Positions 1 to 64,000 of a stretch of DNA of 64,000 bases are shown here, one piece after another. Position numbers and translations under genes: made by a program. The DNA is taken from assembly GCA_025408425.1 (NCBI GenBank), contig JANXYX010000005.1:57652-121651 (forward strand). Reading direction: 5' to 3'. Position 1 is the first letter of the stretch, and each line of letters opens with the position of its first letter. The notes beneath the pieces were generated by a model that was not told the DNA's origin, made no database searches, and saw nothing but the letters and a program-made list of their open reading frames with translations. The DNA is from Granulicella sp. Lineage in GTDB: Bacteria > Acidobacteriota > Terriglobia > Terriglobales > Acidobacteriaceae.

Positions 1-1250
1 TTCGTCGCGATAAGACACTCGATCTTGTCCCACCCATGCAGAGTCCAACTTGTAGGCGCCTCATCGGGACTCACTTCCACTTTGAAGCAGACACTCATCG
101 CCAGGTCATTGATCTGGGCCTCGGCCAGTTTCTCCAACCGCTCTGCAGCCACTCGACGGTTCGTGGTCAACGCCGTGGCCGCCGTCCGGTACACCTGCGC
201 ATCTTTGATCTCCTGGGCCTTCAGTTCGATCAGCAGCGCATCTCGATTCTCCACCTCCGCCAGCTTGCGAGAAGCCTCAGCCCCAAACGAAATTACCTCG
301 GCGAGTGTCTGCCCATATTTGCGCTTCAGTCTGTCCAGGGCAGCCAGCCTGTCTTCAATCTCTTCCAGTCGGCCCGGTGCCGCGTGAATGTTGTCGGCAA
401 AGTCCCGCACTTCAGCGTCGATATCCTCCACCGCGGCCTTCGCCGCCGCCAACTGCTGGGACGGCTCTTGAAAACGAGTGTCATACCGGGCCAACTCCTC
501 CAGATGCTTCAATGCCGCGCCCAGAGTCGTCTCCGCAGAGTTCTCCGACTCATACAACAGATCGTGCGCACTCATTGCAGCGGTATAAAGCTTCTCGGCA
601 TTGCCCAGAACCCGCTTCTCGCCTTCCAGTTGAACGTCTTCGTCCTCTGCAGCAAGCTGGGCCTGATCGATCTCGGTGCTCTGAAACCTCCACAAATCTG
701 CCATCCGCAGCCGATCCTGCTCCGCTGACTGCAACTCCTCTAACTTGTCGGTCGTCGCCCGCCATCCTGAGAACGCCTCAACGACTGCTTCATAGTTCAG
801 CCCGGCGAACCGATCCAGCAGCAATCGCTGCTGCGTCTGGTCGAACGATCCCAGAGTCTCCCCCTGGGAGTGAATCAGCGCGAGTTCCGGTGCCAGCAGC
901 CGCAACACGCCAACGGTTGTCGGCTGATTATTGACAAATACTCGCCCCTTGCCATTCGCCGCGATCTCACGTCGAAGCAGAATGTCATCCGTCTCCGCTT
1001 CGATTCCGTTGGCTTCAAGGACCGCCCCCGCCCCCGGCGTCATCTCGAAGACGCACCCCACCACGGCCTTCTCTGCTCCGTGACGCACGATATCCGAGGA
1101 CGCTTTACCACCCAGCAGCAGGGCCAACGCATCGATAAGTATCGACTTACCTGCGCCAGTCTCTCCCGTTAAGAGATTTAACCCAGGCCCGAACTCCGCA
1201 ACGGCCCGGTCGATCACAGCGTAATTTTCCGCGCGCAGTTCCAGCAGCAT
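1..1250 (-). CDS. recN: DNA repair protein RecN (N-terminal ~416 residues; C-terminus off window)
   Basis: SMC-like ATPase that acts in recombinational repair of double-strand breaks. The N-terminus begins MLLELRAENYAVID and carries a perfect Walker A, GETGAGKS, at residues 29-36. It is followed by the RecN-typical stretches IHSQGE and QRLLLDRFAG, then a long charged coiled-coil region. The frame is still open at base 1, where it reads CLIAT, the family segment just before the C-terminal signature, Walker B and remaining ~150 residues, which lie outside. The ATG at 1248-1250 is preceded by GAGG at a suitable distance. An inverted repeat (GCAATA-GCG-TATTGC) sits just upstream. It is divergent from the Tol cluster. 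Confidence 0.95.
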   Translation of the reverse strand, partial: MLLELRAENYAVIDRAVAEFGPGLNLLTGETGAGKSILIDALALLLGGKASSDIVRHGAEKAVVGCVFEMTPGAGAVLEANGIEAETDDILLRREIAANGKGRVFVNNQPTTVGVLRLLAPELALIHSQGETLGSFDQTQQRLLLDRFAGLNYEAVVEAFSGWRATTDKLEELQSAEQDRLRMADLWRFQSTEIDQAQLAAEDEDVQLEGEKRVLGNAEKLYTAAMSAHDLLYESENSAETTLGAALKHLEELARYDTRFQEPSQQLAAAKAAVEDIDAEVRDFADNIHAAPGRLEEIEDRLAALDRLKRKYGQTLAEVISFGAEASRKLAEVENRDALLIELKAQEIKDAQVYRTAATALTTNRRVAAERLEKLAEAQINDLAMSVCFKVEVSPDEAPTSWTLHGWDKIECLIAT

Positions 1251-1261
1251 CTAATCCTCAG

Positions 1262-1276
1262 GCAATAGCGTATTGC
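1262..1276. promoter_or_regulatory. Short inverted repeat in the recN upstream region
   Basis: GCAATA and TATTGC are separated by GCG about 12 bp upstream of the recN start, between recN and the divergent exbB. It could be an operator for recN, which is often SOS-controlled. It does not resemble the TTCG repeats in front of lexA in this window, so a LexA role is not supported. The rest of 1277-1415 shows nothing specific. Confidence 0.25.
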
Positions 1277-1415
1277 GAGAATAACAAACCACATCGAGAC
1301 CCATCATTATGTACAAAGCAGCACCACAGCAGATGCCTCCCCAGCACATTTAGCCGTCCATTTGCGTCTTACCCAAACAGCACGATTTAGACTAACCTCT
1401 GGTGGTCATCAAATT

Positions 1416-2192
1416 ATGATCTTGAATCTACCCGCTCTAGCTCTGTACTTCCTTCAGGAAGAGCCTGCATCTACGCCGCCAGTCGCGGCCAACAGCAGCG
1501 CCCTTGCAGAGATGGTTCACAACTCCGGCCCGGTCGCATTCACTGTCCTTATCCTCCTGCTCGCGGCCAGCATCTTCTCCTGGACCATCATGTTTTCCAA
1601 GTGGTCAAGCTTTCGGCGCGCTCAGATGCAGGGCCAACGCTTCATCCGAGCATTCCGCAAGTCCACTCGCCTCAGCGAACTGGCCTCCATCGCGGATCAG
1701 TTCAAACCCAGCCCCCTCGTCGCGGTCTTCACTGAGATCCACGACGAGTACTTCCGGCAAACCTCCGGTCGCGGCCTTCCACGCAACCCGCTCGCATTGG
1801 AGCGCGCCGCCCAGACTGCCTCCAGTGAAGCGCTCACCGCGATGGAGTCCCGCATGACCTGGCTCGCTACCATCGCCGCCATTGCTCCCTTCATCGGACT
1901 CTTCGGCACCGTCATGGGCATCATCGACGCCTTCCACGGCCTCGGCACCGCCGGCGCTGCCACCCTCCGCGCTGTGGCGCCGGGCATCTCGGAAGCTCTC
2001 ATCACCACTGCCGCAGGCCTAGTCGTTGCGATCCCTGCGGTGGTCGGCTACAACCAACTCACCGCCAGGCTCCGAGAATTCGGCTCCCGCATGGACGACT
2101 TCGGACGTGAACTGCTCAATGCCATTGAGAATGCAGCCATGCTCGCTCCGCCCCCTGCGGCACCTGAAGAGTCCCGCCGGAGGACCTTCTGA
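1416..2192 (+). CDS. tolQ: ExbB/TolQ-family proton channel subunit
   Basis: Inner-membrane MotA/TolQ/ExbB-family protein. With ExbD/TolR it uses the proton gradient to energise TolA or TonB. With the ATG at 1416 it has 258 residues. Three hydrophobic segments are visible at about 40-62, 145-172 and 190-212. The second and third contain the family core (APFIGLFGTVMGIIDAF and ISEALITTAAGLVVAIPAV). An in-frame ATG at 1362 would add 18 mostly polar residues, but neither start has a good Shine-Dalgarno. It is followed 3 bp later by exbD. With tolB and pal downstream, a Tol role is more likely than siderophore uptake. Confidence 0.9.
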   Translation: MILNLPALALYFLQEEPASTPPVAANSSALAEMVHNSGPVAFTVLILLLAASIFSWTIMFSKWSSFRRAQMQGQRFIRAFRKSTRLSELASIADQFKPSPLVAVFTEIHDEYFRQTSGRGLPRNPLALERAAQTASSEALTAMESRMTWLATIAAIAPFIGLFGTVMGIIDAFHGLGTAGAATLRAVAPGISEALITTAAGLVVAIPAVVGYNQLTARLREFGSRMDDFGRELLNAIENAAMLAPPPAAPEESRRRTF

Positions 2193-2195
2193 CCC

Positions 2196-2621
2196 ATGGC
2201 CTTCTCCTCCCGTAGCGGTGGTCAGACCCGCACCCAGACCGCGCTCGCCGAGATCAACATCACTCCGTTGGTCGACGTCGTCCTCGTGCTGCTGCTCATC
2301 TTCATGCTCACCGCACCCGTCCTGCAGTCCGGTGTCGAGGTCGCGATCCCCAAAACGCGTTCCGTCAATCAACTCACCGAAGAGCGCATGGTCGTCACCA
2401 TCGACAAAGACCAGAACGTCTTTCTGCAGGACAAGCCGATCAACGTGAACGACCTGCCAGTCCGCCTCAAAACCGTTGGCAGTGGAGATCCCGCCAAGCG
2501 AATCATCTATCTTCGTGCCGACGAGCAGGTTCCCTTCGGTGCCTTCGCCTCCGTCATGGACGCCGTCAAGCGGGCCGGCATCACCAATATCAGCATCGTC
2601 ACCCGGCCGCTCGAAAAGTGA
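2196..2621 (+). CDS. tolR: ExbD/TolR-family biopolymer transport protein
   Basis: 141-residue partner of the upstream TolQ/ExbB. It has a short cytoplasmic N-terminus, one transmembrane helix (VVLVLLLIFMLTAPVL) and a periplasmic domain. The sequence INITPLVDVVLVLLLIFM contains the conserved proton-carrying aspartate of the family just before the helix. The stop codon TGA overlaps the AGGAGG ribosome-binding site of the next gene, so the three genes are translationally close. Length and arrangement are normal for the family. Confidence 0.93.
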   Translation: MAFSSRSGGQTRTQTALAEINITPLVDVVLVLLLIFMLTAPVLQSGVEVAIPKTRSVNQLTEERMVVTIDKDQNVFLQDKPINVNDLPVRLKTVGSGDPAKRIIYLRADEQVPFGAFASVMDAVKRAGITNISIVTRPLEK

Positions 2622-2634
2622 GGAGGGTGCCATA
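2621..2634 (+). promoter_or_regulatory. Consensus Shine-Dalgarno followed by an ATA start codon
   Basis: AGGAGG at 2621-2626 is followed after five bases by ATA at 2632-2634, in frame with the TolA/TonB-like protein. No ATG, GTG or TTG lies in that frame between here and the transmembrane helix. A canonical start would need a single A to G change (ATG). This site decides the start of the next gene. Confidence 0.6.
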
Positions 2635-3435
2635 ACCACTCAACTCAGTTGGAGCCGACACGAGAACGCCACGGGCGATAACCTGCGCAGCAACTTCGCA
2701 GGCTCAATCGTCCTGCACCTTGCCGTCATTGGAGCGATCTTCGGATGGGCGCTGCTCTCCCACAAAGGCAAGTCCTGGGGCGAGCATGATGTTACCGCCG
2801 GCGCGATTCAGGCCACGATGGTCTCCTCACTACCGCTGCCCCCACGTCAACGCACCCTCGACGAAGGCGTCCTGACTTCAGAGAAGCCCAGCCCAGCCCC
2901 GGTCACAGCCAAAGAGAAGACCGAGCCACCGCCCACCCCGAAAGAACTGGCTATCCCCACCAAGGTCTCCAAGCCAGTGAAGACCGCCGAGAAACCAACC
3001 CCCGAGCCGCCAAAGCACGTCCAGCCAGCACCCCCGCAGCCCACCAAAGCCGTCACCGGTGAGACCGCCGGCATCCGCATTGCCCAGGCCACCATGCAGT
3101 TGAAAAACGGAACAGCCAGCGTCTCAGTGGAAGACCGCACCTTCGGCTCGCGCTTTGCCTACTACGTCAATATCGTCAATCGCAAGGTCGCCCAGAACTG
3201 GTACACCCAGGAGGCTGATCCACGCGCCTCCGAGGGCAAGCGTGTCACCATCATCTTCGATATCAACCGCGACGGAATACCCTCCAACGTCCGTATAGGC
3301 ACCCGTAGCGGATCACCCAGCTTGGATACCTCCGCAATACGCGCTCTGCAACGCGTGCAGGATGAAGGCTTCGGCCCACTGCCTCAGGGCGACCACATTA
3401 CGGTCGAGTACTCCTTCGACTACCGCCAGCAGTAG
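2632..3435 (+). CDS. tolA: TolA/TonB-like periplasm-spanning protein
   Basis: Links the TolQ-TolR motor to the outer membrane. From the ATA at 2632 the protein has 267 residues: a polar N-terminus, one transmembrane helix (IVLHLAVIGAIFGWALL, about 25-41), a proline/lysine/glutamate-rich spacer (about 70-140) and a C-terminal TonB-like domain ending in VEYSFDYR. An in-frame ATG at 2476 lies deep inside exbD, has no Shine-Dalgarno and would add a low-complexity tail, so I reject it. The non-standard start is the oddity here, and a sequencing error or point mutation of ATG cannot be excluded. The family is clear from the architecture and the operon. TolA and TonB cannot be told apart by sequence alone. 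Confidence 0.82.
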   Translation: MTTQLSWSRHENATGDNLRSNFAGSIVLHLAVIGAIFGWALLSHKGKSWGEHDVTAGAIQATMVSSLPLPPRQRTLDEGVLTSEKPSPAPVTAKEKTEPPPTPKELAIPTKVSKPVKTAEKPTPEPPKHVQPAPPQPTKAVTGETAGIRIAQATMQLKNGTASVSVEDRTFGSRFAYYVNIVNRKVAQNWYTQEADPRASEGKRVTIIFDINRDGIPSNVRIGTRSGSPSLDTSAIRALQRVQDEGFGPLPQGDHITVEYSFDYRQQ

Positions 3436-3457
3436 CCGTTTCTTCCAATGCCCCAGT

Positions 3458-3481
3458 GTGGAGTATTCGTTTGATTACCGT
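3458..3481 (+). repeat. Diverged second copy of the tolA 3' end
   Basis: Downstream of the tolA stop these bases encode VEYSFDYR again, the same eight residues that end tolA at 3406-3429. Six of the eight codons differ, all at third positions (for example GTC/GTG, TAC/TAT, TCC/TCG). The flanks do not match. It looks like a remnant of a related, selected coding sequence rather than a recent tandem duplication. Confidence 0.5.
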
Positions 3482-3537
3482 AATCCAGCGCGGCATCACC
3501 CCTGTTCCTCATACTTTGCATCTACCATAGGAGAGGT

Positions 3538-4905
3538 ATGTTCAGACCGGTGTGCAAATCGACTAACTTCCATCCCAAACTCTGGCTCGCAGCGATGGCG
3601 CTTCTCATCCTGTACGGCCCCCAGTTGCACGCGCAGGACTGGTTCAAGACCGAGACCTCCAGCGGTGCCGACCGCATCCGCATTGCTGTTGCAAACTTCA
3701 AACCCATCTCCGCTGACGCTCAGACCTCAAGCGTCAAAGGAACCTTTGACGCGACGCTCTACTCAGATCTTGCCAGCGCAGGGATATTTGACATTGTTTC
3801 AAAGAGCTTAGCGCCCCAGTCCTCTCCTGGCACTCCGGCTGAGATCAACCTGCAGCAGTGGTCAGCTGATCCGGCTTCGGCCGCTATGGTGGCCTTCGGC
3901 AATCTTGGCGTAGAGGGCGGCAGGCTCGTCGCAAACGGTTTTCTGTTTGACGCCAAGAATACCCAGTACCCCCAGGTACTCGCCAAGCAGTACAACGAAG
4001 ACCCCAGCGAAGAATCAGCTCGCCAGATAGCCCACCGATTCGCCGACGAGATCATCTTCCGCCTCGGAGGAGGAGTCCCGGGCATCTCTGAGACCAAGAT
4101 CTACTACGTCAAGATGGGCGGCGGGAACAAAGAGATTTGGGAGATGGACTACGACGGTGCGAACCAGCATGCCATCACTCATCTCGGCACCGTCACTCTC
4201 TCGCCGCGGGTCGCACCGGACAACTCACGCCTGGCCTTCTCCTCGCTCGGCCGCGAAGGTTTTCAGATCCGCGTGTATTCCCTGCTGCTGGGCCGCATGG
4301 TCAACTTCGCGGCAGCCGGCGGCACGAATCTGTCGCCAGCCTGGGCACCCAACGGTAAGGAGCTTGCCTACTCCTCCTCCCGTTCCGGCGATCCAGAGAT
4401 ATGGATCGCAGATATCAACGGCGGTCTGGCCCGACGCATCACCAGCTTTCGCGGCCCGGATGTTTCGCCCGTCTACAACCCCCGCACTGGCTCACAGATT
4501 GCCTGGATCAGCGGCCGGACCGGCCTGCCCCAGCTCTACATCATGGACACGGACGGTTCGGGCGTAACCCGAATGACGGATGGCGGCTATGCTACCTCGC
4601 CATCCTGGTCGCCCAACGGACAGTTTCTCACCTTTGCCTGGAACCGCAAGTACGGCCCTGGCGCCCCCGGTGGACAGGACATTTACGTCATGGAGGTCGC
4701 CACCAAAAAATGGATTCAACTCACCCACGATGGCGGCCGCTGCGATTTCCCATCCTGGTCGCCGGATGGCCGGCACATTACTTACGCCAACACCGCCGAC
4801 GGTCGGCCTGAACACATGAAGATCTGGACCATGCTCTCCGATGGCACTCAGAAGCGCGCTCTCACCGGCCCAGGTGCCGATATGCCAAACTGGAGTTGGA
4901 AGTAA
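3538..4905 (+). CDS. tolB: Tol-Pal system beta-propeller protein TolB
   Basis: Periplasmic TolB, which docks between TolA and Pal during outer-membrane constriction. It has 455 residues. The N-terminal signal peptide (hydrophobic LWLAAMALLILYG) has a likely cleavage after HAQ near residue 33. An N-terminal alpha/beta domain follows (about 40-180), then a six-bladed propeller of PD40-type repeats, with recurring motifs such as SPSWSPNGQFLTFAW and FPSWSPDGRHITYAN. GGAGAGG lies directly before the ATG. It sits between tolA and pal as in most Gram-negative bacteria. Confidence 0.95.
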   Translation: MFRPVCKSTNFHPKLWLAAMALLILYGPQLHAQDWFKTETSSGADRIRIAVANFKPISADAQTSSVKGTFDATLYSDLASAGIFDIVSKSLAPQSSPGTPAEINLQQWSADPASAAMVAFGNLGVEGGRLVANGFLFDAKNTQYPQVLAKQYNEDPSEESARQIAHRFADEIIFRLGGGVPGISETKIYYVKMGGGNKEIWEMDYDGANQHAITHLGTVTLSPRVAPDNSRLAFSSLGREGFQIRVYSLLLGRMVNFAAAGGTNLSPAWAPNGKELAYSSSRSGDPEIWIADINGGLARRITSFRGPDVSPVYNPRTGSQIAWISGRTGLPQLYIMDTDGSGVTRMTDGGYATSPSWSPNGQFLTFAWNRKYGPGAPGGQDIYVMEVATKKWIQLTHDGGRCDFPSWSPDGRHITYANTADGRPEHMKIWTMLSDGTQKRALTGPGADMPNWSWK

Positions 4906-4998
4906 TTTCTGTCAAACCTGTAGGATTATTCCTTCGGTCAACATTGACGCGACACCCAAGCTTTGCAATACCTAACGACGAGCAGGAGAAGAAGATAA

Positions 4999-5775
4999 AT
5001 GAGTTCGACACAAACAGTATTTCGCAAGTTTTTTGTGGCGGCCGCAGTATTCGTTGCCATTAGCGCCGTAACAGGTTGCCACAAGAAGCGCAGTGGAATC
5101 GACCCAAACAGCCTCGGGCCTGCAGCCACGACTGAAGGCGCTGCTCCGACTGCGACCATCTCCGCCGACCCGCTCGCCATCGATCTCGGCCAGTCCGTCG
5201 TCCTGAACTGGCGCACCCAGAACGCCACTGTCGTCACCATCGACGGTATCGGTCAGGTCAATGTCAACGGCACTCAGACCGTTGCGCCCTCAAACTCCAC
5301 CAACTTCCATCTCGTCGCCAAAGGCGATGGAGGAACCACCGAGGCCAATGTTCGAGTCACGGTCCGCGTTCCCGTTGCCCCCACGGTCCCAGCCAACACA
5401 GGTAGCTTGCCAGGAGACATGGGGACCGACGAAGCATTCCACCAGAACGTTCAGGATGCCTTCTTCGACTACGACAGCTACGATTTACGTCCCGACGCCC
5501 AGACTGCCATCTCTCAGGGTGCAGCTTATCTCGCAGCCCACCCTGCTATTCGCGTAGTCATCGGTGGCTACGCCGACGAGCGTGGTTCGGCAGAGTACAA
5601 CTTGGCTCTCGGAGAAAATCGTGCCAACTCTGCCCGCTCCGCACTCATTGCGGCGGGCGTAGCTCCCAACCGCCTGCGGGTCATTAGCTACGGTAAAGAG
5701 AAGCAGTTCTGCACCGAAGAAAATGAGACCTGCTGGCAGCAGAATCGCCGCGCGCAGTTCTCGCTCGACCGCTAA
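4999..5775 (+). CDS. pal: Peptidoglycan-associated lipoprotein Pal with an extra Ig-like domain
   Basis: Outer-membrane lipoprotein that grips peptidoglycan and binds TolB. It has 258 residues. The lipobox AVTGC puts the lipidated cysteine at residue 27. The C-terminal OmpA-like domain (about 145-257) includes FFDYDSYDLRPDA and GGYADERGSAEYNLALGENR. Between lipobox and OmpA domain lies an additional beta-rich segment (about 47-118, LDLGQ-like AIDLGQSVVLNWRTQNA) resembling bacterial Ig-like folds. Typical enterobacterial Pal, at about 170 residues, lacks it. AGGAGAAGAAGATAA precedes the ATG. Confidence 0.93.
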   Translation: MSSTQTVFRKFFVAAAVFVAISAVTGCHKKRSGIDPNSLGPAATTEGAAPTATISADPLAIDLGQSVVLNWRTQNATVVTIDGIGQVNVNGTQTVAPSNSTNFHLVAKGDGGTTEANVRVTVRVPVAPTVPANTGSLPGDMGTDEAFHQNVQDAFFDYDSYDLRPDAQTAISQGAAYLAAHPAIRVVIGGYADERGSAEYNLALGENRANSARSALIAAGVAPNRLRVISYGKEKQFCTEENETCWQQNRRAQFSLDR

Positions 5776-5792
5776 CCGTAACGCAGCCAATC

Positions 5793-5826
5793 ATCAGCCC
5801 TCACTCCTAATCCAGTGAGGGCTGAT
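5793..5826 (+). terminator. 13-bp hairpin between pal and cpoB
   Basis: ATCAGCCCTCACT (5793-5805) and AGTGAGGGCTGAT (5814-5826) form a perfect stem with an 8-base loop. Only TTGCTTAG follows, so there is no full T-tract. It may be a weak terminator, or an mRNA-processing or stability element that lowers cpoB expression relative to pal. Confidence 0.5.
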
Positions 5827-5901
5827 TGCTTAGAAAGTCGCTCAGGTCTCGTTGCCATGCCCATCCAGATAATGCCAATGCTCACTCTTAGGAGGCTCCC
5901 C

Positions 5902-6894
5902 ATGCCCCGGATATCTCTTCGCTTGCTCTCGGTGTGTGTACTCAGTTCTGCCATGCTCTTCACGTCCCCTGCCTTCGCGGTTAACAAGGACATGATCCAG
6001 CTTCAGACCCAGGTCCAGGCGCTCCAGGATGCGGTCGCTCGCCTCCAGCAATCAAACGATGAGCGCATGGGCGTTATGAAGGACCTCGTTCAGCAGAGTG
6101 CCGATGCAGTCAACAAGATGTCTACCAACATCGACGGACTGCAAAAGCAGATTCAGACTCAGCAGGATGCTCAGAGCGGCAAGATCGATCAGATCTCGGG
6201 CCAGATTCAGTCTCTCAATGATTCCCTTGATGAGTTGAAGGCTCGCCTTGCCCGCCTCGAAAAGCTCACTCAGGATATCCAGAGCCAGCAGCAGTCAATG
6301 AGCGGGAACATGCAAAACCTGCAACAGTCAGGTCAGCCCGCCATAACTACTCCTGCACCCACCTCAAACCTCACCCCAACACCTGTGCAGCCGGATGTGC
6401 TTCCACCTGAGCGCCCGGCACCTCCCGTCAAGAAAGGCAAGCCGCTCGCCTCCGTTCCAGCCACTGCCCCAACCCCAGAGTCCGCGGCGCCTTCCGTCGA
6501 CGAACTGTATAAGACCGCGCTCGGCGACTACATGGCAGCCAAGTATTCGCTCGCGTCTGCGGAGTTCAGCGACGTCATCAAGTACTACCCCGAAAATCCA
6601 CTATCGGGAAATTCCTACTACTACCAGGCTGAGATTGATTACCGTGCTGGCCACTATGCCGCAGCCGTAAAGAGCTACGACAAGGTGCTTGAGCAGTATC
6701 CGGACAACAACAAGGTCCCCGTCTCCCACCTCCACAAGGGCCAGGCTCTTATCGCTCTCAAGCAGAACGATGCCGGCATCCGTGAACTTCGTGCGCTCAT
6801 CCAGCGCTTCCCAAACTCGCCCGAGTCAATGTCCGCCCGCAGCAAACTCAATGGCATGGGCGTCCCGGTAACCCCCAGGACGCGTCCACAGTAG
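5902..6894 (+). CDS. cpoB: Cell division coordinator CpoB/YbgF (Tol-Pal associated TPR protein)
   Basis: Periplasmic protein that couples peptidoglycan synthesis to Tol-Pal constriction. From the ATG at 5902, preceded by AGGAGG, it has 330 residues. A signal peptide (cleavage near PAFA, about residue 25) is followed by a glutamine-rich coiled coil with heptads (about 30-135), a proline-rich linker (about 150-200) and C-terminal tetratricopeptide repeats beginning DELYKTALGDYMAAKYSLA and ending GMGVPVTPRTRPQ. Earlier in-frame starts at 5815-5878 have no ribosome site and would spoil the signal peptide. It is the last gene of the Tol cluster. Confidence 0.92.
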   Translation: MPRISLRLLSVCVLSSAMLFTSPAFAVNKDMIQLQTQVQALQDAVARLQQSNDERMGVMKDLVQQSADAVNKMSTNIDGLQKQIQTQQDAQSGKIDQISGQIQSLNDSLDELKARLARLEKLTQDIQSQQQSMSGNMQNLQQSGQPAITTPAPTSNLTPTPVQPDVLPPERPAPPVKKGKPLASVPATAPTPESAAPSVDELYKTALGDYMAAKYSLASAEFSDVIKYYPENPLSGNSYYYQAEIDYRAGHYAAAVKSYDKVLEQYPDNNKVPVSHLHKGQALIALKQNDAGIRELRALIQRFPNSPESMSARSKLNGMGVPVTPRTRPQ

Positions 6895-6913
6895 CTTGAT
6901 GGGTCGTTCTTAG

Positions 6914-6953
6914 CTGATGCGGGTAACTCTTAGCTTCGAGTACCCAGCATCAG
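6914..6953. terminator. Possible bidirectional terminator between converging genes
   Basis: CTGATGC-GGGTA (6914-6925) can pair with TACCC-A-GCATCAG (6941-6953), with one bulged base and a 15-base loop. It spans the junction of cpoB and the converging gene and includes the last codons of the latter. There is no T-run, so confidence is low. Confidence 0.35.
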
Positions 6954-7985
6954 GCGTTCCACTTCACTACGTTCAGCCCCGGTCGTCGGCAGCAGTGGAG
7001 ACCTTGCCACTCCACCGTAGTACCCATTCAGATCGCACCCAAACTTGATACCCGGCACCCCAAGTTGCGTCTCGACGTAGGCTGCGGCCTCCAATATTCG
7101 AGCCTGCTTCTCATCGGCCAATCCCTCGTCGCCGTCCTTCCATGCCGCCACTACTTCGTAGCAAGCCTGCGGAGCACATGCAGCGAACGCCGGAGCAACA
7201 CCCGTAGCCCCCGCTCGCAATCCTTCAAGCATTCCTGCAGCACTCCCCGCCATCATCTGAAATCCCACGCTCTTGATGCGTGTCTTGAGAGCTGAACTTG
7301 GGGGCGCAACCGCCAGTGCCGTCGCTCCATCGGTCAGTGCCGCCGCCGAGACAAACGATCCGCCTCTGGTCTCGTCCTGTGCCTTCATCCTTCCCGTTAC
7401 AGCCGCAAACACCGTCGTCACCGTCACATCACGCTTCACCGCGGTCGTCCCGGCCTTGATTGCCGCGATCCGTTCTGATCCATCAGCAGCATCGACCAAG
7501 CCGTCAATATTTTGGTGCCGTGCCAACTCAATCACCAACCCCAAATCCAGTAATCCAGTGCGCGCGCTTGCACTGCTCACCAGCACCACCGGCAAAGGTG
7601 ACCGGTCAGCAACCGTCACAAAATAAGCCAGCAACTCCTTTGCTCTGCTTCCATCACGAAGGACCGAAGGAGCGTCAACCAGCACGGCATCATAGCCCAG
7701 TCTGGCTGCATACTCCGACCGACGCACCGTCTCAGCCACACTGTCGTGGGAAACACCTACAAGCATCACCTTTTCGGGCTCCGCCGCATCGATCGCCGCT
7801 CCCATCACCTGACGCCTTTCATCGTCTGTCAGCATGCTCGGCTCGCCGTGCTCACTCAACAACATCAGTCCAGCCGCAGGCGTCTTCGAGTAAAGCCGAA
7901 CATTATGTTCAAGCTTGCGGAGATTGCAGCGACCGTCTGGATAAAACGGCGTAGTCAACGGGAGGAAAAGTCCTTCTAGCAGCAT
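6930..7985 (-). CDS. DapA-fold (dihydrodipicolinate synthase/N-acetylneuraminate lyase family) protein without catalytic Tyr and Lys
   Basis: 351 residues in the DHDPS/NAL aldolase family. The N-terminus GLFLPLTTPFYPDG and the HGEPSMLTDDERR segment match the family G-x-x-GE-x-x-LT region. The key residues are changed. The strand that normally carries the Schiff-base lysine (G-I-K-E-A) reads GLVDAADG at about 162-169, so lysine is replaced by valine. The motif that normally reads YNVPSRTG is VSSASARTG (about 136-144), so the catalytic tyrosine is lost while the arginine remains. Family membership is clear, but aldolase activity is doubtful. It might be a regulatory or carrier protein, or use another chemistry. 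It is monocistronic and convergent with cpoB. Confidence 0.72.
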   Translation of the reverse strand: MLLEGLFLPLTTPFYPDGRCNLRKLEHNVRLYSKTPAAGLMLLSEHGEPSMLTDDERRQVMGAAIDAAEPEKVMLVGVSHDSVAETVRRSEYAARLGYDAVLVDAPSVLRDGSRAKELLAYFVTVADRSPLPVVLVSSASARTGLLDLGLVIELARHQNIDGLVDAADGSERIAAIKAGTTAVKRDVTVTTVFAAVTGRMKAQDETRGGSFVSAAALTDGATALAVAPPSSALKTRIKSVGFQMMAGSAAGMLEGLRAGATGVAPAFAACAPQACYEVVAAWKDGDEGLADEKQARILEAAAYVETQLGVPGIKFGCDLNGYYGGVARSPLLPTTGAERSEVERLMLGTRS

Positions 7986-8125
7986 GTTTTCATTCTAAAT
8001 AACGTCCTGCTCGTAACGCGCGTTGTCAGTGTGACTCAGTATCAAAAAGACACTCTGCAACAAAAGACGTATCCGTTCTTTCTCTCCCGCACAACCATAT
8101 GAAGTAAGCTCAGCAGAGACAAGTT

Positions 8126-8608
8126 ATGGCGATCCGGCAAGAAATCACGCAGAGCAAAACTCTCGGCGACCTGGGGCGCGAGGCCTTTTGGTTCCTGACC
8201 CACACGCTTTTGGCAGTGTTTGTCCTGGCGCTTGCGATTGGTGCCATGACGCTAACCCACCCAGATCCTGATGCAACCACCCCCAAGCTCATCGGAACAG
8301 GTATCGCTTTTCTGGTTCCTATGGTCGGTGGCTTTATCATCGCGCGAATGCAGCAAAATGACATCGCACGCTACGTCTGGATCTCGGGTCTTCTGCTGTT
8401 CTCCGTCGTCTGTGTTTGGGTGCTGGACCTGCCCACCGGCAACGGTCTGTGCGAAAAATGCGGCGCCGTTGAAAAACTCTGGCGCACCTTCTTCGACATC
8501 GGCAACGGCAGCGGTCTAATGGGCGGCGATGGCCTGCTCGTTGGCACCTGGACCCCGCTTGCAATGATCGGCTACGCCATCGGTGCAAAGTTCGGGCTGG
8601 AACCCTAA
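8126..8608 (+). CDS. Small multi-pass membrane protein of unknown function
   Basis: 160 residues, not recognised. Hydrophobic segments lie at about 23-45 (FWFLTHTLLAVFVLALAIGAM), 54-73 (KLIGTGIAFLVPMVGGFIIA), 80-97 (RYVWISGLLLFSVVCVWV) and 138-156 near the C-terminus, so probably four helices. A CEKCG pair of cysteines lies in the third loop and might bind metal or form a disulfide. The start has AGAGA upstream. It converges on carB. No functional link to its neighbours is visible. Confidence 0.7.
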   Translation: MAIRQEITQSKTLGDLGREAFWFLTHTLLAVFVLALAIGAMTLTHPDPDATTPKLIGTGIAFLVPMVGGFIIARMQQNDIARYVWISGLLLFSVVCVWVLDLPTGNGLCEKCGAVEKLWRTFFDIGNGSGLMGGDGLLVGTWTPLAMIGYAIGAKFGLEP

Positions 8609-8653
8609 CCACCGGTTACCGAACCCGAACGCCCCACCTCAAAATCACTCGCT

Positions 8654-11600
8654 CTAGACCTCAGCCGCAATCCGCTCAGCATGCAGCGTCTGCAGTGCAG
8701 TGACGCTTAGCGTCCCTTCCTGCAGTGCCGCAATTCCCTCTGCAGCCGCTCGCGCTGCAGCCAGAGTCGTAATTGTTGGAATCCGCGCCATAACTGCCGC
8801 ACGCCGGATCGCCTTCTCGTCGAAGAACGTGTCCTGTCCGCGAGGTGTATTGATGATCAACTGGATCCGGTCGCCCTTGATCAGATCGACGACATTCGGT
8901 CGACCCTCTTTCACCTTGTAGACGCGCTCCGGCTGCAACCCCGCTATCTCCAGAACCTCAGCGGTTCCATGCGTCGCTACCAGGTGGAAGCCCATCTCCA
9001 CAAACTGCCGGGCCAGCGATACCAGCCCATCTTTATCGTGATCGTTGACACTCAGGAAGATCGTTCCTTGCAGCGGCAGTACCTGGCCAGCAGCAATTTG
9101 CGCCTTGGCAAATGCTTCGCCAAAGTTATCTGCCACACCCATCACTTCGCCGGTCGACTTCATCTCCGGGCCAAGCACCGTATCCACGCCCGGGAACTTG
9201 CCCCACGGAAACACCGGCGACTTCACAAAGAAGTGGGATCCCGTCTCCAGATCCTTGCCACTCGCAACCTGCTCCGGCAGCAACTCCTTCAGCTTCCGGC
9301 CAACCATGATGCGCGAAGCGATCTTCGCCAGCGGAATTCCAGTAGCCTTCGAAACATAGGGCACCGTCCGCGACGCACGCGGATTCACTTCGATCACAAA
9401 TACCTTGCCACGCTGGATCGCAAACTGAATATTCACCAATCCACGCACTTCCAGCGACATCGCCAGCTTGCGGGTGTACTCCCGAATCGTCGTCAGTACG
9501 TCATGACTAAGATCTACCGCCGGCAACACGCAGGATGAGTCACCAGAGTGAATCCCGGCCTCTTCAATATGCTGCATGATTCCGGCAATCACCACGTCAT
9601 CGCCGTCGCAAAGCGCATCCACATCGCACTCGATAGCATCTTCCAGAAAGTGATCAATCAGGACCGGTCGCTCCTGTGAGTACTCGATTGCAGTAGTCAT
9701 GTAGCGCACGATCGACTCATCGTCATACGCAATCACCATCGCTCGCCCGCCCAGCACATACGAGGGCCGAACCAGCACTGGATATCCCACCCGATTCGCT
9801 CCCGCAACCGCCTCTTCCACGCTGGTTGCCATCGCGCCGTCAGGCTGCGGAATCTTCAGTTCCTCAATCAGCTTCCCAAAGCGCTTCCGGTCTTCTGCCA
9901 GGTCAATCGACTCCGGCGACGTCCCGATGATCGGTACCCCGGCCTTCTTCAGCGGCAGGCTCAGGTTCAAAGGGGTCTGACCGCCAAACTGCACGATCAT
10001 CCCGATCTCTGCGCCCGACGAAGCTTCATGTTCGTACACCGCCAGCACATCCTCCAGCGTCAGAGGCTCAAAGTACAGCCGATCGCTGGTGTCATAATCC
10101 GTCGAGACTGTCTCCGGATTGCAGTTCACCATGATCGTCTCGTAGCCATCCTCACGCATCGCAAACGCGGCGTGGCAGCAGCAGTAATCGAACTCGATTC
10201 CCTGCCCAATCCGATTCGGCCCACTGCCCAGAATCATGATCTTCTTCTTCGTCGTCGGAGCTGCTTCATCCTCTTCGTCGTAGCAGCTATAGAGGTACGG
10301 TGTGAAGCTCTCGAACTCCGCAGCGCACGTATCCACCAGTTTGAACACTGGCATCACACCCAGCCTCTTGCGCAGCGCCCGAACCCTTGCAGTTCCGTCG
10401 GCGCCTATCAGCCCCCAGCTCGCCGCCAAGCGCTCGTCGGAGATGCCCATCCGCTTCGCCACTCTCAGCTGTTCTGCCGTCACCTCTTCAATCGGCACTC
10501 CGCCAATCGCCTTGATCTCATCAGTAATCTGCTTGATCTGGTACAGGAACCACGGATCCATCGACGTCATACGTGAAACTTCACGCACCGTCATCCCGCG
10601 TTCAAATGCATACCGCACATACGAGAGCCGGTCAGGATGCGGAGTTACCAGCCGCTGCGTCAAACGTCGCGGCTCAATGTCGTCGGCCGTAGCCTTCTTG
10701 CCCGTCTCCAGCGACCGCACCGCCTTCATCATCGCTTCCTTGAAGGTCCTGCCGATCGCCATTACCTCGCCTACCGACTTCATCTGCGGCCCCAGGCCCT
10801 CATCCGCTCCGGGAAACTTCTCAAACTGCCACTTGGGAATCTTCACGACGACATAATCAATCGTCGGCTCGAAGCACGCCGGAGTCGCCTTCGTAATGTC
10901 GTTCTGAATCTCATCCAGCGTGTAGCCCACTGCCAGCCGTGCCGCGATCTTCGCAATCGGAAATCCCGTAGCTTTACTCGCAAGGGCAGAAGACCGGCTG
11001 ACGCGCGGATTCATCTCAATCACAGTCATGCGCCCGTTCGCCGGATTCACGGCAAACTGTACGTTGCTGCCGCCTGTCTCCACGCCAATCTCGCGGATAA
11101 CCCGAATCGCCGCATCCCGCATCGCCTGGTACTCGCGGTCCGTCAGCGTCTGCGCCGGAGCCACCGTAATCGAGTCCCCCGTATGCACGCCCATCGGGTC
11201 AAAGTTCTCAATCGAGCAGATGATGATGACGTTGTCATTCAGGTCACGCACCACCTCCAACTCATACTCTTTCCAACCCAGCACGCTCTCTTCGAGCAAG
11301 CACTCATGCACTGGCGAAAGGTCCAATCCGCGCGCCAGAATCTCCATCAACTCCTCGCGGTTGTAAGCAATACCGCCGCCCGAACCACCCAGTGTGAACG
11401 ATGGCCGAATCACCACCGGGAAACCGATCTTGCCAGAAAACTCCAGCCCATCGCGAATGTTGTTCACCAGCGACGACTTCGGCATGTCCAAACCGATCTT
11501 GTTCATCGCATCCTTGAACAGCAGCCGGTCCTCTGCTTTCTTGATCGCCTCCAGCTTCGCGCCAATCAACTCGACGTTGTACTTTTCGAGCACGCCGGAC

Positions 11601-11935
11601 TCCGCCAGATCCACTGCAAGATTCAACGCCGTCTGCCCACCCACCGTCGGCAGCAACGCAAACACTCCTGCCCCCGGAGCTAGCATCTCCGTCTCCACGC
11701 GGATAATCTCTTCCACGTAAGCCGCATTCAACGGCTCGATGTACGTCCGGTCCGCAACCTCAGGATCGGTCATGATCGATGCCGGGTTTGAATTCACCAG
11801 CACGACCTCATACCCCTCGGCCTTCAGCGCCTTACAAGCCTGCGTACCCGAATAATCGAACTCCGCCGACTGCCCAATCACAATCGGCCCAGAGCCGATC
11901 ACCAGAATCTTTGCAATGTCATTCCTGCGTGGCAT
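8654..11935 (-). CDS. carB: Carbamoyl-phosphate synthase large subunit
   Basis: Makes carbamoyl phosphate from bicarbonate, ammonia (delivered by CarA) and two ATP, for pyrimidines and arginine. It has 1093 residues, close to the usual 1070-1080. The two homologous ATP-grasp halves are evident: half one begins [21 protein letters not shown], and half two begins [21 protein letters not shown] at about residue 565. Ends of ATP-grasp cores such as [20 protein letters not shown] and [20 protein letters not shown] are present. The C-terminal MGS-like allosteric domain (from about 955, [17 protein letters not shown]) closes the protein. It lies downstream of carA, with an intrinsic terminator between them. 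Confidence 0.98.
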
Positions 11936-11970
11936 GTCTCTTCTCTTCCTCTACCAATCTCGATGCGCCG

Positions 11971-12000
11971 AAAAAATGCGCGGCCAAAGCCGCGCGTTTT
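11971..12000 (-). terminator. Intrinsic terminator between carA and carB
   Basis: On the minus strand GCGCGGC pairs with GCCGCGC around a 4-base loop (11978-11995) and is followed by ATTTTTT. This is a textbook Rho-independent terminator just after the carA stop and about 40 bp before carB. carB must therefore rely on readthrough or on its own promoter in the short gap. An attenuation role is possible. Confidence 0.8.
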
Positions 12001-12004
12001 AGCT

Positions 12005-13144
12005 TTATTTTTTGAACTCTTCCATCATCTTCCGAAAATCCTGGAAGAGATAATGCGAGTCATGCGGCCCCGGACTGGCCTCCGGGTGATACTGCACGCT
12101 GAACATCGGGTCCGTCTTGTGTCGCAACCCCGCCAGCGTCTGATCATTCAAATTTGTGTGAGTCCGCTCCACATTGGCCGGCAGCGAGTTCGGATCAACA
12201 TTGAAGTTGTGGTTCTGCGCCGTAATCTCTACCTTGCCCGTCCGGTGGTTCATGATCGGATGATTCCCGCCATGATGCCCAAACTTCAGCTTGTAGGTCT
12301 TGCCGCCCAGCGCCAGCCCAAACAACTGGTGCCCCAGGCAGATTCCGAACATCGGCGCCTTGCCCTGCAACTGCCGAATATTCTCCTGCGCATATACCAG
12401 CGGCTCCGGATCGCCCGGTCCATTGGAGAAAAAGATCCCATCCGGCTTCATCGCCAGTACATCCGCAGCCGGAGTCTTCGCCGGAACCACCGTCACGCGG
12501 CAGTTCTCCCTCGTCAACATCCTTAGAATGTTCTGCTTGATCCCGAAATCATAAGCCACCACATGCATCTGCTTGTCGCCCGTATGCTCGGCCGCTCCCA
12601 ACAGTGGATCGCCGGTCTGGTTCTTCGGCTCATCCGCGTTCCACTCGTACACCACCTTCGTGGTCACGACGCTGGCCAGATCCGTGCCTTCCATCTTCTT
12701 GATTGCGCGCGCCTTCGCTACCAGCGCATCGGCGTCTAGGTTCTCACCGCTCGCAATCACGCCACGCATTACGCCATGTGCCCGCAGATGCCGCACCACG
12801 GCCCGCGTATCAATCTCTGAGATCACCGGAACGCCGTAGCGCTCCAGATACTCATCCGCCACCTGCGTCGAACGCCAGTTCGAGCTCACCGGAGAAAACT
12901 CACGCGTCACCAACCCCTCGATGTAAGGCCGTGAGGCCTCGGCATCATTAGGGGTCGTCCCATAGTTTCCAATGTGCGGATTCGTCAGAACCACAATCTG
13001 CCCCGCATACGAGGGATCCGTAAAGATCTCCTGATAGCCGGTCAGCGATGTATTGAAGACCACCTCGCCAGAGCACTCCGCCCCGGCGCCAAAACCTATA
13101 CCACGAAAGATGCGCCCGTCTTCAAGCGCCAGTATTGCCTGCAT
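12005..13144 (-). CDS. carA: Carbamoyl-phosphate synthase small (glutaminase) subunit
   Basis: Class-I glutamine amidotransferase subunit that hydrolyses glutamine and channels ammonia to CarB. From the ATG at 13144 it has 379 residues. The N-terminal small domain begins [20 protein letters not shown]. The C-terminal amidotransferase domain has the nucleophile elbow [16 protein letters not shown] (Cys) and [14 protein letters not shown] (His and Glu). GGAGAGGC lies just before this ATG, and an upstream in-frame ATG at 13225 gives an unlikely N-terminal extension. A strong terminator lies on each side of the gene. Confidence 0.97.
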
Positions 13145-13228
13145 TGCCTCTCCAAAGGAGTGGATTTTATCGATTCTATCAGGATTGGAGGTATCAAACC
13201 GGCTCGGCCGTGAATCCCTGGGCAATAA

Positions 13229-13258
13229 AAAGACCCGGCTACGTGGAGCCGGGTCTTT
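13229..13258 (-). terminator. Intrinsic terminator after the His-rich peptide gene
   Basis: AAAGACCCGGCT (13229-13240) and AGCCGGGTCTTT (13247-13258) make a perfect 12-bp stem with a 6-base loop. On the minus strand it ends in TCTTTTTATT. It separates the 39-codon gene from carA, so carA needs its own promoter in 13145-13228. Confidence 0.85.
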
Positions 13259-13282
13259 TCGTACTTAGCCGCAGCATTACGC

Positions 13283-13402
13283 CTAGGCTTTGTGGTGATG
13301 ATGACGATGGTGATGGCGATGACCAGCGGCCTGGGCAGGAACGACCGAACCAGCCAGAACGACAAATGCGATTGCAGCAAGAATTAAGTGACGAATCTTC
13401 AT
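13283..13402 (-). CDS. Secreted histidine-rich micro-peptide (39 residues)
   Basis: A complete short frame from the ATG at 13402 to the TAG at 13283-13285. The first 25 residues are a clean signal peptide: MKIRH, a hydrophobic core LILAAIAFVVLAGSVV, then PAQA as cleavage site. The predicted mature part is only about 14 residues, AGHRHHHRHHHHKA, with eight histidines. GGGGGC lies three bases before the ATG, and a perfect terminator follows 25 bp after the stop. Such a peptide would be expected to bind Zn, Ni or Cu outside the cytoplasm, but this is inference and no family is recognised. The bounded transcription unit argues that the gene is real. Confidence 0.7.
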   Translation of the reverse strand: MKIRHLILAAIAFVVLAGSVVPAQAAGHRHHHRHHHHKA

Positions 13403-13515
13403 AAAGCCCCCGGAATTGAGTCATCCGTTCGTTATCCTGAGCGGTTTGACCCACTCAGCATAACTCTCATGGTCAGCCAAATACTCGAAAGTTTTCCTCA
13501 ATTCAGCCGACGATC

Positions 13516-13857
13516 CTAGGTTGGTTCCACCCCAGAAGCCTGTATTCGCTCCAAATCCACCAACACGTCCTCACCCTCAATCTTCACCGGGAAAATATCG
13601 ATCTTCTCTTTTACGGGAAACTCCCCCACACCCGTCTTCACATGAAATGTCCAGGAGTGCCACGGACAGACCACCGACTCGCCCTCCACCCAACCCTGCC
13701 CCAGCGGTCCCCTCCGGTGCGGACACCAGTTATCCAGCGCCGAGAGTTCCCCATTCACATTTGCCAGGCAGATCCCAACTCCCGCGGCCTCAGCCTCCAT
13801 CACCTGGCCAACTGCCGGAGCTTCCGACAATCCACATAACCTAACCCACTCTGCCAC
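13516..13857 (-). CDS. Rieske-type [2Fe-2S] ferredoxin
   Basis: 113 residues forming a single Rieske domain. The cluster ligands are in CPHRRGPLGQG (Cys and His, about 45-55) and CPWHSWTF (Cys and His, about 64-71), the C-x-H...C-x-x-H pattern of dioxygenase ferredoxins and NirD-like proteins. It has no membrane helix, so it is cytoplasmic and probably carries electrons to an oxygenase or reductase not encoded nearby. It is divergent from the next gene and has no obvious partner. Confidence 0.9.
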   Translation of the reverse strand: MAEWVRLCGLSEAPAVGQVMEAEAAGVGICLANVNGELSALDNWCPHRRGPLGQGWVEGESVVCPWHSWTFHVKTGVGEFPVKEKIDIFPVKIEGEDVLVDLERIQASGVEPT

Positions 13858-13968
13858 AGAGACAATCCTCCACTTCCACCATGTTATCCTCCCGTTCCTT
13901 CACGCGACCAGGAGCGCATCCGACGAGGTGCCGGTGCAGATGCTAAAGTTCTTTCAGACAGTAAAATC

Positions 13969-14913
13969 ATGCCCCACCGCAAGACACTCCCCAAACAACG
14001 CTCTCGTCAGCCATCCTCCCCGCCAAACGATCCAGAGGTCGTAGACCCTCGCTGGCTCATCAAAGCTCTGGCTGGCACCCTGTTCGCAGCGATATTCTGC
14101 GCCTATCTCACTCTCTGCGTGCTGTTCTACCAGGGCCAGTGGCAGCTTGTTCTCCACCCCAGCCAAACCGCCGCCAGCCTGTCTCCGGTCGAAGGAGCAA
14201 CCGCAGAGCTGATCCACTTCGCACCCGACGACTCCGCCGTCCCGCAACTCACCGGCTGGTGGATCCCCGCCGCCCCAGGCAGCCACTACGCCAGCACCAC
14301 CATCCTCTATCTTCGCGGCGGCGACGGCTCCCTCGCCGACTCCTCTGCCTCCCTCACCACCCTCCACGGCCTCGGCATCAACATCTTCGCCTTCGACTAC
14401 CGCGGCTACGGACAAAGCGCCGCCACCCATCCCACTCAGTTCAACATGACTCACGACGCCGACTCAGCCTGGCAGTACCTCACAATATCCCGCAACCTTC
14501 ATGAGCAGCACATCGTGCCCTACGGCATCGGCGTCGGCACCTCCCTCGCAACCCACCTCGCTACCACCCATCCCGCCATTCCCGCTCTCATACTCGAATC
14601 CCCAAAAGCCGATCTCCTCGAAGCCGCCCTGCGTGACCCGCGATCTCAACTAATACCGGTCCGCCTACTCTTCCACGAGACGTTTCCGCTAACCACCCCT
14701 CTATCCAGTCTCCGCACCCCTAAACTTCTGCTGACCGTCGGCACCGACTCACCCGCGTTCCGGTCAGCGGCAGAGCCCAGACTATCCGTCGAATTCCCTG
14801 CCACTCCAACCCTCACTGCGCAGCCCGTTTACCTTCAGACGCTCACGCGATTCCTCGATCAGTACCTCCCCCCATCGCCTGTCCCGCCGCTCCTGACGGC
14901 ACCTGCCAAATAA
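13969..14913 (+). CDS. Membrane-anchored alpha/beta-hydrolase-fold protein lacking the nucleophile serine
   Basis: 314 residues. The N-terminal cytoplasmic segment is followed by one helix (about 32-53, IKALAGTLFAAIFCAYLTLC) and an extracytoplasmic domain resembling BEM46/ABHD13-type hydrolases. FAFDYRGYGQS (about 140-150) is the conserved strand before the nucleophile elbow. The elbow itself reads G-I-G-V-G-T-S-L-A at 186-194, where relatives have G-x-S-x-G, so serine 188 is glycine. I also see no histidine in the usual C-terminal position. It is probably inactive as an esterase or a diverged enzyme. No Shine-Dalgarno is seen. It is followed closely by doxX. Confidence 0.75.
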   Translation: MPHRKTLPKQRSRQPSSPPNDPEVVDPRWLIKALAGTLFAAIFCAYLTLCVLFYQGQWQLVLHPSQTAASLSPVEGATAELIHFAPDDSAVPQLTGWWIPAAPGSHYASTTILYLRGGDGSLADSSASLTTLHGLGINIFAFDYRGYGQSAATHPTQFNMTHDADSAWQYLTISRNLHEQHIVPYGIGVGTSLATHLATTHPAIPALILESPKADLLEAALRDPRSQLIPVRLLFHETFPLTTPLSSLRTPKLLLTVGTDSPAFRSAAEPRLSVEFPATPTLTAQPVYLQTLTRFLDQYLPPSPVPPLLTAPAK

Positions 14914-14947
14914 CAACTCGTATTCCCCATCACCAAGGAGATCTCGT

Positions 14948-15373
14948 ATGTCTAAATGGCTCAACAGCCTGCAACCTCTGGGCGCCCTCTTTCTGCGCCT
15001 TGTCCTCGGCTTTGCCATGCTCTACAACGGCTGGGACAAGGTCGTGCCCGCCGGCGGATTCCACGGTCACAATACCTTTGCCGCTCTAGACCACCACGGC
15101 CACTTCGTAGTCTCCCTGGGCCTGCCCTATTGGCTCGGATATGTATCGGCATTCGCGGAATTCGTAGGCGGCATTCTTCTCATCCTCGGGCTGCTTACCC
15201 GTTTCGCAGCCTTCATGGCCGCCGGCGACATGTTTGTAGCCCTTGTCTTCGTCAATATTCACCACGGTTACATCGGCTCCCAATACAGCTTGGCTCTAAT
15301 GGTCATTGCCCTCATGCTTCTCTTCTGCGGAGCAGGCAAGCTGTCTCTCGACCGAAAGATCGGCTTCGCTTAG
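14948..15373 (+). CDS. DoxX family membrane protein
   Basis: 141 residues with four hydrophobic segments. The family signature is present near the N-terminus (LFLRLVLGFAMLYNGWDKV) and in the centre (FVGGILLILGLLTRFAAFM). DoxX-type proteins are small inner-membrane proteins, some linked to quinone or thiosulfate oxidation or to thiol stress. The exact role here is unknown. AAGGAG lies seven bases before the ATG. It probably forms an operon with the hydrolase-like gene 34 bp upstream. Confidence 0.9.
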   Translation: MSKWLNSLQPLGALFLRLVLGFAMLYNGWDKVVPAGGFHGHNTFAALDHHGHFVVSLGLPYWLGYVSAFAEFVGGILLILGLLTRFAAFMAAGDMFVALVFVNIHHGYIGSQYSLALMVIALMLLFCGAGKLSLDRKIGFA

Positions 15374-15416
15374 CCATCTCCCAAAGACGCAACTCCTCCA
15401 GTGCCAGAACGAAGTG

Positions 15417-15442
15417 AAGGCCCCCGATGCTCTGGGGGCCTT
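15417..15442 (+). terminator. Hairpin after doxX
   Basis: AAGGCCCCC (15417-15425) and GGGGGCCTT (15434-15442) form a 9-bp stem with an 8-base loop 44 bp after the doxX stop. The following T-content is poor (TTACGTATTG). No gene is seen in the remaining bases to 15661. Confidence 0.55.
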
Positions 15443-15661
15443 ACGTATTGGGAGGGGAGGGGTAATGCAGATTAGGGAAGCCGGAACTGAGGGAACTGAT
15501 AGCTCCGGCAGTTAGTTATTACACTCCATAAGACGCAATCACAAGTGAAAAGTTGCCTGCCCTTTTCCACCGTTTTGGCTTCAAATATTTCAACACGATT
15601 AATACTTAAAGCAAGCCGGAAAACACCACGAGAAATCCCATCAGAAGCCCAATAATCCCAA

Positions 15662-16981
15662 CTAAATGAAGTTCAGAAACTCCCCGGGCCGTACCTGAGA
15701 TCCCGGGAACACTAGGTCCATGTTCCTGACTCCCAACGTCTTATACGTAGCCTCACCCAGCACTCGGCGGAAGTCCGTTGTCACCGCCAGGTCGCGCCCT
15801 TCGTTCAGCTGTTCATTCTCCAGCCCAGGCCACTTCCCGTAGACCTTGCCACCCTTCACCGATCCGCCCAGCACAAACATGACGTTCGCATGGCCATGAT
15901 CGGTGCCCCCGGTTCCATTCTGCCGCGCTGTCCGGCCAAACTCTGACATCGTCACCAGCGTAATGTTCTCCGCGTCAGCGCCCATATCTTTCCAGAACCC
16001 CGCAATCGTCTCCGAGAACTCCTTCAACCGGTTCGCCAACTGCCCGTTCACGCTCCCCTGGTTCTGGTGCGTATCCCATCCCCCAATATCCGAGAACGCT
16101 GCTTCCACCCCAAGATTGGCCTTCATCAGTTGTGCCACCTGCTTCAGGCTGTTGCCAAACGGCGTATTCGGATAGACCACCCCCGCAACCGGCTGATAAT
16201 GTGCAGGATCGGCCGATTTGAGCATCTTCACCGCTTCAAAAGTCTCTTGCCCAGTCCCATGCAGCACCGCGTCCGTACTCTCGTCGTACATCGCTTGGAA
16301 AGCATTGCTGATCGGAGAAGTCTGCGGCCCCTTCCCCCCAACCGAGAAGTCCGCAAGGCTACTCACAGCAATCGCCGGAACCTTCCCCTGCAACGTCCGC
16401 GGAACCTGCGTCCCCAACGCCACCGCCCGAAATGTCGACGGCTTGCCAGTCAACGTTTCGGCCTGCAGCGCGCGATTGAGCCATCCATCCTGCGTTACCT
16501 TCACGCCCGGCGTCCCGCTCTCCATATAGTCCTGCGCGTCAAAGTGCGAGCGTGTCGTATCGGGTGAACCAGCGGCATGAATAATCGCCAGATGTCCTTG
16601 GTCGTACAACGGCTTGAACGCCGCCATCGATGGATGCAGCCCGAAGAACCCATTCAGGTCCAACACCTCGCTCTGCTTGATCGCGATCGACGGGCGCATC
16701 GCGTAGTAGTTCTGCTCTTCATACGGCACCACGATATTCAGCCCGTCCGCCGCGCCCCGTTGAAAGAGCACGACGAGTTTTTTCTTGTTTGCAGCCGCCG
16801 TTGTAACCTCAGCCATCACACTGCGCGTCAGAAAGCCCGGAATCACGGACGTCCCGATCACCGCCAGCGCTCCGCCCTTCATAAAGCCGCGCCGCGTCAC
16901 TCCGCGCTTGGCGTCGTCTCTACCTTTCGGATCACAACCCCAGTCGCTTTGGTCAGCCAATTGTTCTCGCACCCTATTCAT
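15662..16981 (-). CDS. DUF1501 (sulfatase-like) Tat-exported protein
   Basis: 439 residues. A twin-arginine signal is plain at about 30-50: TRRGFMKGGALAVIGTSVIPG. The mature domain starts KKLVVLFQRGAADGLNIVVP and contains TMSEFGRTARQNGTGGTDHGHA, both hallmarks of DUF1501, which has the alkaline-phosphatase/sulfatase fold. Members are almost always encoded next to a DUF1800 protein, as here. The biochemical role is not established. The upstream gene ends 128 bp away on the same strand, so the two probably form one operon. Confidence 0.92.
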   Translation of the reverse strand: MNRVREQLADQSDWGCDPKGRDDAKRGVTRRGFMKGGALAVIGTSVIPGFLTRSVMAEVTTAAANKKKLVVLFQRGAADGLNIVVPYEEQNYYAMRPSIAIKQSEVLDLNGFFGLHPSMAAFKPLYDQGHLAIIHAAGSPDTTRSHFDAQDYMESGTPGVKVTQDGWLNRALQAETLTGKPSTFRAVALGTQVPRTLQGKVPAIAVSSLADFSVGGKGPQTSPISNAFQAMYDESTDAVLHGTGQETFEAVKMLKSADPAHYQPVAGVVYPNTPFGNSLKQVAQLMKANLGVEAAFSDIGGWDTHQNQGSVNGQLANRLKEFSETIAGFWKDMGADAENITLVTMSEFGRTARQNGTGGTDHGHANVMFVLGGSVKGGKVYGKWPGLENEQLNEGRDLAVTTDFRRVLGEATYKTLGVRNMDLVFPGSQVRPGEFLNFI

Positions 16982-17109
16982 CGTGAAACCCCTCTGGCGT
17001 TTCAGACCCCGATCAACTCCACCGGCGGCTCGAACTGCCTATCTTACATAACGCCATTACCATCAGGAAGTTGCACTCCACTACTCAACTACTACAGCAG
17101 TGAAATTGA

Positions 17110-19467
17110 CTATCTGCGCTGAAACTCAGGCGATCCAATCAGCAGGCCCGCCATCCCAGCTGCCTGCTGATCAACAGCATTCGCCCTTGGCCTATCCTCT
17201 CGGACTACCATCGGCCCAACCGGCAGAGTCCCTGCCATCAACTCAGGATCAGTCACCCTAATCGCGAACTGCTTCTCGGCTTGTTGCTGCACCGTAGCAT
17301 CCCCAAACTGCTTCAGCACCGTCTCCCGCGTCCTGTCACTCACTGCCTGTCCCATCAACTGCCTCTCCAGCTTCTTCTCCTTCATTGCGGCCACCTGATC
17401 CACTCCTCCCGCTGTCCCCGACATCGACTGCATCGTAACGCCTTCTGACATCGCAGTCCCCACCAGCATCCGGGTCCAGTCTGTCCGCGTTCCCGCCAGC
17501 CGATTCCCACTCAGTACCAGTGCGAAATTCATCCGGCTAACCAGTGCGCCCGTACTCACCCACGGCTCCGACTTCCAGCTATATCCATTCGGCGTCTGCA
17601 TCCCATACAAGGGCATCCCCAGCCGTTCCAGAGATTGCACCAGCGGAGTCGCGTTCACCACCTCCGCATCGCTCGCCCGCACCGCCGATACCACGAACTC
17701 CAGTGGGGTCTTTACCTTCGCCCGGTAAACCTCCGGAGACCAGAACTCCGGCGAATTGAACATCGTCCGCAGCACCGTCTTAATGTCCCCTCCGCTCGCC
17801 ACAAACGACTTCGCCATCCGTTCCACCAGCGCAGGAGGCGGTGTATCACTCACAAACCGAACGGCCAGCTTGGTCGAAATAAACTCTGCCGTTGCCGGAC
17901 TGCTCGCCAGCATATGCAGAACCTCCAATCCCTCCTTCTCGCCATTCTCGCGAATCTTCACTCCCAGAACAGTCTTCGAACCCGGCTCATGCCGCCGCTC
18001 TTCAAAGCGATATTCGCCACCCCGAAACGGACGGTCGATCGTCCATCCCGTCAACACCTTCGCCACCTGGGTCACGTCCTGCTGCGTATACCCCTGACCG
18101 CACGCTGCACTCAACGCACTTGCCGGATGGTCCTGGCTCACTTCACACTGCACTCCAACCGTATGCAACTCCATCAACTCACGCGCATAGTTCTCATTCA
18201 GTCCGCGATCCTTCAACGCCTGCTTCACCTGCGGATTCTTCGCAAACTGTGCAAACCTCCCACCATTCCTCGCCGCCTGCGAGTCAGGCCCAACACTCTG
18301 CCAGTTGTCCAGATACATCAGCATCGCCGGACTCTTCGCCGTCGCCACCAGCAAGTCTTCAAACCTGCCCAACGCATGCGGCCTCACCACATCCCGCTCA
18401 AACGCCGGCAGTAGATAAGGTTCATTTGCGTTCTTCCTCACGTACACATTGAAGTGGTTCAGCCAGAAGTCCGTCATCACCACTTCCAACTGCCGCTCGC
18501 TGTAGATATCCCGCAGTAGCCGCGTCTGCAGCAACTCCGCTCCAATCAGTCTCGGCGACCCCTGCAACGCCGCAATTGTCTCCTTCTGGAGCGGACTCAA
18601 CCCCACCCCTGCAGCCGCCAGTTCACTCCGGCTCAAACTCCTTCGAAAATTAACGAGCTCCGAAGGCTGCATTGCGAGTATCCGTTTCACCCTTTCATCC
18701 GGCGGCAAATTCAGAATCTTCACCGTTTCCAGACCCGAATAAAACCGTTCCTCATGCGTCGCCGTCGCCGCTGTAGCAGAATCAGCCCCATCACCCAGAA
18801 TCGCCATCTTACCCGCCCCCAGCGCCATCGAATCATCGTCAACCTTCTGCTTCGCCACGCCGTCAACAAGGAAATCTATGCGGCTCTTCCCTTTCTTCGC
18901 TGGCATCACCTCGCTCGCCGTCATCGAGTTCGTTGCAGCATCCTCACCCGCGGCAGCCGCATCGGCGGCCTCCTGCTTCATCTTCGCCGCCTTGTAGAAG
19001 GCAATCTGATCCGCATAGATCGCATGCTCCACAGGGTCCCTCGGCAACGCTGCGTTCGTCCGAATCATCTCGCGCAAAACCTGCGGACTGGGGTACCGCT
19101 CCATCAACTCTGCCTGCTGCATCTTCATCGCCGGAAACATCACTAGCCGCACATCCAGCGCAGAGTCATCAATAGCCGCAGGATTCAACTGCCGCTCAAA
19201 CCATCGCTGCAATCCCATCGCCTGCACAGCTTCCACATCCCCCGGCTTCGGCCCAAACGTCAGCCGGTTCAAGGCATGAAGCACCCGCTGTTCACCCTCA
19301 ATCTGCACAGCGTCGACCACCCTTGGCTTCTTACCAGCCATCCCCTCCGCCAGCAGAGGCTGCTCCACCAGCACAATGCACAACCCCGCCGCCACCACCC
19401 CGCGCAGAGAACCCATACAAATATCGCCGCAAACTTGCAGAAGCTTATATCCCAGCCCAAACTTCAT
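17110..19467 (-). CDS. DUF1800 family exported protein
   Basis: 785 residues from the ATG at 19467, which has GGAGGA eight bases upstream. Earlier in-frame codons to 19530 lack a ribosome site. The N-terminal hydrophobic segment (about 22-40) looks like a signal peptide. DUF1800 hallmarks are HALNRLTFGPKPGDVEAVQ, TDFWLNHFNVYVRK and NENYARELMELHTVG. There is a low-complexity insert (about 165-240) before the conserved core. The function of the family is unknown. It occurs paired with Tat-exported DUF1501 proteins, often in bacteria with complex envelopes or polymer-degrading lifestyles. Confidence 0.92.
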   Translation of the reverse strand: MKFGLGYKLLQVCGDICMGSLRGVVAAGLCIVLVEQPLLAEGMAGKKPRVVDAVQIEGEQRVLHALNRLTFGPKPGDVEAVQAMGLQRWFERQLNPAAIDDSALDVRLVMFPAMKMQQAELMERYPSPQVLREMIRTNAALPRDPVEHAIYADQIAFYKAAKMKQEAADAAAAGEDAATNSMTASEVMPAKKGKSRIDFLVDGVAKQKVDDDSMALGAGKMAILGDGADSATAATATHEERFYSGLETVKILNLPPDERVKRILAMQPSELVNFRRSLSRSELAAAGVGLSPLQKETIAALQGSPRLIGAELLQTRLLRDIYSERQLEVVMTDFWLNHFNVYVRKNANEPYLLPAFERDVVRPHALGRFEDLLVATAKSPAMLMYLDNWQSVGPDSQAARNGGRFAQFAKNPQVKQALKDRGLNENYARELMELHTVGVQCEVSQDHPASALSAACGQGYTQQDVTQVAKVLTGWTIDRPFRGGEYRFEERRHEPGSKTVLGVKIRENGEKEGLEVLHMLASSPATAEFISTKLAVRFVSDTPPPALVERMAKSFVASGGDIKTVLRTMFNSPEFWSPEVYRAKVKTPLEFVVSAVRASDAEVVNATPLVQSLERLGMPLYGMQTPNGYSWKSEPWVSTGALVSRMNFALVLSGNRLAGTRTDWTRMLVGTAMSEGVTMQSMSGTAGGVDQVAAMKEKKLERQLMGQAVSDRTRETVLKQFGDATVQQQAEKQFAIRVTDPELMAGTLPVGPMVVREDRPRANAVDQQAAGMAGLLIGSPEFQRR

Positions 19468-19631
19468 GACGAGTCCTCCACCGGTTCCGTCGCATCCTGC
19501 GCCATCGCGGCCAGACAGATCCAGACACACTCAACCCCTCAAACCCCCACCAGTCGGCTGAGTTGCGCTCGCCACCCAATTCACTGGAACAATCCCGAAG
19601 GCCCCTCATCGGGCGCCTAATAGCACTCTCC

Positions 19632-21824
19632 CTAGAAAGCAGCCAACTCTGCCATCGCCCGATACAAATCCTCAGGCTGTGGCAGAATCACGTCCTCCAG
19701 CAGCGGCTGATAAGCCACGAACGTATCCATCGCCGCCACCCGCTTCACCGGAGCATCCAGATCATGGAACAGTTCATCCGCGATCCGTGCTGCAATCTCT
19801 GCTCCATACCCCCAGCTCAGCATGTCCTCATGCGCAATAATCACGCGATTCGTCTTCCGCACCGACTCTGCAATCGTCTCCCAGTCGTAGGGCGCAAGAC
19901 ACCGCAGATCGATCAACTCCACATCCACGCCCGTCTCCCGATGCAACTTCTGCGCCGCCTGCAAAGCCCGCGGCACAACAGCCCCATACGTCACCACGGT
20001 CAAGTCCTTACCCGGCCGCACAATCTTTGCCTTCCCAAAGGGTATGCAGTAATCCGGTCCAGGATAGGCTGCACGTCCAAACGTCTCGCGGTACAGCCGC
20101 TTATGCTCCAGAAACAGCACCGGATCATCACACCGGATCGCCGTACGCAGCAGACCCAGCGCATCGAGCGCGTTCGAAGGCATCACCACCCGTACGCCCG
20201 GAGTGTGCGTAAAAATGCTCTCGCCCGACTGCGAGTGATAGATCGATCCCCCCGTCAAATAACCGCCAATTGGCACCCGTATCACCAGGGGACAGTTGAA
20301 CCCGCCATTCGAACGCCACCGAATCAGCGCCAGTTCATTCCTCATCTGGTGCATCGCCGGCCAGATATAGTCGAAAAACTGTATCTCCACCACCGGCTTC
20401 AATCCGCGCACCGCCATGCCGATCGCCCGCCCTACAATATTCGCCTCGGCCAGCGGCGAGTTCCACACGCGGTCACTCCCAAACTCCGTCTGCAGCCCCG
20501 CAGTCAGCTTGAAGACGCCACCCTTGCCCTTGAACTCTCCTTCTTTCAAACCATGGTCGCGGGTCGCATCGGCAACATCCTCGCCAAACACCACAATCCG
20601 CTCATCACGCCGCATCTCGTCCCGCAGGCAGGTGTTGATCAGGTCCGCCATCGTCCGCTCGGACGGGTCCGCAGTCACCTCTGGATCCGTTGCGAAACGC
20701 TCATCCGTAGGTTTCAAATCCTCCGAGTACAGATGCCGCAGAATTGCCTCGTGCGTAGCCGCCGGTAGCACTGCATGCACCGCACGATCCGCAGCCCGCT
20801 GCACCTCGTCATCCACCTGCCGCTCCAGCCGGTTGATTCCATCCGCGTCGAGAATCCCTTCACGCAGCAGCCACATCTGCATCCGCGAAATAGGGTCCCG
20901 CTTCGCATCAGCATCGATCTCAGACTTCGTCCGGTAAGCCCGTTCGTCATCGCTCAACGAGTGGGAGTACGGACGAATGACATGACCATGCACCAACGCT
21001 GGCCCATGCCCCGCGCGGCAGTAAGCCACGGCCTCCACCATCGCCTTGTAGCTCGCAATCGGGTCGGTCCCATCAATCTCAGCAAAGTGAAAGTTCGGAA
21101 AATTCGCGATCAACCTTGAAATATTCCCACCCGGAGTATTTGCCTCCACTGGCGTCGAAATCGCGTACCCGTTGTCCTCCACCACATAAACCACCGGCAG
21201 CTTTCCGTTACTCGCCGTATTCAGCGACTCCCAGAACTCCCCCTGGCTCGTCGAACCCTCGCCAATCGAGACGTAAACCACCTCGTCTCCATGGAACTTC
21301 ACGTCCTTGAACTCGCGGTAATCTCCCTCGTGCTTCGCCGCAGACTCCGGGTGCCGCGAAAAATATCTCCCCGCCTCCGCACACCCAATCGCATGCAGGC
21401 ACTGCGTAGCCGTCGCCGAACTCGGCGTCACAATATTCAATTTCTTGCTCGTCCAGTGCGAAGGCATCTGCCGCCCGCCACTCGCCGGATCATCAGCGGC
21501 TCCCACGGCCTGCAGCATCTGGTCTTCCACCGTATTGCCCAGAGCCAGGCAGAGCGCCCTGTCGCGATAGTACGGAAAGAACCAGTCATACCCTGGACGC
21601 ATCGCCATACCCGCCGCCACCAGCAGCGCTTCATGCCCTGCGCACGAAATCTGAAAGAAGATCTTCTGCTGCCGCTTCAGAACGATCTCGCGATCATCCG
21701 CACGTCGCGACAGGTACATCAGTCGATAAAACTCGATCAGCCGCTCAGGCGTCAGCAATGCTACTGCTTCCTCGTTCTTGGAAGGCTGACGTACTGCAAC
21801 GCTATTTTCAGTCCTACGACCCAT
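19632..21824 (-). CDS. Fused E1 alpha-beta thiamine-dependent 2-oxoacid dehydrogenase (branched-chain type)
   Basis: 730 residues joining E1-alpha (about 25-350) and E1-beta (about 385-730) in one chain. The alpha half has the thiamine diphosphate motif [16 protein letters not shown]...[10 protein letters not shown] and the phosphorylation-loop-like [14 protein letters not shown]. The beta half has [34 protein letters not shown] and the C-terminal [20 protein letters not shown]. The likely substrate is a branched-chain 2-oxoacid or pyruvate, feeding an E2 not present here. The ATG at 21824 fits GAGG better than the GTG two codons earlier. The fusion is seen in several bacterial phyla. Confidence 0.92.
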
Positions 21825-21963
21825 ACGCACGTCCTCTGCCGGTCAACAAGCTACATCGAAGTCGATTGTACTGGCATCAGAACCCAAATTGCGCGCCAGA
21901 CTCGCATCGCCATCTCCTTCAGACTCCACTAGTTCAATAAGCCCAAAAAACCACGCAAACAGC

Positions 21964-21990
21964 AAAAATGGGCGACCAGAATAGTCGCCC
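21964..21990 (-). terminator. Intrinsic terminator of hppA
   Basis: On the minus strand GGGCGAC-loop-GTCGCCC (21970-21990, 7-base loop) is followed by ATTTTTGC, 24 bp after the hppA stop. It is a convincing Rho-independent terminator, so the downstream E1 gene needs its own promoter in 21825-21963. Confidence 0.8.
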
Positions 21991-22013
21991 GTCTCTACCT
22001 GCAAATCAGCGAC

Positions 22014-24323
22014 CTACACAAACAACGGAGCGAGCACCAGCGTGATCGTAGCCAGCAGCTTGATCAGCACATGCAGACTTGGTCCAGCGGTGTCCTTGAA
22101 CGGATCGCCAACCGTATCGCCTACCACGGCAGCCTTATGTGCCTCGCTCTTTTTACCGCCATACTGTCCGGTCTCAATAAACTTCTTGGCATTGTCCCAG
22201 GCACCGCCGCCATTGTTCATCAGCATCGCCAGCAGCACGCCAGAGATCGTGCCCACCATCAGCAATCCAGCCACAGCCTCTGCTCCGGCAAGATTCACCG
22301 GAACCCCGCCAATCGCCGGCACCGGCAGAATCGTCCCCGGCGCATAAATCGCCGAAGCCGCCTGATAGCTCGCGCTGAAGTGCCGGAAGATCAGTCCAAC
22401 TGCCACCGGCAGCCCAACCGCCAGTAGACCCGGCAACACCATCTCCTTCAATGCGGCACCGGTCACGATGCTCACGCAGCGCGCATAGTCCGGCTTCGAA
22501 GTCCCCGCCATAATGCCCGGATTCTCGCGGAACTGCGCTCGCACATCCTGCACGACCATCTGCGCTGTCCGCCCCACTGCCTTGATCGCCAGCGAACTGA
22601 ACAGGTAGGTCAACATCGCACCCAGCAGCGCACCCACAAACACCGGCACCTGCGCCAGGTTGATATTGGTGAAGCTCCAGCCCGCCGGCATATAACCGCC
22701 AGCCTCTGCCACCTTCGCCGTAACAATCGTCTTGATCTCCTCCAGGTACGCCGAGAACAGCAGGAACGCAGCCAGCGAAGCCGAGCCGATCGCATAACCC
22801 TTCGTCAGAGCCTTCGTCGTATTCCCAGCCGAATCCAGTTTGTCCGTCCGCTCACGAATCCCGTCAGGTTGGTGCGACATCTCGATAATTCCGCCAGCGT
22901 TGTCGGTGATCGGCCCAAACGTATCCATCGCCAGAATGTACGCTGCGCACGACAGCATCCCCATCGTCGCAATCGCGGTTCCGTAGATACCCTTGGCGTA
23001 GTCGCTGATTCCGACCACATCCGCCAGTCCCCGTACACCACAGTAGTAGCTCAGCAGCAGCGCGGCAGAGATCACCACCACCGGAGCAGCCGGCGTCTCC
23101 ATGCCAACTGCCAGGCCGCTGATGATATTCGTCGCCGGGCCCGTCAGTGATGCCTCCGCAATCGACTGCACTGGCCGATAGCGCGACTCCGTGTAGTACT
23201 CCGTGATCCAGACAAACAGAAACGCCGTAGCCAGCCCGATCACGCCGCATCCCAGCAGCCACATCGGCTGTACCTGCGGTCCATTCAGCATCGCGTACAC
23301 CGCACCAGCAAACCCTGCCAGCGCCAGAGCCGAGGTCACATAGAAACCCTTGTTCAGCGCATGCATCGGGTCCTCATCCTCGCGCGTCTTCACCACAAAC
23401 ACGCCGACGACACTCGCAATCAGATTGATCGCATGAACGATCAACGGAAAGAGAATGCCTTTCACTCCGAACACCGGATACAACGCCGCGCCCAGAATCA
23501 TCGCGCCAACATTCTCAGCAGCCGTCGATTCAAACAGGTCAGCACCACGGCCAGCGCAGTCGCCAACATTGTCGCCCACCAGGTCCGCGATCACCGCTGG
23601 GTTGCGAGGATCATCTTCAGGAATCCCCGCCTCGACCTTGCCTACCAGGTCAGCACCTACGTCAGCAGCCTTCGTGTAGATACCGCCGCCAAGCTGCGCA
23701 AACAACGCTACCAGCGAAGCCCCAAACCCAAACCCGACCAGTTGATATGGCACAGCCTGAGGATTCTCAAGCCCGCCAAAGAACAGAAACAGCACGCCCA
23801 CGCCCAACAGGCTCAGCGCCACCACAACCAGACCCGTCACCGCCCCGCCCCGCAGCGCCATCTGCAGCGCTGCATTCAGACTGTTCCTTGCCGCGGCAGC
23901 TGTACGAATATTCGCGCGGATCGAGCAGTACATCCCCGTATACCCGGCCAGCGCCGAACACACCGCGCCCACCAGAAAACTCACCACCGTCTTCAGCGCA
24001 TACGGAGCGGTTCGAGGCGACAGGTGATACCCAAAGAACACGACGATCGCAAGCACCAACGCAATCGCTCCAATCGTCTGATACTGCCGCCGAAGAAACG
24101 CCTCCGCACCCTCGCGAATCGCATTAGAAATAGCCTCCATCTCCACCGTACCCGTGTCCGCTGCAATCACAGACCGAGCCAGTAGGAACGCTGCCACCAA
24201 TGCAAGGATCCCAACTCCCAGTGCAATCCACAAGTACATCCGTCCATCATTGCCATCAACATACACAGGAGCGGCTGGTATCTGCTCCCGTACGGCCAAA
24301 GCCAAAAGGCTAATTACATCCAT
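22014..24323 (-). CDS. hppA: Membrane-bound proton-pumping pyrophosphatase (K+-independent type)
   Basis: Integral membrane enzyme that hydrolyses pyrophosphate and pumps protons. It has 769 residues from the ATG at 24323, with AGGAG six bases upstream. An in-frame ATG at 24404 gives a non-homologous tail. About 16 helices are expected. The pyrophosphate site is seen in DVGADLVGKVEAGIPEDDPR, VGDNVGDCAGRGADLFES, DNAGGIIEMS and GDTVGDPFKDTAGPS. The selectivity segment reads NTTKALTKGYAIGSASLAAF. A lysine at the first K position marks the potassium-independent class, whereas alanine is typical of the potassium-dependent class. Confidence 0.96.
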   Translation of the reverse strand: MDVISLLALAVREQIPAAPVYVDGNDGRMYLWIALGVGILALVAAFLLARSVIAADTGTVEMEAISNAIREGAEAFLRRQYQTIGAIALVLAIVVFFGYHLSPRTAPYALKTVVSFLVGAVCSALAGYTGMYCSIRANIRTAAAARNSLNAALQMALRGGAVTGLVVVALSLLGVGVLFLFFGGLENPQAVPYQLVGFGFGASLVALFAQLGGGIYTKAADVGADLVGKVEAGIPEDDPRNPAVIADLVGDNVGDCAGRGADLFESTAAENVGAMILGAALYPVFGVKGILFPLIVHAINLIASVVGVFVVKTREDEDPMHALNKGFYVTSALALAGFAGAVYAMLNGPQVQPMWLLGCGVIGLATAFLFVWITEYYTESRYRPVQSIAEASLTGPATNIISGLAVGMETPAAPVVVISAALLLSYYCGVRGLADVVGISDYAKGIYGTAIATMGMLSCAAYILAMDTFGPITDNAGGIIEMSHQPDGIRERTDKLDSAGNTTKALTKGYAIGSASLAAFLLFSAYLEEIKTIVTAKVAEAGGYMPAGWSFTNINLAQVPVFVGALLGAMLTYLFSSLAIKAVGRTAQMVVQDVRAQFRENPGIMAGTSKPDYARCVSIVTGAALKEMVLPGLLAVGLPVAVGLIFRHFSASYQAASAIYAPGTILPVPAIGGVPVNLAGAEAVAGLLMVGTISGVLLAMLMNNGGGAWDNAKKFIETGQYGGKKSEAHKAAVVGDTVGDPFKDTAGPSLHVLIKLLATITLVLAPLFV

Positions 24324-24536
24324 GCAAAAGTCTCCTGAGAATTGAAATTCTTGTCTTGCACCATTCAGGGCGCAATTAGAGCACGCGCCCTCAGACAGGG
24401 TCAATGCACGGTGCCGTGCGAGTCATAGCTCTTCTATCGATTGCAATCCAAAGTAACAGGCTCAGTAACACTTTTACCTCCCGCATATCTTGCCAGTCGC
24501 CGATGGACAATTCAGCCCACAACTCAAGGTGAGTCC

Positions 24537-26194
24537 ATGTACACCGCTTTAAACTCTCGTCAAACCCGCGTCTTTATCAGCAGGCGGATCATCTTGGTCA
24601 TCGCCAACCTCTTACTGACCCCACTCCCGCTCGCCGCGCAAATAGATGCGGACACCATCGTCCCGAACCGCTATCTCATCGTCTATCGCGACGCCACGAT
24701 TCCCGGGGACGCCGAGGCTCGCGCCCGCGCCGTCGGCGCCCAGATCCTGCAGCGTAATGATCGTTTCGGCCTCGCTGTCGTCAACAGCACCCTCCCTCCC
24801 CTGTCCCCAAGAAGCACTGCAGCCATCGTCGAGCAAGATGCCATAGTTCGCCATCACCTCGCCGCCCTCCCCGGCGTCGAATACGTACTCCACGACCGCA
24901 TCGTCTCCGCCAGCCACATCATCCTCCGCCCAGCCATCCACTCCACCTTCTCCGTCGTCATCGGCCCCATCCATCTTCATCCCATCGGTCCAACTCATGG
25001 CCCTTCTCAACCTGAACCGTCACCACCCCTCACTCCCCCGTTCGACACGTTCTACCAATCGTCCCAGGGCTGGGCTGTCCGCCAGGTCGGCGGCTACGGT
25101 AATGGTGTCCTTGGCGGTCCAACTCATGGCCCTTGGGATACCACCACAGGCAAAGGTGTTCGCATCGCCATTCTGGATAGCGGAATCGACTCCACTCATC
25201 CCGACCTCGCACCCAACCTCGCCCTCAATATCAGCGAAGTCGATCAGTCCCCTGTCACCGGACTTCCCAGCCCATGCGACGATGGCACTCCACAGGATCA
25301 GGAAGGCCACGGCACCTGGACCGCCTCCCTCGCTGCCGCAGCACTCGGTCCAGGTACCGGAGAGGTCATCGGCGTCGCCCCCGCCGCCACCCTGCTCAAC
25401 ATCAAGGTCCTCCAACGCATGCCAGCTACCATCGGAGGTTCCGCAACCCTCTCCGACCAGTGCACCGCGGGTCAGGCCAGCGGACTCCTTAGCTGGCTCA
25501 TCCAGGGCATCCAGGACGCCATGGCCAACCGTGCAGACATCATCTCCATGTCTCTTGGCACAGTCGTAGACCTCAACACCGGCGAAGGCGCTGGAATCAA
25601 AGTGGCCTTTGACCGCATCACCTCTGCGGCTGCCCAATCGGGCATAGTTCTTGTCGCAGCGGCAGGAAACGAGGGCTACGACCTCTCCAATCCACGCTTT
25701 GTCGAGCTTCCCGCGCAGGCTCGCGACGTCCTTGCCATCGTCGCCTCCACCAATCAGGATTGTGCTGAAAATCTGACCATCGGGGCCATCTGCGCCCCCG
25801 GCCCCTCGGCCCTCGCCTACTACAGTAACTACGGTGCCCCCTCAACGCCCTCGCAGCACCCGGTGGCAGCTATCCCGCAGGCGGCGACACCGCCGTAAGC
25901 GGCTGGATCCGTGGCGCCTGCAGCTCCGGTAAGCCCTCCACCACCGACGGCCTCCCTTCAAATCCCACACAAAGTTACGGCTGCTTCAACCTGGGACACG
26001 CCGCCTACGTGCAAGCCATGGGAACCAGCGCCGCAACTCCCCTCGCAGCCGGCGTAGCCGCACTCCTCCGCTCCGCCCACCCAGACTGGAGCCCCGCTAC
26101 CATCATCACAACTCTGCGATCTTCAGCCCTCACCTCTCCAACACTTCCCATGGGCCAGATCAGTGCAACCACGGCGCTATCTCAGCAGCATTGA
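24537..26194 (+). pseudogene. Subtilisin-like (S8) serine protease with a frameshift
   Basis: The first part (24537-25898) has a signal peptide, an inhibitor_I9-like N-terminal region and the catalytic Asp (ILDSGIDSTHPDLAP) and His (QEGHGTWTAS), then VAAAGNEGYD. It runs out of frame after YYSNYGAP and stops at 25898. In another frame the protein continues as LNALAAPGGSYPAGGDTA and reaches the catalytic Ser motif MGTSAATPLAAGVAALL, ending at 26194. Adding one C to the run of five at 25837-25841 restores a complete protease of about 552 residues. It is therefore a real one-base frameshift (pseudogene or phase-variable) or a sequencing error. Confidence 0.8.
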
Positions 26195-26230
26195 CCACTG
26201 ACATGGGCCTTTATCTTCTAGCCGTCACGC

Positions 26231-26629
26231 TCAGCCCTTCATGTGTTCCCTGACGCTCTTCGCCAACCTCTCGATCTCTTCCGCCTTTTTACCTGCTTCC
26301 ACAGATGTAGCGCTCGTCGCCGGCTTGTCCACTGCCTCCTTCAAGGCCGCCGCAAGAGCCAGCAATTTGTCCGCATCTCCCTGCAACCGCTTCTGCCGCT
26401 CAGAGTTTCGAGACCTTGTTTGCTGCGCCTCCATGCCCGGAGAAATGGTAATCACATTCGGGTCGTCCCGCCCGAAGGGGGGATTTCCAATGCCCGTTCG
26501 ATCCCCTGGAACCGTCGGCAGGGGTATTGTCTCAATCGGTGCCGGGCGACGCTGCTGCCCCCACCCGCCTACCCCCACTCCACACACCGCCCAAGCCGTC
26601 CCAATCAGTAGTAATCGTTGAATTTTCAT
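26231..26629 (-). CDS. Small exported protein of unknown function
   Basis: 132 residues from the ATG at 26629, the second of two tandem ATGs, with GGGAGG upstream. An N-terminal signal peptide (RLLLIGTAWAVCGVGVGGWG) is followed by a proline-rich linker with NPPFGRDDPNVITISPGME and a charged helical C-terminal half (about 75-130, KRLQGDADKLLALAAALKEA...KAEEIERLAKSVREHMKG) likely to form a coiled coil. I do not recognise a family. The gene converges with the broken protease and is divergent from mscS, with no visible functional link. Confidence 0.7.
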   Translation of the reverse strand: MKIQRLLLIGTAWAVCGVGVGGWGQQRRPAPIETIPLPTVPGDRTGIGNPPFGRDDPNVITISPGMEAQQTRSRNSERQKRLQGDADKLLALAAALKEAVDKPATSATSVEAGKKAEEIERLAKSVREHMKG

Positions 26630-26849
26630 CATTCCCTCCCGGTGCCAGGACCAACGTCCAGCGCTCGCCAAAAGGCTGTCATTTACAAGCCTGACGGGGT
26701 CATCATCCTCCATCCAGCTCCATTTCGCAAGCCCGCACCTCCTATGCCACATGGCAAATCCATGCCGCTATGCCTGATTCAATTGTTTTTGCATCCCAAC
26801 TAACGCATTCTGGATTCACTAGAACTTTCGAAAGTGAGATGCAGCCTTC

Positions 26850-27779
26850 ATGCTCAAGCTGGCCCCAGCCCAATCAGGCGATCCTATCTGGCAGATACTC
26901 TTACGCGACTGGCACGACGACATCGTCACCTTCCTGCGCGCCGATCTCCCTCGCCTTATCGCCATTCTGCTCCTCGCCGTCATCCTCCAGCGCCTCTGCA
27001 AGTTCTTCGTCAAACGAATGCTCCACCTCGCAGACCGTCAGGTTGGCAACTCCCAGCGCGCCTCCCAGCTCCGCACCATGGCAGCTATCATCCGCGCCAC
27101 CTCCTACAGCATCATCGGGTTCATTCTGCTGCTGCACATCCTCTCCGTCTTCAACATCAATCTCACTCCCCTTCTGGCCTCCGCCGGTGTCGTCGGAGTC
27201 GGCATCGGTCTCGGAGCTCAAAGTATCTTCAAGGACATGCTCAACGGCATCTTCATCCTCATCGAAGACCAGTACAACGTCGGCGAGGTAGTCAAAATCG
27301 CCGGGCTCCAGGGAACAGTTGAGAATCTAACCCTCCGCTGCACCACGCTCCGCGACGCCGACGGAACCGTCTACATCGTCCCCAACAGCCAGATTGCTAC
27401 CGTATCCAATCTCTCCCGAGACTTCTCCATCGCCTCGCTTCCCGTCAGCGTCGATGCCAGCGCAAATCCCGACCAGGTCATAGCCCTCCTCAAATCTCTC
27501 GCCACCGAAGTTCGCAACGATCCCGCCTTCAGACAGGTTGCCATCGACGAACCCGTCATCCTCGGCGTCGATAAAATCAATGGACGCGAAGTCATCTACC
27601 CCATCAACATCCGCGTCCGAGCCAACCAGAAAGATCCCGTCCTTCGCGAGTTGCGACGCCGCATCATCCTCGCCTTCGAAAAAAACGGAATCCCCCTCGG
27701 CAACGAATCCAGCCTGCTCATCATGCAGCAGCACCCCGACCCCACCGCCCCTCCAGCCCCCTCAACGCTTGGGGCCTGA
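26850..27779 (+). CDS. MscS-family small-conductance mechanosensitive channel
   Basis: 309 residues. Three predicted helices lie in the first 130 residues. The third has the MscS pore-helix and beta-domain signature: ASAGVVGVGIGLGAQSIFKD followed by MLNGIFILIEDQYNVGE. The C-terminal domain contains NSQIATVSNLSRD, typical of MscS. Role: relief of turgor on osmotic downshift. Only a weak ribosome site (GTGAGA) precedes the ATG. It is monocistronic and bounded by a bidirectional terminator. Confidence 0.94.
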   Translation: MLKLAPAQSGDPIWQILLRDWHDDIVTFLRADLPRLIAILLLAVILQRLCKFFVKRMLHLADRQVGNSQRASQLRTMAAIIRATSYSIIGFILLLHILSVFNINLTPLLASAGVVGVGIGLGAQSIFKDMLNGIFILIEDQYNVGEVVKIAGLQGTVENLTLRCTTLRDADGTVYIVPNSQIATVSNLSRDFSIASLPVSVDASANPDQVIALLKSLATEVRNDPAFRQVAIDEPVILGVDKINGREVIYPINIRVRANQKDPVLRELRRRIILAFEKNGIPLGNESSLLIMQQHPDPTAPPAPSTLGA

Positions 27780-27787
27780 CCCAAATA

Positions 27788-27820
27788 AAGCGAGCCTGGG
27801 GAATCTCCCCAGGCTCGCTT
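27788..27820. terminator. Bidirectional terminator between mscS and the DUF255 gene
   Basis: AAGCGAGCCTGGGGA (27788-27802) and TCCCCAGGCTCGCTT (27806-27820) form a perfect 15-bp stem with a 3-base loop, flanked by A-rich and T-rich bases. It serves both converging genes. Confidence 0.88.
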
Positions 27821-27843
27821 CATATACTGATTATTTCGTTACT

Positions 27844-29985
27844 CTACAGCGACTTGTTCATCGCTTCAATTAGCTCATCCACTGTCTTCACCGGAGGCAG
27901 GCAGCCCTTGCCATTGCACAGCATCGCAAAGCTACCCTCCATCACCGGAATATGCGGCAGTGTCTCCGCCAGCGCCGGAGGCAGTGCATTCAACTGATCC
28001 CGACGCAACCGGACCACGCTCTTGTTCACTGCATACCGAGCCAGCGCTACCGCTTCCAGACGCCGCGCATCGGCATCATCTCCAATCACGCACACCTGTA
28101 CGGCACGTTGGTCCAGACGCTGCAGAGCGAGTCCATAGCTTGCCGCATACAGACCGAAGTGCTCCACCACCCCGGCAAACGTCTCCATCGTCTCCTGCGC
28201 TTTCACCGCGTAGTCCACGCGCCCATTCAACGACTCCAGGCGCATCAGCAGCGCAGCCCCTACCGGATTCGCAGCCGGCGTAGGAGAGTCCTGCAGCGGC
28301 TTTCTCCGTGTCGACAATGCCCCCAACCGGCGTTCACCCTCCGCCAGAGTCTCTGTATCGAAAAAACCGGATCCAGTCTTATCGTAGAAACGAGTCACGG
28401 CGCTCTCTGCAATCGCCTCCGCGGCCTCGTAATACTTCATGTCCCCGGTCACTTCCCATGCGTCAAGCGCAGCATGCCCCAGAAACACATAGTCATCCAG
28501 AATCCCCGCCACCCGCCGGTCCTTATGGTCGTTCTTCTCGCCATACGCAACAACGTGGGCCACACCCTTCTTCGGATCCCACGCTCCACCCAGCACCCGG
28601 TCCAGGGACTTCAGCGCAAAATCCTTTACCGCAGACATGTCCAGCACGCGACCCGCCTCGATATACGCCGAAATACACATCGCATTCCACCCAACATAAA
28701 TTGTCTTGTCGACATACGGAGTCGGCCGCTTCATCCGCGCCGCGTACAACTTCTCCCGCGCAGACGTTAGCCGCTCCTTCGCAAGCTCTACATCTATCTG
28801 GTTCGAGCGCGCCACGCTCTGAATCGTAGTCCGCACATGCAGCACGTTCTTCGCCGGATTGTGGTGCATGTCCCCAATCTCGCCAATGTCGTAGTACGCT
28901 CCGGCCACCGCCAGTTCTTCCGGTGTCAGCACTGCGGCCGCTTCATCTCGCGTCCACGTAAAGTAGTCGCCATCATCATCCAGCGAAAAGTCAGCGTCCT
29001 GCGAAGCGTAGAACCCGCCCAACTCGCGGTCACTGAGCCACTCGTCCATCCACCGAATCATCTCCCGCGCCACCTTTGCCATATCCGGCTCTACAAACGT
29101 CTGGAAGGCATGCACGTAGTTCTTCAGCAATTCGCTATTGTCGTACGCCATCTTTTCAAAGTGCGGCACCACCCAGCGCTCATCCACGCTATATCGATGG
29201 AACCCGCCGGCCAGATGATCGTAGATTCCGCCCTTTGACATCTTCTCCAGCGTCACCAACGCCGCCCGCTTGGCCGAATCGTTCACTACTGCCGCACCCG
29301 CCCCGATCGATACCCGTGACGACGCATCCAGCAACAAATCAATTGCTCCCGAGTGCGGAAACTTCGGCTGTGATCCAAATCCACCCGATCGAGCGTCAAA
29401 CTGCTTCAACGCCGCATTCACTAGCTTCGCAACCAGTTCCGGCCCAGGATTTCCACTCCGTCCCATGAACGACTCATTATGCTCGATCGCGTTCATCACG
29501 CTACCGGCCGACTCATTCACCTCATCCCGCCGCTTGTAGAACGCCTCTGCCATCGTCAGCAGCACCCGCTTCAGCCCTGGTCTGCCGTGCCGGTCGTCTG
29601 GAGGAAAGTAAGTCCCTCCAAAGTACGGTTTACCGTCGGGAGTCAGAAACGCAGTCAGTGGCCATCCCCCCTGTCCGCTGATAGAAGCTACCGCCGCCTG
29701 ATACCGCGTATCCACATCCGGGCGCTCATCCCGATCCACCTTCACCGCCACAAAATGTTCGTTGATCAGCTTCGCCGTCTCGGCGTTCTCATAGCTCTCC
29801 CGATCCATCACGTGGCACCAGTGACACCACACTGCACCGATATCCAGCAGGATCGGCTTATCCAACTGCTGCGCCAGGGCAAACGCCTCTTCGCCCCATT
29901 CCTTCCAGTCCACCGGTTGATGCATTGCCGACCGCAAATAGGCGGACGAGGCCCGCGCCAGGGAATTCGTTTTTTCGCTACCCAT
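27844..29985 (-). CDS. DUF255 thioredoxin-domain protein (YyaL/SSP411 family)
   Basis: 713 residues. The N-terminal thioredoxin-like domain has WCHWCHVMDRESYEN (about 51-65), the C-x-x-C signature of DUF255. The rest is an (alpha/alpha)6 glycosidase-like domain with WGWN-type motifs (YVGWNAMCISAYIEAGRVL) and an N-terminal HLAGGFHRYSVDERW stretch. The family includes human SPATA20 and bacterial YyaL. Its function is not established, though a role in thiol redox or sugar-linked chemistry has been suggested by fold. Length is normal. It is monocistronic between two terminators. Confidence 0.93.
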   Translation of the reverse strand: MGSEKTNSLARASSAYLRSAMHQPVDWKEWGEEAFALAQQLDKPILLDIGAVWCHWCHVMDRESYENAETAKLINEHFVAVKVDRDERPDVDTRYQAAVASISGQGGWPLTAFLTPDGKPYFGGTYFPPDDRHGRPGLKRVLLTMAEAFYKRRDEVNESAGSVMNAIEHNESFMGRSGNPGPELVAKLVNAALKQFDARSGGFGSQPKFPHSGAIDLLLDASSRVSIGAGAAVVNDSAKRAALVTLEKMSKGGIYDHLAGGFHRYSVDERWVVPHFEKMAYDNSELLKNYVHAFQTFVEPDMAKVAREMIRWMDEWLSDRELGGFYASQDADFSLDDDGDYFTWTRDEAAAVLTPEELAVAGAYYDIGEIGDMHHNPAKNVLHVRTTIQSVARSNQIDVELAKERLTSAREKLYAARMKRPTPYVDKTIYVGWNAMCISAYIEAGRVLDMSAVKDFALKSLDRVLGGAWDPKKGVAHVVAYGEKNDHKDRRVAGILDDYVFLGHAALDAWEVTGDMKYYEAAEAIAESAVTRFYDKTGSGFFDTETLAEGERRLGALSTRRKPLQDSPTPAANPVGAALLMRLESLNGRVDYAVKAQETMETFAGVVEHFGLYAASYGLALQRLDQRAVQVCVIGDDADARRLEAVALARYAVNKSVVRLRRDQLNALPPALAETLPHIPVMEGSFAMLCNGKGCLPPVKTVDELIEAMNKSL

Positions 29986-30078
29986 AGATGGTCATTTTAG
30001 CCCGAGCGGCCCATTCTGCGCCCATCAAGCTACCCTCTCCTTCTCCATAGGAATCCATTCAGCTTCCCAAAAACGAAA

Positions 30079-30103
30079 AGGCCCAGGCAAATGCCCGGGC
30101 CTT
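30079..30103 (-). terminator. Intrinsic terminator of the TolC-like gene
   Basis: On the minus strand AAGGCCCGGGCAT pairs with TGCCTGGGCCTT (one G-T pair) and is followed by TTCGTTTTTG. It lies 27 bp past the stop of the outer-membrane protein gene. Confidence 0.78.
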
Positions 30104-30129
30104 CCCGTCAAAATTCCCAACGAACATCA

Positions 30130-32235
30130 CTACTGGACAGGAGTCGGAGTCCCCGAGATTGGCTTCGGTGCCTCAGGTGCCTTCGGTGCAGTCAGCCCCG
30201 GAATCATCGGTGCCTGCCCCACAACGCCCATCGCCGCATCCTGAATGCTGATGCCGTACTTCTCCAGAGTGTCCGACACGAGCTGCCGCAACGCAGACCG
30301 ATCCTTCGCGTACGCCGCAGTTGCAGAAATCAGGCTATTGTCAGCTCCCGCCAGATTCCTTCCCTGCTGCAGTACCAGGGCCGTCGTCGACGCTCCTAGC
30401 TTGTACTTCTTTTGTTCCGCGTCCATACTCTGCGCCGCAAAATCCCGTGCTGCCTGCGAGGCCTGAACCTGCGCCCGGTCGTTGGTCAACGCAAACTGAG
30501 CATTGATCACCTGGATCCGGATCTGTGTATAAAGCTGCTGCAAACGCATCTGCGACTGCCGGTATTCCATCTGCGACCGCGCCTGGTCTGCCTGTGCCGT
30601 GCGATTCCGCAGCGGGATGCTGATGTTTACCCCAATTCCTTTATCCGGCGACGTGTTATTGAACATGTTCTGGAGTACGCCTCCATAGTTCACAGCCGGA
30701 ACCTGGTTCGGAGGGCAGGTAATAATCGCTGTTCCGGATGAATTGGTGCATAGCAGGTTAGGATTCTGCAATCCACCCAACCCGCTGCCACCGTAGTAGG
30801 CATACGCATCCACCGTCGGCAGCAATCCGTTTTTCTCCGCCTTGATCGTAATCTCGTTGTTCTTCATATTCAGAACGGCCTGTTCAATCTGAGGATTATT
30901 CAGATAGGCCTGCTTCACCAGTTCCTCTACCTGCGTATCCTCTTCCGGCAGCCGCTCCAGCCCAACCCGGTCAGTCGGAACCACCGGCGCACTCGCCATC
31001 TGGGGATCGTTCAGGTTCCGTGCAATCGCCTGCTTCATAATCAACTGCTGATACTCGAGGTTCGACTGCGAAGCGATCAGCGCCTGCCGGTCGCTCGCTA
31101 CGGAACTGTCAGAGTTCACCACATCCAGCGGTGCCAGCGTCCCAATCTCCAATTGCTTGCGATTGTCGGCCGAAAGCTGCGTCGACTGCGCAAGCGCCCG
31201 TTCCTTTGCCTGCTCGTCCTCGTACGCGCTCACCAAACCCCAGTAGATATTTTCTACCTGGGTCACCGTGTACAAGAGCTGTTGCCGAAACGCCGAATCC
31301 GTAATCCTACGGTCGTTCTTCGCCTGAATAACGAATCGGCCGTTCACTCCCCAGCCAAATCCCTGCAGCAGATGCTGAGTCGCCCTTGCTTGAAACTGCG
31401 AATTCAACTGGGGACTGTAGTTGGAACGCTGGCTGTTAGTCGTGGAACGAGAGTTGTTGAACGAAAGGTTGAACAACGTGCCGCTGACAAAACCTTCCTG
31501 ATACCCAAAGTTATAAGTCCCGGTGGTCTGTTCCAGGGTATTTGTTCCAGTAAGAAAGGTCGCGGCCTGCTGCGTACTCGCCGAGTCATACTGCATCGTG
31601 CCCGTCAGCACCGGATCCAACGCCGCAGGAAGTGGTCCGCCCCCATTGGTGCTCAATACCAGGCCAGCTGCGCCCGTGCCCCCGCCGCCAGCACCACTTG
31701 AAGTCCCACCCGGTCCACCACCACCAGTAACAGTAGTGCCGGAACCGCCCAGCGTATTTGTAACCAGGCCGGTCGAAACTCCACGCAACGTGGATCCAGC
31801 CCGCGCACGCAGAATGTCAGTATCGGCAATGTCCAGATTGATCCGCGCAATCGCAATATCGTAGTTATTCTCCACTGCCAAAGCCACAGCATCCGAGAGG
31901 CTCAGATAAATCTTGCCATCCCGCAGCAGCGAGTCCAGCCGTGGAGTATTCCCAAACTGGGGGAGTGGCACTTCCATCGCCGTGTAAGGTGCCAGAGGAT
32001 TCTTGAAATGGCTCTTCGGCTGGGTGTAGTCATGCCCAGTGTCCCGAAGGTGCTCCGTAAACTTGGGCTCAGGTGCCTGCGGTAGCCCCGATTGACCAGT
32101 TGTATCGCTCACCACGGTCTGTGGTGCCGCCGGGGCCGTCGGGTTCGTCTGTTGCTGGGCTAGTCCCTGTTGGGTGGTCACACTCATCAGCAACAACGCA
32201 ATGCTCGCCGCCGCCTGCATGTCTCTTAGTTTCAC
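30130..32235 (-). CDS. TolC-family outer-membrane efflux protein
   Basis: About 701 residues from a GTG at 32235, which has GGAGAG six bases upstream and gives a compact signal peptide (MQAAASIALLLMSVTTQQGLAQ). An ATG at 32274 would extend it. Two outer-membrane-efflux repeats are visible: the first contains ALAVENNYDIAIARINLDIAD, and the second contains INISIPLRNRTAQADQARSQ and QVIQ/QVINAQFALTNDRAQV. The first half carries a glycine-rich low-complexity insert (about 175-205, GGGGPGGTSSGAGGGG), probably surface-exposed. It would form a trimeric exit duct for an efflux or secretion pump. No pump gene adjoins it. Confidence 0.9.
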   Translation of the reverse strand: MKLRDMQAAASIALLLMSVTTQQGLAQQQTNPTAPAAPQTVVSDTTGQSGLPQAPEPKFTEHLRDTGHDYTQPKSHFKNPLAPYTAMEVPLPQFGNTPRLDSLLRDGKIYLSLSDAVALAVENNYDIAIARINLDIADTDILRARAGSTLRGVSTGLVTNTLGGSGTTVTGGGGPGGTSSGAGGGGTGAAGLVLSTNGGGPLPAALDPVLTGTMQYDSASTQQAATFLTGTNTLEQTTGTYNFGYQEGFVSGTLFNLSFNNSRSTTNSQRSNYSPQLNSQFQARATQHLLQGFGWGVNGRFVIQAKNDRRITDSAFRQQLLYTVTQVENIYWGLVSAYEDEQAKERALAQSTQLSADNRKQLEIGTLAPLDVVNSDSSVASDRQALIASQSNLEYQQLIMKQAIARNLNDPQMASAPVVPTDRVGLERLPEEDTQVEELVKQAYLNNPQIEQAVLNMKNNEITIKAEKNGLLPTVDAYAYYGGSGLGGLQNPNLLCTNSSGTAIITCPPNQVPAVNYGGVLQNMFNNTSPDKGIGVNISIPLRNRTAQADQARSQMEYRQSQMRLQQLYTQIRIQVINAQFALTNDRAQVQASQAARDFAAQSMDAEQKKYKLGASTTALVLQQGRNLAGADNSLISATAAYAKDRSALRQLVSDTLEKYGISIQDAAMGVVGQAPMIPGLTAPKAPEAPKPISGTPTPVQ

Positions 32236-32639
32236 GATGCGCTCTCCGACTCTTGCCTTCTGCCTCGCCGGCACTGTCCGTTTTCACACGAACAACACCG
32301 CCGATTCGTCCTCTTTGGATAAAACTCCGCTTCACAATCCGCGGACGCCGCTTCAAAATAAATTAACCGATGAACACTAGACGCTCAGACGTACTCTAAG
32401 GACTCGAAATTCTTGCAATCCGATCCCCGCTGAAAATCTCGAATAAAACGCTTCGGGGTCTAATACGCACACAACCCCGCCTTCGTTCCCCACACTTTTA
32501 CCCCCAGACAAAATAACTAGTACCTGTCTTCACTCACGGGGGCTTCGGCGTGGCCACGCCATTCGAAGTATAACAACGCCCCGCCGACAACACCCTCAAG
32601 TCTGAGGGTGCCTTCCGTGATACCGTCCAAAGCAGCACC
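32236..32639. other. Gene-free 404-bp gap between the TolC-like gene and truA
   Basis: I see no convincing coding region here. It must hold divergent promoters. Two secondary structures stand out: a 14-bp perfect palindrome GGCGTGGCCACGCC at 32547-32560, and a hairpin CACCCTCA-AGTC-TGAGGGTG at 32591-32610 that lies about 30 bp before the truA start. The second could shape truA translation. Neither has a T-tract. Confidence 0.4.
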
Positions 32640-33491
32640 ATGCCGCTCTGGAAATCCATCCTGACCTACGACGGCACCCCCTTTCACGGCTGGCAGGTGC
32701 AGCCCAGCCTCCCGACTGTACAAGGGACGCTCGCACATGCAATTCACCATGTCACGGGCGAAACCGTCCTCCCCCAGGGCTCCGGACGCACAGACGCCGG
32801 AGTTCACGCCCTCGCTCAGGTAGCCTCTTTCTCCCTCGAAGCCCCTATCCCTGCCGCTAACCTGCAACGAGCCCTCAACCGCGCGCTGCCTCCCTCAATC
32901 CGCATCCTGTCCCTCGAAATTGCCCCACCCGGCTTTCACGCTCGCCACAGCGCCATCGGCAAGACCTATGAGTACCGCATCTTCCCTGGCCGCCCAAATC
33001 CTGCACCACTCCTCCCCGATCCGATGCCCCTCGTCTGTTCCCCCATGCTCGCTCCCTTCGTGTGGGACTGTCCTCTCCGACTCGACCTCGAGGTGCTCCA
33101 AAACATCGCAGCGGCCGTCCTCGGCACTCACGACTTCACCTCCTTCGCCGCGACCGATCCCGACCTCAACCTCCGAAGCTCGACTTCACAGGATCCCAGC
33201 GGTTCACTGCTCCCCCCACAACCTCCGTCAGCTGTCCGCACCATCCACCGCTCCAACTGGCAGCTCCGCAACGGCCTCCTCGTCTACTGCGTCACCGGCA
33301 ATGGCTTCCTCCACCACATGGTCCGCAATCTAGTTGGTACATTTGTTGAAGTCGGTACTGGTCGCCTCCCCAGTGACGCGATCCCGAAGATCCTCGCCAC
33401 TCGCAACCGCGCCGCAGCCGGCCCCACCGCTCCCGCTCGTGGCCTCTTTCTCGTCGAGGTTTCATACTCAAAAGAGGAGATCCAATCCTGA
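32640..33491 (+). CDS. truA: tRNA pseudouridine(38-40) synthase TruA
   Basis: Converts uridines 38-40 of the tRNA anticodon arm to pseudouridine. It has 283 residues. The catalytic motif GSGRTDAGVHALAQVASF (about 47-64) has the invariant aspartate. YDGTPFHGWQVQP near the N-terminus and FLHHMVRNLVGTFVEVGTGR near the C-terminus are also family-typical. A serine- and proline-rich insert (about 180-200) enlarges the second half slightly. The ribosome site is weak. The stop overlaps the next start by one base (TGATG). Confidence 0.95.
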   Translation: MPLWKSILTYDGTPFHGWQVQPSLPTVQGTLAHAIHHVTGETVLPQGSGRTDAGVHALAQVASFSLEAPIPAANLQRALNRALPPSIRILSLEIAPPGFHARHSAIGKTYEYRIFPGRPNPAPLLPDPMPLVCSPMLAPFVWDCPLRLDLEVLQNIAAAVLGTHDFTSFAATDPDLNLRSSTSQDPSGSLLPPQPPSAVRTIHRSNWQLRNGLLVYCVTGNGFLHHMVRNLVGTFVEVGTGRLPSDAIPKILATRNRAAAGPTAPARGLFLVEVSYSKEEIQS

Positions 33492-34771
33492 TGCCTGCCG
33501 CCAGCGCCCAACGTCGCATCACCAGACTAGCCAGCCTGACTGCCGTCCATCGTGCCTTCCACTGGCTCCACCTCCACCAGCCTCAACTCCGACAGTGGCA
33601 GCTTGACCTCGTCCGAATCCCCGCTCCACCCTTCGCCGAGTCCGACCGCGCAAAGTGGTTCCTTGACCGCTTCCAGCAACTCGGCCTCACCAAGATCCAC
33701 CTCGACGCCGAAGGTAACGCACTCGCTGAACTAGCTCCAGATCCTCCCATATCAAGCCAACATCACAATACAAGTTCACCCCCTTGCCTCCTTATCTCGG
33801 CCCATCTGGACACCGTCTTCCCCGCCGGAACCTCCTGTAACCCAACCGAAGATCCAGACAGCCCCCGCATCCTCGCGCCCGGAATCTGCGACAACGGTGC
33901 CGGACTCACCGGCTTGCTCGCAATAGCAGCGGCCATCCGCTACGCCAACATCTCCCTGCCCATTCCCATCCTCTTCGCCGCAAACGTAGGAGAAGAAGGC
34001 GAAGGCGACCTCCGCGGCATGCGCCACCTCTTCTCCCACGAGCCCTACCGGAACCGCATTGCCGCCGCTATAGCCCTCGAAGGCTGTGGCAGCAACACTG
34101 TCGTCACCCGAGGTCTCGGCAGCCGGCGCCTCCGCGTTACCATCACAGGTCCCGGCGGTCACTCCTGGACCGACGCCGGTGCCCCAAACCCCATCTTCAT
34201 CCTCAGCCGCGCCCTCGCTGACCTCTCCCACCTCAAGCTCCCCACCACCCCCCGAACCACCCTCAACGTCGGGCACATCTCCGGCGGCACCTCCATCAAC
34301 TCCATCCCCGAGTCCGCCACCGCTCTCCTCGATCTGCGCTCAACCGACCCCGAGCAACTCCTCGCTACAGAGACCGACGTCCGCAACATCCTCCAAAGCA
34401 CCATCAAAACATTTGCTGGCGAGACAGCCAGACTAAACACCGCATTCGCTCCACCAATACTCCACATTGACACCATCGGAAATCGCCCAGCGGCGGCTCT
34501 TCCTGACTCTTCGCCTCTCCTTCACACCCTTCGGGCGGTCGACCGCCACCTAACCCTCCGAACTGAGCAACGTATCGGTTCCACCGACGCCAATATCCCC
34601 CTGGCTCTGGGCATTCCGGCCATCGCCATCGGTGCTGGCGGCTCCGGAGGTGGCATACATACCCTGCAGGAATGGTATGACCCCACCGGCCGCGAAACCG
34701 CACTCCGCCGTATCTTCCTCACCCTCCTCGACACCGCCCATCTCATCTCCGAAGCCACCTACCCCTCTTGA
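33491..34771 (+). CDS. M20-family zinc peptidase (peptidase T/carboxypeptidase-like)
   Basis: 426 residues. Metal-ligand motifs are in order: SAHLDTVFPAGT (His and Asp), CDNGAGLTGLLA (bridging Asp), NVGEEGEGDLRGM (Glu pair) and, near the C-terminus, GGGIHTLQEWYDP (His). A dimerisation domain lies between (about 210-330, GPGGHSWTDAGAPNPI). It is predicted to be a cytoplasmic di-zinc aminopeptidase or deacylase whose substrate cannot be told from sequence. The start overlaps the truA stop, so the two are co-translated. Confidence 0.92.
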   Translation: MPAASAQRRITRLASLTAVHRAFHWLHLHQPQLRQWQLDLVRIPAPPFAESDRAKWFLDRFQQLGLTKIHLDAEGNALAELAPDPPISSQHHNTSSPPCLLISAHLDTVFPAGTSCNPTEDPDSPRILAPGICDNGAGLTGLLAIAAAIRYANISLPIPILFAANVGEEGEGDLRGMRHLFSHEPYRNRIAAAIALEGCGSNTVVTRGLGSRRLRVTITGPGGHSWTDAGAPNPIFILSRALADLSHLKLPTTPRTTLNVGHISGGTSINSIPESATALLDLRSTDPEQLLATETDVRNILQSTIKTFAGETARLNTAFAPPILHIDTIGNRPAAALPDSSPLLHTLRAVDRHLTLRTEQRIGSTDANIPLALGIPAIAIGAGGSGGGIHTLQEWYDPTGRETALRRIFLTLLDTAHLISEATYPS

Positions 34772-34783
34772 GAGACAAACTCC

Positions 34784-34879
34784 TTGAAGCCCTTTATTAT
34801 CAGCACTCTTCTCCTCGCCGCTGTATCCGTCCTCAACGGTGAAGTAGTCTATTCGGCTCCTCTGCCGTCAGGAAATTAG
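34784..34879 (+). CDS. Possible 31-residue exported or leader peptide
   Basis: A short frame begins with TTG at 34784 and ends with TAG directly against the ATG of the next gene (34880). It reads as a lysine start, a hydrophobic core (FIISTLLLAAVSVLN) and a short polar tail. GAGAGAC lies upstream at moderate distance. It could be a leader peptide coupled to the EamA gene, a degraded gene start, or chance. No similarity is recognised. Confidence 0.25.
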   Translation: MKPFIISTLLLAAVSVLNGEVVYSAPLPSGN

Positions 34880-35806
34880 ATGATCCGTCGCATTAGCCCC
34901 AGCACCCTGGCCCACCTGCTACTCCTCTTCGTCGTCGCTATCTGGGGAGCGACTTTCGCCCTGGTCAAAGACGCTCTCAAGGATGTCTCTCCCCTCCTCT
35001 TCAACCTTCTCCGCATGTCCCTTGCCTTCGTCGCGCTGGCCATCGTCAACCACCGACATCTCCGGCACCTCTCGCGTCGCGCTCTCATCTCCGGCACGGT
35101 CGTCGGAATCCTTCTTGCCGCCGGCTACCAGTTTCAAACCGCCGGCCTCGCCCGCACTACCCCTGCCAAATCTGCCTTCATTACCGGACTGGTGGTCGTC
35201 TTCGTCCCGATCCTTACAGCTTTCCCCTTACTTCGCCCTGTCGGAGCTCGCGCACCCCGCTGGAATGCAGCCTTCGGAGCACTCCTTGCCTTCGCTGGCC
35301 TTTTACTCCTCACCACTCCCTCAGGAACGCACATGAGGTACATCTTTGCCACGATAGGGTTCGGTGACCTCCTCACCCTCGCTTGCGCCATCGCCTTCGC
35401 TGGACACCTCCTCGCCCTTGCCCACACGTCTCCGGGACTTCCAGCCGGTCAATTGGCCACACTGCAGATAGGTGTAGCGGCCATCGTCATGCTAATCACG
35501 CTTCCACTGGGAGGAAGGCCCCACCTGACCCTGACTCGCCCCCTTTTCATCGCCCTCGCGGTTACCAGTCTGCTTGCGACTGCCGCCGCCTTCACTATCC
35601 AGAGTTGGGCCCAGCAACATCTTCCCCCGACTCATACCGCACTCCTTCTCACATTGGAGCCAGTTTTTGCCTATTTCACCGCGTTCTTCTTGCTCCACGA
35701 GCACATGGCCCCTCGCTCCCTCTCTGGCGCTGCGCTCATACTCTCGGGGATGGCTTTCACGGAACTCCTCACATCCCCCAGTCCGCTCCCCACTCATCCC
35801 AGTTAA
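34880..35806 (+). CDS. EamA-family (drug/metabolite transporter superfamily) permease
   Basis: 308 residues with about ten hydrophobic helices arranged as two EamA repeats. The first repeat begins LLLFVVAIWGATFALVKDAL and includes SPLLFNLLRMSLAF. The second ends LLLTLEPVFAYFTAFFLLHE, a typical EamA signature. It is an inner-membrane exporter or importer of small metabolites with substrate unknown. The ATG directly follows a TAG of a possible leader, with GGAAA upstream. Confidence 0.92.
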   Translation: MIRRISPSTLAHLLLLFVVAIWGATFALVKDALKDVSPLLFNLLRMSLAFVALAIVNHRHLRHLSRRALISGTVVGILLAAGYQFQTAGLARTTPAKSAFITGLVVVFVPILTAFPLLRPVGARAPRWNAAFGALLAFAGLLLLTTPSGTHMRYIFATIGFGDLLTLACAIAFAGHLLALAHTSPGLPAGQLATLQIGVAAIVMLITLPLGGRPHLTLTRPLFIALAVTSLLATAAAFTIQSWAQQHLPPTHTALLLTLEPVFAYFTAFFLLHEHMAPRSLSGAALILSGMAFTELLTSPSPLPTHPS

Positions 35807-35965
35807 CCCCCACGAACACCTTTGGTGCATCTCCGCGTCTAAACAACCGTGCCGTGCTGTCAACGTCTCCCATCGCAGAGACAAGGCAAACGGCTATACT
35901 CGATTTTTCGCCTGCTCTTTTGGGCTCGGCGTATCGTACTGCACGAAATGAGGTCAGACTTACTA

Positions 35966-37624
35966 ATGGACGCACCGAATCGCACCATCTCTACTCTCAT
36001 GGACCGTCTCCGCAGCCATCGTCTGATGACTACCTTTACGCTTCTCGCGACACTCTCCGTAGGCATCATTGTCGGCTCTGTGCTCACTCATGGCGTTAGC
36101 GGAAAAGAACAGGCCCTTGACAGCTCTGATGCCAAGCCTCTGGTAATCCCTTCTCCAGCCACCCTTTCAAACGGTTTCTCGCAAATCGTCAAGCAGGTAG
36201 GACCTGCGGTCGTAAACATCAATACCGAGTCGCTCCCAAAGTCCACCAACCGCCCCACCCGGAGACGCGGCCAAGCACTGCCTCCTGGTCACCCTCCTGG
36301 CGGCGAAGACGGGCAGCCTTCTCCCGGCGACATGCAGGACTTCTTTAACCGCTTCTTCGGCGGTCAGGGTGGCGATGACGAGGATGGCGGCGTGAATGCA
36401 GCCGAACGCCGAGCGCTCGGCTCCGGTTTCATCGTCGATCCTCGTGGCTACATCATCACTAATAACCACGTCGTCGATAAGGCAGACAAGATCTACGTCA
36501 AGCTATCTACAGACCCCGACGGCGGCCCTGGTGACTCCGGGCGGCTGGCAAAGGTCGTTGGCGTCGATAAGGACACAGACATCGCCGTCATTAAGATTGA
36601 GACCAAAGATCCCCTCCCGAGCATCAAGCTCGGCAACTCCGACAGCGCCCAGGTCGGCGACTGGGTTCTTGCCATTGGTAGCCCCTTCGGCCTATCGCAG
36701 ACGGTCTCGGCTGGAATCGTCTCGGCCAAGAATCGTTCCATCGATGAACCAAGTCCCAATGGCGTATCTCAAAGCCAGTTCCAGCGCTTCATCCAGACCG
36801 ATGCAGCCATCAACCCCGGCAATTCTGGCGGTCCGCTTGTAGATATGGCTGGGAACGTCGTTGGCATGAACACAGCGATCTATACACAGTCCATGGGCTC
36901 GCAAGGCGTCGGATTTGCCATGCCGGCCAACACCATCGTCAAGGTGTACAACATGCTCATCGGCCCCGAGCACAAAGTTACTCGAGGCTCTATCGGTATC
37001 AGCTTCCAGTCAGGCTTAAGCTCCGCCGTTGGTCGCATGTACGGCTTCAGCAATGGCGTTATCGTCAGCACGGTCACCCCCAGCGGCGGCGCAGCCAAGG
37101 CTGGTATCCAACCCGGCGACGTCATCATATCCATCGACGGCCGCAATATTAAAGATGGGGACGACTTGGTCGCCGACATCTCAGCGCGCAAGGTCGGTTC
37201 TTCGGTCAAGCTCGGATACCTTCGCAGCGGCAAACAAAATTCCGCCAACGTTAGCATTGGTGACCGCGCCAAGACCTACGCTGAAATCACAGGCGCCGAC
37301 GCAGACGACACTTCCACCCCCGAGGAGGCCGACGCCGGACAAAACACGCTCGGCATAACCGTATCCGCCGTCCCGCCTGCCGTTCAGAAAAAGCTCGGCG
37401 TTCAGGGTGGCGTTATGGTGACCAGTGTCCGTCCCGGATCGTTTGCCGATGAAATCAACCTAGGTAAAGGTCAGGTCATCACGGAGATCAACAAGCATCC
37501 AGTCACCGATGAAGCCAGCTACAAGGCCATCGTTAAGAACCTCAAATCGAAGGACGACGTAGTTTTTGTTATTCGCGACGTACGTACTTCGGGCAATTCA
37601 TACGTCGGCGGCACTTTGCCATAG
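35966..37624 (+). CDS. DegP/HtrA-type periplasmic serine protease (Do family)
   Basis: 552 residues from the ATG at 35966. An ATG at 35948 is an alternative. An N-terminal helix (about 20-40, LMTTFTLLATLSVGIIVGSV) acts as signal or anchor. The trypsin-like domain shows His (GYIITNNHVVDKAD), Asp (DKDTDIAVIKI) and Ser (QTDAAINPGNSGGPLVD). Two PDZ domains follow: the first at about 370-450 (GVIVSTVTPSGGAAKAGIQPGD), the second in the last 90 residues with GGVMVTSVRPGSFADEIN. It degrades or refolds misfolded envelope proteins. A proline- and glycine-rich loop precedes the protease core. Monocistronic. Confidence 0.95.
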   Translation: MDAPNRTISTLMDRLRSHRLMTTFTLLATLSVGIIVGSVLTHGVSGKEQALDSSDAKPLVIPSPATLSNGFSQIVKQVGPAVVNINTESLPKSTNRPTRRRGQALPPGHPPGGEDGQPSPGDMQDFFNRFFGGQGGDDEDGGVNAAERRALGSGFIVDPRGYIITNNHVVDKADKIYVKLSTDPDGGPGDSGRLAKVVGVDKDTDIAVIKIETKDPLPSIKLGNSDSAQVGDWVLAIGSPFGLSQTVSAGIVSAKNRSIDEPSPNGVSQSQFQRFIQTDAAINPGNSGGPLVDMAGNVVGMNTAIYTQSMGSQGVGFAMPANTIVKVYNMLIGPEHKVTRGSIGISFQSGLSSAVGRMYGFSNGVIVSTVTPSGGAAKAGIQPGDVIISIDGRNIKDGDDLVADISARKVGSSVKLGYLRSGKQNSANVSIGDRAKTYAEITGADADDTSTPEEADAGQNTLGITVSAVPPAVQKKLGVQGGVMVTSVRPGSFADEINLGKGQVITEINKHPVTDEASYKAIVKNLKSKDDVVFVIRDVRTSGNSYVGGTLP

Positions 37625-37640
37625 CTTGGAAGTTTCGACT

Positions 37641-37675
37641 ATTTGGACGCGTGGCAAGTTTCCACGCGTCCAAAT
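37641..37675 (+). terminator. Terminator hairpin after degP/htrA
   Basis: ATTTGGACGCGTGG (37641-37654) and CCACGCGTCCAAAT (37662-37675) form a perfect 14-bp stem with a 7-base loop, followed by TACTT. It lies 17 bp after the stop. Confidence 0.72.
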
Positions 37676-37736
37676 TACTTCACTAACCTTTGCTTCAACA
37701 GGATAAATATCCCCCAGAAGTGGGCAACCTTTCCTG

Positions 37737-37765
37737 TTGCGGCAACCACACCATAGATATATGCT
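37737..37765 (+). promoter_or_regulatory. Candidate sigma-70-type promoter of the peptidoglycan-binding gene
   Basis: TTGCGG (37737-37742) and TATGCT (37760-37765) are 17 bp apart, which would start transcription near 37772, just before the 26-bp palindrome. Matches are partial (4 of 6 in each hexamer). Confidence 0.45.
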
Positions 37766-37779
37766 ATCCAGTGAATCAG

Positions 37780-37805
37780 GTTTCGTAATTCCTGAATTAC
37801 GAAAC
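37780..37805. promoter_or_regulatory. 26-bp near-perfect palindrome, operator or 5'-UTR hairpin
   Basis: GTTTCGTAATTC (37780-37791) and GAATTACGAAAC (37794-37805) are exact inverted repeats around CT, 26 bp before the start codon at 37832. With the promoter above, the repeat lies at about +8 to +33 of the transcript. It could be a repressor operator or an RNA stem that controls translation or stability. Confidence 0.6.
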
Positions 37806-37831
37806 TAAGAAATACAAGGTGAAAAGCCACA

Positions 37832-38242
37832 ATGCAGCTTAGTCGAATTCTCCTTAGCTCGACTCTCTTTCTGGCAACGGCAATGCCTTCGGTCGCGATG
37901 ACCCACGCACGCCGTGGCCCTACCTCCCCTAAGTTGTTTAGCCACCATACTAAGAGTGGCGTCAAGCACACTTCGCAGGTCGGCATCGATAGCACCCGCG
38001 CCACACAGATCCAGACCGCGCTTATCAAGTCAGGCTATCTCTCAGGAGAGCCCAGTGGTGTATGGGACGCGCAGACCGAATCCGCCATGCAGAAGCTTCA
38101 GTCCGACAACGGCTGGCAAACTAAGCTTGTTCCTGATTCCCGCGCAATTATCAAATTAGGTCTAGGCCCCAATACGGGCACTGAAGAAAGCTCGACTGGA
38201 CCCGCTATTGACGGTCGGTCACTGTCTGGATCTGCATTTTGA
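37832..38242 (+). CDS. Small secreted peptidoglycan-binding-domain protein
   Basis: 136 residues. A signal peptide (LSRILLSSTLFLATAMPSVA, cleavage near 22) is followed by a basic linker and one PG_binding_1-like domain (about 52-105, RATQIQTALIKSGYLSGEPS and GVWDAQTESAMQKLQSDNGW), then a serine-rich tail. It probably binds cell-wall peptidoglycan but has no catalytic domain. AAGGTGA lies upstream of the ATG. Its own promoter with a large palindrome suggests specific regulation. Confidence 0.8.
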   Translation: MQLSRILLSSTLFLATAMPSVAMTHARRGPTSPKLFSHHTKSGVKHTSQVGIDSTRATQIQTALIKSGYLSGEPSGVWDAQTESAMQKLQSDNGWQTKLVPDSRAIIKLGLGPNTGTEESSTGPAIDGRSLSGSAF

Positions 38243-38318
38243 CCGCCCGCGTCTCTTAGTTCTAGACAAGAAACAACCCTTTCCAGTCTGACCTCTGCTC
38301 TTATAACTCAATTAAAGG

Positions 38319-39320
38319 TTAAGTGCCTGGTCCAATCGTGAAGATGTAGTCACGCATATCTTCGCTACTCGTAGGCACGTCTCCCGCCTTGCCCTTAGTC
38401 CCGCTCTCCATCCATATCCTCAGCCAACAATATTGATGCAAACGCACCAGTCGTGATTGCACGGGCTGCTGCTGTTCCAATACGGCGGTTATCCGGGCCG
38501 CTAGGCTGTCCTCGTCGCCAAGCGTCTCGACGGTAGTTGGCACTGCATCACATTCCAGCAGACGGGTTCGAGCCGCCTTCAATTGTGCTGAATCCAGCAA
38601 TCCACTCTCCGCTTTCAATCCCGACATGCGCTCTACCGCAAACGCAACTGACGCCTGAACCCGATCTTCCCACGCCAGGTAGATCAGGCGCGATCCTGCA
38701 ATCCGCAGAGGCAGTACTGCAAACTCTTCGACGAATACTCCGGGCATTACGAGTGCCATATCCCGAGGAGAAAATCCTTCCATCGTTAACACAGGACACC
38801 CCCACTGGACACTTAGGCCCCGGGTGACCTGCTCCGCCTCCAGTCCACACTCGGACACCAGCCAATCTCCTATTCTTCCGGTCCCGCTTGCCCGCTGTTG
38901 AGCCAACGCAGTCTGTAATTGCGGATGTGTAATCCATCCCTGAGCTAGCATGACCAATCCCAGCGGAACTCTGTGTCGATGGCGTTCCGATGCGGGTGCC
39001 GCCTTCTGATTTCCCTGCTCCCGTCGAAGTGCTGCTCGCACAACAGCTAACACGCAACGCCCGCTGCAGCCCCAATGACCTTCAAATACTGGTCGACGCC
39101 GATTTCTCCAAGGCATCGCCCAGCCACCAGAACAGTCAGAGTTTCCACAGGTCCGGCGCTTCGTCGATACTTGCTCCGCTTCCATCCTTCCAGGGTCGAA
39201 AGCCGTAACTGCCCTCTGTCGGTATACGTCCCTGCTTAGCGAAAAAGCCGCATTTAACCCAGGCGCATCACCGTTTTGGACACTCTCACTACGTCCACTG
39301 TTCTCATCTAGAAAAGACAT
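38319..39320 (-). CDS. MshEN/GspE-N-domain protein at the end of the flagellar operon
   Basis: 333 residues, no ATPase domain. After a variable N-terminus with four cysteines (C58-x4-C63 and C85-x3-C89, possible metal site) comes a stretch resembling the type II secretion ATPase N-terminal domain. One motif is PLGLVMLAQGWITHPQLQTA at about 119-138 and a second is RIGDWLVSECGLEAEQVTRG at about 149-168. MshEN domains with such tandem motifs are known cyclic-di-GMP receptors. The first motif has Pro where Arg is usual, so binding is plausible, not proven. GGAGAG lies six bases before the ATG, which sits inside the fliN-2 end (13-bp overlap), so it is co-translated with C-ring genes. Confidence 0.7.
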   Translation of the reverse strand: MSFLDENSGRSESVQNGDAPGLNAAFSLSRDVYRQRAVTAFDPGRMEAEQVSTKRRTCGNSDCSGGWAMPWRNRRRPVFEGHWGCSGRCVLAVVRAALRREQGNQKAAPASERHRHRVPLGLVMLAQGWITHPQLQTALAQQRASGTGRIGDWLVSECGLEAEQVTRGLSVQWGCPVLTMEGFSPRDMALVMPGVFVEEFAVLPLRIAGSRLIYLAWEDRVQASVAFAVERMSGLKAESGLLDSAQLKAARTRLLECDAVPTTVETLGDEDSLAARITAVLEQQQPVQSRLVRLHQYCWLRIWMESGTKGKAGDVPTSSEDMRDYIFTIGPGT

Positions 39321-39625
39321 CGTATGCTCTCCAGCCGCATCTGCGGCGTTGCTACCTCGATAATCCGTAGTGCAAAGTTGCCGCTCACCACCACCACTTC
39401 GCCCCGTGCGACGATCCGGTCCCCCACGACCAGGTCCACCGGCTCCGACACATGCCGGTCCAACTCCACTACATCTCCTGGTCCCAGTTCTAGTACCTCC
39501 CGTAATGGCATCTCCCGTGACCCAAACTGTATCGTGGCATCCAGCTCAATGTCATACAGCAGTGCTAGCGAGGACTCTGTCCCACCAAGTTCAGGCGGCA
39601 ATCCCGCGACCTCAGACTTCTCCAT
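39308..39625 (-). CDS. fliN: Flagellar C-ring protein FliN (copy 2, next to fliM)
   Basis: 105 residues from the ATG at 39625, with GAGAGG eight bases upstream. It is a single SpoA domain: LYDIELDATIQFGSREMPLR, VLELGPGDVVELDRHVSEPV, DLVVGDRIVARGEVVVVSGNFALRI. FliN forms the base of the switch complex with FliM and binds FliH for export. It directly follows fliM and overlaps the next gene by 13 bp. A second SpoA gene lies at 47252-47590, so the window has two FliN-type genes. This one is in the normal fliM-fliN order. Confidence 0.92.
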   Translation of the reverse strand: MEKSEVAGLPPELGGTESSLALLYDIELDATIQFGSREMPLREVLELGPGDVVELDRHVSEPVDLVVGDRIVARGEVVVVSGNFALRIIEVATPQMRLESIRCLF

Positions 39626-39639
39626 GTTGCTCGCCTCTC

Positions 39640-40623
39640 TCAATTCACACTCGCCGTCTCTAGAACCGCAGCAGTACAGCTTCCAGACTCCATCTGCGCT
39701 CCACGATGTTCTCCAGTGCGCACTGGATGCGCCCATCCAATCTTCACACCTCCAACTCGCATCTCAGCATCGGCGTGTCTTGGTAGCGGCAGCCGCAGGA
39801 CAGCTCCCAGCTTCAAGCACGCGATCTCTCTAGCCCTCAAGCGCATCGCTGGAAATTGCAGGACGGCGCCTACCTTTGCTTCACCCATCAACTGTCGCAT
39901 CCGCACCTGTGCCTCCTTTGATCTCCGACGCGGACGGTCCCCTTCTACAATCAAACGCCGCAAAATCGCATTCAGCACCGATGCGGGCAGACATAAATTC
40001 AGAACTCCCTGGGCCTCTGGCATTCGAACCTCGAAACTCACACACAGCATCTTCTCGCTCGGACCCAAAATTCGCTGAATCTGGGAATCCGATTCTCGCT
40101 TTGAAAACGCAAGTTGTAGTCCAACCGGATGCCAGGCAACATTCAGTTCCTGCACCACGATCTTGAGGACTGAGCCCAATATCTCTTCCTCGATATCGGT
40201 CAACTCGCGCACGGCCGCTGCCTGCCCCTCGCCTCCCAATAAAACATCAACAATAGGAGACGCAAGCGCCAAGTCGAGTTCAAGCAATCCCAGGACGTCG
40301 AACGGTTCAAGCAAGATCGAGCAAACGTAGTTTGGCTTCGATAGCCGACCGACAAATTCACCGTAAGACAACTGCTCTCCGGCTACCAGCCTCACTTCAA
40401 AACGTGTTCGTAACCACCCACCCAGCGTGTGCATCAGGTTGCGCGCAAACTGGTCATTCACCATGCTGATCGCTCTCAGTTCATCGTTACTGATCTGACC
40501 TGCATGGCTAAAGTTATAGATCTCTGGTGTTCCAGCCTTGGCTCCCCCGACCGATTCAGGCGCGGAAGCTTGCGCTGCTGCAAACAGCGCATCAATACTC
40601 TCCTGACCTAATTGCTTCTCCAT
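39640..40623 (-). CDS. fliM: Flagellar motor switch protein FliM
   Basis: 327 residues. The N-terminal EKQLGQESIDALFAAAQ resembles the CheY-binding LSQ-E-IDALL motif. The middle CheC-like domain includes RAISMVNDQFARNLMHTL and LLEPFDVLGLLELDLALASPIVDVLLGG. The C-terminal SpoA domain follows (about 250-315). FliM joins FliG and FliN in the C-ring and switches rotation. It lies after fliA instead of in the usual fliL-fliM-fliN position. The C-terminal end is more diverged than the centre. Confidence 0.93.
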   Translation of the reverse strand: MEKQLGQESIDALFAAAQASAPESVGGAKAGTPEIYNFSHAGQISNDELRAISMVNDQFARNLMHTLGGWLRTRFEVRLVAGEQLSYGEFVGRLSKPNYVCSILLEPFDVLGLLELDLALASPIVDVLLGGEGQAAAVRELTDIEEEILGSVLKIVVQELNVAWHPVGLQLAFSKRESDSQIQRILGPSEKMLCVSFEVRMPEAQGVLNLCLPASVLNAILRRLIVEGDRPRRRSKEAQVRMRQLMGEAKVGAVLQFPAMRLRAREIACLKLGAVLRLPLPRHADAEMRVGGVKIGWAHPVRTGEHRGAQMESGSCTAAVLETASVN

Positions 40624-40677
40624 CCATCTCCCTTTCGCGGTTGAAAGTTGCCTTTGTCCTGAAGCTCATTCTCTGAG

Positions 40678-41622
40678 TTAGCGCAATTTGCGTGGCAACT
40701 TGCTCACTGTCGTTTTCGCACCCGCTGCAGCACCACTCCCAAGATTTGCTAACGCGACTCGTAACCGCACCACTGCCGACGAGTGAATCTGAGACACCCT
40801 CGACTCCACCACACCTAGCGTCTGTCCGATCTCCTTCATCGTCAGTTCCTCGTAGTAGTACAGTGTCAGGACCATTCGCTCCTTTTCAGGCAGGTCTTCT
40901 ATCGCATCAATCAGGCACTGCTTCATCTCTCCCTTCAGGCAGCGAAACAGCGGGCTGTCCTCCGGAGACCCCGGGATATATGCCAGTTCCTCATCCCCGG
41001 AATTCTCAGATCGCTCCATATGGAGACTTCCAATCTCCAATCCCTTCAAATCTCCTAGCAGGTGCTGATAGCCCTCTAGACTGAGGTCCATCTCAGCCGC
41101 AATTTCCATTTCCCCAGGAGCCCGGCCCAACTTCTGCGTCACGGATCGGATTGCCTCTTCCACTGCTCGTCCCTTACGTCGAAGCTCTCTCGGGCTCCAA
41201 TCCAATGTGCGCAGAGAATCCAGGATTGCTCCGCGAATTCGAAATTGAGCGTAGCTCTTGAACTGCACTTTCTTGTCATGGTCAAACTTTGCGAATGCAT
41301 CAATCAGCCCCACGACCCCAGCCGAGATCAGATCCTCCATCTCAATGTGCTGCGGCAGCCGCTCATGGATGCGTCGCGCGATATAGCGCACCGTCGGCAA
41401 GTGTTCCATCAGCAGACGGTCACGCTCCGTTGCTATCCCACCCTCCGTATTGTCACTGACACTTTGAGTCTCGCCTGTGAAGGGCCGGAACAAAGGCGGC
41501 AGAACTGTCAACAACGCATCCGTAGAAGACGCCCCATCAAACAAGAGCTGCCCATCCAGATAGCCCGCTCTCTCCTGCAATCCCTTCAATAACTCTGCGT
41601 TAATCGGATTTCCTGTACTCAT
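40678..41622 (-). CDS. fliA: Flagellar sigma factor FliA (sigma-28)
   Basis: Directs RNA polymerase to late flagellar genes. It has 314 residues from the ATG at 41622, with GGAGG five bases upstream. Region 2 is MEHLPTVRYIARRIHERLPQ and EDLISAGVVGLIDAFAKFD followed by FKSYAQFRIRGAILDSLRTL and WSPRELRR, a hallmark of FliA/WhiG sigma factors. Region 3 is RSVTQKLGRAPGEMEIAAEM. Region 4 is LPEKERMVLTLYYYEELTMK and IGQTLGVVESRVSQIHSSAV. A non-conserved N-terminal extension of about 75 residues is unusual. It is transcribed with flhA and fliM. Confidence 0.95.
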   Translation of the reverse strand: MSTGNPINAELLKGLQERAGYLDGQLLFDGASSTDALLTVLPPLFRPFTGETQSVSDNTEGGIATERDRLLMEHLPTVRYIARRIHERLPQHIEMEDLISAGVVGLIDAFAKFDHDKKVQFKSYAQFRIRGAILDSLRTLDWSPRELRRKGRAVEEAIRSVTQKLGRAPGEMEIAAEMDLSLEGYQHLLGDLKGLEIGSLHMERSENSGDEELAYIPGSPEDSPLFRCLKGEMKQCLIDAIEDLPEKERMVLTLYYYEELTMKEIGQTLGVVESRVSQIHSSAVVRLRVALANLGSGAAAGAKTTVSKLPRKLR

Positions 41623-41675
41623 CAATTCCTCCGTGTCCTTAGCCCTGCATAACCTTGAATCGACGAACACCAAAT

Positions 41676-43802
41676 TCAACCAACCGTCCCTACACTCCGG
41701 ACCCTGATCTCCGGCGGTATCTCACCAGGAGCCAGCACTGTTACCTTCGGCAGAAACGGCTCCAGCCATCGCCGCAAGTGATAGCGGGCTGGACTTGAAC
41801 AAAGAAGCACGGGGAGTGCCGCAGACGAGGCCCCACCGGTTAGGCGTTTCACAGACTCCACCAGCCGCCTTAGATAATCCGTAGGTGCGCCTGAGGTTCG
41901 CGATCCATCGCCAATCAAAAGCCCTGCGCTCTGCGGATCAAACGTGTTCACTAACTCCGCTTCCAGCGCCGGTTCAAGTATCAGCACCCGCAATCCGCCG
42001 TCCGCATCCAGCAGCGGATGAATCAGACCTCGGCCCAGGGACTGCCGCACGCTCTCCACCAGATGCACCATCTGCTTTGAATGTGGCGCCACCTCCACCA
42101 GCACTTCGAGGATCGCTCCCAAGTCCCGTATCGATACTTGCTCACGCAGCAACTGCTGTAACACCCGCTGCACCTCGCCCAGTGTCATCAGCTTTGGAAC
42201 CAACTCCTCCACCAGCTTTGGATAGTTCTCATTCATGCTGTCCAGCAGTCGCTTCACCTCCTGACGCCCCAGCAGTTCATGCGCATGGCGTCGAATCAAC
42301 TCCCCGAGGTGCGTCCCGATCACCGTGGTCTGGTCCACTACGGAGTAGCCCGCTGCCAGCGCTGACTCTTCCAAACCCGGCTGGATCCATCGCGCCATCA
42401 CGCCAAACGCCGGTTCACGTGTCTCCACCCCGGCCAGTGGCCGCGCCTTAGGATCTGCATTCACCGCCAGCAGACAGCTCTGCTCGGTCTGCCATCGAGC
42501 GATCTCTACGCCGCGCACACTCACCACGTACTCCCGCGGCTTCAATCGCAGATTGTCCGTAATATGAACAGCCGGAACAATAAATCCAAGCTCCGTCGCC
42601 AGATGCCGCCGCAGTGCGCGAACCCGGTTCAACATCTGACCACCCTGCTTTTCATCCACCAACGAGATCAGTTGGAATCCAATCTCCAATGTCAGCTCGT
42701 CCATCTTCAATAGAGACGCAAGGTTCTCGCCCTTCACGGCATCTACGGCCGGGCCTTTGTTCCCAGTTCCGACGGCAGCTTCAGCAGCTTCCTCTGCAGC
42801 CAGCGCAGCCTCATCTTTAGCCGCAGGCAGTCGGCGTGCCATCATCGCCACCCCAGCTGCCATCAGTACAAAAGACAGCTTCGGCAACCCCGGAATCAAG
42901 GCAAGCCCCAGCAACACACCACACGCGATCCACAGAGTGTTACGTCCACGCAGAAGTTGAGTACCCAGTTCGCTATTCAAGGTTCCCGCAGACGAAGCTC
43001 GTGTCAGCACCATCCCGCCAGCGATTGACACGAGCAGGCTGGGGATCATCGTCACCAACCCATCGCCAACCGTCAGAATCGTGTAAGTTTTCATCGCCGT
43101 AGCCAGATCCGCGCCCTGCTGCAGTACTCCGATCAACAACCCCGCCACAATGTTGATTCCCGTAATCAGAATTGTCGCCAGAGAATCCCGCTGATTGAAC
43201 TTTGCTGCGCCATCCATCGCACCGTAAAACTCAGCCTCCCGGGCAATTGCCTGACGACGCTTTCGTGCACCCTGCTCGTCAATCAACCCTGCGTTCATGT
43301 CAGCGTCGATCGCCATCTGCTTGCCCGGCAGAGCATCCAAAGTGAATCGCGCCGTCACCTCTGCCGTTCGCACCGCACCATGACTTACCACCAGAAATTG
43401 GATCGCAATCAGCGCTAGAAACAGCACAAACCCAACCACATAATTGCCACCCACCACAAACTGACCAAACGCCTCAATCACCGCGCCAGCAGCATGCGTT
43501 CCCTCATGCCCATGCAACAGGATCCTGCGACTTGAAGCTAGGTTCAATGACAGTCGAAACAATGTCAGCAGCAACAAAAGAGTCGGAAACACAGAGAAAT
43601 CAACTGCCTTGCGAATCTGAATCGCTGTCAGGAAAACAATTACTGAGGCTGTTATCGACGCCGCCAGTAATATGTCCAGCATGAAACTCGGCACAGGTAT
43701 CAGCATCACGAACACCATGCCGATCGCTGTCACGGGTAACAGTAAAGGTTGCAACTTTGCCGTCGAAAATCCACTCCTGCTCTTCACCAAGACTTCACTC
43801 AC
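41676..43802 (-). CDS. flhA: Flagellar export apparatus protein FlhA
   Basis: 708 residues. The N-terminal half has about eight membrane helices, with SRRILLHGHEGTHAAGAVIE and the FHIPEP core LDALPGKQMAIDADMNAGLI. The C-terminal cytoplasmic half (about 350-708) docks export substrates and chaperones and includes VAPHSKQMVHLVESVRQSLG-type segments. FlhA is the proton-coupled core of the type III export gate. It overlaps flhB by four bases and precedes fliA. No flhF or flhG follows, unlike polar-flagella clusters. Confidence 0.96.
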   Translation of the reverse strand: MSEVLVKSRSGFSTAKLQPLLLPVTAIGMVFVMLIPVPSFMLDILLAASITASVIVFLTAIQIRKAVDFSVFPTLLLLLTLFRLSLNLASSRRILLHGHEGTHAAGAVIEAFGQFVVGGNYVVGFVLFLALIAIQFLVVSHGAVRTAEVTARFTLDALPGKQMAIDADMNAGLIDEQGARKRRQAIAREAEFYGAMDGAAKFNQRDSLATILITGINIVAGLLIGVLQQGADLATAMKTYTILTVGDGLVTMIPSLLVSIAGGMVLTRASSAGTLNSELGTQLLRGRNTLWIACGVLLGLALIPGLPKLSFVLMAAGVAMMARRLPAAKDEAALAAEEAAEAAVGTGNKGPAVDAVKGENLASLLKMDELTLEIGFQLISLVDEKQGGQMLNRVRALRRHLATELGFIVPAVHITDNLRLKPREYVVSVRGVEIARWQTEQSCLLAVNADPKARPLAGVETREPAFGVMARWIQPGLEESALAAGYSVVDQTTVIGTHLGELIRRHAHELLGRQEVKRLLDSMNENYPKLVEELVPKLMTLGEVQRVLQQLLREQVSIRDLGAILEVLVEVAPHSKQMVHLVESVRQSLGRGLIHPLLDADGGLRVLILEPALEAELVNTFDPQSAGLLIGDGSRTSGAPTDYLRRLVESVKRLTGGASSAALPVLLCSSPARYHLRRWLEPFLPKVTVLAPGEIPPEIRVRSVGTVG

Positions 43803-44947
43803 TTTCTGCCACCAGAACTGGCCTGTCCTGCTGGCCGCAATATTTCTCTATGAACTCCCGCCCGCTGTCGCAGAATCTCTGCATCTCTGTCTCTCCGCAT
43901 TCGCTCTTCGACCTTCTGGCGATAGAGATAAGCCAGAATTCCTGCCACCACCGCATACAACTCAAAAGGAATCGACTGCCCTGGATCCACTGTTCGGTAT
44001 AGACTTCGTGCCAGCGGAGGATTTTCAATCAAGGGAATGCCCAGCCATCGTGCCTCCTCACGAATCTCCGCCGCTAAGAGGTCGCGCCCTTTAGCCACCA
44101 CTGTCGGCGCCGACATCGTCTCAAAGCTGAACTCCAAGGCGACTGCGTAGTGTGTCGGATTCGTAATCACCACGCTGGCCCTGCTCAGATCAGCTTTCAC
44201 CCTCCGTCTGCGCATCGCCATCTGGATCTGTCGTATCCTCCCCTTGATCTGCGGATTTCCCATAGCATCCCGCATCTCTTCCCGCATCTCCTGCTTGCTC
44301 ATCTTTAGCCGCTCATTCCAGCTCCTCCACTCCATCGCGTAGTCCAATCCGGACCATGCAAGGGTCAACCACGCAGCATCCAACGCGAGCTTGTATGCCG
44401 TTGCAAACATAGCGGGCAGTCTCAACAGGCTCATCACCGGCATCGGCAGCATCAACGTCTTCAAACCGCCCCATCCAAACATCACCATCGCTGCCGCGGG
44501 GACCATCGACTTCGCCATCCGCGTCACAGTTCGCAGACTTATCAAATTTCCCAAATTCGTAATCAGATTCAGCTTTGAGAACTTCATCCCCACTGCATTT
44601 GGGTGAATTGAAACACCGCCACCCTGCACCACTCCAGCAATCAACGCACCCGCAAAGCTAGCCGCCATCACTATCCCGACAGGCATCAGCGCTGGCGCCA
44701 GCATCCGCTGGATAGCGTCACTCCAACTCTGGTCCCCGCCAATCTCTCGCACTGCAGCGGAGCGTAGGCTATCGACATATACACTCCCCCAACTAGTCAC
44801 GAACCCTTGAGCAGTCACCCCTAGCGTGATCACCCCACCCAGCATCGCCATCGCAGAAAGCAATTCACGGCTGCGAACGCTGTCCCCGCGCTCCTGCGCT
44901 TTCTTCTTTCTTTGCGGAGTAGCTTGCTCTGTACCCTTTTCACTCAC
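43799..44947 (-). CDS. flhB: Flagellar export switch protein FlhB
   Basis: 382 residues. Four membrane helices are followed by a cytoplasmic autocleavage domain with the invariant NPTH site (SVVITNPTHYAVAL, about 263-276). The N-terminus EKGTEQATPQRKKKAQERGD is the typical FlhB start. It switches export specificity from rod/hook to filament proteins together with FliK, which is encoded upstream. The end overlaps flhA by an ATGA-type junction, giving translational coupling. Confidence 0.95.
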   Translation of the reverse strand: MSEKGTEQATPQRKKKAQERGDSVRSRELLSAMAMLGGVITLGVTAQGFVTSWGSVYVDSLRSAAVREIGGDQSWSDAIQRMLAPALMPVGIVMAASFAGALIAGVVQGGGVSIHPNAVGMKFSKLNLITNLGNLISLRTVTRMAKSMVPAAAMVMFGWGGLKTLMLPMPVMSLLRLPAMFATAYKLALDAAWLTLAWSGLDYAMEWRSWNERLKMSKQEMREEMRDAMGNPQIKGRIRQIQMAMRRRRVKADLSRASVVITNPTHYAVALEFSFETMSAPTVVAKGRDLLAAEIREEARWLGIPLIENPPLARSLYRTVDPGQSIPFELYAVVAGILAYLYRQKVEERMRRDRDAEILRQRAGVHREILRPAGQASSGGRK

Positions 44948-44957
44948 GCGGCGGCCC

Positions 44958-45746
44958 TCATGGCGTAGCCATTAGCTTTACCGCCGCGTCTAATAATGCT
45001 GTAAAGTGCTGCTCAATCCAGTGGGGCCACACTGCCAGGCTACCGATCAACACCACATACGAAGCCATGGTCTTCAGCGGAACGCTCACCACCATGGCTG
45101 GCAACTGTGGCGATAACCGCGCCACCAGGGAGATGGTTACTTCCACCGCAATCGCAGCCGCAATCACCGGTGCGGCCAACTGCAACCCAGCTAGAAATAT
45201 TCCGCTAGCCATCACCGCCAGTGCTGCACCTGTCTTAGCCTGGATAACCGCACGACCAACTGGAACAGCGCAGAAACTTCGCACCATCGCTGCTATAAGG
45301 CTTCTATCCAGTCCCGCCCCAATCACCACTAATACCCCGAGCCAGCCAAGCAACTGCCCCAGAACCGGTGTCTCAACCTTTGAATTTGGATCCATCAGAT
45401 TGACCAGCGAGAAGCTGAACTCCATCCCTAACAAAGTCCCGGCAAACATCAACGCCTCATTCAACAACGTCAGTGAAAGCCCAAACACGAGGCCAATACC
45501 AAGCTCGCCGAGCAACGATTTCATGTCCAGCGAAGCACGGGCGCCCGGCACGGCCGCCACGGCTGGTGTTAATAGCAGCGTCAGTGAAATCACAAATCCA
45601 GCTTTGATTCGTGGCGCAATCGCCGCCGACGAGAACACTGGCGCGAAAACCATTAGCCCACTCAGCCGGACCATCACTAACATCCCCGTTATCAGGTACT
45701 GGGGCCAATTATTAACTAAGCCGCTTACTTCTCCAGTCGTCGTCAT
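44958..45746 (-). CDS. fliR: Flagellar export apparatus protein FliR
   Basis: 262 residues from the ATG at 45746. A longer open frame to 45935 overlaps fliQ and is rejected. About six hydrophobic helices, with family segments YLITGMLVMVRLSGLMVFAP, GLVFGLSLTLLNEALMFAGT and NLMDPNSKVETPVLGQLLGW. FliR completes the FliPQR export pore in the MS ring. It starts three bases after fliQ and is followed by flhB after 10 bp, a conserved fliP-fliQ-fliR-flhB order. Confidence 0.94.
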   Translation of the reverse strand: MTTTGEVSGLVNNWPQYLITGMLVMVRLSGLMVFAPVFSSAAIAPRIKAGFVISLTLLLTPAVAAVPGARASLDMKSLLGELGIGLVFGLSLTLLNEALMFAGTLLGMEFSFSLVNLMDPNSKVETPVLGQLLGWLGVLVVIGAGLDRSLIAAMVRSFCAVPVGRAVIQAKTGAALAVMASGIFLAGLQLAAPVIAAAIAVEVTISLVARLSPQLPAMVVSVPLKTMASYVVLIGSLAVWPHWIEQHFTALLDAAVKLMATP

Positions 45747-45748
45747 GT

Positions 45749-46018
45749 CTACCCTAGGTACCGATGAAAGTTTGTGAACATCCGAAACGTGAAGCCCACG
45801 AGTCGATGCACCGTCCATGGCATCGAAGCCATTGCCACTAAAAACACAACTACCAGCCGTGGTACCGCCGTCAGCGTCTGCTCCTGCACACTCGTCAACG
45901 TCTGGAGCAGGCTTACCAACAGGCTCACCAGGCAAGCCGCAATGAGGAGAGGAGCGCTAAGTATCATCGCTTCAATCAGTAGCCGTCGCATTATCTCTAC
46001 AGTCTGATCTGGACTCAT
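45749..46018 (-). CDS. fliQ: Flagellar export apparatus protein FliQ
   Basis: 89 residues with two membrane helices. The start SPDQTVEIMRRLLIEAMILS and the centre LVSLLQTLTSVQEQTLTAVP are diagnostic of FliQ. It forms the export pore with FliP and FliR. It lies between fliP (29 bp gap) and fliR (3 bp gap). Confidence 0.95.
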   Translation of the reverse strand: MSPDQTVEIMRRLLIEAMILSAPLLIAACLVSLLVSLLQTLTSVQEQTLTAVPRLVVVFLVAMASMPWTVHRLVGFTFRMFTNFHRYLG

Positions 46019-46047
46019 GTCATTGCCTTGGTTACATTGCCTAACTG

Positions 46048-46932
46048 CTAAAAGCTCTTGATCAACTGGTCTGCCAGAAGATTCCAGCCATCCACCATCA
46101 CGAACAGCAGAATTTTCAATGGCGTCGATATCACTACTGGCGGCAGTTGCATCATGCCAATGGAAGTCGTCACACTCGCTACCACCAGATCCACCAGTAA
46201 AAACGGGAGAAACAGCACAGCACCAATCTGAAATCCGGCCTTTAACTCACTTAGAATGTATGCAGGAACTACCACCTGAATAGGTAATTCCTCTGTACTC
46301 CTCGGCCTTACAGTCATAGAGGCCGCCACAAATACCGCCAGATCCTTCTCCCGCGCATAATGGAGCATGTAATGCTTCACCGGTTGAACTCCGCGATCCA
46401 ACGCCTCCATGCCGGAGATGTTCCCCGCCTGGTAGGGTGTTAGTGCCTGCTGCTCCACCTGTAACAGGACTGGTTGCATAAGAAACCACGTCATCATTAA
46501 CGCCAATCCCATCAGTACCTGATTGGAAGGAGCGGTCTGTGTGCCGAGCGCCTGACGCAAAAAGTGAAATACCACCAGTAGCCGAACCAAAGGCGTCATA
46601 GAGAGTAGCAGTGCAGGCAAGAGCGTCAATAAAGTAAGGCCCACAACGATCGACCACGGCGTACTTTTTCCTCCTACCACCTCTTCCGCGATAGTTGTGG
46701 TCTTTGTAGCCTCGTTCGACCCCGTTTTAATTCCACTTACAATGTTTGGGCGGTTCCCCTCTCGGCTTCGCTGGGCAAGAGGGCTGCCCGCGGAGCCTTT
46801 TACCCAAAATGAGGCGGAGTTACTTGCATCAGCAGCCAACCGTCTTCCTTGCGAAACAGCATCCGCTCTAGCACAAAGAGGAACAACCAGCGCCAGAAAG
46901 ATCACCGGCCAGGAAAAGTACTTCATACGCAT
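46048..46932 (-). CDS. fliP: Flagellar export apparatus protein FliP
   Basis: 294 residues. A cleavable signal peptide (FSWPVIFLALVVPLCARA) is followed by a 60-residue polar stretch, then four helices. Family signatures are LLALSMTPLVRLLVVFHFLR (seen as LLLSMTPLVRLLVVFHFLRQ), ALGTQTAPSNQVLMGLALM, VPAYILSELKAGFQIGAVLF and PPVVISTPLKILLFVMVDGW. FliP builds the hexameric core of the export pore. The start ATG at 46932 overlaps the fliO stop (TGATG). GTG at 46935 and ATG at 46926 are alternatives. Confidence 0.95.
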   Translation of the reverse strand: MRMKYFSWPVIFLALVVPLCARADAVSQGRRLAADASNSASFWVKGSAGSPLAQRSREGNRPNIVSGIKTGSNEATKTTTIAEEVVGGKSTPWSIVVGLTLLTLLPALLLSMTPLVRLLVVFHFLRQALGTQTAPSNQVLMGLALMMTWFLMQPVLLQVEQQALTPYQAGNISGMEALDRGVQPVKHYMLHYAREKDLAVFVAASMTVRPRSTEELPIQVVVPAYILSELKAGFQIGAVLFLPFLLVDLVVASVTTSIGMMQLPPVVISTPLKILLFVMVDGWNLLADQLIKSF

Positions 46933-47219
46933 CACAGTTCATGCCTCTGCGCCGCACAGGCATGAACCGCCACTCTAACGATTGCCTCGACGCTCTCTGG
47001 ACCTCCACCTACTAGGAACTGCTCACCGCCACACTCAACTAGCATCAGCTGTCGCCGCCCACTGAGCGGCAGTGTCTCAACTAGTTGAAGCTGTTTCTGT
47101 TTCGCCATTGGCTTTCCTCGCCATATCCCAAAGCGTGCAAGCAGCCAACCTGCCAACCCCTCTGTATTGATAGGCATCTTCAACGCGGCATTCTGACCTG
47201 TTCGTCTTGTAATTTGCAT
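46932..47219 (-). CDS. fliO: FliO-like flagellar biosynthesis protein
   Basis: 95 residues from the ATG at 47219, with AAGGGA upstream. It is recognised mainly by position, directly before and overlapping fliP, and by the FliO-like core QLQLVETLPLSGRRQLMLVE followed by GGEQFLVGGGPESVEAIVRV. The usual N-terminal membrane helix is weak here (GLAGWLLARFGIW). FliO assists FliP assembly. A divergent, short member of the family. Confidence 0.75.
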   Translation of the reverse strand: MQITRRTGQNAALKMPINTEGLAGWLLARFGIWRGKPMAKQKQLQLVETLPLSGRRQLMLVECGGEQFLVGGGPESVEAIVRVAVHACAAQRHEL

Positions 47220-47251
47220 CGATCCCTTTCCCTGCAACCTAGCGAGAAGTC

Positions 47252-47590
47252 CTAAGCCAGTCTCGTTAACCTCACACCTATCTGCTTATCTACGACCTCA
47301 AACTCACACCATCCCAACTTCACCTGACCCACTACGAGCGGCACGTCTTCAACAACTGGCCAGAGGCTTTCAATCACCTGTCCCGCTTCAAGGCGCAACA
47401 GATCTCGAACCTTGAACTTGCTAAGCGACGTACGAGCAATCAAGGTGATCGGTAAATGAGCTATCACCGGCCACGATGCATGCTCCTCGATTCTTGTCAT
47501 CCATGGAGCCTGCGGCACCAGGCCCGTTTCCTGTACGCCGTACATCAGCGCAGTCTCAGCGGCACGGGTCGCCAGTTCTGTCTTTGACAT
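47252..47590 (-). CDS. Second FliN/SpoA-domain protein (copy 1, upstream of fliO)
   Basis: 112 residues from the ATG at 47590, with GGAG upstream. The C-terminal SpoA domain is clear (WPVIAHLPITLIARTSLSKF, VRDLLRLEAGQVIESLWPVV, VKLGWCEFEVVDKQIGVRLT), while the N-terminal 45 residues are unique. It sits in the fliL-(fliM-fliN)-fliO slot where fliM and fliN usually lie, but fliM itself is far downstream beside another FliN. It could be a true C-ring subunit (heteromeric with the other FliN) or a specialised one (FliY-like). Confidence 0.85.
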   Translation of the reverse strand: MSKTELATRAAETALMYGVQETGLVPQAPWMTRIEEHASWPVIAHLPITLIARTSLSKFKVRDLLRLEAGQVIESLWPVVEDVPLVVGQVKLGWCEFEVVDKQIGVRLTRLA

Positions 47591-47636
47591 TGCTCTCTCC
47601 AAGTCGCTCGATGGTTTCTAGACCAAGAGCAAACAT

Positions 47637-48227
47637 CTATTGCTGCACTAGAAACTCAGTGAAGAACACATCCGCGACCTTTAGCTCAGGATTGTGTTGA
47701 ACCAGCGCAGCCTTTAGCGCCAGCTTCAATTGTTCCTTGCCGTTCGCAGCCAACAGGTCACCAACTGTTTGGTGGCCCAGCACTGCTAGTACTGTGTCGC
47801 GAATCGCAGCCTCGCCTTCAGCCCCACTCCTGGCCTCTTTGGGGTTTTCTTCCTTAATCTTGGATTCTTTTCTTTCATCCGGGTCCACTATGCGAAGTGT
47901 CAAACCCACTCGCAAATACGCCTTACCATCTCCGTCCTCAAGATTCACAACCACTGGCTCCAGTACCAGCTCATGCGTGGTGGGCAAAAGAGCCGGAGCT
48001 GACTTGATTGCGACTGGGGTAGAGGCTGGCAACGTCAGTCGTCCACTCTTGATCAGGTAATACCCTGCTCCACCCAGCAGAGACACCGAAACCACCACCG
48101 CAATAATTACCGCTGCGATCAAAGGCACAATCGCTACTTTTGCTGAACCCACAGCCCGCGCATCAACAATCACTGGTGAACTCGCCATAATGCCTGAACT
48201 CGATGCACCTGAGGTTCCAATCCTCAT
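47637..48227 (-). CDS. fliL: Flagellar basal-body-associated protein FliL
   Basis: About 196 residues. A Ser/Ala-rich N-terminus is followed by one transmembrane helix (about 33-60, VAIVPLIAAVIIAVVVSVSL), a linker and a periplasmic FliL domain (about 85-195) including ELVLEPVVVNLEDGDGKAYL and a C-terminal segment VADVFFTEFLVQ typical of the family. FliL surrounds the stator and affects torque. The ATG at 48188 is an alternative start that trims 13 residues. A lysine- and glutamate-rich insert (about 118-132) is unusual. Confidence 0.9.
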   Translation of the reverse strand: MRIGTSGASSSGIMASSPVIVDARAVGSAKVAIVPLIAAVIIAVVVSVSLLGGAGYYLIKSGRLTLPASTPVAIKSAPALLPTTHELVLEPVVVNLEDGDGKAYLRVGLTLRIVDPDERKESKIKEENPKEARSGAEGEAAIRDTVLAVLGHQTVGDLLAANGKEQLKLALKAALVQHNPELKVADVFFTEFLVQQ

Positions 48228-48352
48228 CACCTCGGCATTAGCAAACTCTTAACTACGGCCTGCGAATTCTGTCAGAGCCTAAACGGCAAAAGGAGGTGAC
48301 CAGGCTCCATCAGCCTTGCACCCCCTCCCACCCGACAGCCTTTGGCAGTCAC

Positions 48353-49579
48353 TTACCGGATCATGCCGATCGTCTCCTGGGTAACCGTATCAAACGCAGT
48401 AACTGTCTTTGAGTTGGCTTCAAACGCTCGTTGCGCGACAATCAGGTTGGCAAACTCAGTAGAAATATCAACATTGGATTGCTCCAATGCGCTGTCTTGG
48501 ATCGAAGCGCGGCCACCAGCTCCTGCTACCCCGACGCTTGCAAGGCCAGATGCTGCCGTAGTTTTGAAGTTGTTATTCCCAGCCAAGACTAGCCCCTGTT
48601 CATTTGCTACCGAAGCAACCGCTACTTGACCGACAGCTGACGTCTGTCCATTGCTGAACGAAGCTGTAATCACTCCACTCCCGTCTACCGAAAAACTCTG
48701 GTAAACTCCGCTCGCGCATCCATCCTGACTAGTTCCGGTAGTAGACGATGTCGCCGTGGATTGCGCAATGGTTGGGTTGCCACTGGCGTCATAAAGATTC
48801 CAGTTGAAGCTCAGGTTACTTGCTCCATCTGCCATGCCAGTAAAACTGATACCAGTGACATTCGCTGCAGGCGCTGTCAGCATGCCGGCTGAGTCGAAAT
48901 TCAAGGCCCCTGTATTGTTAGTAGCTCCTGATGCATCTCCGGCTGGCAGCGCCACCGCGTAGCCCCAGGCATTAGCTCCAGTCTTTGTATAGGTAATCGT
49001 CGCAGCGTGAGTCTGTCCCAACGAATCGTACATCGTCAACGGAGTAGAAAACTGTGTCCCCACCGAAGCTCCAGCATTCAAGTTAGCTGTAAGTCCGACG
49101 TTCTGTGTAGCTCTTGCGGATTGAGTCGTGCCAACCGGAAGTTGTAACGAAGATATCGAGCTATTTGAATTGATCAAACCATTCGCAGCCCCATAGCCCA
49201 TCACTCTTGCGCCATCCACAGTGGTCAAATTGCCGGAGGCATCCAGTTGAAAGTTGCCAGCTCGCGTTAGTGATTGAACGCCGCCTTGCTGCACTACAAA
49301 AAATCCATCCCCACTCAATGCCATATCCGTTGAGTTTCCAGTCGTAGATAGACTCCCTTGCAAAAAGCTAGTCGCCGTTCCAGACACCTTTGTTCCTACG
49401 CCCACCTGAATTGCGTTGTTTGAGCCAGAAGTGCCAATCTGCTGGTAAAACAGATCTTCAAAAGAAGTGCTCTGCTTCTTGAACGCTGTTGTGTTTAAAT
49501 TCGCAAGATTATTACCCACCGTATTCAGTGCAACTGTGTCAGCCTGTAATCCTGTCAACGCAATCGAAAATGATGCCAT
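48353..49579 (-). CDS. flgE: Flagellar hook protein FlgE
   Basis: 408 residues, close to the family norm. The N-terminal rod/hook motif is SIALTGLQADTVALNTVGNN followed by LANLNTTAFKKQST, and the C-terminal hook motif is SNVDISTEFANLIVAQRAFE followed by ANSKTVTAFDTVTQETIGMI. The central part (about 110-330) is Ser/Thr/Gly-rich surface domain. It is secreted by the type III apparatus and polymerises into the hook under the FlgD cap. It follows flgD directly. Confidence 0.95.
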   Translation of the reverse strand: MASFSIALTGLQADTVALNTVGNNLANLNTTAFKKQSTSFEDLFYQQIGTSGSNNAIQVGVGTKVSGTATSFLQGSLSTTGNSTDMALSGDGFFVVQQGGVQSLTRAGNFQLDASGNLTTVDGARVMGYGAANGLINSNSSISSLQLPVGTTQSARATQNVGLTANLNAGASVGTQFSTPLTMYDSLGQTHAATITYTKTGANAWGYAVALPAGDASGATNNTGALNFDSAGMLTAPAANVTGISFTGMADGASNLSFNWNLYDASGNPTIAQSTATSSTTGTSQDGCASGVYQSFSVDGSGVITASFSNGQTSAVGQVAVASVANEQGLVLAGNNNFKTTAASGLASVGVAGAGGRASIQDSALEQSNVDISTEFANLIVAQRAFEANSKTVTAFDTVTQETIGMIR

Positions 49580-49675
49580 TTTTATCCCCTTTGTGGTTCC
49601 TGGTTAGTAATTCGCCGCGCTGCACGTTCTCATGTCGTTCAGCATCCAAATGACGTTGTATTTCCGGTCGTGCCT

Positions 49676-50011
49676 CTACGCAGCTGTGGTCACACCTGTC
49701 GGCTCGATCGTTGTCAATCCCTGGTTGATCTGAATCAACTGCTGCAGGCTGTTCACTCCAACCAATTGCTGCACATAGGCATTAGGATCCGTCGGCTGCG
49801 TTGGATCCTGATTCTTCAACTCACTTACCAGCAGCGTTAGAAAGTCGCTCGAAGTAATAGTCGAGGCTCCCACAGTAGCTGTTTTTCCGGTAGTCGTTGT
49901 TGCGACAGTAGCAGCACGCGCCGCCGCTCCTTGGGGCAAAAGCGCTGAGCTTATCCTCGCCCCTGCGGCGGATCCTGCTACTGAAACTAGGTTGCTCACC
50001 AAACTATTCAT
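49676..50011 (-). CDS. flgD: Minimal flagellar hook cap protein FlgD
   Basis: 111 residues from the second ATG at 50011, with AAGGAGAG six bases upstream. The FlgD N-terminal signature is present: SSDFLTLLVSELKNQDPTQP followed by TDPNAYVQQLVGVNSLQQLI. The protein ends about 18 residues later, so the FnIII/Tudor-like C-terminal domains of the usual ~220-residue FlgD are absent. It is followed directly by flgE and preceded by fliK, the expected gene order. It appears intact and not truncated by a frameshift. Confidence 0.88.
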   Translation of the reverse strand: MNSLVSNLVSVAGSAAGARISSALLPQGAAARAATVATTTTGKTATVGASTITSSDFLTLLVSELKNQDPTQPTDPNAYVQQLVGVNSLQQLIQINQGLTTIEPTGVTTAA

Positions 50012-50073
50012 CGCCATCTCTCCTTAAGTTCTTCGTGCTATTTGTTTGACACTCGTGAATTACACTACCCCTG

Positions 50074-51603
50074 TCACACTCTTACGTTTAGCCAGCCTCC
50101 TATGTTGCCGTACACTCCCAGCTGCAGACCTACACTGTCCGTTCCGCTATACGACGAAGCTTCCTCGCCATCGCCCCAGGGCTCAACCTCAGTCTCCCCA
50201 TGTCGTCGATCAGACAGACCACTGTCGCGCGCTCCCGCCCCATCTCCTGAGTCGCTGCTCGCTTCCCCCGGCAGCGAGGAGCCACCAGCGCTCTTTTCGA
50301 CCACCACAGAATGTACCGCAACTCGCTCCTCTTGCAGATAGCTAGCCAAGGCAGGCAATTCTCTGTGCAGCATCTCCTGTCCAGCGTTTGAGCGAGCCGA
50401 CAACGAGGCCGTGACCACGTTGCCGTCCACTTCCGCGCGAATCTTCAACCACCCGTGTGAACCGTTCGCGACTCCTACTTCAAGACTGTGTGGAGACGTT
50501 ACGATAATCCCTTGATTAGCACTGTCTCCCCGTTCATATCCACTTCGGACGGAGGAACCCGCTGTCAACGGCCCTGCTCTTTCAGCCTCAGCCGCGACTG
50601 AAGTATTTGTTGGACCAGCCGCTGTCACGTCAGGCCGCTCTGGTCTCACCGCAACATGTGCCCTTGCCACCACTCCCGTTACTCCTGGAGTCTCGACTTT
50701 AGTGACAAGAACATCTGCTTGACCAGAGTCCCTTCCAACCGCAGTAGTTCCGATAGCGCCTGCCTGTCCCGCTACCACCGGCCGCCCGGCTATAACGGTT
50801 TCATCAGAAGGCTTAGGAATGTGCTTCCCGCCCGGATCTGCAATTAGCTTGCCTGAGCCGACCGCCCTGGTCGCAACCTGGTCAGCCTTTACACCGCTTC
50901 TTCCATTGCCGTCGGACCCCTCGTCGGTTCCACCCAGCGCCTTAGCTATCAGACCAGAACTACCTGAAGCCGCTCCCACAGATGTAGCAAGCAAGCTAGC
51001 CCGCTCAGCCGACGCCGCCTCGTCAGGGATCTGGGCCAGCGTAGAAAGAGCTTCAGCTTCGACACTCCTAGGCCCTTCATGATTTCCTGGCTGCTTCGTC
51101 TGAAATATTTCTCGCTCCTTAACTCCGCCGATCGAAGCAGAAGTCACACCTTCCAAATGAAGGCGATGAGGTACCGGTTTACCTCCAGAGGTTCTTCCAG
51201 CCATAATTATTGGAACCACATCATGAGCAGTTCGGTTGCTAACCTGCCTACCCTTCACAACAGTTGTAAATCGTTCCTTCGGTACACTGTTTTCCGCAGC
51301 CGACCTAATTTCAGAAGCTTCCGCAGCCTGAACTGTGTCTTCCTTGACTACCCATTCGCCTGCACTGTGAAGGTCAGAGGTGCGCGTGCTTGACGATCCG
51401 AACGTATTCGTTGCTCGTGAAACTCCACGATTTTGCAAGGATGCCTCTGTCAATTCCATCTGCGATCCCATGAGAGATCTCGTGACCAAACATTCTTCGA
51501 GCCTAGTTGCAAACGACGTGCTTCCACCCACGTCACTCATCGAAGGTTCTTTTTCATCCGTATGCTCGGGTCGCCGCGATATCTCAGATGTCAAAGTCAC
51601 CAT
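50074..51603 (-). CDS. fliK: Flagellar hook-length control protein FliK
   Basis: 509 residues, mostly low-similarity Ser/Ala/Gly-rich sequence, as in other FliK proteins. The C-terminal third contains a Flg_hook-like domain (about 370-455, SLEVGVANGSHGWLKIRAEV, NVVTASLSARSNAGQEMLHR, ELPALASYLQEERVAVHSVV) that contacts FlhB. Its position between fliJ and flgD supports the call. It is secreted as a molecular ruler. A candidate sigma-54 promoter lies upstream. Confidence 0.82.
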   Translation of the reverse strand: MVTLTSEISRRPEHTDEKEPSMSDVGGSTSFATRLEECLVTRSLMGSQMELTEASLQNRGVSRATNTFGSSSTRTSDLHSAGEWVVKEDTVQAAEASEIRSAAENSVPKERFTTVVKGRQVSNRTAHDVVPIIMAGRTSGGKPVPHRLHLEGVTSASIGGVKEREIFQTKQPGNHEGPRSVEAEALSTLAQIPDEAASAERASLLATSVGAASGSSGLIAKALGGTDEGSDGNGRSGVKADQVATRAVGSGKLIADPGGKHIPKPSDETVIAGRPVVAGQAGAIGTTAVGRDSGQADVLVTKVETPGVTGVVARAHVAVRPERPDVTAAGPTNTSVAAEAERAGPLTAGSSVRSGYERGDSANQGIIVTSPHSLEVGVANGSHGWLKIRAEVDGNVVTASLSARSNAGQEMLHRELPALASYLQEERVAVHSVVVEKSAGGSSLPGEASSDSGDGAGARDSGLSDRRHGETEVEPWGDGEEASSYSGTDSVGLQLGVYGNIGGWLNVRV

Positions 51604-51634
51604 CTCTTCTACTCCTCAGTCTCATCTCGAGAAA

Positions 51635-51650
51635 TGCAGGTCAGTGGCCA
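51635..51650 (-). promoter_or_regulatory. Candidate sigma-54 promoter before fliK
   Basis: The minus strand reads TGGCCACTGACCTGCA, which has the GG-N10-GC spacing and 4 of 5 bases of the -12 element TTGCA. TGGC of the -24 element matches. The predicted start is near 51625, 22 bp before the fliK start. A sigma-54 activator is encoded in the same locus. Confidence 0.4.
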
Positions 51651-51679
51651 AATTAGCGAGCGCGTTAATTAGCGTTAGC

Positions 51680-52138
51680 TCACCCTCCGCCGGGCCTTCG
51701 CTCCATCCATCGTCTTCGTGCTAGAAATCGATCATCTGCCACGGCTTGTATGCGTCTTCCATCAGCGATCTCAGCGTTCGCCGATGCATCGTTCCGCAGT
51801 CGCTTCATCTGCTCGCTCTCAATCCTGCTTGCTTGGTACTCGCTTTCTGCTTCTGCACACGATCTCTCCTGCTCATTCCGGAACGCCCGTAGCCTTGCAC
51901 CTCGGCGACCCGTGATTGCCACATCAGTCTCCGCAAGTCTGGCCTCCATCTGGTTTCCCTCCAAGAGAGCAGCACAACCAGCTTCGCGTGCCGCCTGTAG
52001 TATCCCAGCCTGCCTCTGTATAGCCAATTCCGTCCCACGCAATGCCGACAGCTGCCTCTGTAATTCAGCCGAGCGTACAAACTCAATGGCCCCATACAGT
52101 GTTGTCAGCCGCGTCAGCATTTCAATCCGTCGTCGCAT
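51680..52138 (-). CDS. fliJ: Flagellar export chaperone FliJ
   Basis: 152 residues, almost entirely charged and helical (long coiled coil, Arg/Glu/Ala-rich), with RLTTLYGAIEFVRSAELQRQ at the N-terminus. No strong sequence motif exists in this family. The identification rests on coiled-coil character, length and its place directly after fliI (3-bp gap). FliJ links FliI ATPase to FlhA. Confidence 0.85.
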   Translation of the reverse strand: MRRRIEMLTRLTTLYGAIEFVRSAELQRQLSALRGTELAIQRQAGILQAAREAGCAALLEGNQMEARLAETDVAITGRRGARLRAFRNEQERSCAEAESEYQASRIESEQMKRLRNDASANAEIADGRRIQAVADDRFLARRRWMERRPGGG

Positions 52139-52141
52139 CCT

Positions 52142-53455
52142 TTACAACTCAAGAGCGCTTAGCTGCGCCACTGTCTGCTCCATCGTGACGCGCTCAGCGC
52201 TTGCCTGTTCAAGAAACCCTCGTAACTGTGGCAGCGCTTGCAAAGCACGGTCTAGTTCCTCATCGTTCCCAGGCTTATATGCTCCAATCCGTACCAGATC
52301 TTCCGATCGCGTGTGCGCTGCAAGAAGCCGTCGCACCACGGCTGCCCGCCCTCGATGTTCATCCGTTGTAACTGCCGGCATTAGTCTGCTCAGCGAATCC
52401 AATACATTAACAGGAGGGTACTGTCCGGCGGCAGCCAGTGACCGGGACAATACGATGTGTCCATCCAGTAACGACCGCACCGAGTCCACTACCGGATCCT
52501 GCTGATCGTCCCCCTCCATCAGCACCGTATAAAACGCAGTAATGCTTCCGGTCCTAAAGTTGCCCGCCCTCTCTACCAACTTAGCTAGTCGAGTAAACAC
52601 GGAAGGGGTATACCCTTTGCTGGCCGGAGGCTCTCCCGCTGCAAGTCCCAACTCTCGTGCTGCCATCGCATAGCGAGTAAGCGAGTCCAGCACCAGCAGC
52701 ACGTGCTTGCCTTGCGAGGCGTAATACTCCGCAACTGCTGTCGCTGCCATCGCCGCCCTCATACGTAGCAGCGGACTCTGATCCGAAGTCGACACCAGCA
52801 CTACCGATCGCCGCAGCCCTTCCTCGCCCAAGGAATCTTCGACAAACTCTTTCACCTCCCGCCCACGTTCCCCCACCAGCCCAACTACTGTTATGTCAGC
52901 CGCAGTATTTCGAGTCATCATCCCAATCAGAGTGCTTTTTCCCACTCCCGATCCACCAAATATTCCAACCCTTTGCCCACGTCCCACCGTCAGCATTCCG
53001 TCGATCACCCGCAACCCAGTTTGCAGTGGATCCTTGATTGGCTCACGCTCCATTGGGCCCGGCATCGTACCCTCCAGGGGCCACGTCTGCAGCACCCGCG
53101 GCGCAGCCCTGCCATCCAGCGGAACCCCTAGAGCATTCAGTATTCGTCCTGTCATATGCTCCCCAACTCCCAGCCCAGGAGTAACCCCCATCGACAGCAC
53201 CGTATCCCCGTAGCGAATCCCCTGTGTCGCTTCCAATGGCATAGCCAACACGTGCCGTCCTCTAAATCCGATCACCTCCGCCCGATGACGTCCCCCCCTA
53301 CCATCCAATATCTCGCAGCACTCACCCACCGAACATGGCGGCCCCTCCGCCTCCACCGTCAGTCCATTCGCTTCAACCACCCGCCCGCTCCAACGCCAGC
53401 AGGGTCGAGAAGCCAGTTGCTTGAAATATGACTCGAGACCAGCTCCTTCCACCAT
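52142..53455 (-). CDS. fliI: Flagellum-specific ATPase FliI
   Basis: 437 residues, normal length. Walker A is GIFGGSGVGKSTLIGMM (about 164-180). Walker B is in KHVLLVLDSLTRYAMAAREL, and the type III ATPase signature is SLLDGHIVLSRSLAAAGQYP followed by PVNVLDSLSRLMP. It forms the hexameric ATPase of the export apparatus, regulated by FliH. The start overlaps the fliH stop by one base (TAATG). Confidence 0.96.
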   Translation of the reverse strand: MVEGAGLESYFKQLASRPCWRWSGRVVEANGLTVEAEGPPCSVGECCEILDGRGGRHRAEVIGFRGRHVLAMPLEATQGIRYGDTVLSMGVTPGLGVGEHMTGRILNALGVPLDGRAAPRVLQTWPLEGTMPGPMEREPIKDPLQTGLRVIDGMLTVGRGQRVGIFGGSGVGKSTLIGMMTRNTAADITVVGLVGERGREVKEFVEDSLGEEGLRRSVVLVSTSDQSPLLRMRAAMAATAVAEYYASQGKHVLLVLDSLTRYAMAARELGLAAGEPPASKGYTPSVFTRLAKLVERAGNFRTGSITAFYTVLMEGDDQQDPVVDSVRSLLDGHIVLSRSLAAAGQYPPVNVLDSLSRLMPAVTTDEHRGRAAVVRRLLAAHTRSEDLVRIGAYKPGNDEELDRALQALPQLRGFLEQASAERVTMEQTVAQLSALEL

Positions 53456-54207
53456 TACGCAGGCCTCTGCTGGAGCAAGTCAAAAAAACCTCTTTCAATC
53501 TCCGCCAACTGCGCTGCAACGCCAAGCTCAACTCTGCCGACACTCGTCTCCAGAACACAGTCGCCTGTCTGTTGACGTGAGTCTCCAAGCACTTTCACGT
53601 CCGCAGCCTCTGCCTCTTCTATCAATCTTCTCCATGCACTCTCGTCGGACATCGGCACTCGCAATAGAACACCGCTCTCGTCTGCAACCTTCCCCAGCGC
53701 AACCTTCACCACAGCCTGTAAAAGCAGCGGATCCAGCCGCACTTCACGATGCAGTATTCGTGCCGCAATCTCCAGTGCCAGCTTTACCACTTCACCTTCC
53801 ACCGCTGAAAAGTAACTCTCCCGCTCTTCTTTGAATCGGCTAACTGTCCGGATCACAAGCGCTTTCTCTGCAGCCACTCGCTCCGCGAATTCGTTCTCAA
53901 GATCCCCACGACCCTCCAGTCGACCGGCCGTATAGGCTGCTGCAAGTTCCTCTCCATGCCGCGTAGCATCAGGCTCCCCTCGTAGCCCCGTAGCCGCCAA
54001 CTCGTCTTCTAGACACAAAGCGTTCGCTAGATTGCTCACGGTCGCGCAATCGGCCACAGTTCCTGCTTGCAGCATCTCGACAGCTTCGAATTGCAATCGC
54101 GAAATATGTTTGCCGCCTCCAATCTTCGCCATCAGTGGCCCGGGGGAGAACACCAAAGCCTCCACTCCAGGGCGAACCTGTACCTGTTGCTCAGATTGCA
54201 AAGTCAT
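53455..54207 (-). CDS. fliH: Flagellar assembly protein FliH
   Basis: About 250 residues from the ATG at 54207 (GAGG six bases upstream). It starts inside the fliG end (17-bp overlap). A charged helical N-terminal half with RLEGRGDLENEFAERVAAEK is followed by a FliH/SctL/HrpE-like C-terminal domain (about 120-250) with EGEVVKLALEIAARILHREV and LLRVPMSDESAWRRLIEEAE. FliH binds FliI and restrains its ATPase. The call rests on domain similarity and on the fliF-fliG-fliH-fliI order. Confidence 0.92.
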   Translation of the reverse strand: MTLQSEQQVQVRPGVEALVFSPGPLMAKIGGGKHISRLQFEAVEMLQAGTVADCATVSNLANALCLEDELAATGLRGEPDATRHGEELAAAYTAGRLEGRGDLENEFAERVAAEKALVIRTVSRFKEERESYFSAVEGEVVKLALEIAARILHREVRLDPLLLQAVVKVALGKVADESGVLLRVPMSDESAWRRLIEEAEAADVKVLGDSRQQTGDCVLETSVGRVELGVAAQLAEIERGFFDLLQQRPA

Positions 54208-55279
54208 CGTCCGCCTCAATTCTCAGGATGATCTTTCCATCGTTCTCCATCTTCTGTGCCAAGGCCAATAGCTCCAGTTTTGCAGCAGCGACATCCCTGC
54301 TTCGCACTGGCCCCATTGCTTCCAAATCCTCCTTCAGCATCTCCACCGCTCTCGAACTCATCGCCTGAAATAGGTGGGCCTTAATGTCCTCCTGCGCTCC
54401 CTTCAGCGCTAGTGTCAGCACCCTCTTGTCGGCTGCACTAACCAGCTCCCGAATACTTTGGGCTGGCACCGTCAACAGATCATCGAAGGTAAACATAAGG
54501 CTCCGGATGCTGATCGCCAGCTGTGGCTCTTTTTCTTCAATCGTCTCAAGAATATCCTTACTGGCTCCCTGTTCCATTCCGTTCAAAATATCTGCCACAG
54601 CCTTGAAGCCCGAGTAAGTCTTTCTTCCATTCGATCCCAGACTCTCCATCCGTTTATGCAGTACAACCGCCACTTTCTGAGCCATCTCTGGTGAGAACTG
54701 CCGCATCGCCGCAAGCTTTCGAACCGCATCCACTCGCATCGACTCCTGCATATGCATCAGAACCGTAGAGCCACGCTTCGCCTCCAGATGTGCCAGAACC
54801 AATGCCACGGTCTGCGGATGTTCTCTTTCTAAGAACTTGCTTAATTGTTGCGGCTCCATTCTCTGCAACATTGCGAGGTCACCCGTCGATCGCTCGCGAA
54901 CATTCGCCATCTGTGCCAGCAACTGCTGTGCCTTCTGAGCCCCAAACGCTTCTGTAAGTAGTTTCGAGGCATATTCTGGGCCGCCCCTTACGATGTACTG
55001 CTGAGTCTCCAGCAAACCGTAAAACTCAGTCAGCACTTGCGTCAGTTGCGTTGCTGGAACCGCCCCAACCTTACTGATTTCATCCGTCACCCGTTGCACA
55101 TCCTGCTCTGACAGGCTCTGAAATAACATCTTCGCAAGCTCATCCCCCAGAGCCACCATTAGGATCGCGGCCTTTCGCAATCCCGATACTTCCGCCGGTG
55201 CAAACCCTGCCTCCGCCGGCAGTATCAACGCGCCTTGCCTGCGTCGCACCACACCGCTCGCCTGCGCTACTACTGCCAT
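54191..55279 (-). CDS. fliG: Flagellar motor switch protein FliG
   Basis: 362 residues from the ATG at 55279. The fliF stop overlaps this start (TAATG). FliG motifs include GLRKAAILMVALGDELAKML, EQDVQRVTDEISKVG, the middle-domain EHPQTVALVLAHLEAKRGST (EHPQ motif) and the C-terminal MFTFDDLLTVPAQSIRELVS, with the conserved charged torque helix region KADKRVL-like and SSRAVEMLKEDLEAMGPVRS. FliG couples the MS ring to the stator. Confidence 0.96.
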   Translation of the reverse strand: MAVVAQASGVVRRRQGALILPAEAGFAPAEVSGLRKAAILMVALGDELAKMLFQSLSEQDVQRVTDEISKVGAVPATQLTQVLTEFYGLLETQQYIVRGGPEYASKLLTEAFGAQKAQQLLAQMANVRERSTGDLAMLQRMEPQQLSKFLEREHPQTVALVLAHLEAKRGSTVLMHMQESMRVDAVRKLAAMRQFSPEMAQKVAVVLHKRMESLGSNGRKTYSGFKAVADILNGMEQGASKDILETIEEKEPQLAISIRSLMFTFDDLLTVPAQSIRELVSAADKRVLTLALKGAQEDIKAHLFQAMSSRAVEMLKEDLEAMGPVRSRDVAAAKLELLALAQKMENDGKIILRIEADDDFAI

Positions 55280-57063
55280 TACTCTTTCTCCTCGCCCGCG
55301 CCAATCCACGCTTCCAGTAGACGCGTGCTCTGCACTGGCTCACGTCGAATGTGATCGGTCACATGTTCAAATATTCCCCGGCTAACACTCCCGGCACGGG
55401 ATGCTTCCGGCCCCGCCTCCGTCCCATCTGTTAGCCGCTCCGTTTGTGGGGCTGCTATCTGCTCGTGCCCAACCATAGATCCGGCTGAACTCTTTGCTGA
55501 GTTCGTCTCAGCCAGCAGCAACGGCTCATTCAACGTATCCTTCACTTGCTGCGCCACTGGTTTCAACACAAATAAAACGATCAATACTCCACACAGCCCG
55601 ATCATCAGCGTCCGCGCCAATCCAGGCTGCGAGTGCAGCAGCCCCTTCAAACTCTCTGCAACACGGTCCATCCCTGCCGCCTTCAACACTGGCGCATTCG
55701 ACATGAATCCCACGTTCTCCATCACCACTTGATCTCCACGCTTTGCGTCATAGCCCACTGCGGCCTGTGCCAACTGTTCCAGCCGCCTCATCTCCTCCGC
55801 ACTACGCGGCTTCCACACCGTTTGCTCCTGTTTGCCTGCACCATCGCTTACCGCGCGATCATTCACTACTACCGCAGCGGTCACTCGCCGGACACGCCCT
55901 GGTCCCTGCTCCGTGTGCATTAGATGTTTGCTCACTGCATACGTGCCGTTCTCCTGTCGAATACTCTGCCCCTGTCCGCCGCTTTGCGGATATACCGGCA
56001 ACAACTCACGCTGCAATAATGGTGGCGTCCCCGGAGCAGCAGCTGCCTGCGACCCCGCCACTGCTCCCGTTGGTGCGGGTGTCGGCGAATTGCTTGCCGT
56101 ACCTGGCACGCCGCTGGCTCGAGCTTGGGTTGCGGATGTCTGTTCGTTCTTCTGCATCGTCACCGTAGCGATCTCGCTCGGATCGTAAATCTCATCTGTT
56201 CGCTCCTCCGCGCCCTCGTCATAACTCACGTTCACCGTCGCGCGAACATTGTCACGGCCTGCCAGCGGCTCCAGCACCGATATCAGCTTTGCCTCCATCG
56301 CCTGTTCCACGTCACCCGCGGCAGCATCCTTCAGCCGCGGCTTTAGATTCACCCGTCCATCAGCATCCACTAGAGTGACTTGCTCAGGACTCAGGCTCTC
56401 GACTGATCCGGCCACTAAACTCCGAATAGCCTCCACCTGCTCTGGATCCATTGCTGCTCTTTTTAACTTCAACACCACCGAAGCCTTCGCCACCTTCTCC
56501 TTGTCGACAAACAGGCTTTGTTGAGGAAGCACTAAATGCACCCGCGCCGAATGCACTGCGCTGATCGTTCCGATTGTGTGTTCAAGTTCTCCTTCCAGTG
56601 CCCGCTGATAGTTCACGCGTTCGTCGAACTCGCTGCCTACCCAATTCGGCTTATCGAACAATTCAAAACCCAGTCGACCTGTCTGCGGCATGCCCTTCGT
56701 AGCCACCTCCATCCTGGCCTTATCCAGCATCTCCGCAGGCACCTGTATCCCCGAACCGTCTGCAGTCATTTCGTACGGAACACTCGCCGCCGCCAATTCC
56801 TGCGACACCTGCTGCACATCCTTGCCCTCAAGTCCGGAGAACAACACTCTCCAATCCGGCCGCTGCGCAAACCAAACCATCCCCGCGCACGCCGCCGCCA
56901 AAAATGCTACCGAAGCCAACAACCACGTCCGCTTCCCGGCTGGCATCGCAGCAAGCCTCTGCCGCAATGCTGCAACCATCGCCGCTATCTGCTCCGCCGG
57001 ACCGTCTGCCACTTCAGCCTCTCCAACCCGCCGAAGTCCTGCTGCTTGTCCCGTCTCTGCCAT
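55279..57063 (-). CDS. fliF: Flagellar MS-ring protein FliF
   Basis: 594 residues from the ATG at 57063, preceded by GGAGG. The YscJ/FliF core is AQRPDWRVLFSGLEGKDVQQ, with a first membrane helix (WLLASVAFLAAACAGMVWFA) before it and NWVGSEFDERVNYQRALEGE, LEHTIGTISAVHSARVHLVL after it. A second helix lies at about 480-500 (RTLMIGLCGVLIVLFVLKPV). The C-terminus binds FliG. A proline- and serine-rich linker (about 310-345) is present. Confidence 0.96.
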   Translation of the reverse strand: MAETGQAAGLRRVGEAEVADGPAEQIAAMVAALRQRLAAMPAGKRTWLLASVAFLAAACAGMVWFAQRPDWRVLFSGLEGKDVQQVSQELAAASVPYEMTADGSGIQVPAEMLDKARMEVATKGMPQTGRLGFELFDKPNWVGSEFDERVNYQRALEGELEHTIGTISAVHSARVHLVLPQQSLFVDKEKVAKASVVLKLKRAAMDPEQVEAIRSLVAGSVESLSPEQVTLVDADGRVNLKPRLKDAAAGDVEQAMEAKLISVLEPLAGRDNVRATVNVSYDEGAEERTDEIYDPSEIATVTMQKNEQTSATQARASGVPGTASNSPTPAPTGAVAGSQAAAAPGTPPLLQRELLPVYPQSGGQGQSIRQENGTYAVSKHLMHTEQGPGRVRRVTAAVVVNDRAVSDGAGKQEQTVWKPRSAEEMRRLEQLAQAAVGYDAKRGDQVVMENVGFMSNAPVLKAAGMDRVAESLKGLLHSQPGLARTLMIGLCGVLIVLFVLKPVAQQVKDTLNEPLLLAETNSAKSSAGSMVGHEQIAAPQTERLTDGTEAGPEASRAGSVSRGIFEHVTDHIRREPVQSTRLLEAWIGAGEEKE

Positions 57064-57126
57064 CAACCAAAGCTCCCCTCCAATACCTCAAAACGTCTCG
57101 CCGTTCAGCCAACATCTACGCTTTAC

Positions 57127-57453
57127 TTAAAACTGCAAATTCATCATTTGCTGGTACGCAGCAACCGCCTTGTTCCGCACCTGAAGAGCTAACTCAAATG
57201 CCATATCAGCTTTCTGCGTCGCGATCATTGCATCGTGAATCTCGCCTCCCTGGCCACTGATCACGCCCGTCACCGCCTGTGCTGCCTGTTGATCCAGGGC
57301 CGCCGTCTGCTGCACCATAGCCCGCATCATCCCCGCAAACGGAACTCCCGCGGCGCTCGCAGCATCGGTGGAAATTTCACTACTCTGTAGGCCGCCAATC
57401 GTTCCCGCGATCCGGCCCAACCCATTGCCAAGTTCGTTTCCAAGTCCCGTCAT
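57127..57453 (-). CDS. fliE: Flagellar hook-basal body protein FliE
   Basis: 108 residues. The C-terminal FliE signature is IHDAMIATQKADMAFELALQ followed by VRNKAVAAYQQMMNLQF. The N-terminal half is variable. FliE joins the MS ring to the rod. Gene order flgB-flgC-fliE-fliF is classic. Confidence 0.95.
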   Translation of the reverse strand: MTGLGNELGNGLGRIAGTIGGLQSSEISTDAASAAGVPFAGMMRAMVQQTAALDQQAAQAVTGVISGQGGEIHDAMIATQKADMAFELALQVRNKAVAAYQQMMNLQF

Positions 57454-57487
57454 CTTTCGTCTCCTCTAGCTAGAACATCCGCCACTA

Positions 57488-57997
57488 CTACTTCAATATC
57501 TCCAGCGATGCAGTAACCATGCCCTTTTCTGCCTGTACTGCTGAAGCGTTCATTCCATAAGCACGTGTCGCGCCCATCAGATCCACCATCTCTGTCAACG
57601 GACTAATGTCCGGATACGCCACATATCCATCCGCTCCGGCATCAGGGTGCTGCGGGTCATATCTCATCAAGGGTGCGCTGGCATCACTGATCACGCCCGT
57701 CACTGCAACTCCGCCTGAAACCGTCTTCGCATCGGTATAACTGCCTGGGAAACTACTCATAAATCCCCCACTCGAACCGCTGCTAATCGATCCCATCTCG
57801 CCCATCTGGCCAACCAGCGACTGCTGGAAACTACCTCCGCCCTCAGCCGAGAACACGACATGATGTCGCTGGTACGGCCCTCCTTCCGGCGTCTGTGTCG
57901 TCTCCGCATTTGCCATATTCGAGGCCACCACCTCCGCCCGCACTCGCTCTGCCTTCAACGCTGAGGCACTCACATCCATCACGCCAAATAGATTCAT
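57488..57997 (-). CDS. flgC: Flagellar basal-body rod protein FlgC
   Basis: 169 residues. The N-terminal rod motif is LFGVMDVSASALKAERVRAE followed by VVASNMANAETTQTPEGG, and the C-terminal motif is DPQHPDADGYVA-like (DPQHPDAGADGYVAYPDISP) and TEMVDLMGATRAYGMNASAV. It has a serine/glycine-rich insert (about 75-105) that makes it slightly longer than the usual ~140 residues. It starts just after the flgB stop. Confidence 0.94.
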   Translation of the reverse strand: MNLFGVMDVSASALKAERVRAEVVASNMANAETTQTPEGGPYQRHHVVFSAEGGGSFQQSLVGQMGEMGSISSGSSGGFMSSFPGSYTDAKTVSGGVAVTGVISDASAPLMRYDPQHPDAGADGYVAYPDISPLTEMVDLMGATRAYGMNASAVQAEKGMVTASLEILK

Positions 57998-57999
57998 GT

Positions 58000-58359
58000 C
58001 TACTTGACCTCCGCGCGAATTGCGCTCATCACATTAGTAAATTCATGCTTCAGCAGCTCCACTCCCAGGCGAAACTGTAGCTGGGTCTTTGCCAACTGAA
58101 TACCCTCGCGGTCCATGGAGACATTGTTCCCATCCGGTCGCGCGACCAGGCCATCCACATTCACCGCTTGGGCCGGATGTTGCCTACTATCCGCGCTGCT
58201 ATTAAGCAGCCGTGTCATCTCCTGCTCAAAGTCAAACCCCTGCGCCTTATACCCAGGCGTATCGATATTGGCCATATTGCCTGTTGTCAACTTCATCTGA
58301 TCGCTCGTCAGATCCAGATACCGCCCTAAAGCGTCACTCAGCGCTGTCGTCACTTGCAT
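58000..58359 (-). CDS. flgB: Flagellar basal-body rod protein FlgB
   Basis: 119 residues from the ATG at 58359, preceded by GGAGGT six bases upstream. The rod motif LSDALGRYLDLTSDQMKLTT and GNMANIDTPGYKAQGFDFEQ, and the C-terminal FRLGVELLKHEFTNVMSAIR segment, are typical. An in-frame ATG at 58401 is a poorer start. It is the first structural gene of the cluster, and a terminator hairpin and a sigma-54-like site lie upstream. Confidence 0.95.
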   Translation of the reverse strand: MQVTTALSDALGRYLDLTSDQMKLTTGNMANIDTPGYKAQGFDFEQEMTRLLNSSADSRQHPAQAVNVDGLVARPDGNNVSMDREGIQLAKTQLQFRLGVELLKHEFTNVMSAIRAEVK

Positions 58360-58384
58360 CGTTGCACCTCCACGCAAGTACGAA

Positions 58385-58400
58385 TGCACTCCACCAACCA
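58385..58400 (-). promoter_or_regulatory. Weak candidate sigma-54 promoter before flgB
   Basis: The minus strand reads TGGTTGGTGGAGTGCA: GG-N10-GC spacing, GTGCA at -12, but the -24 element lacks CAC. It lies between a terminator hairpin and the flgB ribosome site, with a predicted start near 58374. The position is better than the sequence. Confidence 0.3.
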
Positions 58401-58428
58401 AACGAAAGCGCCCTCAAATGAGGACGCT
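58398..58428 (-). terminator. Terminator-like hairpin between the regulator gene and flgB
   Basis: In minus-strand RNA AGCGUCCUC pairs with GAGGGCGCU (one G-U pair, loop AUUU), followed by UUCGUUUGG. It lies about 65 bp after the sigma-54 activator stop and would separate regulatory genes from the structural operon. Confidence 0.55.
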
Positions 58429-58491
58429 CTTAGAATCTATTGCAAAGGCTTCCGCGACCTTACTTGACTCGAAGTGACCCGCGACGGGCCT

Positions 58492-59793
58492 TCAGCTTCG
58501 AGTGGCTCGTCGAAAACGAATCTCCTCTACCCCAATCTCCCGCCTCGCCCCACACAGAATTGATGCACGCTCCAACACATGCATCAACTCGCGAACATTT
58601 CCCGGCCAGTTATATTCCTGCAGCTTTGCCGCAGCTTCAGCAGTCAGTCGCTTCCGCGGCATAGCCTGCCCAAGCTGCTCCAGAAAGTACTCCGTCAACA
58701 GGCTCATATCTTCCATCCGAGTTCGCAGCGCCGGAACCTCCACCGGAAAAACCGCCAGCCGATGATATAAATCAAGCCGGAAAGTCCTCTCCGTAGCCCG
58801 CTGCTCAAGTGGTTGATGAGTCGCCGCAATCACTCGCACATCTACCCGCAAAGTCTCGTTGTCACCCACTCGCTGCAATTCGCCACACTCTAGGAAGCGC
58901 AGCATCTTCGCCTGCAGCGCCATCGGCATCTCCCCAATCTCATCCAAAAATAGTGTTCCTCCATCCGCCGCCTCAATCCGTCCCGTCCGCGATTGCACCG
59001 CACCGGTGAAGGCCCCCCGCGTATGCCCGAACAACTCAGCCTCCAACAATGCCTCAGGAATTGCCGCGCAATTCAGCACAGCAAATGGTCGGCCGGCTCT
59101 GGCACTCAATCGGTGCAGTGACCTAGCCACTACTTCTTTGCCAGTCCCCGTCTCACCCTCAATCAACACAGTGGTCGAACGCGGAGCCACCATCCGAATC
59201 AACGCCGCCAACTCCCGCATTGGCTCACTCGTCCCGACCATCTCCGGGAGCATCAGTGCTTCAGGCAACGCCGACCCCACGCCGCCCGCCAGTATCTCCC
59301 GCCTGTCTGTATCTTCCCGCACCGCTATCTGCGACGGATACTGCGCCCCCGTTATCCTGGTTCCCAGCGCACGCCCTCCACTCCCTGGCACTACCAGCGG
59401 AGCCGACGCCCAGACCGCCGTATCGTTCAACGGAGCATCCTGAGCCTCACGCAAAGCATGCAGCAGTTCATTCCTCCGTGGACTACGAGCCCCTCCGCTC
59501 TCCGTCGAACCATCGACTCGCAGCAACTCCATTCCCGGATACATTAGCCGAATCTGACCAGCAAACTCACTGACTTCCAAATCTGGCAGCCAGCTATCTA
59601 CCAGCAGAGCCTCTGAACGTGAAGCCTCCAAAAAGGCCAGTGCCTCCGCCCCTCCACCAGCCTCTCGTACCTGCCACCGAAGTCCCGTCAACGAAGCCCG
59701 AAGTCTCTGCCGCAATCCCATATCCGCAATCGCCAAAACCACAGTCCGCATCATTCCTACATCCACCAGCCCCGACGTCGCTCCTGCTGCCAT
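58492..59793 (-). CDS. Sigma-54 activator (AAA+) with degenerate receiver domain and no DNA-binding domain
   Basis: 433 residues, NtrC family. The N-terminal 1-100 resemble a receiver domain: the putative acceptor Asp66 is in ALLVDSWLPDLE, but the acidic pair and the late Lys are not clear. The AAA+ core has Walker A GETGTGKE (213-220), the sigma-54 contact loop GAFTGA (260-265) and Walker B LFLDEIGEMP (281-290). The protein ends soon after NWPGNVREL, with VEEIRFRRATRS, so the usual Fis-type helix-turn-helix is missing, as in the FlgR of epsilonproteobacteria. It probably activates flagellar sigma-54 promoters from solution. The start overlaps the upstream stop (TAATG). Confidence 0.9.
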   Translation of the reverse strand: MAAGATSGLVDVGMMRTVVLAIADMGLRQRLRASLTGLRWQVREAGGGAEALAFLEASRSEALLVDSWLPDLEVSEFAGQIRLMYPGMELLRVDGSTESGGARSPRRNELLHALREAQDAPLNDTAVWASAPLVVPGSGGRALGTRITGAQYPSQIAVREDTDRREILAGGVGSALPEALMLPEMVGTSEPMRELAALIRMVAPRSTTVLIEGETGTGKEVVARSLHRLSARAGRPFAVLNCAAIPEALLEAELFGHTRGAFTGAVQSRTGRIEAADGGTLFLDEIGEMPMALQAKMLRFLECGELQRVGDNETLRVDVRVIAATHQPLEQRATERTFRLDLYHRLAVFPVEVPALRTRMEDMSLLTEYFLEQLGQAMPRKRLTAEAAAKLQEYNWPGNVRELMHVLERASILCGARREIGVEEIRFRRATRS

Positions 59794-60044
59794 TATCTCG
59801 ATCCCCTGTTCTCTTCATTGGCTTCCATCGCTTGAACTACAAGACTTCGCATTGTCTCCACCGCAGCATTCAGGCGCAGACACTCATGCACCCCATCCAC
59901 CATCGCCTCCCGCATCGCGTCGGGACCACCTTTCAACATGCCCAGTTCCAACTTGCACCGCAACACTGTCAACGGCTGACACAACTCGTGCAACGCCACT
60001 TCAATTCCAGAAATCACATCCAATTCCACCCGGGCCGAATCCAT
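59793..60044 (-). CDS. Stand-alone 83-residue histidine-kinase dimerisation/phosphotransfer-like protein
   Basis: 83 residues. The segment ALHELCQPLTVLRCKLELG has the H-box shape of HisKA domains (H-E-L-x-x-P-L-T), with His19 as the candidate phosphosite. It is followed by a second helix ending LNAAVETMRSLVVQAMEANE. There is no ATP-binding (HATPase_c) domain, sensor or membrane segment. It overlaps the OmpR-type gene at its start and the sigma-54 activator at its end (both TAATG junctions), so the three are translationally coupled. It might act as a minimal phosphotransfer or dimerisation adapter between the two regulators, or with an unlinked kinase. The function is inferred. Confidence 0.75.
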   Translation of the reverse strand: MDSARVELDVISGIEVALHELCQPLTVLRCKLELGMLKGGPDAMREAMVDGVHECLRLNAAVETMRSLVVQAMEANEENRGSR

Positions 60045-60799
60045 TAAGCGCCCACCAAGCCAATGCCTGCAGCAGCCCCCAAGCGGTCCTCGTACACCGA
60101 GACCACCATCTTCCGCACACCCGCCATCTGATACCCCTCGCCGCGCACCGTCTCGATAACAGCGCCATCCATGTCTCCTTCGCGCACCACCGCTCCAAGT
60201 TTCTTGCGGAGATAGTTAACGTAGACATCTACAACATTCGTTCCCGCATCCGGAGACATATGCCAGACCTCCCGTAGTAGTTCGATCCGCGTGCAACACC
60301 GCCCGCCTCGGCGCATCAAGAACTCCAGCAGTGAAAACTCCTTCGCTGTCAGTTCGATCCCGCAGCCATTCCGTGTCACCCTGCGCTCCATTCGGTTTAT
60401 CTCCACCTCACCGTGTCGCAGTATCGGATCAGCAAAGTTCTCCCGCCGCCGCAGCAACGCTCTACACCGCGCCGTCAGTTCATGGAAGCTGAATGGTTTC
60501 AGCAGGCAATCGTCCGCACCAAGGTTCAAACACTTCACCCGTTCTTCTACCTGGCTGCGGCCCGTCAACACCAGTACCGCCGTCCCATTAAACTGACCGC
60601 GCATCTCCGCCAACACCTCGGTTCCATCCTTGCGAGGCAAGCTCAGGTCTAAGACAATCAGATCCGGTCGATGCTCACGCGCGTATTGCAAGCCAGCCTC
60701 TCCGTCGCCAACCCAGGCGACCTCATGACCCTCGAGCTTCAACCCCTTCTGCAGAAACAACCCAAGTGCAGCATCATCTTCCACAATCAATACCTGCAT
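60044..60799 (-). CDS. OmpR/PhoB-type response regulator at the head of the flagellar locus
   Basis: 251 residues. The receiver domain is intact: Asp8-Asp9, phosphoacceptor Asp51 (LIVLDLSLPRKDG), Thr79 and Lys101 (KPFSFHELTAR). The C-terminal winged-helix domain (about 125-220) shows LTAKEFSLLEFLMRRGGRCC, RIELLREVWHMSPD and TNVVDVYVNYLRKKLG. About 25 extra residues follow the wing (from VRKMVVSVYED). No histidine kinase gene adjoins it except the 83-residue HisKA-like gene that overlaps its stop. It probably controls this locus or its own promoter in 60800-61024. Confidence 0.93.
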   Translation of the reverse strand: MQVLIVEDDAALGLFLQKGLKLEGHEVAWVGDGEAGLQYAREHRPDLIVLDLSLPRKDGTEVLAEMRGQFNGTAVLVLTGRSQVEERVKCLNLGADDCLLKPFSFHELTARCRALLRRRENFADPILRHGEVEINRMERRVTRNGCGIELTAKEFSLLEFLMRRGGRCCTRIELLREVWHMSPDAGTNVVDVYVNYLRKKLGAVVREGDMDGAVIETVRGEGYQMAGVRKMVVSVYEDRLGAAAGIGLVGA

Positions 60800-60996
60800 T
60801 CGTCTCTCCCAGTTCGACCCGATGCAGTCACATAGAAAATGTTACCCATGGGCTGCTGTGCTATTACCTTGGTTCATTCCCTCGCTGTATACAAGCCACA
60901 ATTAAATTTTCGATAGGTACCAATTCCAAAGTGGGAATCTTGCATGCCCGCCACCGATCACTCTTGGATACTGTGATCAAATATTTATTTCCCTAA

Positions 60997-61022
60997 TTCG
61001 CTTTTTATTCGCTACAATTCGG
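60997..61022 (+). promoter_or_regulatory. lexA promoter with three TTCG direct repeats
   Basis: TTCGC (60997-61001), TTCGC (61008-61012) and TTCGG (61018-61022) are spaced 11 and 10 bp apart, one helical turn. TACAAT (61013-61018) is a good -10 hexamer ending seven bases before the lexA ATG. No Shine-Dalgarno is present, so the transcript may be leaderless. The repeats are a candidate autoregulatory LexA operator. Confidence 0.5.
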
Positions 61023-61024
61023 GC

Positions 61025-61630
61025 ATGGCTATCACGCGTCGGCAAAAAGAGGTTATCGACTTCCTCTCTGGCTTCACCCAGAAGAACGGTTACTCCCCTT
61101 CCTACGAAGAGATTGCCAGCGGACTAGGCCTGAGTTCCCTCGCCACCGTTCACAAACACATCACAAATCTGCAGAACAAAGGCCTGCTGCAACGAGCGCA
61201 CAACCGAAGTCGCTCGATCGATGTCCTCCCTTCCCGCTCTGGGAAGAAGGGTTCCGATCGCCTGCCGCTCCTCGGCCGTATTGCCGCAGGGCAACCCGTA
61301 GAAGCCATTGAAACTGCAGAGAGCATCTCTCTCGGAGACATTATCGGCAACCGCGAAGTCTTTGCCTTGGAAGTCCGTGGTGATTCCATGCGCGATGAGC
61401 ACATTGTCTCCGGCGACTACGTCCTTGTAGAGCGAACCCGCACCGCCCGCGAAGGAGAGATTATCGTAGCCCTCATCGACGGCAGCGATGCCACCTTGAA
61501 GCGCTTCTACCGCGAGGGCAGTATGATTCGGCTTCAGCCTTCCAACTCTGAGATGGCTCCCATCTATGCTCCTGCAGCCAGCGTCAGTATTCAGGGCAAA
61601 GTACTGGGCGTCCTCCGGAAGTACGCTTAG
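61025..61630 (+). CDS. lexA: SOS transcriptional repressor LexA
   Basis: 201 residues, typical length. The N-terminal winged-helix domain is RQKEVIDFLSGFTQKNGYSP followed by SYEEIASGLGLSSLATVHKH. The self-cleavage site Ala88-Gly89 is in LLGRIAAGQP. The catalytic dyad is Ser121 (RGDSM) and Lys159 (ATLKRF). RecA-stimulated self-cleavage inactivates it after DNA damage. The ATG follows the -10 hexamer by only six bases. Confidence 0.96.
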   Translation: MAITRRQKEVIDFLSGFTQKNGYSPSYEEIASGLGLSSLATVHKHITNLQNKGLLQRAHNRSRSIDVLPSRSGKKGSDRLPLLGRIAAGQPVEAIETAESISLGDIIGNREVFALEVRGDSMRDEHIVSGDYVLVERTRTAREGEIIVALIDGSDATLKRFYREGSMIRLQPSNSEMAPIYAPAASVSIQGKVLGVLRKYA

Positions 61631-61848
61631 TCTCCACATCTCCAAGCCTTGGAAGCTCAAAAGCATCAGGACTCCTATCACTTAGGGCTGTTCGCCGCAA
61701 TCCCACACACCCGCCAGACTAGCCCCTCCCTTCCCTTCCCATGACATTCCGGTAAACCCTTAAACTATTTACGGAACTACCACGCACCCTCCTGCGTAAC
61801 CACCTTCCGACACGTTATCCAGCGCAACCGAAATTCGGGAGTCACACC

Positions 61849-63057
61849 TTGGCTACAAATCGCAAAAGCAAACGTACCCTCTGGATCTGGACAAGCATCA
61901 CCGTCCTGCTCGTTGCCGCTATCCTCGGAGCCGCAGTAGCCGCTCGTGGTAACAGCACAAAGCTTGAGCCCTCCCAACTCGCTAAGGTCGAACGCGGTGA
62001 CATCGCCAGATCCGTCGTTGCTACCGGCAAGGTTCAGCCCATCACCAAGGTCGAGGTCAAATCCAAGGCGTCCGGTATTGTGACGAACCTCAACGTTGAC
62101 ATCAACGACCACGTCAAGCTCGGTCAGACTCTCGCGCAACTCGATCAGGTTGAGATTCTCGCCCAGGTCGCAGCTCAAAAGGCTCAACTCAATGCCGCCG
62201 AATCCAATGCTCGCGCCGCCGCCGCTGCTATCCAATATGACAAGGTCAACGCCGAAGCCCCCGACCTTCCCATGTATAAGAACACCTACGATCGTGCTCT
62301 CCAAATGTCCAAAGACGGCGTAGTCTCACGGCAGGCCCTCGACGACGCTCAGCAAAAATATCTCTTCGCCGCCAACACCCGCGATAAGGCCGTGGCACAG
62401 ATCACAGTTGACCGCTCCAAGCTCCAGCAGGCCCAGGCACAGGTCGCGCAGTCACAGGCCTCCCTCAAGCAGCTCGAAGAGCAGCTCTCATACACCACCA
62501 TTACCTCTCCCATGGATGGCGTAGTTCTCTCTCGCGACGTCGAAAAAGGCGACGCCGTCAGCTCTATCCTTGTACTTGGCTCCACTGCCACCCTGGTCAT
62601 GACCGTAGGCGACATTCGCCAGGTCTACGTACAGGGCAAAGTCGACGAGTCCGATATAGGCAAGGTCTATCTCGGCCAGGCCGCACGTATCAAGGTCGAA
62701 TCCTTCAAAGACAAAACCTTCTACGGCAAAGTGACCCGCATCGCTCCTCTCGGCGTCGAGAAAGATAACGTCACCACATTCGAGGTCCGCGTCTCCATCG
62801 ACAACCCCGGCGGCGAACTCAAGGCCAACATGACCGCCAACGCTGAAATCTTACTCGAAGAGCACAAGAACGTCCTCACTGTTCCCGAGCAAGCCGTCAT
62901 CTACGACAAGGATCGCAACGCCTCTGTCGAAGTTCCGGACCCCAAGGAAAAGAAGGGACGTCGCAAGGTAGCCATCACAGCCGGTCTCTCAAACGGCACC
63001 AAGACCGAAGTCCTTTCAGGCCTCAACCCAGACCAGACCGTCATCCTCCAGCAATAG
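61849..63057 (+). CDS. Membrane-fusion (HlyD/MacA-type) periplasmic adaptor protein
   Basis: 402 residues from a TTG at 61849, with GGGAG seven bases upstream. There is no ATG upstream in frame. An N-terminal helix (about 10-30, LWIWTSITVLLVAAILGAAV) anchors it. The lipoyl-type motif is SKASGIVTNLNVDINDHVKL, followed by an alpha-helical hairpin (about 95-200, Ala/Gln-rich) and beta-barrel segments with VLSRDVEKGDAVSSILVLGS. It would join an inner-membrane pump to an outer-membrane channel. No pump follows inside the window. Confidence 0.93.
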   Translation: MATNRKSKRTLWIWTSITVLLVAAILGAAVAARGNSTKLEPSQLAKVERGDIARSVVATGKVQPITKVEVKSKASGIVTNLNVDINDHVKLGQTLAQLDQVEILAQVAAQKAQLNAAESNARAAAAAIQYDKVNAEAPDLPMYKNTYDRALQMSKDGVVSRQALDDAQQKYLFAANTRDKAVAQITVDRSKLQQAQAQVAQSQASLKQLEEQLSYTTITSPMDGVVLSRDVEKGDAVSSILVLGSTATLVMTVGDIRQVYVQGKVDESDIGKVYLGQAARIKVESFKDKTFYGKVTRIAPLGVEKDNVTTFEVRVSIDNPGGELKANMTANAEILLEEHKNVLTVPEQAVIYDKDRNASVEVPDPKEKKGRRKVAITAGLSNGTKTEVLSGLNPDQTVILQQ

Positions 63058-63081
63058 CCTCATCGCAGTAAGGAGCATTCG

Positions 63082-63939
63082 ATGAATAGCCGCATCCTTC
63101 TCACCGCCGCCCTCGCGCTTTCGACCGCTGCCGCGCTCGCCGAAGATCGTACCTTCGACCGCACTCTTAACACCAACAACTCCCCGAACGTCACCATTTC
63201 CACGGGCTCCGGAAGCATCCGCCTGCACCCAGGCTCAGACAATCAGATCCACATCACCGGCCACGTCCACGGCAACCAAGGCTGGATGTCAGGCAGTAGC
63301 GATGTCAATACCCGCGTCCAGCAGATCGCGAACAACCCGCCCATCACTCAGAACGGCAACGACATCACCATCGGTGAGCGCCACTCCTCTGATCTTTATC
63401 GCAATATCTCTATCGACTACGACATCAACCTGCCCCGCGCTTCCAGCATCGCTGCATCCTCCGGGTCAGGCGACGTTGAGATTCAGGATGTAGGAGCCAA
63501 CCTCAAGGCCAACACTGGCTCCGGCTCTGTGCGAGCCCGCGGTATCCACGGTCCAGCCTATCTCCAAACTGGTTCTGGCGATATTGAACTCCAGCAGACA
63601 GCCGCCGGAGATGTCCGCGCCGAAACCGGATCTGGCTCAATTCGCATCAGCGGCCTCAACGGCGGTCTGCGGGCTGGCACCGGCTCCGGGGATATCGAAG
63701 TGAACGGACAGCCCACCGAGGACTGGAAACTTGACACCGGTTCCGGAAGCGTCCACCTCAACGTTGGCTCTTCCACTAAATTCACAGTCAACGCCGACAC
63801 CGGATCCGGATCCATCCACATCGAACAACCATTCACCATGCACGGCGACCTCAATCGCCACCACATCATGGCCTCAATAAACGGTGGTGGTCCCACGATC
63901 AAGGCCCAGACCGGCTCCGGAGACATCCAGATCCGATAA
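63082..63939 (+). CDS. Secreted beta-solenoid-like repeat protein (DUF4097/adhesin-like)
   Basis: 285 residues. A signal peptide (MNSRILLTAALALSTAAALA) is followed by a domain built of repeats with the motif TGSGSI or TGSGDI about every 20 residues (SGSGDVEIQD, NTGSGSVRARG, QTGSGDIELQ, ETGSGSIRISG, GTGSGDIEVNG, DTGSGSVHLNV, DTGSGSIHIEQ, QTGSGDIQIR). This is the pattern of DUF4097-type single-stranded beta-helix proteins. Function unknown. It lies 24 bp after the adaptor gene with AAGGAG before the ATG, so the two probably form an operon. Confidence 0.85.
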   Translation: MNSRILLTAALALSTAAALAEDRTFDRTLNTNNSPNVTISTGSGSIRLHPGSDNQIHITGHVHGNQGWMSGSSDVNTRVQQIANNPPITQNGNDITIGERHSSDLYRNISIDYDINLPRASSIAASSGSGDVEIQDVGANLKANTGSGSVRARGIHGPAYLQTGSGDIELQQTAAGDVRAETGSGSIRISGLNGGLRAGTGSGDIEVNGQPTEDWKLDTGSGSVHLNVGSSTKFTVNADTGSGSIHIEQPFTMHGDLNRHHIMASINGGGPTIKAQTGSGDIQIR

Positions 63940-63947
63940 TCGGCATC

Positions 63948-63985
63948 AAAAAAGTGGCATGCCGGGCGCCCCGCATGCCCCTTTT
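63948..63985 (+). terminator. Intrinsic terminator near the right edge
   Basis: GGCATGC and GCATGCC (63956-63979) form a stem with a GC-rich 10-base loop, flanked by an A-run before and CTTTTC after. It closes the adaptor/repeat-protein operon. The last 15 bases contain no feature. Confidence 0.7.
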
Positions 63986-64000
63986 CGATTCCCCCAGTAA

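Follow-up and report, generated by a model that had tools for sequence, protein, structure and literature searches.

We found a gene in a Granulicella sp. that encodes what is, by its sequence, the DHp part of a sensor kinase without an ATPase domain. The gene lies in a stretch of 64,000 nucleotides (contig JANXYX010000005.1, positions 57,652 to 121,651; here called the window), between the genes of an OmpR-type response regulator and a sigma-54 activator (Table 1). It is a conserved, natural, ATPase-free DHp gene, which we place tentatively among the degenerate-kinase phosphotransferases. In the open-access literature on DHp-only or truncated kinases, taken by title and the start of the abstract, we found no earlier description of a DHp-only protein. 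We suggest, giving the idea an even chance of being right, that the 83-aa protein could be a phosphotransfer node of the Spo0B/ChpT kind, in which His19 would receive a phosphoryl group from a different protein and exchange it with the OmpR-type regulator, whose gene directly precedes its own.

Table 1. The three-gene module and the adjoining flagellar genes (positions in the window)
Feature	Position	Strand	Remarks
OmpR/PhoB-type response regulator, receiver and winged helix	60044..60799	-	pocket E7, D8, D9, D51, T79, K101 complete; likely partner
TAATG overlap, regulator stop and DHp gene start	60042..60046	-	
83-aa stand-alone HisKA/DHp-like gene	59793..60044	-	His19, Gln23, Pro24; predicted phosphotransfer node
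TAATG overlap, DHp gene stop and sigma-54 activator start	59791..59795	-	
Sigma-54 activator	58492..59793	-	degenerate receiver (Asp66 kept, acidic pair lost), AAA+ with GAFTGA, no C-terminal DNA-binding domain
flgB, flgC, fliE, fliF, fliG	54191..58401	-	directly downstream of the module; names presumed from recognition of the sequences

A conserved gene joined by overlaps to two regulator genes

The frame runs on the minus strand from 60044 to 59793, from ATG to TAA, and has 83 codons and a stop. The initial annotation had described this frame without giving its strand, and had noted a HELCQPLT segment with His19, TAATG joins on both sides and no ATPase domain; the reading frame and both junctions bear this out. 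The ATG of the DHp gene uses the A of the regulator's TAA, one base being common to the regulator stop and the DHp start (CTTAATGG). Likewise, the ATG of the activator begins on the last A of the DHp TAA, and these two genes also have a single base in common (GATAATGG).

The 83-aa frame is a genuine gene and not a product of chance, because it has short relatives, occurs in nearly all genomes of the genus, keeps its gene order and has a low dN/dS. In a protein search, seven more proteins matched it, with lengths of 73-84 aa. At E<=0.01, there were matches in 47 of the 50 genomes of the genus (its own genome included) and in 130 of 398 genomes of the family, where strong matches lay mostly in small frames and weak ones mostly in longer frames. 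The median dN/dS (Nei-Gojobori, ten close genomes) was 0.149 for the DHp gene, from 38/45 usable pairs, and 0.079 for the regulator, from 36/45.

We collected 106 loci from 105 genomes, nearly all from the family matches at E<=0.01, with part of the weak matches fetched. The middle gene was obtained in 104 of them and was short in 83 and long in 21; one of the two loci that were dropped has an ordinary full kinase (G152) and in the other no such gene was found (G066). The short genes belong to the genus of the window (47) and to two other genera, g64 (22) and g32 (14), and the long ones are spread over eight other genera. Short forms found by motif had 74-125 aa. The three-gene order, proposed as a check in the initial annotation, held in all of the first 30 loci (L001-L030; two regulators were cut by contig ends). 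The activator followed the DHp gene in 80 of the 83 short loci (68/71 found by motif and 12/12 found by BLAST); two of the three exceptions end at a contig edge (L122, L138) and the third does not (L120).

With a profile of 34 members, a search tool restricted to proteins of ~46-145 aa gave 1343 proteins at E<=1e-3, and among the matches listed (120 of 1343) lengths were 81-101 aa. Outside the family, there were 11 matches in a sample of the class (399 genomes, E<=1e-8) and two in a sample of the phylum (396 genomes, E<=1e-5), all in frames of at least 215 aa. Thus, no short form was found outside the family in these two samples, with no more than 13 or 14 initial candidates scored per genome. 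A plasmid search gave no match to the 83-aa protein.

The gene might be a functionless, decaying remnant of a kinase gene, given that similar regulators are followed by longer versions whose ATPase region is degenerate (see below). However, this explanation is already contradicted by constraint: the dN/dS is low, 12 columns are invariant among 34 aligned sequences, and the gene is present throughout most of the genus and has many relatives in the small-protein search. We consider it extremely improbable.

Homology to the HisKA/DHp domain

By sequence comparison, the 83-aa protein is a stand-alone HisKA/DHp homologue, a relationship that is weak in its own Pfam match and clear through its relatives. 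Alone, it matched HisKA (PF00512) with E=0.05 and 14.1 bits, which does not reach the gathering score (26.9 bits); the match covers both helices of the profile. In contrast, 24 of 34 aligned relatives matched HisKA at E<=1 (the best at 5.3e-6), a profile of the short forms matched a profile of the long relatives with a probability of 98.7 (E=3.6e-16, 61 columns), and a single long relative scored 40.2 bits against the same cut-off. The HisKA ancestry put forward in the initial annotation is therefore upheld through the relatives, while the protein by itself stays under the Pfam cut-off. Hpt (PF01627), the other profile named in the initial annotation, was absent from the Pfam matches of the protein up to E=10.

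We infer that the 83-aa protein dimerizes. Its AF2 monomer model (34 sequences) was one continuous straight helix (pLDDT 83.5, pTM 0.58), whereas the model of one long relative had a DHp hairpin and an ATPase fold (pLDDT 88.4, pTM 0.81). Compared to the window sequence, relatives have insertions before H+16 (1), H+22 (5) and H+30 (2) and deletions at H+22 (2), and Gly and Pro are most frequent at H+16, +20 and +22, the place expected for a hairpin turn. Together, the indels and the Gly and Pro residues cluster between H+16 and H+30, whereas the lone model goes against a hairpin.

Conserved residues and proposed phosphoryl chemistry

The His, the Gln at +4 and the Pro at +5 were kept in 78/78 distinct short cores and 21/21 long cores, counts that may be biased because the first-pass locus motif itself demands His and Q-P. 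The 15 loci missed by the motif were searched by BLAST, and all 13 that had a middle gene have His and Q-P. Conservation of His19, which the initial annotation had also proposed to check, is therefore complete in these cores. Thr at +7 was present in 75/78 distinct short cores. An acid at H+1 was found in 49/78 short cores and 3/21 long cores. The Thr or Asn typical of HisKA at H+4 was not found in the short cores, which all have Gln there.

The protein is unlikely to phosphorylate itself, because it has no ATP-binding domain and the H+1 acid is not conserved. In the HisKA kinases tested, this acid is needed for kinase and not phosphatase activity, according to the available text of PMC3510030. 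The His is invariant and sits on a DHp scaffold encoded next to a complete receiver, which points to phosphotransfer, as in ChpT and Spo0B; survival of the H+1 acid in well over half of the short cores goes against this reading. Much of this conservation would also be expected if the protein were a phosphatase of the regulator or an adaptor without catalytic activity.

A phosphatase dedicated to the OmpR-type regulator, or a sink into which its phosphate drains, would explain why Gln is invariant at H+4. This is the position of the Thr or Asn that HisKA kinases require for phosphatase activity only (PMC3510030, in the text available), and in HisKA_3 kinases a Gln one helical turn beyond the His serves the phosphatase reaction (PMC5231405, in the text available). 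However, the HisKA phosphatase residue is Thr or Asn and not Gln, and the His, which has a marginal or disputed part in phosphatase reactions as described in the same portion of PMC5231405, is invariant here. We regard a phosphatase or sink as unlikely.

Long relatives with a degenerate ATPase region

In other genera of the family and in other families of the class, a similar regulator is followed by a longer version, mostly of 214-271 aa, that consists of the same DHp and an ATPase-like region. All 15 long relatives scanned matched HisKA at E<=1 and none matched HATPase_c. The long-relative profile found whole kinase cores in the PDB (7zp0, named CusS, E=6.9e-15). A fold search returned no Spo0B or ChpT chain among the best 50 matches per program, a result that we did not count against a relation. 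Long forms found by motif had 214-260 aa except for two frames, one of 336 aa with an unsure start and one of 515 aa. The latter, in L149, looked like a fusion of the long form to the activator and was rejected: the frame crosses a run of N and reflects an assembly gap.

A quick tree was built from 100 regulator rows with an outgroup chosen among the long-form rows, so that the rooting is an assumption. In it, 79 short and two long rows clustered together (SH-aLRT 100), nested within the long forms. Two changes suffice for the distribution of short and long forms on this tree, and the ATPase region was likely lost once or twice. Because the short forms are nested in the long forms, a pseudo-kinase was probably trimmed down to its DHp. 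The concern that the homologues might be fragments of kinases is thus answered in two parts: they are whole small genes, but the long relatives with their degenerate ATPase region suggest an origin from a kinase.

Long versions in L098 (3795-4805) and L099 (907-1623) lie amid the short forms on the regulator tree and are possible intermediates. The one in L098 adjoins flgB, flgC and fliE.

The OmpR-type regulator is the likelier partner

The upstream regulator had strong Pfam matches to a receiver (1e-26) and a winged helix (1e-22). Its phosphorylation pocket was nearly invariant in 66 rows (E7 in 65, D8 in 66, D9 in 65, D51 in 66, T79 in 63 with Ser in 3, K101 in 66). The downstream activator matched the sigma-54 AAA+ family (2e-67) and, marginally, a receiver (0.042); no HTH or other DNA-binding family was among its Pfam matches. 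Among 60 aligned activator rows, which include one different activator and the window's sequence twice, the receiver Asp was kept in 60, and Ser and Ala took the two places of the acidic pair in 54 and 45 rows, respectively. Leaving out the different activator and the repeat, 58/58 sequences contained GAFTGA and ended 27-45 residues past a GNVREL-type motif, and therefore have no room for a DNA-binding domain.

Since the receiver of the regulator is complete and that of the activator is degenerate, the OmpR-type regulator appears to be the likelier partner of the DHp protein. A relay into the sigma-54 activator is doubtful, because its receiver has lost the acidic pair. Coevolution between the DHp and the receivers (75 loci, Neff 51), at assumed contact positions, was null for both: random sets were as high with frequencies of 0.54 for the regulator and 0.23 for the activator.

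The DHp might instead be a non-catalytic dimeric adaptor that binds the OmpR-type regulator, the activator or both through their receivers and joins them; DNA binding, which the activators lack, would then come from the regulator. The retention of GAFTGA in all activators, their receivers that keep the Asp and have mostly lost the acidic pair, and the regular presence of the activator behind the short gene are consistent with this. However, a scaffold needs no invariant His, and there was no coevolution signal. Moreover, the regulator-DHp pair exists without the activator: in 7/21 long-form loci, the gene was not directly followed by one in the stretch examined (an eighth, L149, seemed activator-free only through its assembly gap). 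We judge an adaptor to be somewhat unlikely. Less probable still, in our view, is a split sigma-54 switch, in which a bare DHp dimer would be a phospho-controlled clamp between the OmpR-type regulator and the AAA+ activator without DNA binding. If this were true, the three overlapping genes would make up one enhancer-binding activator, with phosphate relayed from elsewhere.

Helicobacter pylori FlgR is likewise a flagellar sigma-54 activator without a DNA-binding domain, according to the available text of PMC3930126. FlgR receives its phosphate from a full kinase, FlgS, whereas the activator of the module has a degenerate receiver and the module has no kinase.

Candidate phosphodonors

Among the window's reading frames from the regulator to flgB, there is no full histidine kinase. 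Matches in the genome number 25 for HATPase_c (some not kinases), 37 for receivers and 3 for Hpt, the last away from the module, and among these no donor could be named. A two-receiver hybrid kinase and an NtrB/FleS-like kinase are candidates only. By its look, a phosphorelay cluster at G000:C37:20295-22355 is a possible donor: a 577-aa frame with a kinase ATPase and two receivers has as neighbours a lone receiver and a small Hpt match, the latter possibly its own partner.

In L092 (1-4898) and L091 (3200-7999), one gene run contains the regulator, the DHp with a dead ATPase region and the activator without a DNA-binding domain, and continues with a PAS/FleS-like kinase and then an NtrC-type activator with a canonical receiver. 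A FleS-like kinase trails the module in another genus, and its best relative has 28% identity to it.

Alternatively, the 83-aa protein could be a DHp with a gene of its own that pairs with a full kinase and receives its phosphate in trans from the ATPase domain of that kinase. Some of the HATPase_c matches might supply such a domain, and the solved RetS-GacS DHp complex (7n0e, going by its title) is a case of kinase parts pairing in trans. However, the H+1 acid of the kinase reaction (PMC3510030, in the text available) is not conserved here, and we consider pairing of this kind very unlikely.

Comparison with known systems

A DHp-type phospho-His domain of kinase ancestry is present in the 83-aa protein by sequence homology. 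ChpT (Caulobacter) and Spo0B (Bacillus) are dimeric phosphotransferases, and ChpT is kinase-like in architecture and does not autophosphorylate with ATP, according to the available text of PMC3433190. They have in common with the 83-aa protein a kinase-like ancestry and a phospho-accepting His in a DHp-type hairpin, which is predicted here; a degenerate ATPase-like second domain is common to them and to the long relatives. Unlike them, the 83-aa protein lacks a second domain, its gene lies between those of two regulators, and its phosphotransfer is a prediction. PhyT/PhyP of Sphingomonas, as described in the available text of PMC5898713, are also a case of a degenerated kinase turned phosphotransferase at the locus of a regulator, but have an HRxxN motif and a membrane anchor and retain the degenerated ATPase domain. 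The DHp of class I kinases (PF00512; EnvZ, HK853, CusS) has the same H-box His and Pro at +5; the 83-aa protein differs from these in its missing ATPase domain, its Gln at +4, its unconserved H+1 acid and its Pfam score below the cut-off.

In Spo0B, ChpT and PhyT, an ATPase domain that is dead or altered has been retained, and its use is unclear. Here, one kind of regulator is followed by dead-ATPase versions in many genera and by a domain-free version that is still under selection. If our reading is true, the sufficiency of a bare DHp for phosphotransfer and the role of the dead domain become directly testable.

Flagellar context

Further downstream of the module, Pfam identified fliL, flgE, fliP, a Bac_export_1 protein, flhB, flhA, a FliA-like sigma factor and fliM; in a scan of ten downstream proteins, one was unmatched and one was FliK-like under the cut-off. 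We examined 21 named loci (Granulicella, Edaphobacter and other Acidobacteria records). Downstream of the module, flgC, fliE and fliF were present in 21 and flgB and fliG in 20 each; a contig end falls here in one locus. If our reading is true, the module would add an unstudied layer of control to acidobacterial flagella, including a sigma-54 activator without a DNA-binding domain. In the open-access literature on acidobacterial flagellar regulation, taken by title and the start of the abstract, we found no account of it.

The genome has one copy of rpoN. No clear sigma-54 promoter was found at the module or at flgB. Consensus sites numbered 41 in the window (34.8 expected) and, within 250 bases upstream in the named loci, 0/20 for the regulator (0.4 expected), 0/21 for the DHp gene (0.48), 3/21 for the activator (0.6) and 1/20 for flgB (0.68).

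The initial annotation had placed the gene in a flagellar locus, and we found that the module is linked to flagella here and in most of the short-form group, yet is not bound to them. Of the 50 genomes of the genus, 44 have both flgC and the DHp gene, three have neither, three have the DHp gene alone and none has flgC alone (Fisher p=0.001, relatedness ignored). The three with the DHp gene alone (G378, G395 and G397; 90, 83 and 96% complete) had no flgB, flgC, fliE or fliF on the module strand in the stretches examined (16 kb for G397), and most long forms had no match to these genes in the stretches examined either; L098 had one. The modules without flgC may have a non-flagellar use, or the assemblies may be incomplete. 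The three genomes group together on the regulator tree, and their three-gene modules are at L125 (G378), L116 (G395) and L160 (G397).

Cysteines are frequent in the DHp at H+3, H+11 and H+36 (residues 22, 30 and 55; 61, 68 and 49 of 78 cores). They are partly replaced within genus g32, and may have a redox or metal role.
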